A DNA stretch of 64,000 bases from Physcia stellaris (lineage: Eukaryota > Ascomycota > Lecanoromycetes > Caliciales > Physciaceae): contig JABSSW010000027.1 of the NCBI GenBank assembly GCA_018902385.1, positions 527,014 through 591,013 on the forward strand, written 5' to 3'. Position numbers and translations under genes: made by a program. Below are positions 1 to 64,000 of the stretch, piece after piece (within the stretch, counting starts at the first letter, position 1; every line of letters begins with the position of its first letter). The notes beneath the pieces are model-generated. The model was not told where the DNA came from, did not search any database, and worked only from the letters and a program-made list of their open reading frames with translations.

Positions 1-1537
1 CCAGTCTTGAAGATTGACTATTGATGATGTTGGTGACGCGGGGGCAGCGGACGATGAGTGGATTGTTGCGCCGGTGGCAGGAATTGAACTTTGGGATGGT
101 ATCGTGGAACCACTAGAGGTGGGTTGGCTCGTGGGTTGTGCTGAGGCGGAGGCAATAATTTGTGGGCAGAACGTTTGTGCGAATTGTTGAACTTCTGGTA
201 AATTGAGCATCAGCGCACCGTCTGTCTATCACAAGCATAGAGAAGATACTAACTTTGTAATTCAGTGATTGAGCATGTCGATTTCGTCAGACACGGGGTT
301 ACCGAGTCTGTGATGACCTGCTTATTGCTTGGTGTACATTGACAGACATAATCGGTGGGGCCGCAGGTGGTCGCTGCCACAGCAGTCGCAAAGCATTGTA
401 ACTATCGACATTGAGTAGAGAACGTGATAATAGCCGTAAGAGGAGGCTAACCGAGCAGGCAGGAAGGTCGGCAACAGACTGTGCTTTCACCAGAGCTAAT
501 ATTGTCAGAGTTGCTGCCAATGAACGCCTCATAGTGCGGACAGGTTGATTGAAATAGAAAAGTCGTCAACTGGCATTGACAATAATGGTAGCTAAACTGG
601 AGACAAGAAGAGACAGAGAAAAAGACGAACGTCTCGAGATGATCCAAAGTCGCGCAAACAGTGGATCATAACGTCGTGACAGAACTCAAAATGCCGCAGG
701 ACACAAATATGGAGACTAGAAAAGTGAAAGGTCGTTAAGAAAAGCATCGTGCCCTGGACTGCCACTTTTCTCCTGGACAAGATCGACAAGGGTAGAAGTT
801 TAGAAGTCTGTTTGGTTGACACATTATACAAACAGGCCAACAGTTGACGGCCGTTCCCCTCATCAGATTGGTCGAGAGCCTTATATCCAGCCAGCCTTGT
901 GATGTTGAAGCCACGGACAGAGCGTTCAAACACGACGGTCCACGAGACGGGACGACGCCATCTGGGATCTTTCATTAGGAATGCCGATACTAGTCAGGGG
1001 AGAAAGATAGCACTAAGCCAGCTAGATTGACGGTCCATTGGTTACAGCACAAGTGACGAAGCCAAGTGTAGTCTGGTGAAAAGTATCAGGGGCAAATAAT
1101 AGAGGCCGAACATCGCGGGCGATTAGGATTTATGGCCACGAGCTGAACAGGGGCCGCCCACCAATAATGCACCATCTCAGGGGTCCTCCACGGCTGCCGG
1201 GTAAAAATCCCCGATCGTGCACTAACCGCCCGCCTGGAACGCTAAGCTGCACTATTCCCCCCATTCAGCTACGTGGGGAAATTGGGGGAGGCGGAGGAGG
1301 GATCATCTTTGCATCGTCGATGAGGAGAACAGGGATGGACACCCTTACCCCGAACATGGCAAAACTGCACCCGAGTTATCCGGCTGGATTGCCTAAACCA
1401 GTAGAACTAATGCTGAGGAATCGACTGGAGATAGAGGGTTGGATGCCTAGTAGCAGATTGGTTCCCGATGTGAAGCTCGCTCGTCTCATTATTGCCGTGT
1501 GCGCCGCAGAAAAGGGCACCTGGGTAGCAGCACATTT
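1..1537. other. Intergenic, no gene recognised
   Basis: I see no supportable gene here. Open frames on both strands are short, unrelated to any family I know, and lack matching splice sites. The right part lies downstream of the RRP5 stop codon. The left end may hold the flank of a gene outside the window. Confidence 0.5.
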
Positions 1538-4500
1538 TCACTCCGTCATTTTCTCTGCCTTTTCCTTCTCCAGCCGTTTGACGAATTCCGCCGCTTTAGC
1601 CTGGACGCGTTCTTGGCTCTTGTTGTCGCCCTCTTGCTCCTCGTATTGCAGCCACCGCTTGAACACCCACTTGGCTTTCCTGACGTTCAGCTTACCCTTG
1701 ATCATCCTCTCGAAAACACCCCGCACCCTTTCACGCTTCTCCGCTCCTTCTCCTTGTTTGAGCTCGAGGTCCAATAGTACGTTCCAGAGATCTAGTCGTT
1801 TCGGCCATGTAGCGACCAGTCCCTCAAACATCGTCCGTCCTCGCTCAGGGTCGCCGTTGGGAGATGTGAACTCCAATTGCGCAAACTTTGATGTGGTGTC
1901 AAGATGCGTGTGTGGAGGGAGTGATTGCAGGGCTCGTGGAAGAAGAGCCCGGGCACGTGGACCTTCTTCGACGGTAGTCATAAGGAACGTCGCATAGTTG
2001 AGGTAAAGTGATGGAGTCTGTGTATGCTTCTTGAGTGTCGCTTGGAATAGCTCGTCTGCTTTCTACTACATCGTTAGTGTGTTTTCATCGGCCGGCTTTG
2101 CATATCCATTTTACGTACTTCGTGGTTACCAGATTGAATATAAATGCTGAGTAACCGCTCGTGCATGTCTTGGCTGTCGTTGTACTGGCAAGCTCGCTTG
2201 AAGACACTATCCAGTGATTCCGCATTCCCATAAGTATTCTCGAGATTGAGTAGAGCGACCCAAACATTGAGCTTCTCCTCTTGCTCCCGCATATTTATTG
2301 TCTTGAGCGCCCTCTCGGCCACCTCACGGGCCTTGTCGACTTCACTAAGCTCGAGTTGAAAAGCCATATACCTGAGCCACAATATTGAAGAGTTTGGCTG
2401 TCCAAGGAGCAGACGCTCAAAATCGGCAATGGACTGAGGCCCGTTAGCATCAAGATCACCGGTTCTATCAATTTTGATCTCTGCCTTCTTCCGCCTTTTC
2501 TTCTTTGGTTGTGACACTTCGCTTTCTACGTCCGATGGAGTCTCATCCGCTGTAGATTTGGTGGCTCCCGTCCAATCAAACCCGGCTGAGAGACCTGGAA
2601 ATGATTTTTGTGCTAGGCTGTCACTGTCATGATTATCGCCCAGATCAATGCCCTCGTGTTCCCCGTCCGTCATACCCGGATCGCTGCCGCTTTCATGGGC
2701 GTCATCAGTAACCACATCAAGCATGACACCTTCAGGGTCGGAGGTGTCGCCTTCCTCGCTGCCGCTGATCCCGGAGAATGGCTGATCATCTACCGAGTCC
2801 ATGTTCTCATCTTCACCAGTCTCCACGAAATACGAGGCCTTCAATCCGAAGGAGATTTTCCGGCCACTGGAATCTACCTTCAAAACGATTGCTTTCACGG
2901 AGTCGCCTTCCTCGTATAGTTTCATGGGATTAGCTCCCGATTGATCCGACATTTCACTCCTATGACACAGTCCACTGATATTGGCTGAGTTATCCACGAC
3001 GATGAAGACACCGTAATCGACGATTTTCCGGACTTTTCCAGTTACTGTCTGCCCAACTTTCATGTCATCGTAGGTCAATGGAGCTTTGTATTCGCTGTTC
3101 ATGTGCGACTCTCTCAGGCTCATCTGAACATGGTTCAAGGCGGCATCAACGGCAATGATCTTACCTTTGACGAGTTGGTCTATCTCAAAACCAGCTTTCC
3201 AGTCTTTCAGGTATGAGTCTGAAAGATCGGAGACCTTAATGTATGCTGTAACATTGCTTGCCAAGCTTACGAATACTCCATTATCCGCGACATTTTTAAT
3301 GAAACCTCGGCGAATGTCATTGACTTTCAGCTGAGATATCGATGAGATATCAGGATCTTCAGTCGGTAAAGCAGAGCTCAAGATCTTGGACGGCCTTGCA
3401 GAGAGCGTGACTCTCTTATTGGGAGGATCGACGTCTTTGATGCAGACTCTGATAGTCTGATATTTGTGATATACTGTAGGATCTGCAATTGAGTAGTCGT
3501 CTGCAAGATCCACGAGATGCAATGGTCCAGAGATTTTCTCGCTCAACTGGACCATGACTTGCCGTTCGGTAATTTTTGTCACTGTACCTGGCAACACCAT
3601 CCCAGGCTTCAAGTCCTGGAAAGTCAAAGTCGCGGATGAGCTATTTGTTCGTGCTGAGAAATCGAGGCGGTTATTTTCGACGTCAATGTGGATTGCTTTG
3701 GCTTTGATCGAGCAGCCTACGGGAAAGTTCTTGGCAAGGTCTTGCACAAGGGTGACATTATCCGAGATGTCAATCGCCTTGATTCGACCCCGGACGTTAG
3801 GCGAAAGATTGACCCAGACGTGGTCATTCGCAACATTATTAACATATACGACGTATTCAGTGTCAGGTCGCACCTTGTCGAGGGTCAGGATGTCTAAATG
3901 CTCCTGGCTCTGAGACAGGGGTTTTGCTGTCAATTCGAAAACTGGAGCTTTGTCTCTATGGGTGATGGGCAGGAAACGGTGATTTCTTGAATCGTGCATA
4001 CCCAAGATGCGGACAGGGAGTATTGCCTGCTTGCGAAAAGCTCGGAGTGGATGTTTCTTGTCATGGATCGCAGCCCATTCATCGAATACCTCGGATACAT
4101 CTATTCGGCCTTGTACCCCATCTGCCAGCTGAACGTTGATTTGGGTATCTTTCACAGATGTTACCTTCGCTTTAGTCAATTTTCCAAAAGAGTAGTCCTC
4201 TAGAGTCTTGGAAGTCTCGTCGATGGGATTAGATAGCCCTCTTGAGGCGAAAGGATGCCCTTTGACATCCTCAGGTTTAGTAGTTGGTTCCAGGTTATGA
4301 GGCTTCTTGGTGAGCCAGAATCGTTGCTGCTGGTAATCAACAGAAAGAACCCTCGAAGTTATGGACTCGCCTTGCCGCAGACCAAACCCTGGTACGCTAG
4401 TGAACTCTTCAGGCAACTGGCTTTTGGGGATCATTCCAGCAATGTCGCCAGCGAATTGTACAAAAACAGCCGTTGCTGAGACATTCTTGACAAACCCTTG

Positions 4501-6988
4501 CACTTCCGAGCCCTCTACAACATGCTCGAACGATCTCAAAAGAACTCCTTCTTTTTCAGCTTTAACCAGGCTAGGCTTACTTGTTAATTTGACAAGATGC
4601 TTTGTTTCTTGCTTACTCAGCACGAGAAGATCTCTCATCGTCTGCCCAACTCGTATCCGCTTGAAAGCGGACAAGCTCTTCTGTGCCGATCCATCCACAA
4701 GGTGCTCCATATGGAGCAATGCCTTCAGCTTTGACTCTTCAAGCTCCAGAATAATCTCATCATTAGTCTTCTCAGAGACTGTGCCTACGACGAAATCTCC
4801 AGGCTTGAGATATTGAAGGGCCTTTTGTTGAGCGACAGTAAATGCTGCAGGATCCTTGCACGATACTATCATTCGACTTTCAGAAGGATCGACAGATACA
4901 ATATGTACAGTGACCACTTGTCCATTCCGAAAGTGCTGCTTGGGGTCCTCAATGTAAGACTCGCTCATCTCGGATACAGGCAAGAAAGCCTTGACGTACC
5001 CATAGAATTGAACCACTGCGCCGGACGGAAGCAGATTGATGATAGTCCCCAGAGTTTGCATACCTGGAGTCAGCTCATCATAGGACTTCCATATTTCGAG
5101 TTCGCTATTCACAAGTGTTCTCTTGAGGGTCAATCGTATCTGTCGCTTTTCTAAGTTAGTCGACAGCACTCTCGCAGTGACCTGCATGCCCTCTTTGAAT
5201 TTCTTCTCTGGGTTTTGTAGGCGTATATCAGCAAAATGTGTATCAGGTACTAGACCACTGATACCCTCTGCGAGCTTAATGAGGAGTCCGCTCACGCCTT
5301 TCTCGCCTACTATAACTTTGTCAATCGTCCCTTTGACAACACGGCCGACCTCAACATCCTCGACACGAAGGAACGGCTGGCTAATGACTTTCGCCTCCAT
5401 TGACATGATATACACTCCGTCCATAGCGTTGTAGCCAATCACTCGCGCCTTATGAACAGAGCCTAGTTTATATGGGCCCGTGGCCTCCGAAAGGGTGTCT
5501 ATCTTCTTATCTGCAATCTTCGAGATATGTACGAAGCCACGGATGCCGCTGACCCCTACATCGAGAAAGAGACCAAGATTTTGATCTACTTGAATGACCT
5601 TGGCTTCTGCCACAATTTTCGACAAAGGCAGAACGTGCAATGGCTGTAAATCGGCCTCCCCAGTGGCTGGAGCTGTGGTCTTCGATCGAAGTGAGATGAT
5701 GTGTTCTAGTAGTGATATGCCTATTTTTTTTGTTTCCGAGGTTGGAAAACTGCATATTACTCTACCCTTGACTTTGCCGCCGGTGGAATATTTCTTTGCG
5801 AGCTCCTTGCCGCCAGTTGCAGCTCCTGAGTGCACGAAGTCTGCGGTCACATCAAGTAAACCCATGGCTTTGCCAGCAATCCCCGATGGAGTAGTTTCAG
5901 AGACAAGGATCTCAACAGCCGTGCCTGGAAGGAACGAGTCAACTGAGGGTGCATCGGTCAAGAAACTGTGCTTTTTGATATCTCCTGCCGTTTGATGATC
6001 ACCGCACAGGTTGAAGATGTTACTGTTCGACTTCTGTTTTGTCACGAGTGACAGAAAAACAGCCCCTTCCTTGATTTGCGTAATGTCTTTGCCAGTTTGC
6101 TTTGACGGCATGAAGCCACGAACAGCGGGGTCCGCCAAATCTAGACTCATCACCAGTCCGTGATCCTCGACACTGGTAACAGATGCCTGAATCATACTGC
6201 CAGCGACTAGGTCTGGTTTGGTGAGACCTGAATTTGTCTGCCGAGGGTTAATCGAAAGCTCGATGTGCCTTTTGCCTTTGGCGCCAGAAGCCGGGTCTTC
6301 CTGAGTCGAAACGACATATGCTCTCAGGTATTGCCCCAAGTAGAAGTATAACTTGAGATCAACATCATCCGTGGATTCCACATCTTCTGCTTCTTCTTCG
6401 TTCTGTGCCATAACTCGCTCCAACTGCTCAGTGAATTTGTCCGATATCGAGGTCAGTGGGACAAACCCAGTCAGGTTGTTTGGGAGTGCGAGAGCGATAT
6501 CATGGCGATTGATCTGAGAAATCTGTCCCAGTACCAGAGATCCGGGTACAAGCCGCTGTACGCTATATCAACAATGGCAACCAGGTCAAGCCGTTCAAGT
6601 AGAATACCTTGTAGCTCAACCCCTCTATTCGCACGCCTACGACATCCTCTTTCTCCGCATCTTTCGGACGTTTCCGCTTTGCCTTTGTGTTTGCCTTAGG
6701 CTTGATAGAGGCCTTATCTTTCTCGATATCCACTCCATCTTCATCATCATCCTCGAACTCTGGATTTCTTGCTTTTTGTCCTGTACTCTGCTCGAACAGA
6801 GCGTCCCTAGTAGCCTGAACCTGGATTTGTTTCTTCTCTAAGGGAGTTAAGATGCTCGCACCTCCTCGCTGGAATGCTGGCTCCTCCTTTGGGACAATGA
6901 GATTTGATGTGGGTTTTGAAGGTTTCGTCTTCTTCCCAGGACGGACGTTGTCGCTTTCCAAAGCTCTCTTCCGCTTCTCTGGGGCCAT
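1538..6988 (-). CDS. RRP5: rRNA biogenesis protein RRP5 (S1-repeat / HAT-TPR protein)
   Basis: RRP5 is a nucleolar factor needed for pre-rRNA cleavage and for both 18S and 5.8S/large-subunit maturation. Three exons in consistent phase: 6608-6988, 2119-6555 and 1538-2062, with introns of 52 bp (6556-6607) and 56 bp (2063-2118, donor GTACGT, CTAAC branch). This gives about 1780 aa, the usual fungal RRP5 length. The first exon is a Lys-rich, acidic nuclear-type tail ending in the conserved block before the first S1 domain. The long middle exon carries a series of S1 RNA-binding repeats, visible as recurrent V.G.V..I...GV.V.........G......S strings, then an acidic linker and a basic KKKRRKK patch. 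The end is a HAT/TPR-like helical repeat region (for example SSILWLRYMAFQLELSEVDK). The divergent neighbour is Cdt2. Family is certain; exact splice sites are by eye. Confidence 0.95.
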
Positions 6989-7115
6989 GATAATTGGTAT
7001 TCAATACCAATTCACTTATCGAAGCTCCTAGATTGTTAAGCGGGTGAACGAGGGGGTTGAGCCAATGTATCTGCAGAAAATGATTGTGTTCAAGTGTCAA
7101 ATCCAAGGTAATTTT

Positions 7116-7176
7116 ACGCGAATAAGGCTTGGCATTCAGAGAGCCTCGGTAGCGATCCGCGTCGCCCAAAGACGCG
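7116..7176. promoter_or_regulatory. Three ACGCG cores in the RRP5/Cdt2 divergent promoter
   Basis: The 326-bp gap between the divergent RRP5 and Cdt2 starts holds ACGCG at 7116-7120 and 7172-7176 (both followed by AAT) and its reverse complement at 7158-7162. ACGCG is the core of the MluI cell-cycle box bound by MBF-type Swi6/Mbp1 factors. Cdt2 is a G1/S-expressed gene in fission yeast, so MBF control is a reasonable inference. A chance cluster is possible. Confidence 0.45.
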
Positions 7177-7314
7177 AATTCTCGTGGCTCTAATGGCGCA
7201 GCGGATCCTGCTATTTGCCTCTCCGCTTGACAGCCCGTGTGCGATTTCATTCCTGTACAAATGTGCTATGGTAGAAGATAATGGTACAATAACATTGAAT
7301 CGAGCTTTGGTACG

Positions 7315-9572
7315 ATGACCGATCAACCGCCCCCTTCGATAGAACGCAAAGCGATCGCGAGAGCTACGACACCAGATGGGAATGAACAATCATTGCCTAC
7401 CCCCGCTACTTCCGGCAGAAACAGCAGCAGCCGACGCACACAACTACCAACGGTGACACCAAGACGGTTCAGAAAGTTCTTCACGCCTCGCTCCTCCTTG
7501 AGACGTAATGTCAAAGTCGGCTCGTCCAGGCAAGTCCTGCGCGATATCACTTCTGGAGACTCCAATCGCAGGCCCCTGGGGCGACGGCGGTCATCCAAGG
7601 TGGACGACATCCAGATCTTTGAAGATGAGAACGCGGAAGCACCAGACCCGTCGCGAAAGAGGAAGAGACGTTTACATCACACGCCAGACCCAACCCCTGA
7701 ACTATCTTCGCCGCTTAAAAGATGCCGCAGAGTATCAGTGATAGAATCGGACAGTGCTTCAGAAGCAGAGAATGGATCGCCGGGCTCAAGCTTAGACGAA
7801 CATGATAGTATCAGAAGACCCAATCCAATGAGCATCAGGCCGATTGCTCCGTGGGGACAACATAATTTGTCAGGCCAAAGGTTGCTGCGAGAGTGCGGCG
7901 GGCTGAGTCGGACAGGCGGACAAATTCGACTGGACTATTGTAATGGTGAGTCTCGTGGCCTTTTCGACGAGGAAGCATGACTGAGAGAAACAGATTGGCA
8001 ATATGAGACAGCTGGCTTCTATACAAGACCCAATGATTCCAACGCATGCGTGAACATTGCTGGGACTGAACCAAATTATGCGATCCCTTTTTGTACCGCT
8101 AGTTGCAACAGTAAGTAACATATCTTCGATATTCGACCGATAGCTAAATTCCTATAGCCAATTCTCTAGTTGCAGTTGGAGATGAAGAAGGTGGCGTCCG
8201 GCTGCTGGAGACAGATAGGAAGGCCAAACCCAGCTTCTCGAAGGCTTATCTGACCTTTAGAGCGCATGGGAATGCTGTTCTTGATCTTGCCTTTTCGCCA
8301 GATGACATGCTGCTAGCAACAGCATCAGGCGATCAGACTTCCCGGATTATTGATATGCCTACCCAAACAGCCACCTTCACGATGGCCGGTCATACCTCAT
8401 CAGTCAAGCAAGTATGCTTTCAACCTGGATCCTCGAACGTCGTTGTGACTTCGAGCAGGGACGGCAGCGTACTTGTCTGGGATCTGAGATGCAGGGGCCA
8501 CGAAGGTCCGGTCCGAGACTTCAAAATCTCACTGGGTGGCACCGATGGAGATGGCACTGCAACGCAACCCGAACGCTACGCCAGCTCAGTGAACTCGATT
8601 CAAGAAGCACACGCTCCAGCTCCTCGTCCACAGGTCGAGTCTACCACGAAGCCAGCTCCGAAGCCTAGTCTTGTGAGAGACTGTCCCTCGCGGACAGAGC
8701 CACAAAACAGACGTAGTGATGTCTCTGTTACTGCTCTTGCTTTCCTGCCACCTGGGCGAGAGCACCTTCTCTTGACTGGATCCGAAGCAAATGCCAGTGT
8801 GAAATTGTGGGATCTTCGTACGACTCACAGCCATCGTCGGAACCGCGCAACCCCCCTGTCGAGTACTCGGCAACCCGACAGTCACAATAGTCATCGCCAC
8901 TTTGGTCTGACGTCAATGGCTTTGAGTGGTGGTGGGGATCGACTGTACACAGTGTGCAGGGACAATACTGTCTATGCTTACTCCATATCTCATCTTATCA
9001 TTGGCCATGCGCCAGAACTCTCCCTAACAGCCCCTCGACCTCGAAGACCTGGTGGATTGGAAAAAGAAGGTCTTGGGCCGATGTACGGCTTCCGACATCC
9101 GCAATTCCACGCTACCACTTTCTATGTCAAATCCGCCCTGAGATCAGCAGCTGGCGATAAGAGCGAGCTGCTCGCTGTTGGGAGTAGCGACGGATGCGCG
9201 GTGTTGTTTCCTACTGATGAGCGTTACTTGGGCAAAGGTCGAACGGCTTCAGCGTTTTCGAGCCTTTCGTCTTCTTTGGGTCGGCCTACTCTTACACGAA
9301 GCCAGAGCGGTACTAGCCTTTTCACAAGACTTAATGACACTATTCCCATCTATCAGCATGGTACTCCTTTGGTTCGAGGCCACAGTCGGGAGGTCACGGA
9401 TATGACTTGGACCTATGATGGAGATCTCGTAACGGTCGGAGATGACTTGACCGCTAGATGTTGGCGCGAGGGTCCAGACGCTCGCGATCTTAGAGTAGGA
9501 GGTGAGACCGAAGGTAGAAGATGGGGCTGTGGTTGGTCAGAGACAGTGGGTGATTGGGATAGTGATGATTAG
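7315..9572 (+). CDS. cdt2: Cdt2-like WD40 substrate receptor of CRL4 ubiquitin ligase
   Basis: Cdt2/DTL is the WD40 receptor of the Cul4-Ddb1 ligase that degrades Cdt1 and other PCNA-bound targets in S phase. Exons 7315-7945, 7994-8110 and 8158-9572 join in phase to 720 aa; introns are 48 and 47 bp, the first with donor GTGAGT and the second with GTAAGT. The first ~200 residues are Ser/Arg-rich and low in structure, a likely nuclear tail. The rest is a WD40 propeller with Cdt2-type strings: LVAVGDEEGGVRLLET, ATASGDQTSRIID, VTSSRDGSVLVWDLRC, SVKLWDLR, TFYVKSAL, GHSREVTDMTW and a last blade ending DDLTARCWREG. The VWDLRC blade and the TFYVKS block are what separate it from generic WD40 proteins. 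ACGCG sites upstream fit S-phase expression. Confidence 0.85.
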
Positions 9573-9636
9573 ACCGCCCGGTTTGGATCCTCTGTTGGAT
9601 GTAGTTAGACAGCCTTTCCGCTTGCATGAATAAACA

Positions 9637-10667
9637 TCAGCTTGAATCTCTGTCCTGCGTAGCTTGCGACTCTAACTTGGCGATGTCTTCATCGATCAGA
9701 GCGATCTCTGCTTCCATTCGAACCATCTTTTCCTTCAGCACCTTCTCATAATCCTCATCAGAAAGCACTTTCATTGGGCTGTATTTGCTGTTTGCAACAC
9801 GTTGCCAAAATGACTTTCTCGGAAGGCGGTCTTCAGCATGTGCCAGCTGCTTTTCATTTGTATGTCTTGCATCCAAATAGTTGTACCCTTTCTGTCCTGC
9901 ATACCCCAGAAGCGTAAATATGAGTGTCGCTGGTATGACTGCAGATCGAGGTCCTACAAAGAATAAGCACGACCATCAAGACTTACATCTGACATCTGCC
10001 TCCATCAATCTCATCACTGCTGACTTCGATCGAGTAGCATTAACTTACTTAGAAGAGCTCCTCCCAGCCCGCCTGTAATCCCTCCAGCAGTAGCACTGAC
10101 CTTGACTCGGTCTTCGGGAGGAGATGAGGGCTCGATGAGCCAAGCTTTACATAAACTAGTACGGGCGACTAGGAGTAAAGTCAGCCACCTAGCCCTCCAC
10201 CTCGGATGCACGGATCTTACACCAAAAGAAGCTGCCAAGAAGGAATGATTCTGCACCTAGAGCAGTGGCGAAGATTGCTGGCCGAGGTGACCTGATCGTG
10301 CCGATTATACCTCCTGCAAAAAGCCCTGCACCTCCTGTATTGATTGTGTTAGATTCTTGTCAGTCTTACGATGCACTCATCTGATAGTTGGCCAACAATT
10401 GATGCAATAATTTGAGCGTAAGAACAGCAGGATAAAGCCGCACCAATTCTACCTGCAAATTTAATCCTATCTGACAGTTCTCCAAAGAAAGCTCCCAACG
10501 CTTATCAACAAAAATAAACAACAGGGTAGATAATATCAAAGCCATCAGAATCTAACAAGAAGTTATGACTTACCACTTACAGCTCCAGCTTGAATGATTG
10601 AAATGATACCAGACTCCGCCAAGCTAGCAGTCTTGACGTATTCCTTGACCTCTTCGGCATTCACCAT
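9637..10667 (-). CDS. Small Tim17/22/23-family-like membrane protein
   Basis: Five short exons on the minus strand (10574-10667, 10453-10500, 10221-10334, 10049-10168, 9637-9953) join in phase to 230 aa. The middle holds several Gly/Ala-rich hydrophobic helices with GxxxG-type packing (GAGLFAGGIIGTIRSPRPA, TAGGITGGLGGALLRPRSA), the look of the Tim17/Tim22/Tim23/PMP24 superfamily. The C-terminus is hydrophilic and charged, with a probable coiled coil (about residues 190-222). Proteins of this type sit in the mitochondrial inner membrane or other organelle membranes. I cannot name the subfamily, and the role in import is inference. Its start is about 0.4 kb from the divergently transcribed eIF4B gene. 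The exon structure is dense in introns for its size. Confidence 0.6.
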
Positions 10668-11078
10668 ATCTGATTTTCCACACTTACAGTTGTGTTAGTA
10701 GTCCTCCTCAGTAGATGTGTTGTAGGCTAGGGTTGTGAAAGAGTAGGTAGGAGTGATGGCTTGGCGCACCTCCAAGTCCTGCACGATGACCTAATGGGGA
10801 ACAAACGCGCTAGCCGGGGCTGTCGGCTAAATTTAATTTTGATCTTGAGCCTTGCTATGAACCTCAACGGTACTTGTTGCATCCATCCAGAGTGTAACCT
10901 CCATTCCAAGCGGTTCTCCAACGATAAAGAATAACAGTATCAGCACATTCGAGTGCTGGTCGAGTATCATTACAGTCATCTCGTGACTGGCAATTCCTGC
11001 AATCATGGGTACCTCTTCCCATCGCCAGTGCTATGGGGCATTTCATGCTCACTCTACAATCAGCAACGATGGCTGACT

Positions 11079-13072
11079 ATGTTTGTAGCTCCAGGAAAAG
11101 CGAAGGGCCAGAAGATGGCCTTGGGCGACTTTCTGACGGATAAGTGTACGTGTCTTGACTAGAAGACCCCATACATCTCAGAACTAAGCTGACTTGGCCA
11201 TACAGCCCTTGGGTCGTGGGCGGACGAAATGGAAGATATGCCAATGCCTGGTAAGATTGTTGTGTTCTCTTCATGCTTAAGGATAGCTTTGCTAACGCGC
11301 TGGGTTTCGCAGCCGGTGCGAAGCGCCTTTCCTGTGCTTGACCAAAACCAAGGCATTCGCTAATTGATATTAGCAACCAGCCGTCCTGGCTTTGGCGATC
11401 AATCCTTCACCAGTGGACCGGGATACGGAACTGCTCAAAGTTACGCAGGTGCGATTGAAGATCGCTTATGTGTGGTACTCGTTGCTGATATATGTCCCGC
11501 AGACCGTGGCTACTCACAGCGCGAATCACTACCATTACCCACGAAGCCACCGTATACAGTGCATCTCGGAAATATGTCTTTCGATGCTACCGAGGGCGAT
11601 ATCCAAGATTTCTTCAGCGGCTGCTCCGTCACAAACGTGCGTATAGTCGAAGACAAGTTGGACCGAAAGCCAAAGGGATTTGGCTACGCCGAATTTGCTA
11701 CCATAGAAGGTCTCAAGAAGGCCCTCGATTTCAGTGGAACTCAATTTCAAGGGAGAAATCTTCGTGTTACTGTTGCAGAGCCACGTGAGTCGCCCCTATC
11801 AATCATCATCTGCGAGTTAGTCTAATATTATGGAAAATAGAGAAAGATCGTCCGGACGCGCGCGAATTCAATGATTGGACACGAAAAGGACCTTTGCCAG
11901 ATATTGGTGGGCAGCGTCGAGTATCAGACCGCCCAGGCTTTGGTTCTGGTGCGCCCCGTGGCTTCGACAACGCTTCGGAAGCTGGAAGTGAACGCGGTGG
12001 TCGACGCGGATATGAACCAGCGCAAGGGGATGGCAAGATACGAGACTTTGGTAATTGGGACCGGAAAGGACCACTTACACCTACCATGCCCACTGGATCA
12101 GCAGCTCGAAGCTTCGACCGCCCTGTTAGCCGCGATGGCCCATTGAAGGAGAGACGGAATTCACCAGCCTGGGGTGAGGGTCGTTCTCAGGAGGGTTCAC
12201 GACCACCGAGGCGTGAATTTGTTGAGCGGCCACTTGTTGACCGTGCCCCGACTGCTCCTGAGCTTGACAACCAATGGAGATCAAAGATGAAGCCTGATGC
12301 TCCCGTGCCATCACCTGCACCCTCAACGAGATCTCCAGCTCTTTCGCAGCGTGAACTCAGCACCCCTCCTTCTCCCGCTGTGGCCCCTGCGGCACCAGCG
12401 GCTCCAGCTACGCGTCCTAGATTGAATCTTCAGAAACGTACTGTTTCCGAGGCACCATCGGAGGCGAGCCCATCAACCGCAGACTCAAAGGCAAGCCCAT
12501 TCGGAGCAGCTAAGCCAATTGACACTGCGACCCGAGAGAAAGAGATCGAAGAGAAGCGACAGATTGCTATTCGCGAAAAGAAGGAATTAGAGGACAAGGC
12601 TCGCGAGGAAAAGAAGGTCGCAGAAGACAAAGCTCGCGAGGAAAAGAGGGTCACGAAAGAAGCTGAACGGGCAGCTCGAGCTGAGCGAGCAGATAAGGAA
12701 CCGGCACCTGAGATCAAGACGAACGGACAGAAGCAGGACAAGGAAAACGGCGTCACGTCTCCAACCGCAGGGAAGAATTACGAGATTCTTCGAAGGACAG
12801 CAGACGAAGACGCCGCCGCCGCAGATGAGTCTGCTGAGATGGCCGACGCAAATGGTGTCATAGTTGACGACAAAGCCATCAAACCCAAGGAAATCGTCCG
12901 CAATATAGCAGATGGCGAGACCAAAGTCAATGGAGCATCGGCTCAGAATGAGACTTCGGCCGAACCGAGTGCAGATGCGCTAAACGACGAGGGCTGGAGC
13001 ACTGTCCCGGCCAAGCCTCGTCCTAATCGCAACAAGAGCAACAACATGGCAGCACGTGCGATCGCTTCATAG
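11079..13072 (+). CDS. TIF3: eIF4B/Tif3-like translation initiation factor with RRM
   Basis: Exons 11079-11145, 11206-11250, 11374-11448, 11503-11784 and 11841-13072 join in phase to 566 aa. The N-terminus has the eIF4B signature QKMALGDFLTDKS followed by LGSWADEMEDMP. One RRM follows at about residues 75-150, with RNP2-like VHLGNM and RNP1-like KPKGFGYAEF. The remainder is Gly/Arg/Asp-rich repeats (FNDWTRKGPLPD, RDFGNWDRKGPL), then a Pro-rich part, a long charged EKKE region likely to be helical, and a typical EGWSTVPAKPR ending. eIF4B stimulates eIF4A helicase activity during 48S scanning in the cytosol. The start at 11079 was chosen because it precedes the conserved block in frame; an alternative ATG at 11069 is out of frame. 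Confidence 0.88.
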
Positions 13073-13847
13073 AAGCTTTCGCCTCAGCATCACCGATTTC
13101 CTGTTCCATCCCTTCTCACCTACATCTTCGGCATTCATTAGCGACATAATCCTTTCTCCTCTTACCTCCAACTCGACGGTGACATTCTCAGGCGTTGTGG
13201 GCTTGTGGACTTGCGTCGCAGATGGCCTCTTGCGCCGTTCTGCACTGATTCCCTGGATACGAGCTATTCTCGCCCATACTTGATGTTTCTTTTTCAGCTC
13301 GGTCAATCCGCCAAAAGTTTGCTAGCGGACAGCCGGGGAGATGGAGAATAGATGCGGCCTTTAGGCGGAAGCAAGATTGATTTCAGCCTCGTAGAGGGAT
13401 GTTCTGCGAGCGATTTATCTCAGATATGGTGCACCACGTGGGTGGTACATAGAGGTAATTGTCGATGATTCTGATGTATTCTAGATATTGCAAGCACGAT
13501 TCCCCTTTCATGAGGTTGAGATATGACTCTTTTTGGCAGGAGTGAAGGTCTGAATGATAAAAAAGAATGTGCTGACTGCATTGCTACCCAATACTCGGGG
13601 GTCAGAGGACTGTTGACGTGTCTTGTGCCCTTTCACATGATTTCAAGCCAGCACTTTTTGATATTGGACCCTGACGTTTCCTCACGCTAGCGGGAGGATC
13701 ACCCGCCTGTGAGCTTCCACTGCCGACAGGGGTTTCATTGTTCCATTCGCACCGAGCCAGCGAGTCCATCAACAGAATCCCTCTCCGGTCAAGGGACTTT
13801 CTCGTCTTCCTTCCTCATTTGCTCATCTATCACACTTGCCACCTCGA
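13073..13847. other. Intergenic, 3' UTR of eIF4B gene and promoter of next gene
   Basis: No gene seen. The right part is pyrimidine-rich (CTCTCCGG, TCGTCTTCCTTCCTC) just before the Sec2 start, as is usual for fungal promoters and leaders. Confidence 0.5.
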
Positions 13848-14844
13848 ATGTCCTCTACAATCACCACTTTTTCTGAAGCCCCTTCAACAACGGCGTCTTT
13901 AACTTCAATCCTCCCGGCGACATGCCCAAAATGCGGCGCCGACGTTTCGCATTTCCAGAATCGCGTCGCTAACGAAGCTCAGCGGCGCATCGAGGAACTG
14001 GAGCAGCAGGTTAGGATACTAACCGATAAAGCTACAGCAGCTGGTACGGCGTATCCCCTTCTCCGTCGTGGTTCCCCTAACTTAACCTCGCCTCTGCGAC
14101 CCAAAGCCTTTGAATCGATCACTGACTCCTGTCAACAGTCGACAAGCTAGCAGACTACGAAGACCAGCTCGACCAACTACGATCCCAATCTCAGCCTCCT
14201 CCACCCACGATACCTACAAAACCGCTCCCCATAGAAGCACAACCTCCGCCCAGCCCCCGCTCCCACCCTCACGACCCCCACCGCGGCCCAGCTCCACCGT
14301 CTCGCGTCTCTCCGCCCTCCTACCATCGACCCGCCGCTCAGCATCCACACCCCCGGCAGCAAGCATGCCCAACACGCCCTTCAACCACACCCCCTCCCCC
14401 TTCTCCCCCAACCCCTCTCAACTACCCCAACCCCCGCACTCCGCCGCCTCACAACCAGACCTTCTCTCCGCGCTCTCACACGAAACCTCCCTCCGCCTCG
14501 CGGCCGAAAACCGCCTCTCAGAAACCAGCGCCGAGGTAGAGGAACTTACGTCCTCGCTGTTCAGCGAGGCGAACGAGATGGTCGCCAAGGAGCGGAAGGC
14601 GGCGAAGCGGTTGAAAGATGAGTTGGAGGAGAGGAGAGGGTTGCAGGACGGGTTGGAGAAGAGGATCAGGGAGAAGGAGGAACGGTTGGGGATATTGGAG
14701 CGCAGGGCGAAAGAGAAGGATGAGCGGTTGGAGAGGTTGGAGCAGAGGGTTGGGAGGGGGGAGAGGGTTAGGGGGTTGTTGAGGGACAGTATGGCGACGC
14801 AGACGCAGGGGCAGACGCAGGCTGCTGGGGGCAGTGCGGTGTGA
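13848..14844 (+). CDS. Sec2-domain GDP/GTP exchange factor-like protein, frame interrupted
   Basis: Exon 1 (13848-14043) encodes a CPKCGAD Cys pair and the start of a coiled coil; exon 2 begins at 14139. The C-terminal part carries the Sec2-type coiled coil, with the tell-tale EELTSSLFSEANEMVAKE block around 14540-14590. Sec2p is the exchange factor for the Rab Sec4 in polarised secretion; other fungi have short Sec2-domain proteins like this. The two conserved parts lie in different frames: the helix after the splice site (ADYEDQLDQLR) is in one frame, and the SRLSALLPSTRR block and Sec2 coil are one base out. No GT-AG intron fits between 14,170 and 14,290, so a one-base loss in this C-rich stretch, or use of a later acceptor (exon from 14168) that skips the helix, is needed. 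Confidence 0.65.
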
Positions 14845-15215
14845 GAGGGTGGGGCGGTGGGGAATTTGGCTGAAGCGAGGGTTGCACCTACGTGTAGGCG
14901 TTGGGTGATTGACCGGGAAATCAGGACTGGGAGAATCGGTACTGAGGTGCGTGCGTTTACTGGTTTCTGGCGCGTTTCTGTTTACCAGTCACTGGATACC
15001 ACCTGCTGCGAGTAGATAGGATAGAATTCTCTATACAAGAAGAAAAGAAAAGAACCCCGCAAGAAAGTCTACAAAAGATCAATCCACTTCTTCAAGATTG
15101 TCTTCCCAAAGGGTATCTAACGCCACCAATGCAGACTCCAAAACACGTATTCCACAATTCGAAACCCCAAGTCGAATAGACCGCCATCTTATCTCGAACT
15201 CCCCAAGAACCCAAT
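14845..15215. other. Intergenic between convergent genes
   Basis: The shared 3' flank of the Sec2-like and heme-oxygenase-like genes. I see nothing else in it. Confidence 0.5.
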
Positions 15216-16056
15216 TCACGCAAGCGGATTCGCAGCCGCCTTCCCATACCGCCATCCAAGTCCCCCAACCACGCTCCGGCCCAAGCTCGCGACCATACCG
15301 AGTACAGATCCCTGCACGCTCTCAAGCACCTCATCGTCGACTCCGCTAGCGGACGTATCATCCCGCACCTCCACCCCACCCCCCACCTCCCTCTCCAACT
15401 CCCTCACAACCTCAACCAAAAACCCCATAATCCTCACCCCCTCACCCACAACCTCGCCCCTCTCCTCAGTCGTCAACAGCGCCTCCGCACGCGCCACCCG
15501 GGCCCTGAACTCGCTTTTCAAATCCTCGCCGTCGAAGGCCCAGAAGGATAGGGACTCGGGGGCGAAGAGGCCGGAGTCGTGTAGTTGGGCGCGGAGGTGC
15601 CGTCCGCCGGCGAAGAGCGCTAGGTAGAGGGTCCAGGTGTACGCGAGGAGCAGGTGCGGGCGCGCTGCTAGCGAGGCGTGGATGTGTGTTGTGAAGGCTT
15701 GCAGGTTTGGTCCGTTTTGAGGGGAGGGGGAGGGGGAGGAGGAGGGAGAGGTCGGAGTGGAGGCGTGCTGTGCGTGTGAGGGCTGGCATGTGCAGCGTTT
15801 GGAGGAGGTGGTGTGTTCGTGGGGAGAGGGTTGGGGGTGGGGTGGAGAGGAGGCGGGTGAAGGGCGTTTCGAAGGCGGTGTAGATTTGTAGGATGGAGTG
15901 CATGCCGTGGGCGTAGAGGGTGGGGGTTGTGGTGTGGGGTGGGAGGCTGAGGGGGAGGAGGGAGGTTATGAGGCGGTTTAGGGTCGTGTGGTGGGGGCGG
16001 GTTGCTGTGTTTATGGCGTGGCCGATTGAGGGAGAGGGAGGTTGTGAGGGGGACAT
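15216..16056 (-). CDS. Heme-oxygenase-fold protein, frameshifted
   Basis: The first half in one frame has the helix with the likely proximal histidine (ATRPHHTTLNRLI, about residue 15) followed by hydrophobic helices. The second half, one base out of frame, has AYTWTLYLALFAGGRHLRAQL and FWAF-type blocks that match the distal helix region of heme oxygenase-like fungal proteins. Together they give about 280 aa, the usual length. The frame break lies near 15,720-15,745 in a run of G-rich repeats (GGGGAGGGGG), where one surplus base would explain it. Heme oxygenases open heme to biliverdin, iron and CO; many fungal members of this fold have no proven activity, so function is uncertain. The start at 16056 is the ATG closest to the first conserved helix; another lies upstream at 16104. 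Confidence 0.6.
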
Positions 16057-16498
16057 ATTGCTGAGGGTTAAAGCCAGTGGGTAAAGTAATAGTGGTGATA
16101 ACACTGTTCTTGAGGAGAGGCGTTCAAAGAGGCTTCGGAAAAGGATCAGAGATAGGAGATAGGAAAGAAGAGAGAAGAGGAGACATTGAATAGAGTAGAT
16201 ATAGGAATGACCGTGACCCAGATCATGAAATAGGTATCCTAGGCACCATCATCCAAGTATAAGTCATTCCGTAAATACTGTATTCGTGACCAAGAGCTCC
16301 AAAGTCGTGATGTCGGCAATCAAGCTTCGGGATCGCGTGCCGCGTCTGCACGTGCTCTCGCTTACATAACGCTAGCATCCGAAGCTTGACTCAAAGCGTC
16401 TAGCTTTTCCGCTGATTTTTCTCCTCACAAGCGAATTATTCTGATGCTATCTTGATTTTCCAGGTGCTTCACGAATAATTAAACTCACAGCCACAAAA
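16057..16498. promoter_or_regulatory. Divergent promoter region
   Basis: The gap between the divergent heme-oxygenase-like and basic-protein genes. It contains a T/C-rich stretch before 16,499. No specific site is recognised. Confidence 0.4.
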
Positions 16499-17782
16499 AT
16501 GTCAGACTATCAAGACACAGACACCAATGCCGAAAACAAAGGCGGAGGGTATCGAGGCGGACCAAAGCGGTGGAGTGGCCGTGGTCCGAAACCTGCACGG
16601 CATATCCCGTGGCCTGAGGTATATCTCCTCCCCCAATGCCTCAGAGAACCCGAAATTAAACACAATACCAGATATTCAAACACCACATCTCCCTAATAGA
16701 AGGCCACCAAAAGATGATCGACATGGTGCGCAAGCACACCGTCGAGGGATCAGGCAACCACCGCCAAATCTGCGCCATGCTCGACAGCTGCAAGGCCATG
16801 CTGCACGAAGCCAAGAGCGTTTCTCGGACCTTTGTACTCCCCCTCCACCCATCCTACCATAAATCACTATCCCTAACACTGAAATAATATGCAGGTCCCG
16901 CCCGCCAACCACCGCGAAAAAGTCCCCCTCGGCTCCTCCTCCGCGTCCATGTACCCAGGCTACTCCCCCGCGGACCACGTCTACGGCCAAGCAGCGATGG
17001 AATACGGCAGCGCGGCCGCGCGCGCGAAAGCAGAGGGCGTGGAGCTGAAGCCTGAAGTCGATATCGAGTATGAGATCGGGCAGGGGAAGGGCATCAAGCG
17101 GAAGCGGCTCGCGGAGATGCGAGCGCAGGATGGCAGTGGGAGTGCGTCGGGGTCGGGGACTGATGTTGCCGATGGGAAAAAGGTGAAGGTGGTTGCTGAG
17201 GATGCGAATGGGGAGGCTCAGCCGGCGTTCTACATTGATACTAATCCTACGCCGGTCGATTTACCTTTCGGCCAGAAGAAGACCGACAAGCGAGCCTCGC
17301 CCGAGCTGGAGGCTACCGAGGAGAAGACGTTGAAGAAAGCTAAGAAAGCGCACGAGGGCGAGATACCAGCCGCTCCACCAGCAGGGAAACTCGAGACGGA
17401 GGATATTTCCGCCGAGGTGGACGCCCGCATGAAAGAGAAAGAGGAGAAGCGCCGCAAGAAAGAAGAAAAGAAGCGGAAGAAGGAAGCGGACAAAGCAGCA
17501 GAGGAGACAGGCACCGATGACAAAAAGCGGAAGCGCGAGGCTGAGGGCTCTTCGGCTGTGCTTGTGGACGCGGCGGGTGAGGTAGGAGAGGAGAAGAAAC
17601 CGAAGAAGAAGAAATCTAAGAAGGAGAAGGGGGAGGTGAAGGACGCCGAGGCTGACGGGACTGAGATGAAAGGAGAAGTGAATGGTGGAGAAGGGAACGA
17701 GGAGTCGAAGAAGAGGTCCAGGGAGGAAGGCGATGCGGAGGGCAAAAAGAAGAAGAAGCGGAAGAAGGGCGAGGATATCTAG
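16499..17782 (+). CDS. Lys/Glu-rich nuclear-type protein of unknown function
   Basis: Exons 16499-16618, 16714-16833 and 16895-17782, all phase 0, give 375 aa. The N-terminus is Gly/Arg-rich (GGGYRGGPKRWSGRGPKPAR). The middle exon is a short helical segment with HTVEGSGNHRQICAMLDSCK. The last exon has a conserved-looking YSPADHVYGQAAMEYGSAA block, then a long highly charged tail with KKEEKKRKKE, KKPKKKKSKKEK and a terminal KKKKKRKKG: multiple nuclear or nucleolar localisation signals. I do not recognise the family. The charged tail resembles ribosome-biogenesis and splicing accessory proteins, but that is composition only. The second splice acceptor was chosen because the nearer AG sites lead to a stop. 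Confidence 0.6.
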
Positions 17783-17972
17783 GTTACCCATGAAGCTTGA
17801 TAGATGATCTGAAGAGTGTAGCTAGATGCGAATAAGTCGGCTTTCGAGGATCACGGTCTAAATCTGCTTTTCAGCTCTTCGAACATCAACACAATAATCG
17901 TCGTTTCTTCGTTCCATGGTGAGCAACAATTCTCCATTCCCAAACCTTCAAACCTCTAGCATCTAGACAACA

Positions 17973-18344
17973 ATGACAGCATCCATGGCAGATCTTTCCC
18001 CTTCCACAATTGCGGCTTTCGTTATCGTACTTCCCTCCTTTCCCATCCACTCCAACTCCCCATCTTCGTCCTCAACCAATACACCCCATCCCCATCCCCA
18101 TCCCCATCCCTCCAGCCCTCCCTCATCCCTCCATAAAACCCCAAAAAGGAGTACCCAGACCGCAATAATCCCCTCATAGCTCTCCGCCCTTCTCTAATCG
18201 ATTCAGGCTTCTGTTAAGCTTGAGAGAGATGCCGGGTACTGGATGCTGAATACCGATTACTGGGTTAATTCGCTCGGTTCTCACACATCTAATCCGTCTA
18301 ATTCTGGTGGTGAATACTCTGCAGACTCGCTTTATGGTAGATGA
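17973..18344 (+). CDS. Small two-exon hypothetical protein (63 aa)
   Basis: Exon 1 (17973-18026, 18 codons) and exon 2 (18207-18344) join in phase 0 across a 180-bp intron with donor GTACTT and a good CTAATCGATTCAG branch/acceptor. The product has a hydrophobic stretch (STIAAFVIASV) followed by a Tyr/Trp/Ser-rich tail (ERDAGYWMLNTDYW, ending SADSLYGR). I do not recognise it. Support comes from the clean splice sites and the non-random second exon. The intron contains a CCCCAT repeat. It could be a chance frame. Confidence 0.4.
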
Positions 18345-19561
18345 AGTCATTGCTGGATACGAATTTATATGGGAGTTGAATTGGCCATCCTCCGTACATC
18401 CCCATGTATTCGTGATTGGAATCGGAGCCTTCGGAGGGATGGTAGGTGGGAATGGGGTTGCTTGATAAAGCAGTGGGATCGTGAGGGGGATTGAATGGTG
18501 GTGGAGTGGATTAATTTTGCTGGGGGCTCTGAATGGAAAGAAGGAGGAGGAGGCGTACGAGGAAGACAGATCTGATAGTATGGTATCGATGGAAATTTCA
18601 TATCTAATACTAGATACCGCGGATAAGCGATGATGGCACGGTTTCTCCAACACACTGCGAAGAAGAGAGCGCTGGGGCTAGACCATCGCGGCCGAAGTAT
18701 TCTCTATGCTATATAGCTAGTCAGTGCATGATACGGGGAGTACATCTACACCCGAGGAGTGAGGGTTTTGACGTGGGTTGAGGTCCAGATCCCCTGAGAA
18801 GGAACAATTAACCTTCTAAGTTAAAATGGAGACGAGAGATTGATAGATGGGTATATATTCGATATACCTACCCGTTATCTTGAGCGAATGAGCAGAGAGG
18901 GATTCCTCATAGAGGGAATAGATGGGCATATGTTTCCTTAGATCTGGTCCGATTTGACTCCGGGTATCCTTGACTGCTGTGGACGCTGTAATTCGTGGTA
19001 GTAAATGTGCTAATGTCCATGATACACCGACAACCGGACTTGAGAAGAAATCAGAAGATGGTTGTCATCTTCATATGCTTTAGGCGTTTTGTCACAATGG
19101 ATGGATCAGTGACGATACATCAGGGGAGGAGTAGGACTATACTAGAATATGGGATGATGTTTGTGAACAGTGGGAAATAGCTGAGTTTGTACTGCTGTTA
19201 GTGGGGTCACTACAGGGCTGGAAGAAATCTTAATCGGAGAGGGGAGAATTGTGTGGAATCTTAATTATAAATTTAGAGACTGAATAACGGACGGTTCTCT
19301 AATCTCGGAGAAACGTATTTGAGGGGACATCGCCTGAGATATATGAGATGGCCCCGGACAAAGTCAAACACGGAGAGGAAGTGTATAAGGACGAGATCCA
19401 TCTTGGGACAACAGATGACTGCATCTGATACGAAAGAATGGTTTCGTTCCCAAGTCAGGCTACAACATGTTCATATCGTTTCAATGTCAATCTTTTCTCC
19501 AAGGCGAGGTGATATCACAACGAAAAGTGAAAGGACTCATACTTCCCTGCTCCAAACCCCT
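18345..19561. other. Intergenic, no gene recognised
   Basis: About 1.2 kb with no convincing frame on either strand. The right end is the 3' flank of the cupredoxin gene. Confidence 0.5.
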
Positions 19562-20939
19562 TCAATCCCTTAGCCCCAACCCATGCCATCCACCAGACTC
19601 ATATCCAGGTCCCATACTCTCCAGCAAACTCCTCGGCGGCGGACTCATCGTATTCCTCCTCGTATCCAGCTCACTAGCCGGACTTCCCGCCCTGCTGATC
19701 TCGGGACCCAGTGGCGGAGAAGGCAGTTCCGCCATGGTCGGCTGCGGTGAGCCTTGAACCTCTTTCGGATACGGAGGCACGTTGTACGCTTGAGTTTTGG
19801 TAAATCGTGGATCCTCCGAATCGTACGGGTAAGCGGGGCTTAAAAGTCCGCCACCCGAGCTGCTATAGCTGTGTTTTGTTTCTGGGGGCGGCGGTCGTTG
19901 GTTCTGGGTGTGGACATCGCGACGCAGAAATTGGAGCTCTGTGCGATGTCGGCCCAGGAGGAAGAGGAGGAAGCCGATTGCTACAGCTACTACCACGGCC
20001 CCGACCGTTATACCTGCTATTGCGCCGCTTGAGAGCTTGCTGTGGTCATGACTAGGACTATTGGTCGCAGTCGATACGGCAGCGGCGGTTTGAGACGGAG
20101 TGTTCAATGTCGCGGTAACTGGATTTGTCTCAGACGCAGAAGCAACAGTCTCTCCAGTAGGTAGGCTCTCTCCCGGTACCACCATATAATGGGCATTCTT
20201 CGCATCTTTCTTTTGTGCCGCTAGGGATACTGAGGCATTCTCCCGACATCATTAGCAAGCTTCATATAAATAGATGTCACACATACAGGATTGATGACTC
20301 CCACCATAGCGTAATTGATGCAGGAGCCTGGTGCAGAGCAGTAGTAGAATATAGGCTCAGTGTCGTTGATGGTCAGATTCCATGTTGGCGGCTTTGGTGA
20401 GTATTTAGCACAACAGACTAGAGCACTACTTGAGTGTGGCCCTACATTGTCTAAGATCACATCCACGGGGTGAAAGCCAGAGAAAAACCCGACTTTGTGA
20501 TCCCCAGTCAACTCATATGGAATACAGGGAGAGCCATACTCGGCGCGAGCGACAGAGTGGTTGGGAGGAAAGAATTGGAATTCTACGAACCCCGAATTGG
20601 TAAGCTTGTGAACTTCGAAATGGAACTACCTTACCAATAACATCGCCAACCGCCGCTTGTACGATGTCTGGAGAGTATTGATTATTCCCCTGGCGTTGGT
20701 GAGAAACAGTTGTTTCTTGAGGTTCATGCTGATGTGATGTCTGGCAATAGTTCTGCGCCTACCTTTCCAACGCTGATGGTATGTGTTTGTACGGGCTCAG
20801 CCACTGAGGATGAAAATGTGCCCATAGACTTGACCGATGTTACATCGGAACTCGATTGAGAGGAGGTGACCCGCGTAATTGCTGCCGCAAACAGCCAGAA
20901 CATCGAAGGAGGTCTTTCTACCATTTTAATGATGGTCAT
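19562..20939 (-). CDS. Membrane-anchored cupredoxin-domain protein
   Basis: Five exons (20763-20939, 20635-20689, 20446-20582, 20287-20391, 19562-20239) join in phase to 383 aa. The N-terminus is a signal peptide (SMFWLFAAAITRVTSS). A cupredoxin fold follows at about residues 50-165, with THTISVGK, FFPPNHSVARAEYGSPC, GFFSGFHPVD and the FYYCSAPGSCINYAMVGVIN core. Fungal extracellular serine-rich proteins share this domain. A Thr/Ser-rich stalk then leads to one transmembrane helix (AIAGITVGAVVVAVAIGFLL, followed by GRHRTE) and a Pro-rich cytosolic tail. His (NHSV), Cys (YYC) and Met (AMVG) could be copper ligands; a second ligand histidine between Cys and Met is not seen. Likely a cell-surface protein; copper binding is not shown. 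Confidence 0.82.
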
Positions 20940-22449
20940 ATTGCCCCAATGCGCTTGAGATGAAAATAGCTCTTCGAGAAAGAAGAGCGAGTGGACGGGT
21001 TTAGTATGATTCCCCGCCCTCAGCCGACCTTCATCATCGTACTCGTCAGCTTAGATACTGTAGTTGTACAGCATTCACTTTTGCAGCGATCGTCGACAGC
21101 AAGACATTAAGCTAGCGAATGGATTTGGGCGCCAAGCGAAAGGCTTGCACATTGAGGATCATTGCTGGATGATGGACGAAAATGGTTTGCTGTTTCTTTC
21201 GGGAATATGCATGATTCATGCAATTAAGCCTGCAAGCAAGAGGATCCGAGAGACAAACCCCGATGTTGGTATCCTAATACCATGTAACCTGTTACAACAT
21301 TAGCATTTGGTGGCCCCCTACCGTACTCTATCCCATGGTCTGATAATAAGTGGTGCTAACTTTAGGATACACCGACAAATCTACGATTACCCGGCTTGGG
21401 CAAAAGCAGAAGATGATGTTGTCTTCGTGTTAGTTTCATGTCGTCTTCATGCCGTCTTCATATGCTTTGTGCCAAACCCGGGTAAGCGTGTTATCATATT
21501 GGGTGAATCGGTGTCAACGCATGGGAGGGAAGATAGCACCACACCAGACCATGGGATATCCAATGCCGGAGGCTTTTGACTTTACCTCAATGCAACAAAA
21601 TGTGTACCCATCCTTGCCACAAATCGATGGAATATCAAGTGAAGAAAATATCATCTTCGGATTCCGTCCCAAGTCGGGTAACCGCAGGTCTGTCGGGGGA
21701 CATCATGAGAAAGATGTGTCACAAAAATTAGTACCACTTAGTAACAGGACAGGTAGCCCATCCAGACGTTTACCAAAGCAGTCGTTTTCAGAGACGTAAG
21801 CATGATATATGAAATAAATAAGATAGCCAGCCTACCACAGTATTGCTGGGCGACCGTTATGATGACAACCTCGAAAGCTGCGCTTCGAGCCTTCTCTTCA
21901 ATTGTAGTGCCAATGAATGTAAAGCTGCGTCCATCACTTCTGTTGGAGAATGGAACAAATAGTATGCCAAAGAAGTTTAATGGTATGCTTCCTACAGTAA
22001 TGCTGTGACAAGAAGGAAAGGAGATAGAGATCAACACAAACAGAGGAATACACGATGGGACATCGCAACAGCTGACGGGGAAGACTAGATATTGTTTGAG
22101 GATGGAAAGCTGAAGGAGAAAATTCTTGCCAGCATGGCAAGATAACGGACCGGCAATTTGCTCTCCATCATTCTCGAAGTCCTTGAGTGTGAGTACGGGG
22201 TAATGGAGACAGAAAGATGCAGGTGTCGCCTAGCATGATCATCAGCGGCGGTCAGACTTTGGGTAATGTAGGCTGTAGGCGCTCGGCAGCCGGGAAAGGC
22301 ACGGGAAAGCAGCCGCCAACCGCAAGTTCAGCTAATAGCTTACTTGCTACTCCCTACAATCGTAGCAAAAAGCGGCATCACTCACCATCGGCTACCTCCC
22401 CAGGATCATTCTTTACCAGAAGAGCTTGAGGTGCAAAGGATTGCCGGCA
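20940..22449. other. Intergenic, no gene recognised
   Basis: 1.5 kb between divergent genes. A frame at 21,449-21,799 (+) has no recognisable domain and is not accompanied by clear splice sites. I see no repeats. Confidence 0.45.
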
Positions 22450-23302
22450 ATGGCCTCCGCATTGCCATCCAATGTCCACGTCTCCCAGCATCCTTGTCTG
22501 CGCGCAAAACTCTCCCAGCTCCGATCGAAGCACGCCAATGCACGGGAGACAAAAGCACTCGTACACGAAATAGCGCTGATTGTAGGATGTGAAGCATTGG
22601 GATCATGCCTTAAAACCATATCAAGCGGTACGGTGAGCCTCTCATACGAAGATCTTGCGCCTATCTTTCACCGTTTTACCTAGAAAGCAGCTAACAACCA
22701 TACCTGTTCCATTGGCTAACATATCCTAGGATGAGACACCCATAGGCTACTCTTACACTACCGAGAGCATCACTCCGCGTGTCGTCATCGTACCCATCTT
22801 ACGCTCCGGATTGGGAATGATAGAAGGTTCGTTAGCCCTCCGACTTTCAGCTTTCCGCCACTGACAGCCCTCACAACCAGCCCTTCAAACACTCCTTCCC
22901 GACCCCGTCTCCGTCCATCACCTCGGTCTCTTCCGCGAACCCACCACCCTCCAGCCCGTCGAATACTACAACAACCTCCCCTACCACCGGCCCTCCCCCA
23001 ACGCCCCCTCTCCAATCCCCGATCTCGCAATAATAGTAGATCCTGTGATCGCCACAGGTGGTACAGCAGTCGCAGCCATTCAAACGTTATTCGAATGGGG
23101 CGTCGAGAAGGTAGTCCTGATATCCGTCCTCGGCAGCGAGCCCGGCGTGCGAAAAGCTGCGGCTGAAGGGGCTGGAAAGGAAGGCGGCCAGGAGGTCGAG
23201 GTCTGGATCGGGGGACTGGATGATAATGTTAATGATAGGGGGATGATCAAGCCTGGGATTGGCGATATTGGGGACAGGCTGTTTCTGACGATCGGGAAGT
23301 AA
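22450..23302 (+). CDS. FUR1: Uracil phosphoribosyltransferase
   Basis: Exons 22450-22632, 22730-22826 and 22881-23302 join in phase to 233 aa, the normal UPRTase length. The enzyme converts uracil and PRPP to UMP in the cytosolic pyrimidine salvage pathway, and it also activates 5-fluorouracil in fungi. Visible features: the N-terminal SNVHVSQHPCLRAKLSQLRS block; PRVVIVPILRSGLGM; the PRPP-binding loop VDPVIATGGTAVAAI (about residues 153-167); and the C-terminal uracil-binding GIGDIGDRLF. An Asn-rich loop is replaced by YYNNLPYHRPSPNAPSP, slightly extended. The start is the first ATG in frame; upstream has no further conserved sequence. All hallmark residues are present, so it should be active. 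Confidence 0.95.
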
Positions 23303-23409
23303 AGCGGATGATAATGAGGTTATGATGAGACGGAATTCCATAGAAAGCACCAGGCGCTGATGAAAAAGTCGACATTCTGGCTCTCCCTGAGCACACGCAT
23401 ACAGCTCGA

Positions 23410-23800
23410 TCAACGAACCCCCTTGCCATTCCCATACCCATTCAATATCTCCCTCACATAATCCCCATCCTGCTCCCTCTCCCTCTCCCTCTCCCTCTCC
23501 CTCTCCCCTTCCCCACCATCACCCATCCCCATCCCCATCCCCTTCTCCCCCCCACCCTCTCTCATCTTCCCCCACGCCTCGCGCCTCGCAACCTCCCGCT
23601 TCTCAGACCTCTTATTCCCCACTGCTCCCTCGTCAGCTCTTCGCTTACGTCTTAAGTGTGGGGCCAGCAAACGCACCTCTCCACACTAGATAGTAGGCGC
23701 CCATACTTAGTATGAAGGCGGCGATGAAGGCTATCATGATGCCGATTTCGTGCGCTGTGCCTGGGCCGGCGTGGTAGGGGGCTGCGTTGGCTGCTGACAT
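23410..23800 (-). CDS. Small single-pass membrane protein with Arg/Glu repeat tail
   Basis: Exon 1 (23677-23800) and exon 2 (23410-23624) join in phase across a 52-bp intron with donor GTGCGT and a GCTGAC branch, giving 112 aa. The N-terminus (NAAPYHAGPGTAHEIG) precedes one transmembrane helix (IGIMIAFIAAFILSMGAYYL). The cytosolic tail is basic (NKRSEKREVARREAWGKMRE), then GMGMGMG and an (ER)n run encoded by a CCCTCT microsatellite, ending GYGNGKGVR. I do not recognise the family. The topology suggests a small tail-type membrane protein. The repeat tail probably varies in length between strains. Confidence 0.55.
23473..23508. repeat. Microsatellite (CTCCCT)n
   Basis: About six CTCCCT units, in frame within the tail of the small membrane protein, where they encode alternating Glu and Arg. 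The nearby CCCCAT repeat (about 23,523-23,540) encodes Gly-Met pairs. Confidence 0.85.
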
Positions 23801-24622
23801 TTTGGTGGGTGGATTTGGAGGGGAGAGGAAGGAGAGGAGGGGAGGGGAGATGGGAGTTTTGGGGGTTTGTGGGAGTGGCTGTGTTTGCGATGGGAGGGGT
23901 CAGAAGTGGGGTGGGGGTACGGGTGAGATGGTGATGGAGGGTGGATGAGGGGCGGTTTCTTGGCTATGGAGTCGGGATTGTGCGCGTTCTTCCTTTATCT
24001 ACTTGCGATGGAATCCTAAACATTACAATCACTATATAGAGGCGTAATTGATGTATACCGTCTTGAGAGTCGCAGTGTTTCCATCTACGAAAGAAAGGGA
24101 ATTGAGACGACTATCATTGCAGAAAGCGCACTCTTCCAAGAGCCGACGATAAAACTGCGAGCATGGGAGCTGGTGCTGCGAGGATGATACTGCGTGGATG
24201 GCAAAATGATTTGTGACCCTGAGCTGGGTTTGGAGGCCATTTGAGCGACAGGTTGTTGGGTGATGTATCCACTGATTGTGCGACCTTGGACAGAGGTTGA
24301 GCTTGATTTATGAGAGCTGAGGTCTCGACCTACATAAGACTGGAGAACCAGAGCGGCTCGAAAACGAGTAGTCTTCCATTCGCATTGACGCAGAACTGCT
24401 CACGAAGTCGAGTAAGTCAGGAAGGTTGGAATCGTTTGTCTCGATGATGCTGTTGTAGACGCCAGGCTGACAATTGACAGGATAAGCTTGAAGACCTCAA
24501 GGCATACATAGCATACAACTTTCATATCATGAGCAGCACCCGTGCGTCCGCCATTGCTGTCTCAAACCCCAGAGCCTATCTCTCCTTTGCTCAACTCTCC
24601 TCCTATCTTTTTAACTGGCCTT
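23801..24622. other. Intergenic, no gene recognised
   Basis: G-rich, GGAGGGG-type low-complexity sequence just upstream of the small membrane protein start, then unremarkable sequence. No gene is seen. Confidence 0.45.
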
Positions 24623-25090
24623 CTATCCCTCCATCATCTGCTGCACCATAGCTTTGCCCTCGCGACAGTCCTCGTCGTCGAATGGCTTCAAGCCATAGCT
24701 CAACAGAAACTGCCCCGAGTGTCTGTAATGCGCCTCGATCCACTCCAGCTCCTTGGCCGAAAAATGGTAGTCTGCAACATGCGAAGTGGGATCTTCCTCC
24801 AGATCACGCAGGAACTGATTCTCCTCCTCGCCGTTACCGTCATCGGGGTCGGCCTCGTCCTCATCTTCCTCCATGAAAGCTCTTAGGATGGATCGCCCTT
24901 CTGCGCGGTCCTCTTCTTTGTAGATTGACAAACCCTGCTCTCGAAGGAAATGATACTCGTCTCCGTGATGGGCTTTCAGCCATTGTTTCTCGGCCGCGGT
25001 AAGAGGAGGATTATTGTTTTGTGGCTGCGAAGATGGGGTCGAAGATTTTGGCTTGCCATCGGCGGCTTGTTTGGCATTTGTGGTGGACAT
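24623..25090 (-). CDS. Hypothetical protein with an internally duplicated ~45-aa helical motif
   Basis: A single-exon frame of 155 aa. The N-terminal ~30 residues are Ser/Pro/Gln-rich. Two copies of one motif follow, at about residues 30-75 and 108-153. Copy 1 starts LTAAEKQWLKAHHGDEYHFL and ends EEDRAEGRSILRAFMEE; copy 2 starts FSAKELEWIEAHYRHSGQFL and ends DEDCREGKAMVQQMME. Shared positions are A-x-E-x-x-W-hydrophobic-x-A-H, F-L, G-L, E-D, E-G and the closing M-E. An acidic linker separates them. I do not recognise the family; a repeated helix-turn-helix-like unit is a fair reading. No introns, signal peptide or membrane segment. Confidence 0.6.
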   Translation of the reverse strand: MSTTNAKQAADGKPKSSTPSSQPQNNNPPLTAAEKQWLKAHHGDEYHFLREQGLSIYKEEDRAEGRSILRAFMEEDEDEADPDDGNGEEENQFLRDLEEDPTSHVADYHFSAKELEWIEAHYRHSGQFLLSYGLKPFDDEDCREGKAMVQQMMEG

Positions 25091-25262
25091 TTTGCTGGAA
25101 TAGTTGGATGTAAGTACACACTACTTTGCTGTCTCTTCGAAGAAGTCCTTAGTCTACATGTATGTGGTTGTCACAGCCACCGCAGGTCACGTACCTTCAG
25201 CAACGTTTACGCTTCAATAGTATCTCCGAACATGCGCTGAGAAGCTGACCTGCCTCTGAGAT

Positions 25263-25334
25263 ATTTCTGGCACTGTGGATGATTCGTAAAGTTTGCTAAT
25301 TTCTGGCACTGTGGATGATTCGTAAAGTTTGCTA
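25263..25334. repeat. 36-bp tandem direct duplication
   Basis: Two perfect adjacent copies of a 36-bp unit beginning ATTTCTGGCACTGTGG (25263-25298 and 25299-25334), in the intergenic space upstream of the 24,623 gene. The remaining intergenic sequence (25,091-25,912) shows no gene. Confidence 0.95.
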
Positions 25335-25912
25335 CAGTCTCCCAGTTGTTTTTAGGCCCTTTCCTCCGTTTGCTGTCTGAGGCCAAGGCGTTCCGTAAGG
25401 CTTACCGGAGATAAGAATGCTTGGCATTGTCTATGCGATTTCTAAATTAATCTTCACGAAGGCGGGACAAAGATGAAAGCAAGTCTGTCAATCGTGTTGC
25501 TGCAACGTTCTGAAGCTTGAAGTATCCCTGAAGCGTCGTCGGAAGTGAAGTCTAAAGGCTCAACCAGTATTTTCTATCTGCTTGCTTCTTTCTTATTATT
25601 TTGTGAGAGAGTTTTCTATCTGCTTCTAGTTTGTTACCTTTGTGCTTCGACATGTTAAAAAGCATTGAGCCTGGACTTGCTCATGACGATGGCAACATCG
25701 GCGGGTTTCTGGATAAAAATGCCTGCTTTCCTAGGGTCAAGTCGAATATTCGGCTCAAGTATTCTAGGCATCTAATCGGACTTTGACACTGGGTGTTGAC
25801 GCCCAAAGAAACCCTCCAATCATCACAGACCAAGGCTATTTCAGTCATCAAAGTCGCATACACACAACTTTCGACAACGACGGTATTGTTTTTACCAGAG
25901 CGAACGTGAAAG

Positions 25913-26910
25913 ATGGCTTCCAATGTCGTCAAATGCCGGTTGTTGGTGGAGAACCCTGTTAGCTCCCACGAACCTCAAGTCATTAGTCTCAACAGCATCA
26001 AGTTAATGCCAGTCGGAGCTCGAAAGCAGTGGATTGAGGCTATCCTCGAGGCACAGCGTATCGGCGACCCAGAAAAAGGTCAAGTACGTGATAGTTTTCA
26101 GGAGTACCTCCTCCGTGTAGATGGTACCATCGTAACATCGACTTCTTCAACTGACCTGAATGCCGAGAATTTGACGATTAATTACCAGCCTCTATCAGAA
26201 GTCATCAACGCTTTTACAGTAGGCGCAGGAGCGGAAGAAGAATATTCGGCACACAATCCATCATCCTCAGATCGTTCACATCACTCGAGTGGATCGGAGA
26301 ATCTCTCAATTCTACGTCACGCTAACATAGTAGACAATATGGGTGGATGCGGAGCTACCCTCGGCACGGTCATGTACGGATGCCTTAGAGCTACCGCGAA
26401 AGTTCAGCGCTCCTGTAAGTTAGCACAGCACTATGAACAGGAAAACATTAACCTTGAACAGTCCAGCAAATAGGGCCTGCGTTCTTCAGAAGCATGAGAG
26501 ACATCTCCTCCTGGATCCGCGCAAATCCCCGTCAAACAGCTAGCATCTTAGGCGGTATGATATTTCTCATACTTTGTTGTGCAACGCCTGCCATACTCGG
26601 AGCTGTGGGGTTCAGTTCAATTGGACCTGTTGCTGGAAGTGCAGCTGCTGCATGGCAGGCATCGATGGGATCCGTGGCAGCCGGATCTGTGTTTGCGTTT
26701 TTGCAAAGCGCAGCGACGGGTGGAGTTGCACTGGGTGTAATCACAGGAGTTGGTGCTGCATTCGGTGGCGTCGCTGTCGCTATGGGATTGGCTTTTTCCA
26801 AGGGGGGAGTTGTAGAGGAGGTAGTGGAAAGAGTGATAGATTTCGTCGAGAAAGAAATCGTGGGTGGGCTATTCAAGAAGGTGCAAGGCGTCTTTGAAAA
26901 GAAGGATTGA
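25913..26910 (+). CDS. Ifi-6-16 (ISG12/IFI27) family membrane protein with N-terminal extension
   Basis: Exons 25913-26414 and 26462-26910 join in phase (47-bp intron, donor GTAAGT) to 316 aa. The C-terminal half has the Gly/Ala-rich hydrophobic core of the Ifi-6-16 family: GFSSIGPVAGSAAAAW, SMGSVAAGSVFAFLQSAATG, then GVITGVGAAFGGVAVAMG, followed by a charged amphipathic end (VEEVVERVIDFVEKEI). Animal members are small mitochondrial or nuclear-envelope membrane proteins; fungal ones are mostly uncharacterised. The first ~170 residues are soluble and unrecognised (EAILEAQRIGDPEKG, a Ser/His-rich loop, GGCGATLGTVMYGCLRA). A membrane location is likely; any cell-death role is inference only. Confidence 0.7.
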
Positions 26911-29253
26911 TCGTTGGACGAGTACTGCTAGGACAGTCGATCAAGGCGATAGGTTTGAGCCCGGCATCTCCTGGCTTCAAGACACGTATTCCCTCAATAG
27001 CACGGTACCCTGTAGCAATGTGTGATACGTAATGCTACAGCCGCTACCAATGGATTATGTTAATCCCTGATAGAACTGTACTCATCGTGAACAAGATAGA
27101 CGGAGACGAAAGCAACCAATTCAGGGTTTTACAGCGAATATCGTCGAATGCAGAGTCAATCCCCCGGATCTCATGACTTGGGCTGGGCATTCCATCATTA
27201 TCGGAATGAGCCTCGATCACAACCGTGATGGCCGCAAGAAACTTGGGTTCATAGACTGGGGGTTGAGAAAGGTGAGGAAATCAACACTCCATTTCGTGAA
27301 CTTTTACAATATATGTGATAATTGGGCATACTATTCCAAGGATTAGAAGACAATGTCGCAGAAAGGTATTGACCAGGAGCATGCTCCTGCGAAATGCATG
27401 GCATAACACTAATCCCCACCTCTCTCTTTGCTCCGTAAACCTACGTTAGCTTTCCAAGGTCTCGGATCAGGACTCGAACCCGTCCAAAATGCCAAAAGAC
27501 TCATGAATAGCCAAAGTAGGGAACGACAACTACACCTTGCTTAAGCTCTGCAGAGTACCGTGATGCAGGCCTCATGATATTCCGAGACTCCAAATCTGTG
27601 GTTCTATTATTTATGGGATCTTTGCCAGCAAGTGACAGAACCACGAACGTGGATGAAGGAGAAGAGAAGAATAATAACAACAAAGCAAGATTTCGATGCC
27701 GATGCCGATGCCGATGATCCAGATCATCGATGTCAATCCAACCGGAGATGAGCAGTGAGCACACGCCATTCAATTAGGGGCCGCACAACTATTCCCATGG
27801 CGCCAAAGTGTGAAAACGTGACAGGATTTACCCTGCATGCATGAGGGGCGGGACGCTTCGAACAACCTTGCAGATACTATCGACATTCGACAAGCGCAGA
27901 GCATGAACCACACGGCTTGAAGACGGAAGCTCGAGCCTACAAATTGCACTTGCAGAGCTCAGGCCATAATTGCGTTGTGGCGTTCCCATGTGAACGTCCT
28001 ACTCGTATGGTAATTACACTCGGTATCCCAAACTTCGATAAACTTTGACCTGGAAATCCTCGTCGACAAGGCCCGTTCGAATTTACAATAATCCTAATTG
28101 CTGCGACGAATCTCTAGTGGAACTGCTCTCAAACCTGATACACCATATGCCGCCCGCACAGCAGCATCTGCCGCGATCTGTTGCGCGTCCAACCATGAAC
28201 GATCTCTCCCCCTTGCACCACACCATCGGCTCCCGATCCCGAATCTTAGGGTATGCTGGCGGTGAGAAATTGTCCTGCATTAGCGATGGCGCTTCAGCTG
28301 AAAAATATGAAGCCCTTGTTCTTGTCCAATGAGCATGCCTGTATATCGCTTACAGCTCACACATACCTCGTGTTTTCATTCGGCATTCCACCCCTACGAG
28401 TATGCGCACAAAGTGGGAAGATGTCGCCTATGTCCAGTACGCAACCCGACACGATAGCTTGCCTGCTCTCGACATGCTACATCTGCATCTCCTCAGCAGC
28501 TCAAGTCAACGTCTCCGTTCAATCAAAGCGAGCCGTCGATTCACGGTTGCGGCACATATTTCAAACGGTCCCACACCAAGTGAACATACGACCAATGAAC
28601 AAGCAATGTTGATATTAGACTAGGATGTATGGCGTGGGAAAAGCATGGACCATGTTGCGTGGTTCCTGCCGTGAGGCTCGACTATTCCCTCCCATTCTCC
28701 CTCTGCTCTAGTCTCTATGCAGGGTCGATCAAAGATTGGCTGTTCATGAGTCGCACGCGTCTCCTCATTGGTTTGTTAAATCAATTATCCCCCAATTTTG
28801 GTTCCTGACAGCTGTGATGATCGAGATCTCCATTTGTCAACGGGATGTCTCTCTTTGCCAACTTGTCATGTTCGCTCTTTGCTTCAAACCCTCCGATCTC
28901 GCTTTTCATCTCAAGTAATTCAACCTTGTACCATTGATGTATTCTTTGTGGCCTTTGTGGGGTTCCTTGGCCCGAACCTAATATCTACCAGGCTGTTGCA
29001 ACTATCTGTCTGGGGTCGAACAACGGTCTAGGCCTCGGAGAATTTACTACGCTCCACTTGGTCCAATGCTTCAACGACCAAATTATCTCCTTCTTGATAT
29101 CATTTTCTCTAATAAACTACTTTGCCTGCTCACTCCTGCGATCTTGTAAAAGAGCACCGGCTATGAAACGACCTCCTAGGTAATTGGGCATTTTGTTGCT
29201 GGGCTTCGACGTTGAGGGCTTCAGAGGGAATATCAAACAGCTCGCGATACAAG
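26911..29253. other. Intergenic, no gene recognised
   Basis: 2.3 kb without a supportable gene. It contains a short GATGCC repeat at about 27,694-27,716. The right end (28,900-29,250) is the leader of the receptor gene. Confidence 0.5.
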
Positions 29254-31284
29254 ATGGTTCGATACCTCAATCCAGGAGGTTTCAATTTCGGCGGCAGGAA
29301 CCTCGACGGCTATGGTATCTCACAGATCGTCGTAGGAGTCTCATACTCTTTATTCTTCTACGCATCATGCATCTTCCTTTGGCTATATCGACATCATCCA
29401 ATGGTCCGGAAGAGGAATGTCCCCCTCCTGCTTCTGTCGCTGCTCACTCTTCATGTATTCAACTTCATGGACTTGGTAGTGTATACCTTGAATGGGGCAT
29501 TCCCATGTCAAGTCGAATTTTGGTGCATGAGCCTGTACTTGCCCATTGGTATTGGCTTGTTCCAGGCCCAGAACCAACAGTTACTTGTCGTGAGCGAGGG
29601 ACAGAGCCAATTGCTACATATGGAAGAGCCCTTTAGACGTCTACCGCCCAAGCGAATAGGGCTGGGAAGTCCGCGATACTGGCTTTATCGATTCAAGCTT
29701 TGGTGGGAGGGTGTTGGAAAAGCCGGGAGATATCAGTCTTACGTCTTCGTTGGCATCATCGTACAGGTGAGATGGTTACAATTGGGAATCTGGAAATTTG
29801 CAAGTATACTAATCCTGTATGATTTAGTTCACAGTGTCCATGGTAATCTATAATATTTCACGCAAATTCAATCACTATGGGGTCGTGTCCAAGCACGTGG
29901 GACCTGGCCTATGCCGCCGTGGATGGGAGTGGTATGCTTGAGGATTGCACTTTTTCGACATAGATACTAATCTTACTCTGGTCAGGGCCCCATCCATTAT
30001 TTGGCAATTCCTCTGGAATTACTTTTTGGACCTTATCTGATCTGGAAGGTTCGCATGGTTCGAGACATTTATCACTGGCGCCTGCAAACCATTCTCGCCG
30101 TTGTTGCTGGGTGTGTTACGCACTTCCCACAGTGCAGCTCAAGACTAACAGTGCTAGGCTTCCCGGCACCCCAATATGGCTTGCAAGCGTATATACCGAC
30201 AGCTTCGGGGTTATGAACAAGTACTGGATCCCTGCAATGTGGTAGGTAATCCAAATATTTCGATGAAGGTGTACAGCCAGCTGATAACTTTTTCCTTCCA
30301 AGGTTCGTGCCGGGACTTACAACCATGGAGACTGTGACTCTTGGTTTCCCAATATACCAAATCTTCAAATACAAGCAGGCGGCGCGTGAGACCCATCGTG
30401 CTCTTGAAGATTTTGACAAAAAGCATCAGCAATTCTCAGATAGCTCTACCACAACAGAGTCGCTTGATATCGGCAACAAAATGCACCCTTCGCTTTCCTC
30501 AACGGTCATCTCCAAACGCGGCGGTATGCACCCAATGGAAGCTCTCGACGAATGCCTATCAACCAATCCGGATAATCTCCAGATGTATGCGTCCTGCATG
30601 GAGCTCAACGGCGAGAACATCATCTTCCTTACGCGCGCTTTGGCTTTCCAGAGGTCTTGCACCAAGGCATTCCAAAGTACCTGCAACAGTACCACCGACT
30701 TCCGCCGCGCACGAACATCCATGTTCCGCGTAGCTCTCAGCATCTTCGTTTCCCTTGTCCACGCTCGCACCGCAACCTATCCGATCAACATTGAATCCAT
30801 GATTTACACGCGTCTAAACGACATCTTCGGCCCAGCCACAACACTCGTCGCAAGCGAGAGGTATTCTAGAACCGTTAGTATCTCAACAGGGAACTCGTCA
30901 AGCGTCACACCATGGGACGAACCTCACGGCGAGCGCGATGAGCACGGCAATGAATCATTCCCTATGCATTCTATAGGCGGTGACACAGCACCTCGACCTC
31001 CACAGCCTACATTCAGCAGAAAGAGCTCACGGAATGAGAGCCGCGAACGAATCGTCCAGCTCACAGCTGTGGTCAATGAAGATGGCTCCGCAGCTGGCGT
31101 CAACGGAGCGGATCCATTGGACGGAGTCAAAGTTCCGGCGGACTTTGACGAGAGGGTATTTGATGCCGCGTTCAAGAGCGTGAGATATATGGTTTGGACG
31201 GAAACATGGCAGAGATATATGAGTTGGAAGGGGAAAGTTGGAGGGGCGGAGCCGAGAGTCAGTGTCAAAGAGATACATGTATAA
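29254..31284 (+). CDS. 7TM-RGS receptor (GprK-type), one-base frame break
   Basis: Fungal GprK-type receptors join seven transmembrane helices to a C-terminal RGS domain that stimulates GTP hydrolysis by G-alpha. Exons 29254-29766, 29828-29931, 29986-30110, 30158-30241 and 30303-31284 give about 602 aa. Helices are visible at residues ~20-40 (ISQIVVGVSYSLFFYASCIF), ~52-72 and onward; the CRRGWEW and IYHWRLQTI blocks match this group. The RGS part (~residues 345-460) has ALDECLSTNPDNLQMYASC and GENIIFLTRALAFQ. A Ser/Arg-rich linker and a terminal helix (DFDERVFDAAFKSVRYMVW) follow. Exon 3 is one base short: SIIWQFLWNY is in one frame and GPYLIWK in the next, with the break at a T5 run (30023-30027). 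Splice phases on both sides require 126 rather than 125 bases. Otherwise intact. Confidence 0.85.
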
Positions 31285-32432
31285 TATATCGCGGATTTGT
31301 ACAATTGGAGCGGGGCGGTGTATACGGGATTACATTCATGATCGGGGTGGATATACCAGGTACAAGCGGGAACGGCCGGAGAACTTACAGAGCTGCGCTG
31401 GCGACAGCTGAGTATACGATGATGTCAGTAATATAATACTACTGTATGCTTAAGAAAGCGTTCAAGACAAACATAATAGTGGCTTCGAAACAGACAAACC
31501 CCGAGAAACTGTGTTTTTTAGGAGAAATTCTCAGACGACTTGAACCTAGGGCTAAGTGAGTCTCTAGCCCTAATCCCTAAGCGTTATCTCCATGGCAGCG
31601 ACGTTGTCCCAAATTTTCCACTTCGTACAACCTGTCGGACAAAACTACATTCCAGTATCATGGCGTCCAAATCCGAGAACGTCTCACCCTTTAGATGAAC
31701 CACGACGAGACGCGAATAGTACACGCATTTCTGATAGCCTCGATGCCCGGTGGTGACTTGATGGCTACCACTTCGTCTGCTACCCTCTTCTCCAGTCTCC
31801 GTATCTCTGGAGAGTCATGCTGCTCTTACTTCGTTAGCATATCAGCATTGACATGAGCCACTGGATTGAGCACAAGCTTGACCAAGGCACGAAAGATGTG
31901 GAGGTAGGCTACGAAGATGTACGTCGGAGAGGTCCGGCTTTGCCAGAACGCGGAGCGGAGCTAATCTAAAGCTCTGAGGAATTTAGGTATTTCTTTGTTT
32001 TCCTAAAGGACTCGCCTCTGACAGAAGTGAGCACGGATTCCAGAATGAAGAGATGGTTGCTCGAATAAAGAAAATCCGCTTTCAAAGCTTCAATTGTTCG
32101 TATACCAAATGCAAAAAAGACATTCCAAACACGGATAACCTTCAACTCTGTATAAGACTGGTATTTGTCCATACCAGAGCCGGATGGAGTTCATACAGGT
32201 AGGTCCTCTCACGGAATTCAACGGTTCAAGCTGAAGGATAATAGACTCCAGATTTCCTTCTATCAGAGTCTTTCTGGTCTAACTTCAGATAGGTTCTACA
32301 ACCTTCTCTAATAAATGGCTGATAAGTAGGTTTGGCTCATTAGTCCCTTTGATTTGACTCTGTAGGTCAGGTCGTTGCCACCTCCCTCCTGAACCCTAGG
32401 AGCTATTTACCTGTTGAACAAACAGGGGACGT
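31285..32432. other. Intergenic, no gene recognised
   Basis: The 3' flank of the receptor gene and unremarkable sequence. No frame has features I can support. Confidence 0.5.
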
Positions 32433-33562
32433 CTATTCAATCTTCTCGCACCAAGCACGCTCGTTCAAAGCAAGAAAGTCTGGAATTCTCGACGTCATGT
32501 TGAGATTAAGCAACCACTCCTTAAATTCCTCCCACCCACAGTGACCACCGAGGTTTGCATCCAGCTTTTCGTTTATCGTTGTCATCGCGAACCACAAGGT
32601 TCTCCGGATAAAGAGGCTTACTTTATCCGGCCAGCCCCTGTAATATTCGTCGTATCCCCATTGACTGAGATCTTCTCCCCACTTGCGACGGTCTTTGCTT
32701 GGATTGACTGAGGAGAGTAATCTTTTATTCCATTTCTTTCCAAAGTTATCCCTCCAAATGGGGCTTGGTAGAATCCCAAATTGTGCGGATTTCCTGGTTG
32801 GACGAGAAACATGCCCCAAAGAGTTATAGCATTGAATCTCTTCACGTCACGAGTGTTCGCAATCTTCTCCGTCCACAAATCTCGCAGCGCATTCATAATG
32901 TAACACACCACAAGAGCATTATCCGCACGAGCTATCGACTGACGCTGATTCTGGTAAAATGCTATCTCAATTGTTTTTAAAACAGACGGCGTTAGGTCGA
33001 TGACTGACATCTCAATTGATATCTTCCCAATCAGATGTTGATGCTTCCACCTCAACCTCAAGAAGTATTCCGCCGAAGCCAGGAACGGTCCTGGCGCAAG
33101 GTGAAAGACATTGCGATTGTAAAACGATACATATCCCTCATTGTAGGCTTGTCTGCAAGTAGCCAGCAACTGGCATGCAGGGACAAAAATCGGAGAGTTC
33201 TTGCAGTCTATTGGTTGCGACTTGGTGGAAAAGTATATGTGGCCTGGTACAAGAGCAAAGTCCATGATTCTGTTGCGGATCTCGCCGGGTAAATCCATGT
33301 AAGCGATTTTGGCCTTCGGCGCCTTGGCGGGTGGAGGACAAACAGAACTGACGCGTGACCCACAGCTTTTGAGTAATGTCTCGAACCTTGCATCTGCAGC
33401 ATGAGTTCCTTTTGCGCTGGTGTCTCGAGACAATGTAAGTCCAGATTGAGCCATATCTAAGCCTTGAACAGAATCATCCTCACTTGCACGACTCTCTCTC
33501 ATAAATCTCTCATCGGTGTTCGGAGAAGCAAATGCATCAACGAGGGAGGCAAGTCTCCACAT
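32433..33562 (-). pseudogene. LPxEIRNxI-family protein (copy A), frameshifted
   Basis: A Pezizomycotina-type protein of the large, uncharacterised LPxEIRNxIxxxAL group that resembles degenerate F-box proteins. The first frame (from ATG 33562) has a disordered N-terminus, then DLPGEIRNRIMDFALVPG, QLLATCRQAYNEG and a helix-rich middle. The second frame carries the C-terminal part (LGGHCGWEEFKEWLLNLN). Comparison with copy B places the break at a T4 run, 32723-32726 (A4 on the coding strand), where one extra base restores the alignment (GIDR in B, GIK/R here). It is either an assembly error or a recent inactivation. An upstream minus frame at 33,563-33,858 may hold a further N-terminal exon, but I could not link it. 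Confidence 0.6.
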
Positions 33563-34819
33563 AACATGTCACTGGCTCTACCTGACTTGGTTTGAGTCTC
33601 ACCACAACTCTGGGCAGGGCTCCCGCTATTGTTATTCGCAGCATCTTCACTTGATCGCTGATCCTGCGTCATATCACAAGCATTCTCGTCCATTTTACCA
33701 GAAGACATAGGCAACAGCTGCTTACGCTCCGAGCTGCCTGCAGATCTTGACCAATCGCCGTTGTTCGAGGATTTTCGTTGCGCTGGACGCCATGATCCTA
33801 AACCATTTACTGGACTGGCTCTGCATAAGAGTAGTACGATTAATGAAGTGCTACTCAAGGCTATCGCATGGAGAAAATTTGAAGGTATGCTTACCTGACT
33901 GGAGGTCTGACAATGGGACTGGGTTTCGAAGCACTCTGCTTGAAATTTGACAGTTCGATAAGCTGCAATGCACGCACGCCTTCATAATTGGATGCTAAAG
34001 AGAAGAAATGGTCATCATTAGATTGACAGAACAGTGTTCTAAGTGATGGGGTCGCAGTGTGTCAGAACCATATGACTCACGATAGAACGATGTGTCATTT
34101 CCCAGCAAGTACAACGAACGCAGGGAAAGCAGACATCCCGACACTGGAACACCCTCATTCACGAGAGATAGAGCTGGCCTACCACTATCCACTCGAGACG
34201 ATCTGGGTTGAAGCGCAAGAACACCTTGAAGTAACTCTACAAAATAGCATCTTCCCCTTGGTCTGATCGACCTCTCATCGCGCTCACGGTTTGATCAGCA
34301 GCAATAAAAGCGATGAACAAGCAGGAATTCACGCGAACCTTTCAGCACTCCCATCTTTTCTCTAAGCCATGGTGCCTTCAAGTTCAATATCATCAATCTC
34401 CCTCTCTTGACTGAGACTTGAGATTTACGACTGTTGAATATATAGTGTGAGCTCTATGGCATCTCACAGGTAAAGCTAGTATCAGTCTCGTTATTTCTGC
34501 TGGCTTAGTTTGGAACCAACTGTGTTGTTTCGTGAGTTGGTATTTACAATTACAATGCTGGCTACACCGCGTAGGATATCATTCTCTTTTGCGTGAAAAA
34601 TGATTGAAGCACAAAGTAGTACACATTGCATGCGACCTTCTAATTGAAACTAGACTTTGATCTTGCTAAGTCATCGTGTCTGACATTTTCAGCTGGTATC
34701 TCCTATCACGCTGATCCAACCTCTAAACAATCTGTTCGCTTCTTTCAACTCTCTAAATTCTCTAGCGTATACTGAGCGTCCAAATGACAACAAGCTCCAA
34801 TCTCAGGTAGTGCCGAAGC
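33563..34819. other. Intergenic, possible upstream exon of copy A
   Basis: A minus frame at 33,499-33,858 has a Ser/Asp/Gln-rich composition like a disordered protein tail and may belong to the gene at 32,433. Otherwise nothing is seen. Confidence 0.35.
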
Positions 34820-36088
34820 CTACAAACCGTCCTCTTCTCCGCCATCATAGTGGAGTAAAGCAAGATGATCTGCCCTGCGATCCGTGATCTCAAGGTCTCG
34901 AAGCCAACGCTTGAAGGCTGGCCAACCAAGATCCTCTTCACAGGACGCAATTCCATCGAAATGCTTCATGAGTTCCACTCTAACGCCCTCCGCAGTGGAC
35001 ACCATCATCACGTCCATATGATTTTTCCAACCACCGTGAACCAATAATACACGATTAGGGCCAAATCCCAATGGAGCGTACGTCATGGCACTAATTGGTC
35101 TCAGGACCCGATCAATACCATCTCCCTTCAAGGTCATAACAGGGCCAGGTAGCAGGGTTCTTCTCCGAGAGACCTCGCCACCTAAGTTCAAAGCCACCAG
35201 CTTAACAGTAAGGAAAGCCTGCAGTCTGTACACTTCCGCCATCTTCTGAATCCATAAGTCTCGCAAAGTGTCGATAACGATTTTAGCAGTATAATACCTG
35301 GCCCTCGTGTAATTCGATTGGGCCATCGATTGCTTGTACCGTTCTCGATAACTCGACTCACACTGTTCTAGCACCGAAAGCGTTAGGTCAAGGATCGAAA
35401 AATCGATGGTGACACTCCGGATCAAGTCCCTATGATTGGGTCTCAACGCTTCATACCACCTCAGAAAACCCTCAACCGGCCCTGGTGGAAGATGGAAGTT
35501 GTTGCCAGCATAATACGCCTCATGGCCTTCCATGTAGAGCTGTTTACAGGTAGCAAGAATCTGGCACCCCGACCCCGGCCCCTCGAGTCCAGACGTTGAC
35601 GTTTTTGAGCCTGTCCAATTCGCGGGATCGGCTTTCGTGGCAAGAAAGACTTCGCCAGGGGTCAGCGCGTAGTCCATTATCCGATTACGGATCTCTCACG
35701 GCAGCGAGAGATACGGGGTCTTCCTCGCCCATAGGCCGTTGTCCCGCTTGATGAACATTGGGGATTGAAAGAATTCTTTCCAAGCGAATGGTTTTCTTCC
35801 CACGAGTGCCAAGATGGAGTCCATGTAAGATGTCGGCGCTACTCTCGATCTGAATCGGGAGCGGAGCGACTTTTGAAAGTTTTTCCCCCGTTGTTCGTCG
35901 CTGATATTGGAGTCCTCTGAGTCGGAGTCGCTCTCGAAATCCGATTCGCAGAAGAATTGGCTGGGATCGATATAGCTGTGGTAAGCTGCTGGAGTTGACC
36001 GGACTCCTTGATGGGAACCATGGGTGTCGTCTTTAGAACTGTCCATTGCTAGGTTTGGGAGCACTGATGTTTTTCTTATCTTTTCCAA
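34820..36088 (-). pseudogene. LPxEIRNxI-family protein (copy B), stop codon in signature
   Basis: A paralogue of the 32,433 gene. The frame from 36088 reads through an acidic, Ser-rich N-terminus (SDFESDSDSEDSN) to TPYLSLP, then meets TGA at 35696-35698 exactly where copy A has the Gly of LPGEIRNRI. It resumes at once in frame with EIRNRIMDYALTPGEVF and continues about 285 aa to QILATCKQLYMEG, DLTLSVLEQC, RDLWIQKMAEV and a conserved LGWPAFKRWLRDLEI end. A single GGA to TGA change explains it, a transversion and so not a RIP-type change. The gene is either recently inactivated or carries a sequencing error; the rest looks under constraint. Confidence 0.65.
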
Positions 36089-37063
36089 AGCCTTTGACTA
36101 GATCCTGATGTTTCTTAGGAGGTTTGATGTGAGATCTATCAAAATACCTAGGATACTAATAGGAGGGTGGAATCTTACGCAAGAGAATTAATGGTCACAA
36201 AATGTTTTTGATAGAACAACTGTTTTATGGGTTGGCTAAGAAACCATAGTGTTGTGTGATGACGAACCCCAAACCAAAGATCAGAATCGAGTGTCAACAA
36301 TAGCATAGAGACTCGCGATACTTCCTGATTACTTGATGTAGCTACTTGGTTGTCAAAGCCAAAGATGACCGATATAGCAACCCACCCATCATCCATCACA
36401 CCAGTAATCTGACTCTTAGCAACACATCTCATCCTCTCCACGCGACCGAAAGTCTTTGAATTTGTTATCACATCATTTAAATTACCTTATTCCTCGTGTT
36501 GATTAGCTTCCAGAAGTTCCCAAGAGCTCACCTGTCGGCTTCATGAAACAAAATAATACTCGTAAGCAAATCAAGGATTCTCCTGACCGGCTTGGAGGTG
36601 AGCCCAGCCTGGGAGCTCCATTCCTCATCGCGGCTGGTCTATGTACGATTAAATTGGTAGTTTTCTGCGATTTGGCTATAGAAGTTAGAACCATGGCCTG
36701 TGGAGTGCCAGCAGCTGCTCTAAGATACTGTACTGTAGACTAGACTGCCTCGGCAGGCTTCCGGGTGTGATACCCGACTGTTCCACCACCGTGAATAGCC
36801 GCTTAGGGTTGCAGTTACTTGGCGATAAGTCCCTCATAATTGGCCGAGTTACTTGAACAGAGATCATCGCGAAACCATTCAACTCCTCTGATCGCATCAA
36901 GCTCGCTGTGAACCACATCGCTCTTCCCGTAGGATAAGAGCTCTTCACTACAAAACCTGGGAGCTCGCTAATCATCGAGATGCCGTTGAGGAGGAAATTA
37001 TCTGCTCTAGCAGACAAGACGAAGAAAATAAGCCTGAGGAAGGCTAGCCTGGCCTCGCCGTCT
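36089..37063. other. Intergenic, no gene recognised
   Basis: A minus frame at 36,685-37,089 overlaps the first exon of the F-box gene and has no recognisable domain. Nothing else is supported. Confidence 0.45.
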
Positions 37064-39177
37064 ATGACTGATGTTCTCAACGTAGACATCTTGCTTGGAG
37101 TCTTGGAAGTAGTAGGTATTGCTTAGAGAAAGTTATCACATGAGTTGACAGTAATAGCTGCACACTGAATCGCCGAAATCAGTGCTTCGATTGTCTTTGA
37201 CGTGTAAAAAGCTGTACAGCCTCGCGCAACAATTTATCTATCGTTCAATTCGATTCATCTTTAGTCGAGCAAATCGACCGTTTCATCGACCACTATTGCA
37301 AAGGCTCATCGCTGATCAAGAGCTCAGTCACACCATACGTACCATATGGGTACCGTGGGCGCCTAAAGGCATTCCCCGTCATGGGGATGACGGTATGTAA
37401 ATTTTTGGCTTCTCCCATTAGAGCTGAGACCCAAAGATCTTCTCGTGCTAGCCCGGGGCAGTACCTTTGCCATACGATAACTAAGAAAACCCAACAGGAA
37501 GTTTAGAGGATCTTCATCTACTGGCTAAGTTATTGCCTCAATTGGCACGATTAAAGACTTTCATGTACGTACAATACGTCTCCTGTGCCCTAAAACAAGC
37601 TCATGATATTAGATGGGAGGCTCAGTATGCCATTCCATCATGGCTACTCGAGAGCCTTCGCAAACAACCAAAATGCCGGCTATTCGTCAGATTGCCTTAT
37701 GGCTCTAACACCGCCCAAGTGATTACTAAGCTTTGCGGCCTCCCACAGCTCCATTCACTGGACGTCATGTTAGCAAATACCCAGTACCAAGCATTGGCCG
37801 AATTAGATCGATTGTTGTCGCAGGCAAGGTTCTTGAGTTCGCTTTCAATTCACTGGTGCTCCCTTGATTGGTCTCAATCGAATCAAGGTAGGTCCTCAAA
37901 CGATTTTGTTCCCTGTCCTGTAGTTCATTTTCATACACGAGCAAATTTGCCATTTCTTAAAAAACTCGCAAATACGGGCACTTTTACTCCGAGCTTGACG
38001 AAGTGTGTACATTTGCTTCATTGGCTCCCACTCTATTCGGCAACGATAATCTGTAAATATTGCTGGAAGAGCTGACATTGCGACCTGAAAGGGCTCAGCC
38101 ACCAACTAGAACAATGCGCCAATTTGAAGACACTGAGTTTCCAAAATTGTGGTTTCAATGACGAGACGGACCTCGATCTTGAAAGCAGCTCCAGTCGTCT
38201 CCAAATAATGTCCTTATCTATTAGCAACCTTTCTTTTCTGCGCTCCGACTTAGCCTCCTGTCTCACAAAAATTCGTTCGTTCAAGCTCCGAAGACCAGAT
38301 CTCTCAGAGCCAGTCTGGCCCAGCGATCTGGTTGAGAGACTTCAAGTCTTCCTTATAGGGTGTCAGTGCTTGGAGCATGTGGACATGAGAGGTGTGTATG
38401 ACGCTATTGATGAGCGACTCCTCGCAGCGATCGGAAAGAATCTACTATCATTGAGGATTACAAGCGCAAAACTCTGGCCAGAGATAATCGGCCGCTATTG
38501 TACCAGGCTTCGGAGGCTAGGGATTGACGTGGCTGAAAGAGATAATTGGTTGGATTGTGTACCAACTTGCCCCCACCGATGTTTTGGTAATCACTCATTG
38601 ACTCTGGCTCTAGTATCAAAGTACATTGTCTCCCATTGCCAAATCACTTCGCTCTCTAATCCATCTTGATATTCATCTCCGCAGCGATAGGGTACACATG
38701 GGATGGGGAAAAAGCCCTCATACCATCACGATGAACAGCATTAACCCAGTGTGGCACTTCCTATGGTCAGAACTCGAGCTTCAACGCAAACTTGCAGGAA
38801 TGACGATTTCTCGACCACAACTTCAGTCCATAACTGTATTTGTCGGTCCGCAAGTTCCCCTTTACGAGCCATATGATCCAGGGAATGTAGGCTTATACGA
38901 ACTAGAAGAGATCAGCTTCGAGATGCGTCTCTGTGAACGGGATGAAGATGCCAATCAGGGTCTTGCACGTGTGGTTTGTCTCGAGCTGGAGGCATTGAAG
39001 GCCAAATTTGGCGCCGAACCTCCATTCAATCATTGGCAGCAACGGTTATTGCAAGGCATGATCGATAGGGTCGAGCGCGGCGTGCCGATGCAGGAGGGTA
39101 CCAATCTGTATTCTGCGAGAGATCTTACAAGACCACTGAGAATGCCGGTAGAAGTTGATGGCGATATGGAATATTGA
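37064..39177 (+). CDS. F-box / leucine-rich-repeat-like protein
   Basis: Best model: exons 37064-37115, 37183-37392, 37498-37887, 37942-38052, 38092-38558 and 38614-39177, all in phase, 597 aa. The N-terminus has a short F-box-like segment (VDILLGVLE, then LRLSLTCKKLYSLAQQFIYR). The rest shows leucine-rich-repeat-like strings typical of fungal F-box proteins: LEDLHLLAKLLPQLARLKTF, LSHQLEQCANLKTLSFQNCG, SISNLSFL, LIHLDIHLRS. F-box proteins link substrates to SCF ubiquitin ligases; the target is unknown. Weak points: the 39-bp intron at 38053-38091 is very short, chosen to avoid a TGA at 38073, and the F-box is shorter than usual. The 55-bp intron at 38559-38613 is well supported by phase. Partial decay is possible. 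Confidence 0.55.
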
Positions 39178-40269
39178 ATTCTGTTACTTCCGAGATGAGT
39201 AATGCCCTCTATATCGCCCTGTCTGAACCTTGACATATGATGTCGAACCAAGGCGACTGGCACTGGGTTTTCAATTTACCGTCGTACCATAAAAACATGG
39301 CTCTTTCGAAAGCAAGATAGCGTCATTTGGTGCGATGCGGTCAAAGTTTGCCGTCAAACATGGAGATTGCAGGCGTAATTGACATCCTGTGTTTGCTGTG
39401 GGTGAGAAGCAATCTTAATCGAAAGTCAGAGATTGATAAATTGGAAATGAACAGCAAGCATTACATTTTTGACAGGGTGACGAGACTACTGCCCCGGAAG
39501 GCTTGACTTTCTTCATACGCATAGAACACTCACCGACGGTTCTGCTGGGCGGTATTCACCGCCGGCTAAAGCCACCCACCTACGCAACGCAGCTATGGAG
39601 TTGATGTGATATGAAATGCATCTCTCGAGAACCGGCTATGCGGAAAAGGAAAGGTTTTGACGACTGAAACACAAAGAACGGGAAAGAATGCGCGGACGCC
39701 TACAATACTGACATAAGGAGTAGGAGGCCCAAGCATTTCCCAAGATTATTTTGAGTACTCTAAGAAACCCCTGGCTAGCAGGCCGATAACTCCACCTGTC
39801 TGGCATTATGGAAAATCACGAGCCCACGGGCCACCTTGTCTTGACGAGACCTACGAGCATTACACCGCCACTCATCATATCGGAGAAAGGAGGGGTTGAC
39901 GATGGTACAATAAACTTTCACGACACTTAGTCACCAAGACTATATTCTAACCATATCGTATTTCGCAGCAAATTCATGTCAGTCTTCTTTCATTAGGCGG
40001 GATGATCTTCCTTGTCAATAGCTCAGCCATATATCGTTGACCTCTATGATGACACAATGCAATAAAGAAGAGTCTTTCGAACACAATGGTGAGTCATGTT
40101 TCCTTACAATCGTGACGTCAAAATGTTTGGCTGGCTTTGCCTCATATCAATAAATCACCAGCACCACAAAGTATTCATGCTGCAGATTCTCTCCCCAAAC
40201 TATCTTTTTCTGAATCTTTCATATTAGCATTCCATATTCGATTTCTCTCCAACGCTCTTCTCTACCCTA
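39178..40269. other. Intergenic, no gene recognised
   Basis: No gene seen. The final 150 bases are pyrimidine-rich and may be the promoter and leader of the next small frame. Confidence 0.45.
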
Positions 40270-40587
40270 ATGGCTAGCTTTAACATGCTAAACAACGTTC
40301 TACCTTTCCTGGGCGAGATTGGGTCGCATATGCTAGAACATCCAATAGAAAGCGCCGCTTCAGTCACTCTATCCTGCACCATCGCCTTCGGCACTGGGTA
40401 CGTGATCTATACCAAGCCCCACAGAACCGTCGTATTACCAAGTATGCTTGAGAACGCAGCTAGAGACCGCGAAGGCATGGTAAGCGATAGCAAAGCGGCC
40501 AATCAAGCGGCGACTGTGGCTAACCCAGGACTCATGTTAGGAACAATACCTGAAGCACACCGTTTCGATCAAGTTGATCGAAGATAG
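40270..40587 (+). CDS. Small hypothetical membrane protein (105 aa)
   Basis: A single-exon ATG frame behind a C/T-rich leader. It has one moderately hydrophobic helix (ASVTLSCTIAFGTGYVIY, about residues 31-48) and a polar C-terminus (DSKAANQAATVANPGLM). I do not recognise it. It could also be a 5' part of the gene that follows, but it ends in its own stop codon. Confidence 0.4.
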   Translation: MASFNMLNNVLPFLGEIGSHMLEHPIESAASVTLSCTIAFGTGYVIYTKPHRTVVLPSMLENAARDREGMVSDSKAANQAATVANPGLMLGTIPEAHRFDQVDRR

Positions 40588-40724
40588 GGTACGCGTAATG
40601 TGCACAGAGCCCTGGACGTAGATCGCTGACTTAGATAGACACGAAACCTGAAGCAAGGTACCCAAGGGACCGAGAAGGTAAGACTTCTGAACGCTGATCA
40701 GTATGATCCCTAAGCTCGCAACAG

Positions 40725-41687
40725 GAAACCAGTGCCGTTAACATACTTTTCCCCCAAAGATTTCCTTACCAATCCCTACCCCCCGAGATTCGAAACCAGA
40801 TAGCCTATCACGCGCTCGGTGGCAGGCACATCTTTCTCCCCCAGATCTACGAAGTCTCTCTGCTCCCTAGCGAGCTCACCCCCTTGGTATACCAAGCAGC
40901 AACCATAGCTCCCCTCCCCTTCAGCGTATTAAATCCCATCCGCTCCCTTACCACCCTATTCACACACACTCCCCCTCCCCCTCCCTCACTACCCCAAACC
41001 TCCAAACCGAAACCCTCCCAGCACGCGCCAAAACCCCCAGCAGTCCCGCTCCTCGTCGCCTCTAAACGCATCTACGCCGAAACCCACAGCATCTACTGGT
41101 CAACCAACACCTTCCACCTCGCGCGCGGCTCCTACGTACACAGCTCCCTCTACTTCGACCTCGTCGCGCCCGCGCACGTAGCCCAGATCCAGAACATCCA
41201 CATAGACCTGAGTCTCGCGGACCTCACACCCACCCTGATACGCTTCCTGGAGCAGCGTGCCGACCGCCCCGGTAACCACGATGCCCGCTTCTGGGGCCGT
41301 CGCGCGGGCAACCTCATTCGGCAGATCTGGATGGATAAGTTCCACTACGTACGCCGGACTTTTGCGCACGTGGGTAGGGTGCGCGTTTCTTGGTGTAATA
41401 ATAAGAATTATACTCTGAATTTCTCGGGAGCCGGGTTCGGGAGGTGGTTTACGGAGAGCGGGGCGCTGCGGAAGGGAGGTTTGAAGGACATATTCGAGTT
41501 GTCGGTCGGGTTGGTGGAGTGGATTGTTGAGGATCTGGTGGGGGAGGAGGGGTGGGAGGGGTTTAAGAGGGAGATGGACGGGGATTGTGGATGTGAGGGC
41601 GTGGAGGGGGTGTGTGCGTTGTTTTATTGGGCGTTGGATCCGGAGTCGGGGGATATGTGGAAGGGTGATGATTTTGATAAATGGTGA
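40725..41687 (+). CDS. LPxEIRNxI-family protein (copy C), 5' end unresolved
   Basis: The third member of the family in this window and the only one open through its signature: SLPPEIRNQIAYHALGG at about 40,770-40,825, then VASKRIYAETHSIYWSTNTF, QIQNIHIDLSLADLTPTL, IRQIWMDKFHYVRRTFAHVG and an EEGWEGFKREMDGDCG end like the C-termini of copies A and B. The body exon begins at 40725 after a clear acceptor (47-bp intron with GTAAGA donor at 40678). I found no in-frame ATG in the exon before that, so the true start is unknown. A Pro-rich insert (TPPPPPSLPQTSKPKPS) interrupts the fold. The last seven codons and stop are part of a tandem repeat that continues downstream. Confidence 0.6.
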   Translation, partial: ETSAVNILFPQRFPYQSLPPEIRNQIAYHALGGRHIFLPQIYEVSLLPSELTPLVYQAATIAPLPFSVLNPIRSLTTLFTHTPPPPPSLPQTSKPKPSQHAPKPPAVPLLVASKRIYAETHSIYWSTNTFHLARGSYVHSSLYFDLVAPAHVAQIQNIHIDLSLADLTPTLIRFLEQRADRPGNHDARFWGRRAGNLIRQIWMDKFHYVRRTFAHVGRVRVSWCNNKNYTLNFSGAGFGRWFTESGALRKGGLKDIFELSVGLVEWIVEDLVGEEGWEGFKREMDGDCGCEGVEGVCALFYWALDPESGDMWKGDDFDKW

Positions 41688-41975
41688 GGGTGGTTGGGCC
41701 TTGACGTAGCTCTGATGCTGTATGGTGTGGATCTGTCGTATGCATATTGTCTTTGAAAGAGTGATGATTCTTTTCAAAATGGTGAGGATGATTGGGCTTT
41801 GACGTAGCTCTGATGCTGTAGGGTGTGGATCTGTCGTATGCATATTGTCTTTGAAAGAGTGATGATTTTTTTCCAGAATGGTGAGGATGGTTGGGCTTTG
41901 AGGGAGACAGTTGATGCTGGAGGGTGGGAATCGGTCGTATGCATATTGGCTTTGGGAAGGAATGAGAGCTTTGAA
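41664..41975. repeat. Three tandem ~98-bp units starting in the copy C stop region
   Basis: Units begin at about 41,664, 41,762 and 41,861, with period 98-99 bp. TGGTGAGG lies at 41682, 41780 and 41879, and each unit contains CGTATGCATATTG. The first unit includes the last codons (GDDFDKW) and stop of copy C. Unit 2 is nearly identical; unit 3 is more diverged. Confidence 0.9.
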
Positions 41976-42620
41976 ACAGAGCTCTGGTCCATGACCGTAG
42001 GATTTAGACAAGAAGTATGCATGCTATCATCTAGAAAATCAATGACATGACGACAAATGAAGGATAACTGATAAGAGAGAATATGGCTAATTCGTACTTG
42101 TGAGAGACATAACGGTGGAGTTTGCTTTACTGAGGGAGACAAGATCATCTATAAATGCATGTCGTATCAATAGAGTCAGCTGATGGCTTCGAATCCGCAG
42201 CGGCACTTGTCTTCTGGCCGAAATAGAAGAAGTCGTGCATGTATGAATGCGCAAACAAAGACCTCAAAATCCCCAGTCAACATAATTACGCCCACGGCAG
42301 GCCTCAAGAACGTTGCCGTGCTCTGTACGAAGGACATTTTGTTTTCGGAGCTTGGATTGGGATTTACTGTATAAACCTTGAACTACAATCTCTGCTGCCT
42401 TTCGTGCTATGCTTGGTAGAGGTCGTCTCTCATTACCTAATGCCAATGGCTCTTGAAACTCCAAAGCCGCAAGAGCAGAGTGCGGGTATTGCTATCTCAT
42501 TTTTGCGTGAAGGCTCTTAGGCGTAAGCTTGGATATCTAAAAGCGGCCCCATACCCCAAACCACTTTCGACATTAAGATGTGCTCTAACCGGGACCCGCC
42601 TCCCAAACACTCGTATCTCG
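41976..42620. other. Intergenic, left shoulder of the AT-rich block
   Basis: Balanced-composition sequence without a recognisable gene, ending where the AT content jumps. Confidence 0.5.
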
Positions 42621-43079
42621 ATTAGAGGCTCCACTCACATAATAATACGCTCATCACATGATAATATTGTTGATTTTTTGAATATCAACGCACATCATGT
42701 TTATTTTAAAAAAATAATCTCATAAATCGATTTTAAATAATCTGTTGTTTAATCATTGATTTTAAATAATACAATAATCAAACGTAATGTGAAACTTATG
42801 TGAAAAAAATACAAAAATTGTGATGTTTCGTAACAATTACAAATGACAATCAAAATTAAAGTTGTATCACTTTAATCAAATCATATTATTGATTTTTTTC
42901 GTGATCGTTCGAATTTCGATGTCAAAATATTCATTAATATTTCATCAAAACAGCTTTATATTTAATGAAATCATTGACAATATACAATTACGTCATGTTT
43001 TATCGATTTATGAGATTACTTTTCAATAATAAACATTGTGTGTGCGATAAACAATATTTGACGCTTGACGTTACAATAC

Positions 43080-43968
43080 TGTTACGTGCTTACTGCTATG
43101 GCTAGCTAGTCACTGAGCAGAGCTAGTCGAAGAACAAATTTAATCGATTTTGACATTTGCTGTACTTAAATCAGAAATCATTCATAGAAACAATGCAAGT
43201 TTTTTACACATAACAAATGATAACATCATAACTGTCACGATTTTCAGTATACGTTTGACATCATTGATTGTCGATTATTTGAATAATTCATCAAACAATT
43301 GAGTTTGTCACAATCAATTCATTGTGTCAGCGACTCGTCAGCAACGACTTCATTATCGTTGAAAATCGTTTTTTTATTTCATTTCAAGCTATTCATGTTA
43401 TATCATTCACGATCGGATGAGTTAGCAGAACGTTCGAATCATAACGTGCGTGTTTATCAATTTCGATTTCTCGTTGTCAAAAAATCAGACACAGACGAGC
43501 TCGTCGTTTCATCGACTTTACAAAACAACTCAAATAACAACGTCGACGTCGACACGCAAAATTTTTTCGCAAATTTCAATCAATTTCTTTTTCATTCAGA
43601 CAATTTCATTTCGACAATTTCTTTTTCAAGTCAGCACGAGTCGAAATTTTCTGTAATCGATCGATAGTTAGCCTTTTACAATCGTCTAATCACGTCGTAT
43701 TACAATTCAGCTTGTTAGTCGAATTAATTCGACATTCAATCTGACGTGTTTTTCTCATCAATGCGTAAATCGAAAATCTGCTTCTATCGCATTGAGAGTT
43801 GTGATCAATAAAATGAATACTGTCAAAGAAGTGAGTTTCAAATCATTTGTAATACGATTCGATCAATTCAAATTCTCATCGTCTGTCATTTGTTTTTAAT
43901 TTCGAGTATTTATTGCTTTCAATTTCTTCAGAGAAACTCAAATTTCGCTTGTCATTTCTGTCGTAACA
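43080..43968 (+). repeat. 5' LTR of Ty3/Gypsy element
   Basis: It starts TGTTACG and its first ~110 bases recur at 63,893-64,000, including an identical stretch of nearly 40 bases that begins TTTGACATTTGCTGTAC. The right end is placed at CGTAACA (43962-43968), the inverted complement of the start, giving 889 bp. The right end is inference because the matching end of the 3' LTR lies outside the window. The differences between the two copies are mostly transitions. Confidence 0.75.
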
Positions 43969-44375
43969 TTTTGATTTATGACAGACAACGTCAATTAAAC
44001 AATCAAGTTGACTTTATTTAACACGTCAATTATCACGAGTAATTCAGTTTCACATATTTCATTTCAGTCAATCAGTCGAAAAACAATCATCATTGCGTGA
44101 TACATACATGAATTCATTTTAGTTGATCATTCGTCGACGAGAATTTTATCACAAAAAGTCATTCAAATCGTAATTGTTTTTGTTTTCATCAACTTTCGAC
44201 TTGCAAAACTTTCAGCTACTCGAAATATCAAAACGTCAGCGAAGTCAGTCGCTTATTCGTTCGAGTGAATTACTATCACGTCAATTTTTCGAAAAACAAT
44301 ATTACAATTTTATCAAAACATCGAAAATTATCGACAGACGTTTGCTTTTCGTAATTTCGTTAGTCGTCGATCATT
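43969..44375 (+). mobile_element. Leader of the Gypsy element, interrupted by insertion
   Basis: Sequence between the presumed LTR end and the start of the inserted block. No primer-binding site is recognisable after mutation. A palindrome-like GATCATTAGATTGATC at about 44,368-44,383 marks the apparent left junction. Confidence 0.4.
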
Positions 44376-44389
44376 AGATTGATCGTCGA

Positions 44390-44605
44390 GTCAAGTTTCA
44401 AGTTCGAATGCGTCGACTTGACTCGATTTGCAAGTCGAAGATTTCGGCTTGAGCTTGAGTTTGAATCAAGTTCAAGTTCTTGACACGTTAAAAAACTTGA
44501 GCTTGAATCAAGTTTCAAGTCAAAATGTCAAGATTTGATTTGAACTTGAATCAAGTTTCAAGTTTCGATGTCGAATTTGACTTGATTCGTCAAGAACTTT
44601 AGTTT
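44390..44605. repeat. Left-edge short-period repeat (CAAGTTTCAAGT-type)
   Basis: Many overlapping direct and inverted copies of TTGAATCAAG, CAAGTTTCAAGT and CTTGAGCTTGA. It is less mutated than the interior. Candidate subterminal repeat of the inserted element. Confidence 0.55.
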
Positions 44606-44895
44606 CATGACGTATTACATTATTTCGCGATATTTCTGATACTAGTTATAAATGCTTTTTCTCAGAATTTTCGAATTTTTTTTTTGCATTATTTCATATA
44701 GATCAAACGTGATAATCATAATATTATTTTGTATTCGAAATTATTATCAATTTTTCTCGACAATTTACTATTCTTTGAATTATATTACTTTTTGATTCAA
44801 GATTTTCATCGAACAGTTGCAATTATCATATTTGCATTATCTTTGTGCATTATCTTGAAATTTGATTTCGTGTTATATACAATTAGTGTTTCAAA

Positions 44896-47650
44896 TTGCA
44901 TTATCATTTTGCATTATTTTTATCATCTATTCAAATGTCAAATAAAATGTCGAATTTCGAATTGTTTTCGAATTTTTTTTCGTTTTCAATTCAAAATTTA
45001 GAAAACTCGTTCATCATGAACGACGATGACGATATGTCAATTGACAATTCTCAACAATCAATCATTTCAGTTTTTGATAATTATCACAAATTTCAATCAT
45101 CGATAATTTCAGTTTTTGATAATCGTCAAAATCAGATAATCAAATTGACGAAAAAAATTTCGAACAAAACATTTTGATTTTAGTTTTCATAGCAATAAAA
45201 AATATGTATTTTGAGAAAAAAAAAGCTCGAATGCTTTTTTAGAATGATGAAAACAAATCAGTTTTGATGAAAGTATCTTGAACAAAATTCAAACAAAATA
45301 CAATAATTCACATTGATCGAACAAGAAAAATAAAATTGTTTCATGCTGACAAGAATTTGTTCAAATAGCGAAAATGTCTGACGAAATATCAATGATTGCT
45401 TGTAAAACATGTCATAAAGTTCAACAACATTCGTCAAACGCAAATGACGACATCAACGTCATGAACAAACATTTGAAAAACGCAAAACATCGTTTTAAAA
45501 TTGAAAAAAAAAATCGAACAATGTCGCTTGACTTTCAGAAAATAATCGAATTTTTCGAGAATGTCAATGTAAATTTGTTGAATAATGCATATTGATAATG
45601 CATTTATTTACTTTTATTAAAAAAAAAGCAAACTCGATTCTCGTGCAACATTCGACGAGAAATTTTTTGAAAAACATTTAATCAAAATCTTTATTGCTTG
45701 TGATTTTTCTTATCGAACGATCGAAAACGAACATTTTCGAATATGTTTGAAAATGAATCGATTCATTTTGAAATTATCACATCGTATCAAATTAAATCAA
45801 TTTGTAACGAAAAATTATGAAAAAATTCGTGATCAATTGAAAGACGAATTGAAAAATGTTGATCGAGTTTTTATTTCGTTAAATGTTTGATTCAGTCAAC
45901 AAAAAATCGTTTATTTAGATGTGATGATATATTGAATGAATATTAATTTTCAATATCAAAAAAAACTTATCGATTTTGTTTCGTTAAGTGTTTGTCATGA
46001 CGAAAAAAAAATGTTAAATCTTCTGCTGTCAATACTAAAATTCTATGAAATAACAAAAAAATTAATGACAATCACGATTGATAATGCATTCAATAATCGC
46101 ATTCTCAAACAGTTATTGAATTTAACGATGATTGAAATGAGCATTAATTGAAATGTGAATCAAAATTTCATGAACTGTTTAATTCATATGTGCAATTTAA
46201 TCGCACAGAACTTTATCAACTCGATTGAAATCGAAATTATTAGCGATAATGTTATTCAAAATTTGAAAAATGATCAAATCGATGACATCGAACAAAATAC
46301 AAAAATGTTAAAAATCGTCAAGAAAATAAGTCAATTTGATAATGCAAAAAAATAATGCATTTGTTAACAAAATAATCAGATTCGTGTTTTGACGATTGTT
46401 ATCAATTCTTTTTCGCAACGAAAAATTCGCTTTGTGAAGTTACAAAAGAAAACAAAAATTAAACGTTTTCGAAAATTGAAACAAAATGTCAAAATTCGTT
46501 GAAATTTTTGTTATTTTATGATACGACGTGTCTATCAATTTCGACGATTCGTTGATAAATGAATTCAAAAAAATCGCAACGATGTCAAAATTGTCAAAAT
46601 TCGAATATCTGATGATGATTGAAATCAAATTCTATTTCTCGAAAACATGTTAAAAACATTTTACGAAATCACGTTGATTGTTTCACGAATCACGAACACT
46701 AATGTGCAAATTGAATTTAAAGTTTTCAATTTTTTATACGATCATTTGAATTATCTCAATGAAACGATACGACAAAATCAATGTTTCGACAAATCATTAA
46801 TTTTGACTGCTTGTGCGAAAATCATTCAAAAATTTTTCAAATATTATGCGAAAACAAAAAAAGATAATGAATTGATATACGATTTTGCTAATATTCTAAA
46901 TTCAATCAACAAGTTATCGATTTATGAAATCTGAAATGAAAATGACAATTTCGAAAAAATCACAAAAAAAAAAAGCATGCGTATATCAATGACGCTCGTA
47001 AACGATTTTTGAATTATTATCGAAATCATTATGATGACAAAATATATGATAATTTTCAACGCGTTATTTTTCAATCGTTCGATAAAAAAATAATGCATCA
47101 AAATAATGCACTGAAATTCAATTTAACAAAACAATAAACTTTTTTCTATTAATTCGATTTTGCGATCGAATCGAAAATCGAAACAATCACAAAACGAAAT
47201 CGAACGTTATTTCTCTATATCAATCATGAAAAAAAATTCTAATTGACAATATTGAAGCGATAATGTTTCGAACTTTTCTCGATTGACTCGAATGACGAGA
47301 AATATTCTGTTCTGTTTTGTTTCATCGATAGAAATGAAGCGAATTTTCAATTTGACACGTCGAATCTGTAAATATGATCGAGCAATGTTGAATCAAGAAA
47401 CGATTGAAAAAACGATGATGATCAAATATTATAATCGAACGATGAATGCAAAATTTAAAAATGCTGTTTCGAAAATTTGAAATTTAATAAAACGATGAAA
47501 AAACGAAAATAATGAAATTGCGATGAAAAATGCTTTTCGTCGTTCAGTAAAAAAAATGCTTCGTTTTATGATTTCAAAATTTAATAATAGACGATTTGAA
47601 GTGAAATTTGCAATAATCATCGATAATGCAAACAGATAATGCATAAATTA
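44896..47650 (+). pseudogene. Decayed hAT-family transposase
   Basis: A cut-and-paste transposase in pieces on the plus strand. A short acidic N-terminus (NDDDDMSIDNSQQS, ~45,018) is followed by a BED-type zinc finger at 45,374-45,500 (CKTCHK, then MNKHLKNAKH). The catalytic core includes YRTIENEHF (~45,710), a block with KLMTITIDNAFNN (~46,060-46,100), where the family has its TxDNASNN motif, and CLIHMCNLIAQNF (~46,180). The C-terminal dimerisation region is at 47,290-47,440 (VSSIEMKRIFNLTRRI, then ETIEKTMMIKYY), matching the hAT SSxxERxFS...L..dtie.l..lk pattern. Frames are broken by stops and short gaps, several at paired ATAATGCA motifs. It cannot be functional as it stands. Confidence 0.75.
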
Positions 47651-48132
47651 CTTGCATTCAATCAAAACATCGAAAGTATTAATTAGATTGCGCATAATCG
47701 CATATAATTGCAAAGTTTAATTTTCGAATCGTATAAACGTTGATTTTTCTTCTTTTTTTTTTTTTTCAATTTTCATTCTAGTATTCTAATTAATCTATTA
47801 TTAATAATTTTTTTGATAGATTATTTCGTAACGCAAACAAGCATGAATTCTATGAAATTTGAAAATTTGTATTTTTCATTTTATTGTTTGAATATATTAT
47901 TGATAATACAACAAAATCTGTTCGAAAATATTTTTCAACGACAAATTTATCAAAACATTTTCAAAGTTCAAACATTTTCGAAATTGGAAATTTCAATTCG
48001 CGAAACGATGAAACACTCATGAAAAACGAAATTGATATCGATTTCTCGATTTTGAAAAAATGTCTAAAGTCTGAACTGAATGACACGAACAAGAAACAAA
48101 AAAAAAACATCGATGACATGAATGAAAATAAT

Positions 48133-48440
48133 GCTTAATAATAATGCATTCAACGATTAAAAACTAATAATTGATTTGTTAAATACAGTGATCACGATGT
48201 CTCTGAACGATGTCAAAAACAAAAAAAATGAAAAAATTCAATTCGTTTGCTGAAAATTTCGAAAAAATCATCGATGAAATGAATCGAAATAATGCTTGAT
48301 AATAATGCATTTGACGATTAAAAGTTGAAAAATGATTTTTTAAATATCATGATCACGAAATTTCTGAATGATGTCGAAAACAAAAAAAATGAAAAAATCA
48401 ATTCGTCTGCTGAGAATTTCGAAAAAAATATTGATGATGT
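48133..48440 (+). repeat. Tandem duplication of a ~160-bp coding-like unit
   Basis: The segments 48,133-48,290 and 48,291-48,440 are similar. Each starts with an AATAATGCT...ATAATGCATT pair, followed by ATCACGA, then (A/T)TGATGTC and AAACAAAAAAAATGAAAAAAT, and the reading LNDV(K/E)NKKNEKI. A weaker third relative lies just upstream (~48,040-48,132). This looks like a duplicated exon-intron unit in the N-terminal part of the histone-bearing gene. Confidence 0.65.
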
Positions 48441-49168
48441 GCATCGAAAATCGCGAAAAATATCGAAATTTAACGATATTGTTGCGAACGAAAACATCGT
48501 CGCATTTTTAGCGATTCAAAAACGAATTGATCAATTTCAAATCAATAATAATTCGCGAAAAAAAGTCGTGAATAAACGAGTTAAAAATTCACGAAATAAA
48601 AATCGTGAAAATGATGTTGAAAAAAAATTCGCGCAAAAAAAAAACTTGTGATTTAACAAGAAAGTTTTCAAATCGATTTGATCGTTTTTGAAATTTCGCG
48701 TAAAACTGTTTCGAGTAATGTTTCGAACAAGAAATCGAAATCAAAAAAAATAATGCATATTGATAATGCATTTGATTCGCACAAATTGATTTTTATTGAA
48801 TCAAAAACAAAACGCGATTGAACGCTTTTAAAGAAATTCGAAAATATCAAAAATCGACTGATTTTATGATATCAAAATTGTCATTTCAACGAGTGATTCG
48901 AGAAATTTTGTTTGAAATAATTGATCAAAATGTCGAAATGCGAATTCAAACAAATGCTTTGAAAACATTACAAAAAACAATCGAAATTTATGTCATTGAT
49001 ATATTCGAAAGTAAATATTCTTTTTAGTTGTTCGAATTTTGAAATCATAATTTTATTGATACTTATTAGCTGCTAACAAATTAATTATTCATGCAAAACG
49101 AATAATTGCTCAGAACAAAAATATTAAATTAGTTAAAAAATTATTGAACATGTTAGTTCGTATATAGA
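48325..49168 (+). pseudogene. Histone H3/CENP-A-like fold, copy 1, with basic N-terminal part
   Basis: The frame at 48,818-49,024 reads NAFKEIRKYQKSTDFMISKL, then SFQRVIREI, QTNALKTLQKTIEIYVIDIF and ESK, the alpha-N, alpha-1 and alpha-2 helices of histone H3. After a short gap that looks like an intron, 49,070-49,168 reads IIHAKRIIAQNKNIKLVKKL, the H3 alpha-3 block (HAKRVTIMxKDxxLARRI in H3/CENP-A). The stretch between REI and the alpha-2 glutamine is 13 residues, against 10 in canonical H3; extended loop 1 is a CENP-A trait. Upstream, 48,325-48,660 encodes a Lys/Arg/Asn-rich tail (NSRKKVVNKRVKNSRNKNRE). The recognisable fold despite heavy mutation makes chance similarity unlikely. It is broken by stops and so a relic. 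Confidence 0.75.
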
Positions 49169-49179
49169 AATTAATGTCA

Positions 49180-50250
49180 TAAGTTTTTCATTGAAAAATT
49201 CAATCAATTGAAACTTTCAAAACGAATATTGATATTAATTATATTCGAATTTTGAAAAAATTAAAATTTAACTGAAATACATTTTTAGAATTAGAAATTT
49301 GAAATTCAATATAAACGTTTTTTCAATTCAAATTCAAACATATATATGATACAGATATTTGTTTTTAAAAAATATAAATTTGAAATTAAAATATTAACGT
49401 ACAATAATTTAAACAATTAATAAAATAAAAACGTACGAAATAATATGAATTGACATTTCAATATTATATTATATATAAATTATTATAAAATTACAAAAAT
49501 TGTCATTTTATTAATCATATGCGAAAATATAAAATATAATAAAATAATAATATAATTATAAATTTATGATTGTAATATAAATAATATATGTTTCAATAAT
49601 TTAAATGATTTATACAAACATATATGATATATTTGAAATAACATATCAAATCGTATTGTTTTGATTTATATATGAAATTAATCGAATAATATTTTATTTT
49701 TTTTTGTTTTTTTAAATCGATATTTTTTATTTATTTTTTATTTTGATGTATAATGTATTAAAATTATTTGTTTTCAATTATCGAAAATGAATTTCAACTT
49801 TATCAAAAAACAAATTTTTATTATAAATATTTGTTTTGTTTTATTTATGATGATTTTTGATTTTTTGAAAAATTAAATATTCGAATAATTCGATATTTAA
49901 TATTTTGTTGCACGCAATAATTTAATGCAACAATTAAAAATCATATTCATGTTGCGTTATTGAAAAAACATATATAAAATTCAAACAATTCAATAATTAA
50001 AATGAAAAATAATGATATAATGTATTGTTCAAAATTGACAAAAAGTCATTTATCATATTATTATTATTTCATGAAATAGAATTATAAATCGAAATCAATT
50101 ATAAACAGCATGAAAATCGACAATATTTTGTTGCGTCATATTTGACAAAAATTTTGTTTTCGTTTCATATGATTTTGATGATGATTCGACAACAAAATCG
50201 TTACAAATATACATAATTTGACATTTTGCGTTTTTTAAATATTATTCGAT
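49180..50250. other. Extremely AT-rich spacer
   Basis: Nearly only A and T with isolated C/G. No coding blocks or repeats are recognisable. It is either the oldest layer or a mutated non-coding spacer between the hAT/histone part and the tandem units. Confidence 0.6.
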
Positions 50251-50352
50251 TCAATTTTCATTTTACGTATAACAAATATCGATATGAAAAACAAAATTCA
50301 AACGCGAATTTAAATTATGTAAATTAATTATTCAACGAAATTAACGTTGTGT

Positions 50353-51650
50353 TTAAATGATTGTGACATTGTTGTTCACAAACATTTTCAAAATTTTTCG
50401 AACAAAATGAATATTTTTTGTTTGAAAAATTATTCGATTCGCATGAATCGTTTTTTTATAAATTATTTCATAAAAATTAATTATCAAAATAATACGCAAA
50501 AATAATATATTTGATTTATTTTTAAACATTTTTGTGACAAACGTTTCGATATTTTTTTGCAAAATTTCAAAAATCGATATTTGAATTTTGACATTTTTTT
50601 TTATGTTTTGCATCATTTTTTTCACAAATTTCGCGAACGATTTTTTGCAATTAATAATTCAATGATTTTTTGAAAACGTTTAATTTCGCGCAATGCGATC
50701 ATTTCGAATTTTGTTCGTTTGTGTTTTTATTGATGTGTTAATCAATATTCGATAACGCATGATTTGAATGCATTATCGATTTGTTCGTCATTTTTTTTTT
50801 AATCAATGATTTCAAACGTTTTGCGATTGATTTTTTGTTCGATTGAATTGCAAATTTGAACGCAAAAAATTTGAACGCAAAAAATTTGAACGCAAAAAAT
50901 TTGAACGCAAAAAATTTGAACGCAAAAAATTTGAACGCAATAAATTTGAACGCGAAAAATTTGAACGCGATAAAAATCAATTTTTGTGATTTTTTGATTG
51001 ACGTTTTGTTTTTGTTCACATCAATGTCATTATTTATTCGTCGATTTGTTTTTTTCATGCGACGTTTTTCGATTTGTTAATTTGTGCATTATTTTGACGC
51101 ATTATTCGATTTATTCAAAATTCGAATATCGTTATCGTCATTCGTTTCATTATCGTCAAAATTATTATCATCGAATTGATTTGCATTCAAATTTTCATTT
51201 TCATCAAATTTTTTTTCATTCGAAATATTGTTTTCGACATTTTTTTGATTTTCAAATTTTTGAATCGTTTTTTCATTGCGAATTTTTTTGAAATTTTCGT
51301 ATTTTTAACAATTGTTATAATTTGTTAATTTATGCATTATTTTCATGCATTATTTGATTTATCAAAAAAAAATTATTATTATTATTGATATTATTATTGA
51401 CAAATTTCATCATTTTTCGTTTTTTCAAATTTCGTATCGATTGTCGTTTTAAATGTTCGCATCACGTTTTTCAAAACATTAAATTTGAACGATTGAATAT
51501 TCGTCATAAACGAAACAAACAAATCAATTTTCGCGAACATAAATTTTGAAAATTGTTAATTTATGCATTATTTTCATGCATTATTATTTATTCGTGTTTT
51601 GAACATTTTTCGAATTATCATCAATATTATTTTCGTTATTTTCAATGTTT
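50353..51650 (-). pseudogene. Histone H3-like fold, copy 2, with long Lys-rich N-terminal region
   Basis: On the minus strand, 50,640-50,700 reads MIALREIKRFQKIIELLIAK (H3: [20 protein letters not shown]). After a one-base shift, 50,480-50,640 reads KKMMQNIKKNVKIQISIFEI, then LQKNIETFVTKMF, and after an intron-like gap IHANRIIFQTKNIHFVRKI (50,380-50,450). The upstream region (to ~51,650) is split by ATAATGCA pairs and encodes Lys/Asp/Asn-rich, unstructured sequence, including the FKFFA minisatellite. It resembles a chromatin protein with a long basic tail ending in an H3 core. Not intact. Confidence 0.7.
50852..50975. repeat. 15-bp minisatellite (TTTGAACGCAAAAAA)n
   Basis: About eight tandem units, the last three slightly changed. 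On the minus strand they encode a five-residue repeat (FAFKF). The equivalent place in unit B (54,610-54,675) has about three or four units, so the array expanded or contracted after duplication. Confidence 0.9.
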
Positions 51651-52479
51651 GTTTGAAAATCGACAACATTTAAAAATTGATTTTGAAATTTATCGATTCA
51701 TTTTGATGACAATCGATATTATTTGATTTTTCGAAAACAATGAATTCAATTTTGTCATTATTTGAATATAAATTGAAATTTGTTTTAATTAATGTTAATC
51801 AACGCATTATTTTTTTTATTTATGATTCATTTTTAAAATTTTTGAAAACATAAATTTTTATTTATTTATTTATTTATTTATTTTTCAAATTTTTTTTTGA
51901 TTTATTTGACAGTGCTCGATCGCGAAAACAAATCATTAAACAATTGAAAATTTTTTAATCAAAATTGTTTTCGAAATTATTTTATTTTTTGAAATTTGCA
52001 AATCGTTGACGCATTGCGAAAAATACAACGATGCGATCGATGATAAGAGAAATTGATTTTAAAATTAAATTTTTTGCGATTCGAAATATTGTTTTTAATT
52101 TCGAACGTTTAAAAAATTCGAATTTTTTGTCAAATCACGAAATTTTAACGTTTTTCGAGAACGATCAAAATTTTGAAAATCTACGAAAGAAAAAAATCAT
52201 TTTTCAATTTTGAATTCGAATTACATAGAGTTCATTGAACGATATTAAATTTCAATAGAAATTATCGATTATTTTCGAGTTCACGAGATTTTGTTTCATT
52301 TTTTATTCGAATTTTATCAATCATTAACATTTATAAACGCATTTCAATGTTGCAAAATCGACAAAAATCGATTTTTTTTTCGAAAAAAAAAATTTTTAAC
52401 TTGTTTGAATATAAATTAAAATGTTTTAATTTAAAAAATGCATTATTTTATTTATTTATTATTGTTACAAATGAATATT

Positions 52480-52800
52480 CAATAAATTTTGCGTTTTATC
52501 GAAATTTGTTCAACAATCAATAAATTCATTTCATTGCGATTCAAATTTGTTTTATTTGCAAACGTTGCAAAAATATTGATGCGATCGTGTTGAATGTTTG
52601 ATTAAATATTTTGCATCGAAATATTGTTTTTAATTTCGACGTTTAAATTTTTTCGATAAACGCAACAATCGCGTGTCGACAATTTTCGATCGATTTTTTA
52701 TAACATTTTCAATTTTTTTTTTTCGATATTGATAAATCATTTCGCATATTCGATTATTTTTTTGTGTAATATTCGTTATTTTTCGTTTCATCATTTACGT
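52480..52800 (-). pseudogene. Unrecognised conserved reading with a Cys pair (unit A; also unit B)
   Basis: The minus strand reads VDTRLLRLSKKFKRRN, then KQYFDAKYLIKHSTRSHQYF and CNVC. The same reading is kept in unit B at about 55,600-55,790 (AKNLIKHSTRSHRYF). Shared stop codons lie where Trp codons would be expected under the local mutation pattern. I do not recognise the protein. Confidence 0.35.
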
Positions 52801-53099
52801 TGTGAATATTTTAAGATTGTATGCATTATCATATCGCATTATCGATGTTAATCAATTTTATTGCAAATAAATTTTCAAATTTGACGATTAAACATTTTTT
52901 TGTATTTTCACGTTTGTTTTTTTTTTCGTTTTCAAATATGATTCAATTGTTTATCGCATTATGTTTGTTAATGATTTCAATCACAAATTTGTTTTCAATT
53001 TTGTCGATTATTTCGTATTGATTCATATTCGACGTACGTTTTGAACATTGTTCAATGATGATGTATTATTTTGTCGCATTATCGTGTTGATATTTACAT

Positions 53100-53960
53100 T
53101 CAAAATGTTCGAATTCGCACAATTTACATTTGTTAAAATTTATTCGACGAATTCAAAAAATATTGTTAATCGCGAAAAAAAAAAACATTGATCGAATATT
53201 CAAATCAAATTGTACAAAACACAAAATGTCGACAATGTCGTTGTGTTCAAATTCAAAAAAAATTTGATAAAAATTGTTGTTTGATTTGAATTTGATGAAA
53301 AAAATCGCAAAATTTTGAAAAAAAATGATAAAAAAAATGTTCGATGCACGTATTGAAAACGACAATCATGATAATGCAATCGAATAATGCATATAAAAAT
53401 TGCGATTTTTAATTAATTTTTAACGTGTTTTTTGAAAAATGAAATTTATCAACAAAACAAAAAAAAATTCGACGAACAAACACGACAAAACGATAAAAAA
53501 AAATGCAATCGAAATCATACGTCGAACAGCAAATTTCGAATTTGCGCAACAATCGATGAATTTTCAATGTCAAAATTTGTCAAAATTTGTTGATTTCATT
53601 AATGATTCATTTTAATTTCAAAATGAAAACATTGAACGCGCAAAACGCAATAAAAAAATATTTGTATTCAATGATGAAATTGATTGCGCAACGCGTTTTT
53701 TATGATGATATGAAAATTCGCGCATTGAAAACGACGAATTTTGTTAACGATAAAAAAATGCGAAAAACAATTAATGATTTTGTTTTTTCGCACAATGCGA
53801 AAAATCGAAATATTAAAATCGATTTTTTCAATGCGATCAAAAAAAAAAAAATGCAAAAAACGACGACGATGACGAAAAAAAAAACAACGTGAAAAAATTC
53901 GATGACGAAAACGAATTCGAAAACAACGAAAATACGAACGATAAAAATTTCATAATGTTC
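53100..53960 (+). pseudogene. Unrecognised plus-strand reading with CxxCxC (unit A; also unit B)
   Basis: The plus strand reads NTKCRQCRCVQIQKKFDKN at about 53,205-53,265, then MKLIAQRVFYDDMKIRALKT (53,680-53,740) and an acidic end (DDDDEKKNNV, then ENEFENNENTND). Unit B keeps the same words at 56,265-56,320, 56,702-56,770 and 56,900-57,000. The Cys cluster could bind a metal. No family is recognised. Confidence 0.35.
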
Positions 53961-53999
53961 GATTTTTAAATTGATTAAATAACGAAAATGCATTATCAT

Positions 54000-56900
54000 C
54001 ATACATTATCATTTAATTTTCAATTCACGCATGACAAATATTGATATGAAAAACAATTCAAACACGAATTCAAATTATGTAAATTAATTATTCAACAAAA
54101 ATAACATTGTGTTTAAATGATTGAAACATTGTTATTCACAAACATTTTCAAAATTTTTCGAACAAAATGAATATTTTTTATTTGAAAAATTATTCGTTTC
54201 GCATGAATCGTTTTTTCATGAATCATTTCATAAAAATTAATCATCAAAATAATGCGCAAAAATAATGCATTTGATTTATTTTCAAACATTTTTGTGATAA
54301 ACGTTTCGATATTCTTTTGCAAAATTTCAAAAATCGATGTTTGAATTTTGACATTTTTTTTTATATTTTGCATCATTTTTTTCACAAGTTTTTCGAACGA
54401 TTTCTTTGCAATTAAAAATTCAATGATTTTTTGAAAACGTTTGATTTCGCGCAATGCGATCATTTCGAATTTTGTTCATTTGCGATTTTATTGATGTGTT
54501 AATCAATATTCGATAACGTATAATCAAAATGCATTATCGATTTGTTCGCGATTTTTTTTTTAATTAATGATTTCAAGCGTTTTGCGTTTGATTTTTTGTT
54601 CGAATTATTGACAAATTTGAACGCGAAAATTTTCGACGCAAAAAATTTGAACGCAAAAAACTTGAACGCGATTTGATTTAATTGTTGAAATTTTTTGATC
54701 GACGTTTTGTTTTTGTTCATATCAATGTCATTATTCATTTGTCGATTTGCTTTTTTCATGACGCGTGTTTCGATTTGTGAATTTGTGCATTATTTTGACG
54801 TATTATTCGATTTATTTGAAATTTGATCATCATTTTCGAACTCAATATGAATAATGACAATATCATGAATATCGAATTTGTGAACAATTTTGATTTCATT
54901 TTCATCAAATATTTTTTCATTCGATTCATCGTTTTCGACATTTTTTCGATTTTCAAACATTTGAAATGTTGATATTTCGAATTTTTTTTGAATGTTTTCA
55001 TTTTCAACAATTGCGATGATTTGTTAATTTATGCATTATCGTCATGCATTATTCGATTTACAAAACGAAAAATCATTATGATTATTAATATCAACGATTT
55101 CATCATTTCGCGTTTTTTCAAATTTTTTATCATTAACAAATTCAATAAACATTTCAACAACGATTTTCGATTTAAATTTTCGAACAACGTTCGCAAAAAC
55201 GTTTCAATTGATCGACGAAATATTGATTGAAAACGAAACAAACAATGCAATTTTTTCAACAAAACGTTTTATCATTTGTTAATTTATGCATTATTTTTTT
55301 GCATTATCATTTTTATCAATGTTCACATTTTTCGTTGAAATATCATCAACAATATTTTCATCGTTTTCATTCATCGTCATAACAATAACAATTGTTGATT
55401 GAACGTTTTGAAAATTTTTAAATTTTGAATGAACGTCGAAATATTTTAAATTTCGTTAATTTATGCATTATTTTCATGCATTATTTTATTTATTTAATGT
55501 TGTTACAAATGAAAATTTAATAAAAATGTCATTGATTACAAAATTAAACATGCGATGAATCGATTGTTGTTCATCAATCAATAAATTCATTTTTTCGCGA
55601 TACAAATTTGCATTATTTGCAAACGTTGCGAAAATATCGATGCGATCGTGTTGAATGTTTGATTAAATTTTTTGCATCGAAATATTGTTTTTAATTTCGA
55701 CGTTTAAATTTTTTCGATAAACGCAACAATCGCGTGTCGACAATTTTCGATCGACTTTTTATAACATTTTCAATTTTTTTTTTTTCGATATTGATAAATC
55801 ATTTGTCAAATTTGATTATTTTCGTGTGTAATATTCGTTATTTTTCGTTTCAAAATTGAATGCATGATCATATCGCATTATCGATGTTAATCAATTTTAT
55901 TGCACACAAGTTCACAAATTTGACGAATAAACATTAATTTGAATTTTCAAATTTGATTCATTTTTCGTTTTCAAATATGATTCAATTGTTTATCGCAACA
56001 CGTTTGTTGATGAATTCAATCACAAATTTGTTTTCAATTTTATCGATTAATTGATATTGATTTATATTCGACGTACGTTTTGAACATTGTTCAAAAATGA
56101 TGCATTATTTTGTCGCATTATCGTGTTGATATTTACATTCAAAATGTTCGAATTTGCACAATTTACATTTGTTAAAATTTATTTCACGAATTCAAAAAAT
56201 GTCGTTAATCGCGAAAAAAAAAAAAATTGATCGAAAATTCAAATCAAATTTTACAAAACACAAAATGTCGACAATGTCGTTGTGTTCAAATTCAAAAAAA
56301 ATTTGATAAAAATTATTGTTTGATTTGAATTTGATGAAAAAATCGTAAAATTTTGAAAAAAAATGATAAAAAAATGTTCGATGTTCGTATTGAAAACGAC
56401 AATCATGATAATGCAATCGAATAATACATATAAAAATTGCGATTTTTAATTAATTTTTAACGTGTTTTTTGAAAAATGAATTTTATCGACAAAACAAAAA
56501 AAAATTCGACGAACAAACACGACAAAACGATATCAAAAAAAAAACAATCGAAATCATACGTCAAACAATTAATTTCGAATTTTCGCAACAATTAATGAAT
56601 ATTGAATATCAAAATCTGTTAATTTTATTAATGATTTTTTTTAATTTCAAAACGATAAAAACATTGAACGAACGCAAAACGCAATAAAAAAATATTTGTA
56701 TTCAATGACGAAATTGATCGCGCAACGCGTTTTTTATAATGATATAAAAATTCGCGCATTGAAAACGACGAATTTTGTTGACGCGATAAAAAAAATGCGA
56801 AAAACAATTAAAAATTTTGTTTTTTCGCACAATGCGAAAAATCGAAATATTAAAATCGAATTTTTCAATGTCATCAAAAAAAAAAAAATGCAAAAAACGA

Positions 56901-57036
56901 CGACGATGACGAAAAAAAAAACAACGTGAAAAATTTCGATGACGAAAACGAATTCGAAAATAACGAAAATACGAACGATGCAAATTTCATAATGTTCGAT
57001 TTTTAATTTGATTAAATAACGAAAATGCATTATCAT
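54000..57036. repeat. Histone-bearing repeat unit B
   Basis: Second copy of unit A, in direct orientation, immediately adjacent. It lacks the 0.8-kb segment present at 51,650-52,440. See unit A for the matched intervals. Confidence 0.8.
54113..55500 (-). pseudogene. Histone H3-like fold, copy 3, with long N-terminal region
   Basis: The clearest histone copy. A single minus frame (54,113-54,463) reads MIALREIKRFQKIIEFLIAK, KSFEKLVKKMMQNIKKNVKI, QTSIFEILQKNIETFITKMF, ENKSN, then an intron-like insert and TIHAKRIIFQIKNIHFVRKI. Spacing from the VRE-equivalent to the alpha-2 Gln equals that of canonical H3 (QDFKTDLRFQ against QNIKKNVKIQ). The insert sits between the positions of FEDTN and LCAIHAKR of H3 and itself contains an inverted ATAATGCA-type pair. 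Upstream frames give a Lys/Asn-rich tail (AKRLKSLIKKKIANKS), a short FKFFA repeat, an acidic part and an unrecognised block (EMFIEFVNDKKFEKTRNDEI). Confidence 0.75.
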
Positions 57037-57204
57037 GATGCATTATCATTTGTTTGTGAATAATGATCAATTTTTTTTTTTTTTTCAAATTGCATTATCA
57101 AAATTCATTATTCATTATTCATGTTTAAAATTTTTTGTAATATTTTTTTTTTTTCAGTAAAATTTGTAAAAATAAAATTTATTTTTATTATTTTTTATCA
57201 ATAG

Positions 57205-57415
57205 TATTTCAAATCAAATCAAGCTTTTCAAATCAAATTTCAAATTCAAAAAATGTTTGAATTTGATTTGACGTCAAAACAAATTTCAAATCGAATATGT
57301 CGATTTGAATTTCGATTTTTTCGAATCATTAAAATCAAAAATTTGAATTTTACGAAAATTCAAAACAAATTTCAAATTTTCATTTCGAAAATTTGATTCG
57401 ATTTTTTCGAACTTT
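57205..57415. repeat. Right-edge short-period repeat (CAAATCAAATTTCAAAT-type)
   Basis: Repeated words such as AAATCAAATTTCAAATTC and TTTGAATTTGATTTG just before the gag start. It mirrors the left-edge repeat after C-to-T conversion of CT and CC. Candidate right terminus of the insertion. Confidence 0.45.
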
Positions 57416-57449
57416 TCGTTTCGCAGAACGTTTTTATCAAGTCAACGAT

Positions 57450-58685
57450 ATGTCAATAAAATCAACATCGTCAAGCAATATGATTGACATTGATGACAAT
57501 ATCGACAATGTCGTTATCGATTTCGTTGTGCAAGCAGCAATTGACAACTCGATGCAAAACATGATTAACACAATGTTTGATAAAATGCAACAAATGATCA
57601 ACGATCAGCAAAATGTGATTGAACTCGCTGAATCAACAAAACAATCAAAACAATCAAAACAATCAGAATCGTCAGAATTAATCGATTTCGTTGACGACAA
57701 TACTGCTGACGATTTCAATCGCTTTGTAGTCAAAAAGTTAAAATTTTTTGATTTCAATCACGATGACAAGTCAGCGTCAATCGATTCGTCACTAAAAAAT
57801 ATCAATGAAGACACGATTTTTCGTGACGTGCACGTTTTCGTCAATCGAATTAAAAATTTCGTCAACACACAGAATGTCGAGTTGATTCGTGATAATTTGT
57901 ATCGATGTTTAAAAAGAAATGTTTTGACTTGACATATTTCGTTGTTGACAAACATGAAAAAGCGTTTGTTAACAATGAATATCGAATTAACTGAGTGAAA
58001 AAACGCGTTGATAACAAAATTTCGAAAATCAACATTCAGAATTATGAAAACGTTTGTCACAAAACGATACATTATGCAAAACGCGTTCAATCAACGATTA
58101 TCTCGTGATTATGTTCAATTCGTCATTCGATTAGACAAGTCGATCGAATTATCGTTGTTCAATCAGTTATTGCAAATTTGAAACGATTTCGATTCAAATT
58201 TTCAACTGCATGTTACGAAATTCATTCACGTCACTAGAATGAATGATTTTCTTCGTGAATTAAATGATAAGAAAAATTCATGATGAAAACTTGTCGCTAA
58301 TCAATTCAATTCGTCACGACGTGATAATCACAAAAAATAAAAACAAACAAGAACGCGAAAGCGATTTCAACAGCGTGATATGTTAAATGTCAATCGAAAT
58401 CGCAATTATCAATTCGATAATTATCAACGTTTTTATCAATTTGAATTTCAGCAAGCATTCGTGTCGACTGACTTTCAGAATTTTTTTAATCAATTTCAGA
58501 ATTTCAATCAATATCAGAATCGTGTTTATCAAAATCGACAACAACAAAAAAATCAATATTCAAACGCATCGTTTCAACAATTGACTTTGTTTGTCTCGCT
58601 GTCATTGAAACAGATAGTTGAATCGTCAAATCGAAACGTCGCATCAAACGCGTTCGATTTTTATCAACAATTATCGTCACAATAG
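57450..58685 (+). pseudogene. gag: Ty3/Gypsy gag (decayed)
   Basis: The open part (57,450-57,932) has an Asp/Ser/Gln-rich start and then KKLKFFDFNHDDKS and EDTIFRDVHVFVNRIKNF, the fungal Gypsy capsid block preceding an LRG-W-type motif. Beyond a TGA that replaces the expected Trp, the frame continues HISLLTNMKKRLLTM, ERYTxExA-type KRYIMQNAFNQRLSRDYVQF and HVTKFIHVTRMNDFLREL, then a Gln/Asn-rich nucleocapsid-like tail (58,380-58,685). Several stops are TGA or TAG at Trp positions. The capsid would package element RNA; not functional. Confidence 0.75.
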
Positions 58686-58939
58686 CAACGTTAATCGTTT
58701 CGTTCGTTTGATTTCAACAAACAACGATCGACAAAATTTTTTTACAATACAAATCAAAAAAATCAATCATTCGAAATTGAGAAAATTTTTTTCGAAAATT
58801 TTTGACAAACGTATCAAATCGATGAAACGAACGCGCATTTTGATCAAACTAATGTTCATTACGATGACGATAATTATTTTGATGACGAATTCAACGAAAA
58901 CATCAACGAATCAAAAATCAAAACTCATTACAATTTGAA

Positions 58940-61900
58940 ATTACGCAAGTCAACTATATCAGTCAGTCAATTACAATGATTATTTCAGATGAAATGTCAC
59001 AATAATCGTTGACGAACGAATTTTCACTTGTCGACGTTGCGAATCAACTTTTTACTCAAACAACAAATGCGCACAGACACGTCAGACAATGTCGTGTCGA
59101 TTCAATTGTCAATTTCAATGCATCGAAAAATGTTTTCGTCATTGAGTCTATCGTCAACAAAAAGCACAATAAGAGTTACGATTTTCGATCGTGACATTAC
59201 GTTTGATACATGTCAACATTTCGTCAGAATTGTCAGTTGACGAATTCTGTCTAAATAACGATATTATCATGTCAATTGAAAATAGACGATACATTTTAAA
59301 TCGATTATCAAAGATTTTCGTTTTTAAAATCAGCGAGTCGATTCGAATACGAAACATCGATACGATTTGACACGATATTTTCGAATACGTTATGATCGAC
59401 TTTTATATATTTGAAATGACAATCGTTGACACGTTTGTCAAAACTCATTTCACACGTGAAATTCATCTGATTGACAACTTGTCAATCAAAATATCAATCA
59501 AATGAACGTCCTAACATCAAAAAAGATGATTATAAATGTCGACAAACAAATTGTCACTATAAACAGTTGCGACGTGACAACGAAATTGCATGTCATTTTT
59601 CGTGACAGACGAATGAATCGAGTCGTCAAATTTTTAAAACAATTAATCATATTTTCGCATATTCACATAATTGTATTCGTCAAGATTCGCGAACAAACAC
59701 TATCAACAAATCGTGATTATTTCTTTCATTCATTAAAAAATAATCGATTAAAAGCAAAGGATGATTTTTTTGCTCACATCATCGATGTCAATTTTATTGT
59801 CGTTCAAGTACGTAATTCGACAAATCAGTCGATTACAATATCGCGCAACTTCAAACTAAATAAATTGAACGACTACAACGAAAAAATTGCTTTTTAGTCG
59901 CATCGAAGAATCGACATTTAATCGTCAAATCATTTGATTGATTAGAAAAATTGTCAAATGAATCATCGTTGATGTAATCGAATTAATCGCTTTTGAGAAA
60001 ATTTTTCACGAATTTATTATGTCAGCTATTCAATCGACGTCGAGAAATTTTTCAATTTCTAACATATCGAAAGTTACGAATTTAACATTCGTTAGCATTA
60101 AAAACACACGCTGTTTAATGACATTATCATTTACGACGATGAATTCGTCTATGTTAAACTATTTATCGTTGCGAAAATCTATTTCAACATCTCGACAAAA
60201 AAAAACGACAAATATCGTCAACATATCGAAAAATCAATATCAATAAATACGATATTTGACGCGAAATCAAATTCAACACGCGTTTTCAAATTAAACAAAC
60301 AAAATCGCGATGTAATTGACAAAAATTCGACGAATTACATAAACAAAACGTGAATCAATTACACAACTCATTTCGTACGCATATTTTGCTTTGAATATGA
60401 AAAACGATTTATTTATCTGACAAATCGTCGAAACGCAAGAGCAAAATAGTAGTCGATATTCGAAATCTCAACAAAATAATTCAACGCTTATTCGACGCAA
60501 TTTCAATTGATTTGATATTTGCTTAATCGAACGTGTTTACATCAATATTTTCGATTGTACGTTTTTTTTCATCAATGACTAATGAAAATTGCAAATCGTC
60601 ACAAACTTATCGTTGTCACTCATAAAAATTTAAAATGTAATCGTCGAGTTTTAAAATAATTCTGTTTACGTACAGCGAAAAAATCGACGACATATTTCGC
60701 GCATATCGAAAGATTGCTCGAGCATACGTAAACGACATTGTAATGTTCAATCATTTTTTGAAAAACATTTACGTCATTTCAATTGAAAATGTTTTCGCTA
60801 TTCGTCAAATTCAACATAACATTGAAATCATCAAAGACGTATTTAGAATACTTTATTATCTCATTGTTGAAACAAAAAAATCGATCGATTCGATCTGTCA
60901 ACGACACAAAAACTAATTGTCATTTTCAAATTACGATTTTCACGCATTTTCAAAAATCTAGAAATTTATCTAAACATGATCGATTGATTACGAAATTTTG
61001 TTTTTTATTACGCTCAAAAGTCCGACGCTTTCAACAAACGAAAAATTACGCTGTTAAAAATCTCATCGTCGAATGTCGACAAAATTCGTAAAAATTTCAG
61101 CAAACGTATTTCGATTCACAATTCGACGAAAACAAAAAAAAATTCATATCGTCAATTACAAAATTCGTTCAATCGCTTTAGCCGACTAATACATCAAAAT
61201 TCTAATCGAATATTGTATCGTTTGTACGTTTGATAAATCGCGCAAAGATTTCGACGTTAAACGTATCATTTTAAAAACGACAAAACAAACAATCGTTATT
61301 CAACGACGTCGATTTGAAAACGCTGAAATCAAATTATCGTCAAATTCCCAAGCGAAAAAACGTCGAATCAATCATGTTTTTTAGTCGAATGTCGACGTTT
61401 GTTGAAAAAATATTGATTTATCGAGTTAAAAATATCGATCCGATCTGATTAATGAAACGAATTAAACATTTAATTGAAACATTTAAACATGTTACAATCA
61501 TATATATCGATCATGTTGTCAATTTTTTCATAACTCGTCAAATCAAACTTATCACAAGAATGCGAATAAATTAAATATGAAACTAATACGCGTTTCAACT
61601 TATCTATTTCAGTTTCGATTAGACGTACGTTACAAACTCGACAAATCACACATCATATTTGACGTTTTTAGTCGATTGTTTATCAATAACTGTATGTTTA
61701 ACGACAAAAACGATGATTCGACATCGAGAAAAACATGATAGATTCAAAACGATGTCATCTATGTTTAAATAGCGATTTGATAACAATGTTCGAAAATTTC
61801 AAATTAAAATTTCGACAAAATTATCAATTTGATAAAATTTGAATCAAAAATTTCGACGATGCCGAATCTTTTAACGCGCGATTAGTCAAATTTAAAAAAA

Positions 61901-63410
61901 AAGTTTTGCAAAAATCTTTCGACAGTTCAATTACACAATCGTCAATTACAAAAAATTTTTCGCAAACGACAAAGCAATCAATCGACGTTTTGTTTAATCA
62001 ACAGTCGATTACATCACAATTTGTCACAAAAATCTGTCGCAAATATCACAAATCGATCGTCAAATTAACAATCGACGAATGACATTGATTTTCAATTAAT
62101 CGACGAACTAATTTATCATATTCATTTAAAACAATGACATGAATTTGAACAATTTAAACTATGTATATTCGAAATTTGTCAACAAGACGTTTTCAAGACG
62201 ACGCACGACGACAATTTTCACGTCGAATCATACTATCGACGACTAATGAAAACAATATATATGTCAACAATGTCGAGAAAATTTGATTTGTGACACGTTT
62301 TTCAGCTCAATCAAATCAAACGACATAATTCGTATGTTGAATTAACGTTCATTTTCACGTCGTCATTATTTTTTCATACAATAACGATTTAATTTCGTAC
62401 GACATTATCGAAAACAACACTTTACTCAATTTGACGAACAAAATCTCACGTCAATTACAAGTCATAATCAAAACAGATCGATTTGTCGCTCAATCTAATC
62501 AATGCTGTTGTTGATAAATTACCGTTAACGAATCGAAACATTTCGAAAATCATTATTTTCGATCGAGACAGAAAATTCACGTCAAACTTTAATCGGGTCT
62601 TTGCTAAATTAGACATTATTTTATTTACGCAGCGCTTATCACGCACAAACAGACGACTTGTCAGAGCGATCAAATCAAATTTCGCGAAAATCGTTTTGCG
62701 ATATTTAATCACGAAAAATTCGAACATCGAAAAAATCTTGTCAATTTTGCAAACTTAATCAACAACGCATTTAACGTTATCATCGATCGTTCATTCAACG
62801 AGACGATTTATGAATTCAAATTACGCGATGTTTTAATCGTTTTAATTCGCAAGTTTATCAAAATCGATTTATATCGGGATTTCGAGCGCTTTCGACATCA
62901 ACGAAAAGCAATCGATGTTATTTCATACGTCATGACTAAAATCAAAATCATATACGATTCACGTCACACTTTCTTTTGCTCAAGTCAGACGATAAAATTT
63001 ACTTACGATTACACAAGAAATACATTCTATTTAGTAAATTTAACGCAAAGCGTTCAATCAACGCATCGATTCGTTTCTTGTCAAACGACGAATAAAACGT
63101 CCGATTTACGAACCAGATTTGTCATTTGTTCGCAAATTCATTTCGTCATTTTCGTCATTCAGTTAGAATCGACATCGTCAGAAAAACTCTTATCGACGTT
63201 TCAAATCTGATTTTCAGATGAAATTGAAATAAAAAAAATGTTTAATATCGAGTTCGAAAAAACTTCGAAATAAAATCATAATAGACAAACGTTTTCGAAT
63301 TTACAACAAAATTATTGTGACAATATTTGATACGCTGAAAAGACCTGAAAATCAATTTACGATTTGCTTTTAAAAACATTGTCAAACTGATCGAATTTAT
63401 CGATTTTGTG
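58940..63410 (+). pseudogene. pol: Ty3/Gypsy pol with chromodomain-like tail (decayed)
   Basis: Order seen: a protease/linker region (59,010-59,900); reverse transcriptase with the active-site box read as YVNDIVMF at 60,725-60,748 in place of YVDDIVIF; an RNase H end reading RYKLDKSHIIFDVFSRL (~61,630-61,680); integrase with KIIIFDRDRKFTSNF and FAKLDI (62,540-62,620), where the family has KVIISDRDRKF; the post-integrase block MTKIKIIYDSRHTFF and IHFVIFVIQLES (62,932-63,180); then QYLIR-stop-KDLK with NIVKLIEFIDF (63,320-63,410), a chromodomain pattern (QYLVRWKGY) with Trp changed to TGA. Integrase-last order and the chromodomain mark a chromovirus. Many stops; dead. Confidence 0.75.
60725..60736 (+). 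other. Mutated RT active-site box (YVND)
   Basis: TAC GTA AAC GAC. The first catalytic Asp is Asn, explained by one G-to-A change in an ApG context, the same context lost across the block. Confidence 0.8.
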
Positions 63411-63892
63411 AAAATTACGAACGACAACATTTTAACAATGATGATTTGCATCAGTTTTTCGACGTATCGTTTCGTCGATCGAAAAAAACTACGATCATTC
63501 AACAATTCGGAAAACAGTATCAAATCAACTAAAGATCGTCGTCGTTTTGAAAAGAAAAATTGTCATTACGTCGCTTTTTATCAGAATTACGTTAATCATT
63601 TTTGTCGCGACAAAGTCGATAATTATCGCGACAAAATCAGATCGACAGTTTCGCTCGCGAAAATCACATGTATCGCGAGTGTCGATTAGCACGTCGTCGT
63701 CGTCATCGAATAATCATTACTATCAGATCGATAGTTACAACTCAAGAACTAACGTGAAAATCAGAACTAAAAACTGAAAAAGAAATACGATTAATGAAAC
63801 GATCGACAAAACTTGTTATACGTAATCCGGCTACGCATTATTAATATTTAGTTCAGCGAAAACGTTTCGATTTTTTCTTGTTTGTCGACATT
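63411..63892 (+). other. Gypsy 3' untranslated region
   Basis: Sequence between the chromodomain-like end and the 3' LTR. It contains short frames but nothing recognisable; no clear polypurine tract survives before 63,893. Confidence 0.4.
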
Positions 63893-64000
63893 TGTTACGC
63901 TTACTAAGCTACGACTAGTTAGTCACCGAACAAGACTAGTCGAAAAGCAAATTTAGTCGACTTTGACATTTGCTGTACTTAAATCAGAAATCATTCATAA
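63893..64000 (+). repeat. Start of the Gypsy 3' LTR (cut by window end)
   Basis: Begins TGTTACG and aligns with the first ~110 bases of the 5' LTR at 43,080, with mostly transition differences. It confirms that 43,080-64,000+ is one element with internal insertions. The target-site duplication cannot be checked because the far end is outside the window. Confidence 0.85.

Follow-up and report, generated by a model that had tools for sequence, protein, structure and literature searches.

Transposons of the hAT type that carry histone H3-like genes have been described from fungi in two reports. In Pyrenophora tritici-repentis, an H3L-bearing hAT of 5.6 kb has been reported (Manning et al. 2013, PMC3538342), in which a hAT transposase and a single H3-like gene, H3L, lie inside TIRs. 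Its copies are nearly identical and are accompanied by ESTs, and the H3L genes are mostly intact. The authors place H3L, which has insertions in its N-terminal tail, in neither H3 nor CenH3, and they judge a smaller form of the element to be non-autonomous. Elements of 9.5–9.9 kb have been published from Pseudocercospora fijiensis and five relatives (Dhillon et al. 2019, PMC6710886). The P. fijiensis element features a hAT domain, TIRs, an 8-bp target duplication, and one or two H3-like sequences, and its copies are found only in AT-rich blocks, destroyed by RIP. According to the authors, the H3 arose from the housekeeping gene as a retrocopy without introns, and passenger capture of genes by hATs is also documented in that report.

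The element described below, from the lichen fungus Physcia stellaris, was compared with these systems by published description rather than by sequence. It has in common with the Pyrenophora element a hAT transposase plus an H3-like gene inside TIRs, and with that of P. fijiensis the hAT domain, the TIRs, the 8-bp duplication, the destruction by RIP, and the AT-rich location. At 12.4–15 kb, it is larger than either. It contains three H3 genes of two distinct types, which appear from their sequence to have introns, while the P. fijiensis genes are intronless and Pyrenophora has its single H3L. The two copies in one P. fijiensis element differ by a 16-residue insertion; in Physcia, a read-through intron of 18 codons sets H3-B apart from H3-A. 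RIP acts on CpA in P. fijiensis and on CpC/CpT in Physcia, where the copies examined are all RIP-damaged. An earlier note on this DNA knew of no previous description of such an element from fungi, a view that the two publications overturn. Among the matches listed from the open-access literature searched, no title or opening of an abstract describes a hAT with an H3 gene from Physcia or another lichen. What is new is the class Lecanoromycetes and the co-occurrence, within a single element, of two divergent H3 types with introns, together with hints of one old family.

The window, meaning the whole stretch of DNA that was analysed, comprises 64,000 nt of P. stellaris (assembly GCA_018902385.1, JABSSW010000027.1, positions 527,014–591,013 of the forward strand). 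Its three H3 copies are parts of one transposon at 44,375–57,411 (+), not chance neighbours. This hAT-type copy holds one H3-A gene, two H3-B genes, and the hAT transposase. Its left TIR, TAGATTGATCG, lies at 44,375, an end set by two empty sites and by TIR matches. Its right end was set by aligning against intact right ends, and the terminal stretch on the right (about 45 bp, TIR included) is absent. The left flank (43,802–44,374) is another repeat, which runs uninterrupted at C22:5.1–6.4 kb (93% identity) and C22:483.9–485.3 kb (92%), the two empty sites. The same repeat resumes in the right flank (57,412–64,000, +) and reaches the contig end; two pieces of this flank, 57,398–57,451 and 57,453–57,942, match L074/L075 separately. 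By eye, from reading frames alone, the repeat appears to be Gypsy, and a Pfam search of seven right-flank frames gave no retroelement match. The earlier placement of the H3 copies "inside a Gypsy leader" is therefore upheld as to nesting in another repeat but not as to the identity of that repeat.

The hAT family to which the window copy belongs has many copies in the P. stellaris genome. The TIR consensus TARAYTGATCG occurs at both element ends, and the end pattern matches the genome 72 times, compared to 4 times for a reversed control. Six full-size copies have both TIRs. The two sides of the 8-bp target duplication agree at 8/8 positions in C4 and 7/8 in C16, and at 4/8 in C44, 2/8 in C65, 1/8 in C47, and 1/8 in C5, which represents no duplication in these last four. 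MITEs of 430–436 bp have the same ends as the full-size element, and in the eight analysed the duplication matches at 8/8 in three, 7/8 in four, and 6/8 in one. The chance of a match of at least 7/8 is about 0.002 per pair, given the base composition assumed for the AT-rich flanks. The C6 copy has lost its left TIR, and several copies sit at contig ends in AT-rich DNA. By hand tabulation, the left end, the transposase, H3-A, and two H3-B genes follow one gene order in 13 loci. Three further loci (C48:296.5 kb, C30:554.5 kb, and C46:10 kb) have left-end and transposase sequence and gave no H3-A match, which means that H3 is not in every copy.

The transposase gene of the window copy (approximately 44,887–47,480, +) has several exons, with stops in its reading. 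Its C-terminal dimerisation domain at 47,256–47,477 matches PF05699 over the cut-off (E 1.4e-5), as does a transposase reading joined from other copies, in which X replaces the stops (E 1.3e-6). The BED zinc finger profile gives a weak match below the cut-off (E 0.2). No transposase homologue was found at E 1e-3 among 8000 protein database candidates scored, perhaps because of RIP-biased words. The TIRs, the 8-bp target duplications, and the dimerisation domain support assignment of the element to the hAT superfamily.

H3-A consists of a histone-fold exon at 48,815–49,010 (+), a predicted GT...AG intron of 59 nt at 49,011–49,069 (+; 12 copies compared), and a last exon at 49,070–49,167 (+) that encodes helix 3 (IHAKR...). 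The core histone profile PF00125 matches at 48,800–49,027 with E 2.3e-12, and an open stretch at 48,322–48,648 may be part of an N-terminal extension of H3-A. The H3-B genes lie in tandem units at 50,249–54,011 (−) and 54,011–57,051 (−). The first copy (50,353–50,726, −) is frame-damaged, and its PF00125 match (50,353–50,658, −; E 1.9e-3) falls below the Pfam cut-off. The second copy (54,113–54,487, −) matches at 54,113–54,475 with E 8.5e-8, so that two of the three window copies exceed the cut-off; in a PDB search its top match is histone H3 (best E 1.5e-12). An AlphaFold model of H3-B from a nine-row alignment is helical, at low confidence (mean pLDDT 51). The H3-A intron falls after Phe-Glu and one base, and both H3-B copies have a putative 54-nt intron, located by reading the alignment of copies, that agrees with it in codon and phase. 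The intron-start GT is kept in 2 of 12 H3-A rows and 1 of 20 H3-B rows. Most of the 34 histone matches in the genome are copies of the hAT element. Less damaged relatives from metagenomes keep the histone fold, with three of four tested over the PF00125 cut-off (P0019, E 5e-19; P0003, E 2.7e-17). The earlier note had described three H3-type folds with an intron-like gap at the same place, two of them in tandem units and all adjoining a hAT transposase. Each of these points is borne out, and the transposase proves to belong to the same element as the H3 copies.

The copies examined have RIP-like C-to-T damage and stop codons in the transposase. At sites on which the copies agree, the base after a C is A or G in 4206 of 4207 cells (copy × site), and about 12.9 kb contains no CpC and two GpG dinucleotides. 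The RIP-like mutation targets CpC and CpT and keeps CpA, a direction that belongs to the host, not to the element. The best transposase copies have three in-frame TGA codons within a 241-residue part. RIP here creates stops mostly out of Trp codons, so that an open frame is a weak sign of selection.

Over 183 nt, H3-A and host H3 have 96 positions in common and differ by 39 RIP-direction changes, no reverse transitions, and 48 transversions. This share of transversions is close to that in Table 1 of the P. fijiensis report (100 in 378 positions, deRIP consensus; PMC6710886). A fresh copy of host H3 is ruled out, as 48 of the 87 differences are transversions. The element histones thus have the look of old genes, not of recent copies of host H3, and the two types share an intron position. 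By codon position, the transversions between H3-A and host H3 number 17/5/26 (chi-square p 0.001), a test that takes in constraint on the host branch. The comparison of H3-A with H3-B avoids this, and gives 46 transversions over 183 nt at 15/9/22 (second versus third position p 0.029; overall p 0.063, borderline). The tests of H3-B against host H3 (0.067) and of H3-A against CENP-A (0.10) do not reach 0.05, and the five near-fixed transversions between the two H3-B copies are too few for a selection test. Because transversions avoid second codon positions, constraint on the H3 proteins before decay is suggested, borderline within the element. A clade of element histones has support of 98/97 with RIP-damaged rows and 61/73 with less damaged rows; because support falls in this way, it may be raised artificially by common composition or by long branches.

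The reading given most weight, with a probability of about 0.78, is that the window holds one copy of a hAT family with three divergent, intron-bearing H3 genes, a judgement on structure and age that leaves function aside. Working at the short inverted ends, the transposase would have produced the 8-bp target duplications, and, judging by the common ends, it probably also moved the MITEs. The histone genes would have travelled as internal parts of the element, descending from an H3-type lineage apart from recent host H3 and CENP-A. They may have been retained as proteins for a time, before RIP-like C-to-T change at CpC/CpT destroyed the whole element.

Whether the histones were put to use is where the main rival differs, its structure being the same. 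In this passenger transduplication, which is the published view for P. fijiensis, a hAT captured a host H3-type gene and carried it without use until RIP set in. This account is given somewhat less than an even chance. It agrees with the RIP damage of the examined copies, with the passenger capture documented for hATs (PMC6710886), with the three transposase loci that gave no H3-A match, and with a GC-normal H3-like host gene on C52 that could be a relative of the donor. It is harder to reconcile with two diverged H3 types in the same order at 13 loci, and with the number of H3-A/H3-B transversions and their third-position excess. The histone exons of the tandem units (91–95% identity) are also far more alike than an upstream stretch (62–73% in four 100-bp windows), a weak argument for kept histones because the units are likewise 83–98% alike in their far part.

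The preferred but weakly held reading of function, tentative at well under even odds, is that intact ancestors expressed H3 variants, which, in partnership with host H4, would have modified nucleosomes to the element's benefit, e.g., against silencing. Observation covers the structure of the element, its copy number and gene order, the pattern of mutation, and the divergence; past expression, selection, and a chromatin role are what we infer for the element histones. More doubtful still is a single ancient hAT family, spanning at least Dothideomycetes and Lecanoromycetes, that kept H3 variants as selected cargo to build its own nucleosomes, with the published captures as members. If the histones were such long-kept cargo, a core chromatin protein would be serving transposons as a tool, and a direct test could be made with those fungal elements that still have intact copies, e.g., that of Pyrenophora. 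If they were passengers, hAT capture of H3 recurs across fungal classes, or it predates by far the one capture, about 100 million years ago, proposed for Mycosphaerellaceae.

A selfish centromere element carrying CENP-A genes is very improbable. Loop 1 of H3-A is three residues longer than in canonical H3 in the alignment, as in CENP-A, and the position of several copies at contig ends in AT-rich DNA would suit such an element. However, H3-B has the canonical loop length, a CENP-A of the host itself lies at C7 (by frame reading), and the CENP-A clade (support 100/99 and 95/98) excludes H3-A in both trees. The CENP-A origin of H3-A hinted at by loop length is supported by neither tree, and of the earlier suggestion that a mobile element captured an H3/CENP-A gene, what stands is H3-type genes between the element's own ends, with TIRs, target duplications, and one order in 13 loci. 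The other earlier suggestion, of mutated host H3 duplicates swept into an AT-rich island, fits the presence of H3-type sequence in a repeat-rich island but deserves almost no credence, being contradicted by the element boundaries, target duplications, empty sites, and constant gene order, and by the transversions, which account for more than half of the changes relative to host H3.

The C52 host gene, G7Y79_00052g087890 of the P. stellaris genome, is a divergent H3-like gene with a long loop 1 and normal GC. It has 50% identity over 74 residues to P0019, the H3-A relative. Alignment of the hAT element to 10 kb around this gene aligned no part of it. By eye, the 3′ end of the gene looks interrupted. 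Its first intron opens with the words GTAATGC-N6-GTAATGC, as do the element introns.

The hAT DNA transposon at window positions 44,375-57,411 (here the element) is a decayed H3-bearing hAT, and H3-bearing hATs are already known in fungi. The three H3-type folds described in the earlier note proved real, with PF00125 (Pfam core histone) E-values of 2.3e-12 at 48.8 kb, 8.5e-8 at 54.1 kb and 1.9e-3 at 50.4 kb; in the PDB, the 54.1-kb copy matches histone H3 best. The same note's remark that it knew of no such fungal element gives way to publications of 2013 (PMC3538342) and 2019 (PMC6710886). What is new is an H3-bearing hAT in another fungal class, the Lecanoromycetes, to which Physcia stellaris belongs, and one with two old, intron-bearing H3 types.

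There are 34 histone matches in the P. stellaris genome (44 Mb, 147 contigs). Among 16 regions fetched around such matches, 15 align with window ~44,375-57,411 (matches of at least 150 bases), while L038, which holds the H3-like gene of contig C52, has no alignment to the element at that threshold. The left end in the window is TAGATTGATCG, and the right ends of other copies terminate in its near inverse, CGATCAGTCTA. This end pattern has 72 genome matches, compared to 4 for a reversed control. Six full-size copies, 12,416-14,956 bp long, have such an end on each side; their target duplications agree at 8/8 positions on C4, 7/8 on C16, 4/8 on C44, 2/8 on C65, and 1/8 on both C47 and C5. A seventh copy, on C6, has lost its left terminal inverted repeat. 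The element's end pairs also bound eight small derivatives (MITEs) of 430-436 bp, with 8-bp target duplications matching at 8/8 positions in three, 7/8 in four and 6/8 in one; they lie at C14:569,995, C19:26,406, C30:162,927, C30:290,787, C40:12,077, C42:65,685, C81:56,087 and C82:69,196. The element's transposase contains a hAT dimerisation domain, and a 533-residue stop-free open frame at C42:290,792-291,379, with 25% identity to part of it, is possibly an undamaged hAT relative.

When several comparisons are cross-tabulated, the order left end, transposase, H3-A and two H3-B is common to at least 13 loci (C27, C59, C5, C30, C4, C2, C47, C6, C65, C16, C72, C31 and C44), with one H3-B truncated by the contig start on C2. 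Since one comparison scored 40 of its 42 candidates and another 40 of 58, these copy counts are lower bounds. At C48:296.5 kb, C30:554.5 kb and C46:10 kb, transposase sequence accompanies the left end but H3-A has no match, and these three loci count against a constant gene order; the copies on C53 (without H3-B), on C107 and at C2:1,525 kb are truncated by contig ends. The sequence to the left of the window copy recurs at C22:5.1-6.4 kb and C22:483.9-485.3 kb, where the element does not interrupt it. At these empty sites the match to the window stops exactly at 44,374 and is followed by ~75 bp not in the window and then by the right flank; within that flank, both C22 copies have another ~210 bp that the window lacks at 57,451. 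About 45 bp is gone from the right end of the window copy.

The decay resembles RIP. Across window 43,000-64,000, CpC is lost and CpT strongly reduced, while CpA and CpG are kept. In ~12.9 kb of the element there are 0 CpC and 2 GpG, with CpT at 0.21x and CpG at 3.3x expectation; the 6.6 kb to its right has 13 CpC. Where copies agree, the base after C is A or G in 4206 of 4207 cells (copy by site, 14 rows). The absence of CpC and depletion of CpT indicate that mutation prefers these two dinucleotides, whereas in P. fijiensis it is directed at CpA; a CpT bias is reported for Magnaporthe, Botrytis and Sclerotinia (PMC4352252). Such mutation creates stops mainly at Trp codons, and open frames are thus little evidence on selection. 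The best transposase copies have three in-frame TGA within the 241 residues searched.

H3-A, on the forward strand, reads as a fold exon and a final exon separated by a 59-nt GT-AG intron. H3-B lies on the reverse strand in two copies, within tandem units 50,249-54,011 and 54,011-57,051, and its frame reads through an 18-codon stretch, interpreted here as a 54-nt intron that shares its codon and phase with the intron of H3-A. The intron GT is retained in 2/12 H3-A rows and 1/20 H3-B rows, and the protein letters of P0003, a metagenome relative, would imply that its version of this intron looks intact at the 3' end. In our reading, both types once spliced would align to H3 without a gap at the intron site; the exon pattern of host H3 suggests that its own intron lies elsewhere, after AIH. 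A 15-bp unit is arrayed in 7.8 tandem copies at 50,852-50,968, within the first unit, and the second unit's version is shorter and worn (54,613-54,669).

Judged by their sequences, H3-A and H3-B are two H3 types, both old and both with an intron. In an alignment of 183 bases, H3-A differs from host H3 at 87, comprising 39 RIP-direction changes, 0 reverse transitions and 48 transversions (17/5/26 at codon positions 1/2/3; p = 0.001 overall, 0.0002 for second versus third). H3-B against host H3 gives 42 RIP-direction changes, 3 reverse transitions and 46 transversions (18/8/20; p = 0.067 and 0.036). Transversions number 49 for H3-A against C52 (16/8/25; p = 0.012 and 0.005), 55 against host CENP-A (21/11/23; p = 0.10 and 0.058), and 46 between H3-A and H3-B (15/9/22; p = 0.063 and 0.029). 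Of the five comparisons only this last escapes host-gene constraint, and its constraint signal is borderline. The element histones may possibly have a working role.

Among the best 120 of 4648 metagenome matches, P0005, P0007, P0010, P0011 and P0013 have 86-94% identity to H3-A, and P0016-P0019, P0022 and P0029 have 66-72%. Of four tested, P0003, P0018 and P0019 pass the PF00125 cut-off, P0064 being the fourth. P0019 shares 50% identity with the C52 protein (74 residues), 51% with host H3 (63 residues) and 46% with CENP-A (72 residues). In a 26-row tree the element histones form one group (98/97), separate from host H3 and CENP-A; two of the rows have deviant composition, and the program warns of long branches. 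In a 21-row tree with only the less damaged element rows this support falls to 61/73, and the CENP-A clade (95/98) still leaves them out. A second, divergent CENP-A-like gene lies at C6:415,593-415,998, besides the normal CENP-A at C7:99 kb.

Manning et al. 2013 (PMC3538342) describe a Pyrenophora hAT whose H3-like gene belongs with neither H3 nor CenH3. In P. fijiensis, Dhillon et al. 2019 (PMC6710886) report hATs that hold one H3-like sequence or two, a 16-residue insertion setting two copies apart, and they find the same H3 amplification in five other species; in their interpretation the sequence is a retrocopy of housekeeping H3. They tabulate 100 transversions in 378 positions, about the share in the P. 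stellaris element. The features of the published H3-hATs match H3-A and H3-B, which hints at a single family without demonstrating it. The 2019 report of no similarity to the Pyrenophora element counts against this, unless similarity is hidden by RIP and age.

The genome has 336 occurrences of the paired words RTAATGC-N6-RTAATGC, versus one for the control. Among the places listed, nearly all are within element copies, many at exon junctions, and each of the eight MITEs holds one; they were noted in window 44,375-57,411 and its copies and at C52:303,913, C25:251,038-251,217 and C19:456,008. These last three pieces are undamaged, normal-GC DNA akin to parts of the element, possibly donors or relics of it, and in them GTAATGC-N6-GTAATGC would form the start of introns. 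The paired words look like a single intron start that recurs within one transposon family. The H3-like protein spliced from C52 is a 100% match to NCBI G7Y79_00052g087890. This GC-normal, divergent gene (C52:303,510-303,779) looks interrupted at its 3' end, and metagenome protein P0124, 88% identical over 36% of the query, looks like a relative that continues further.
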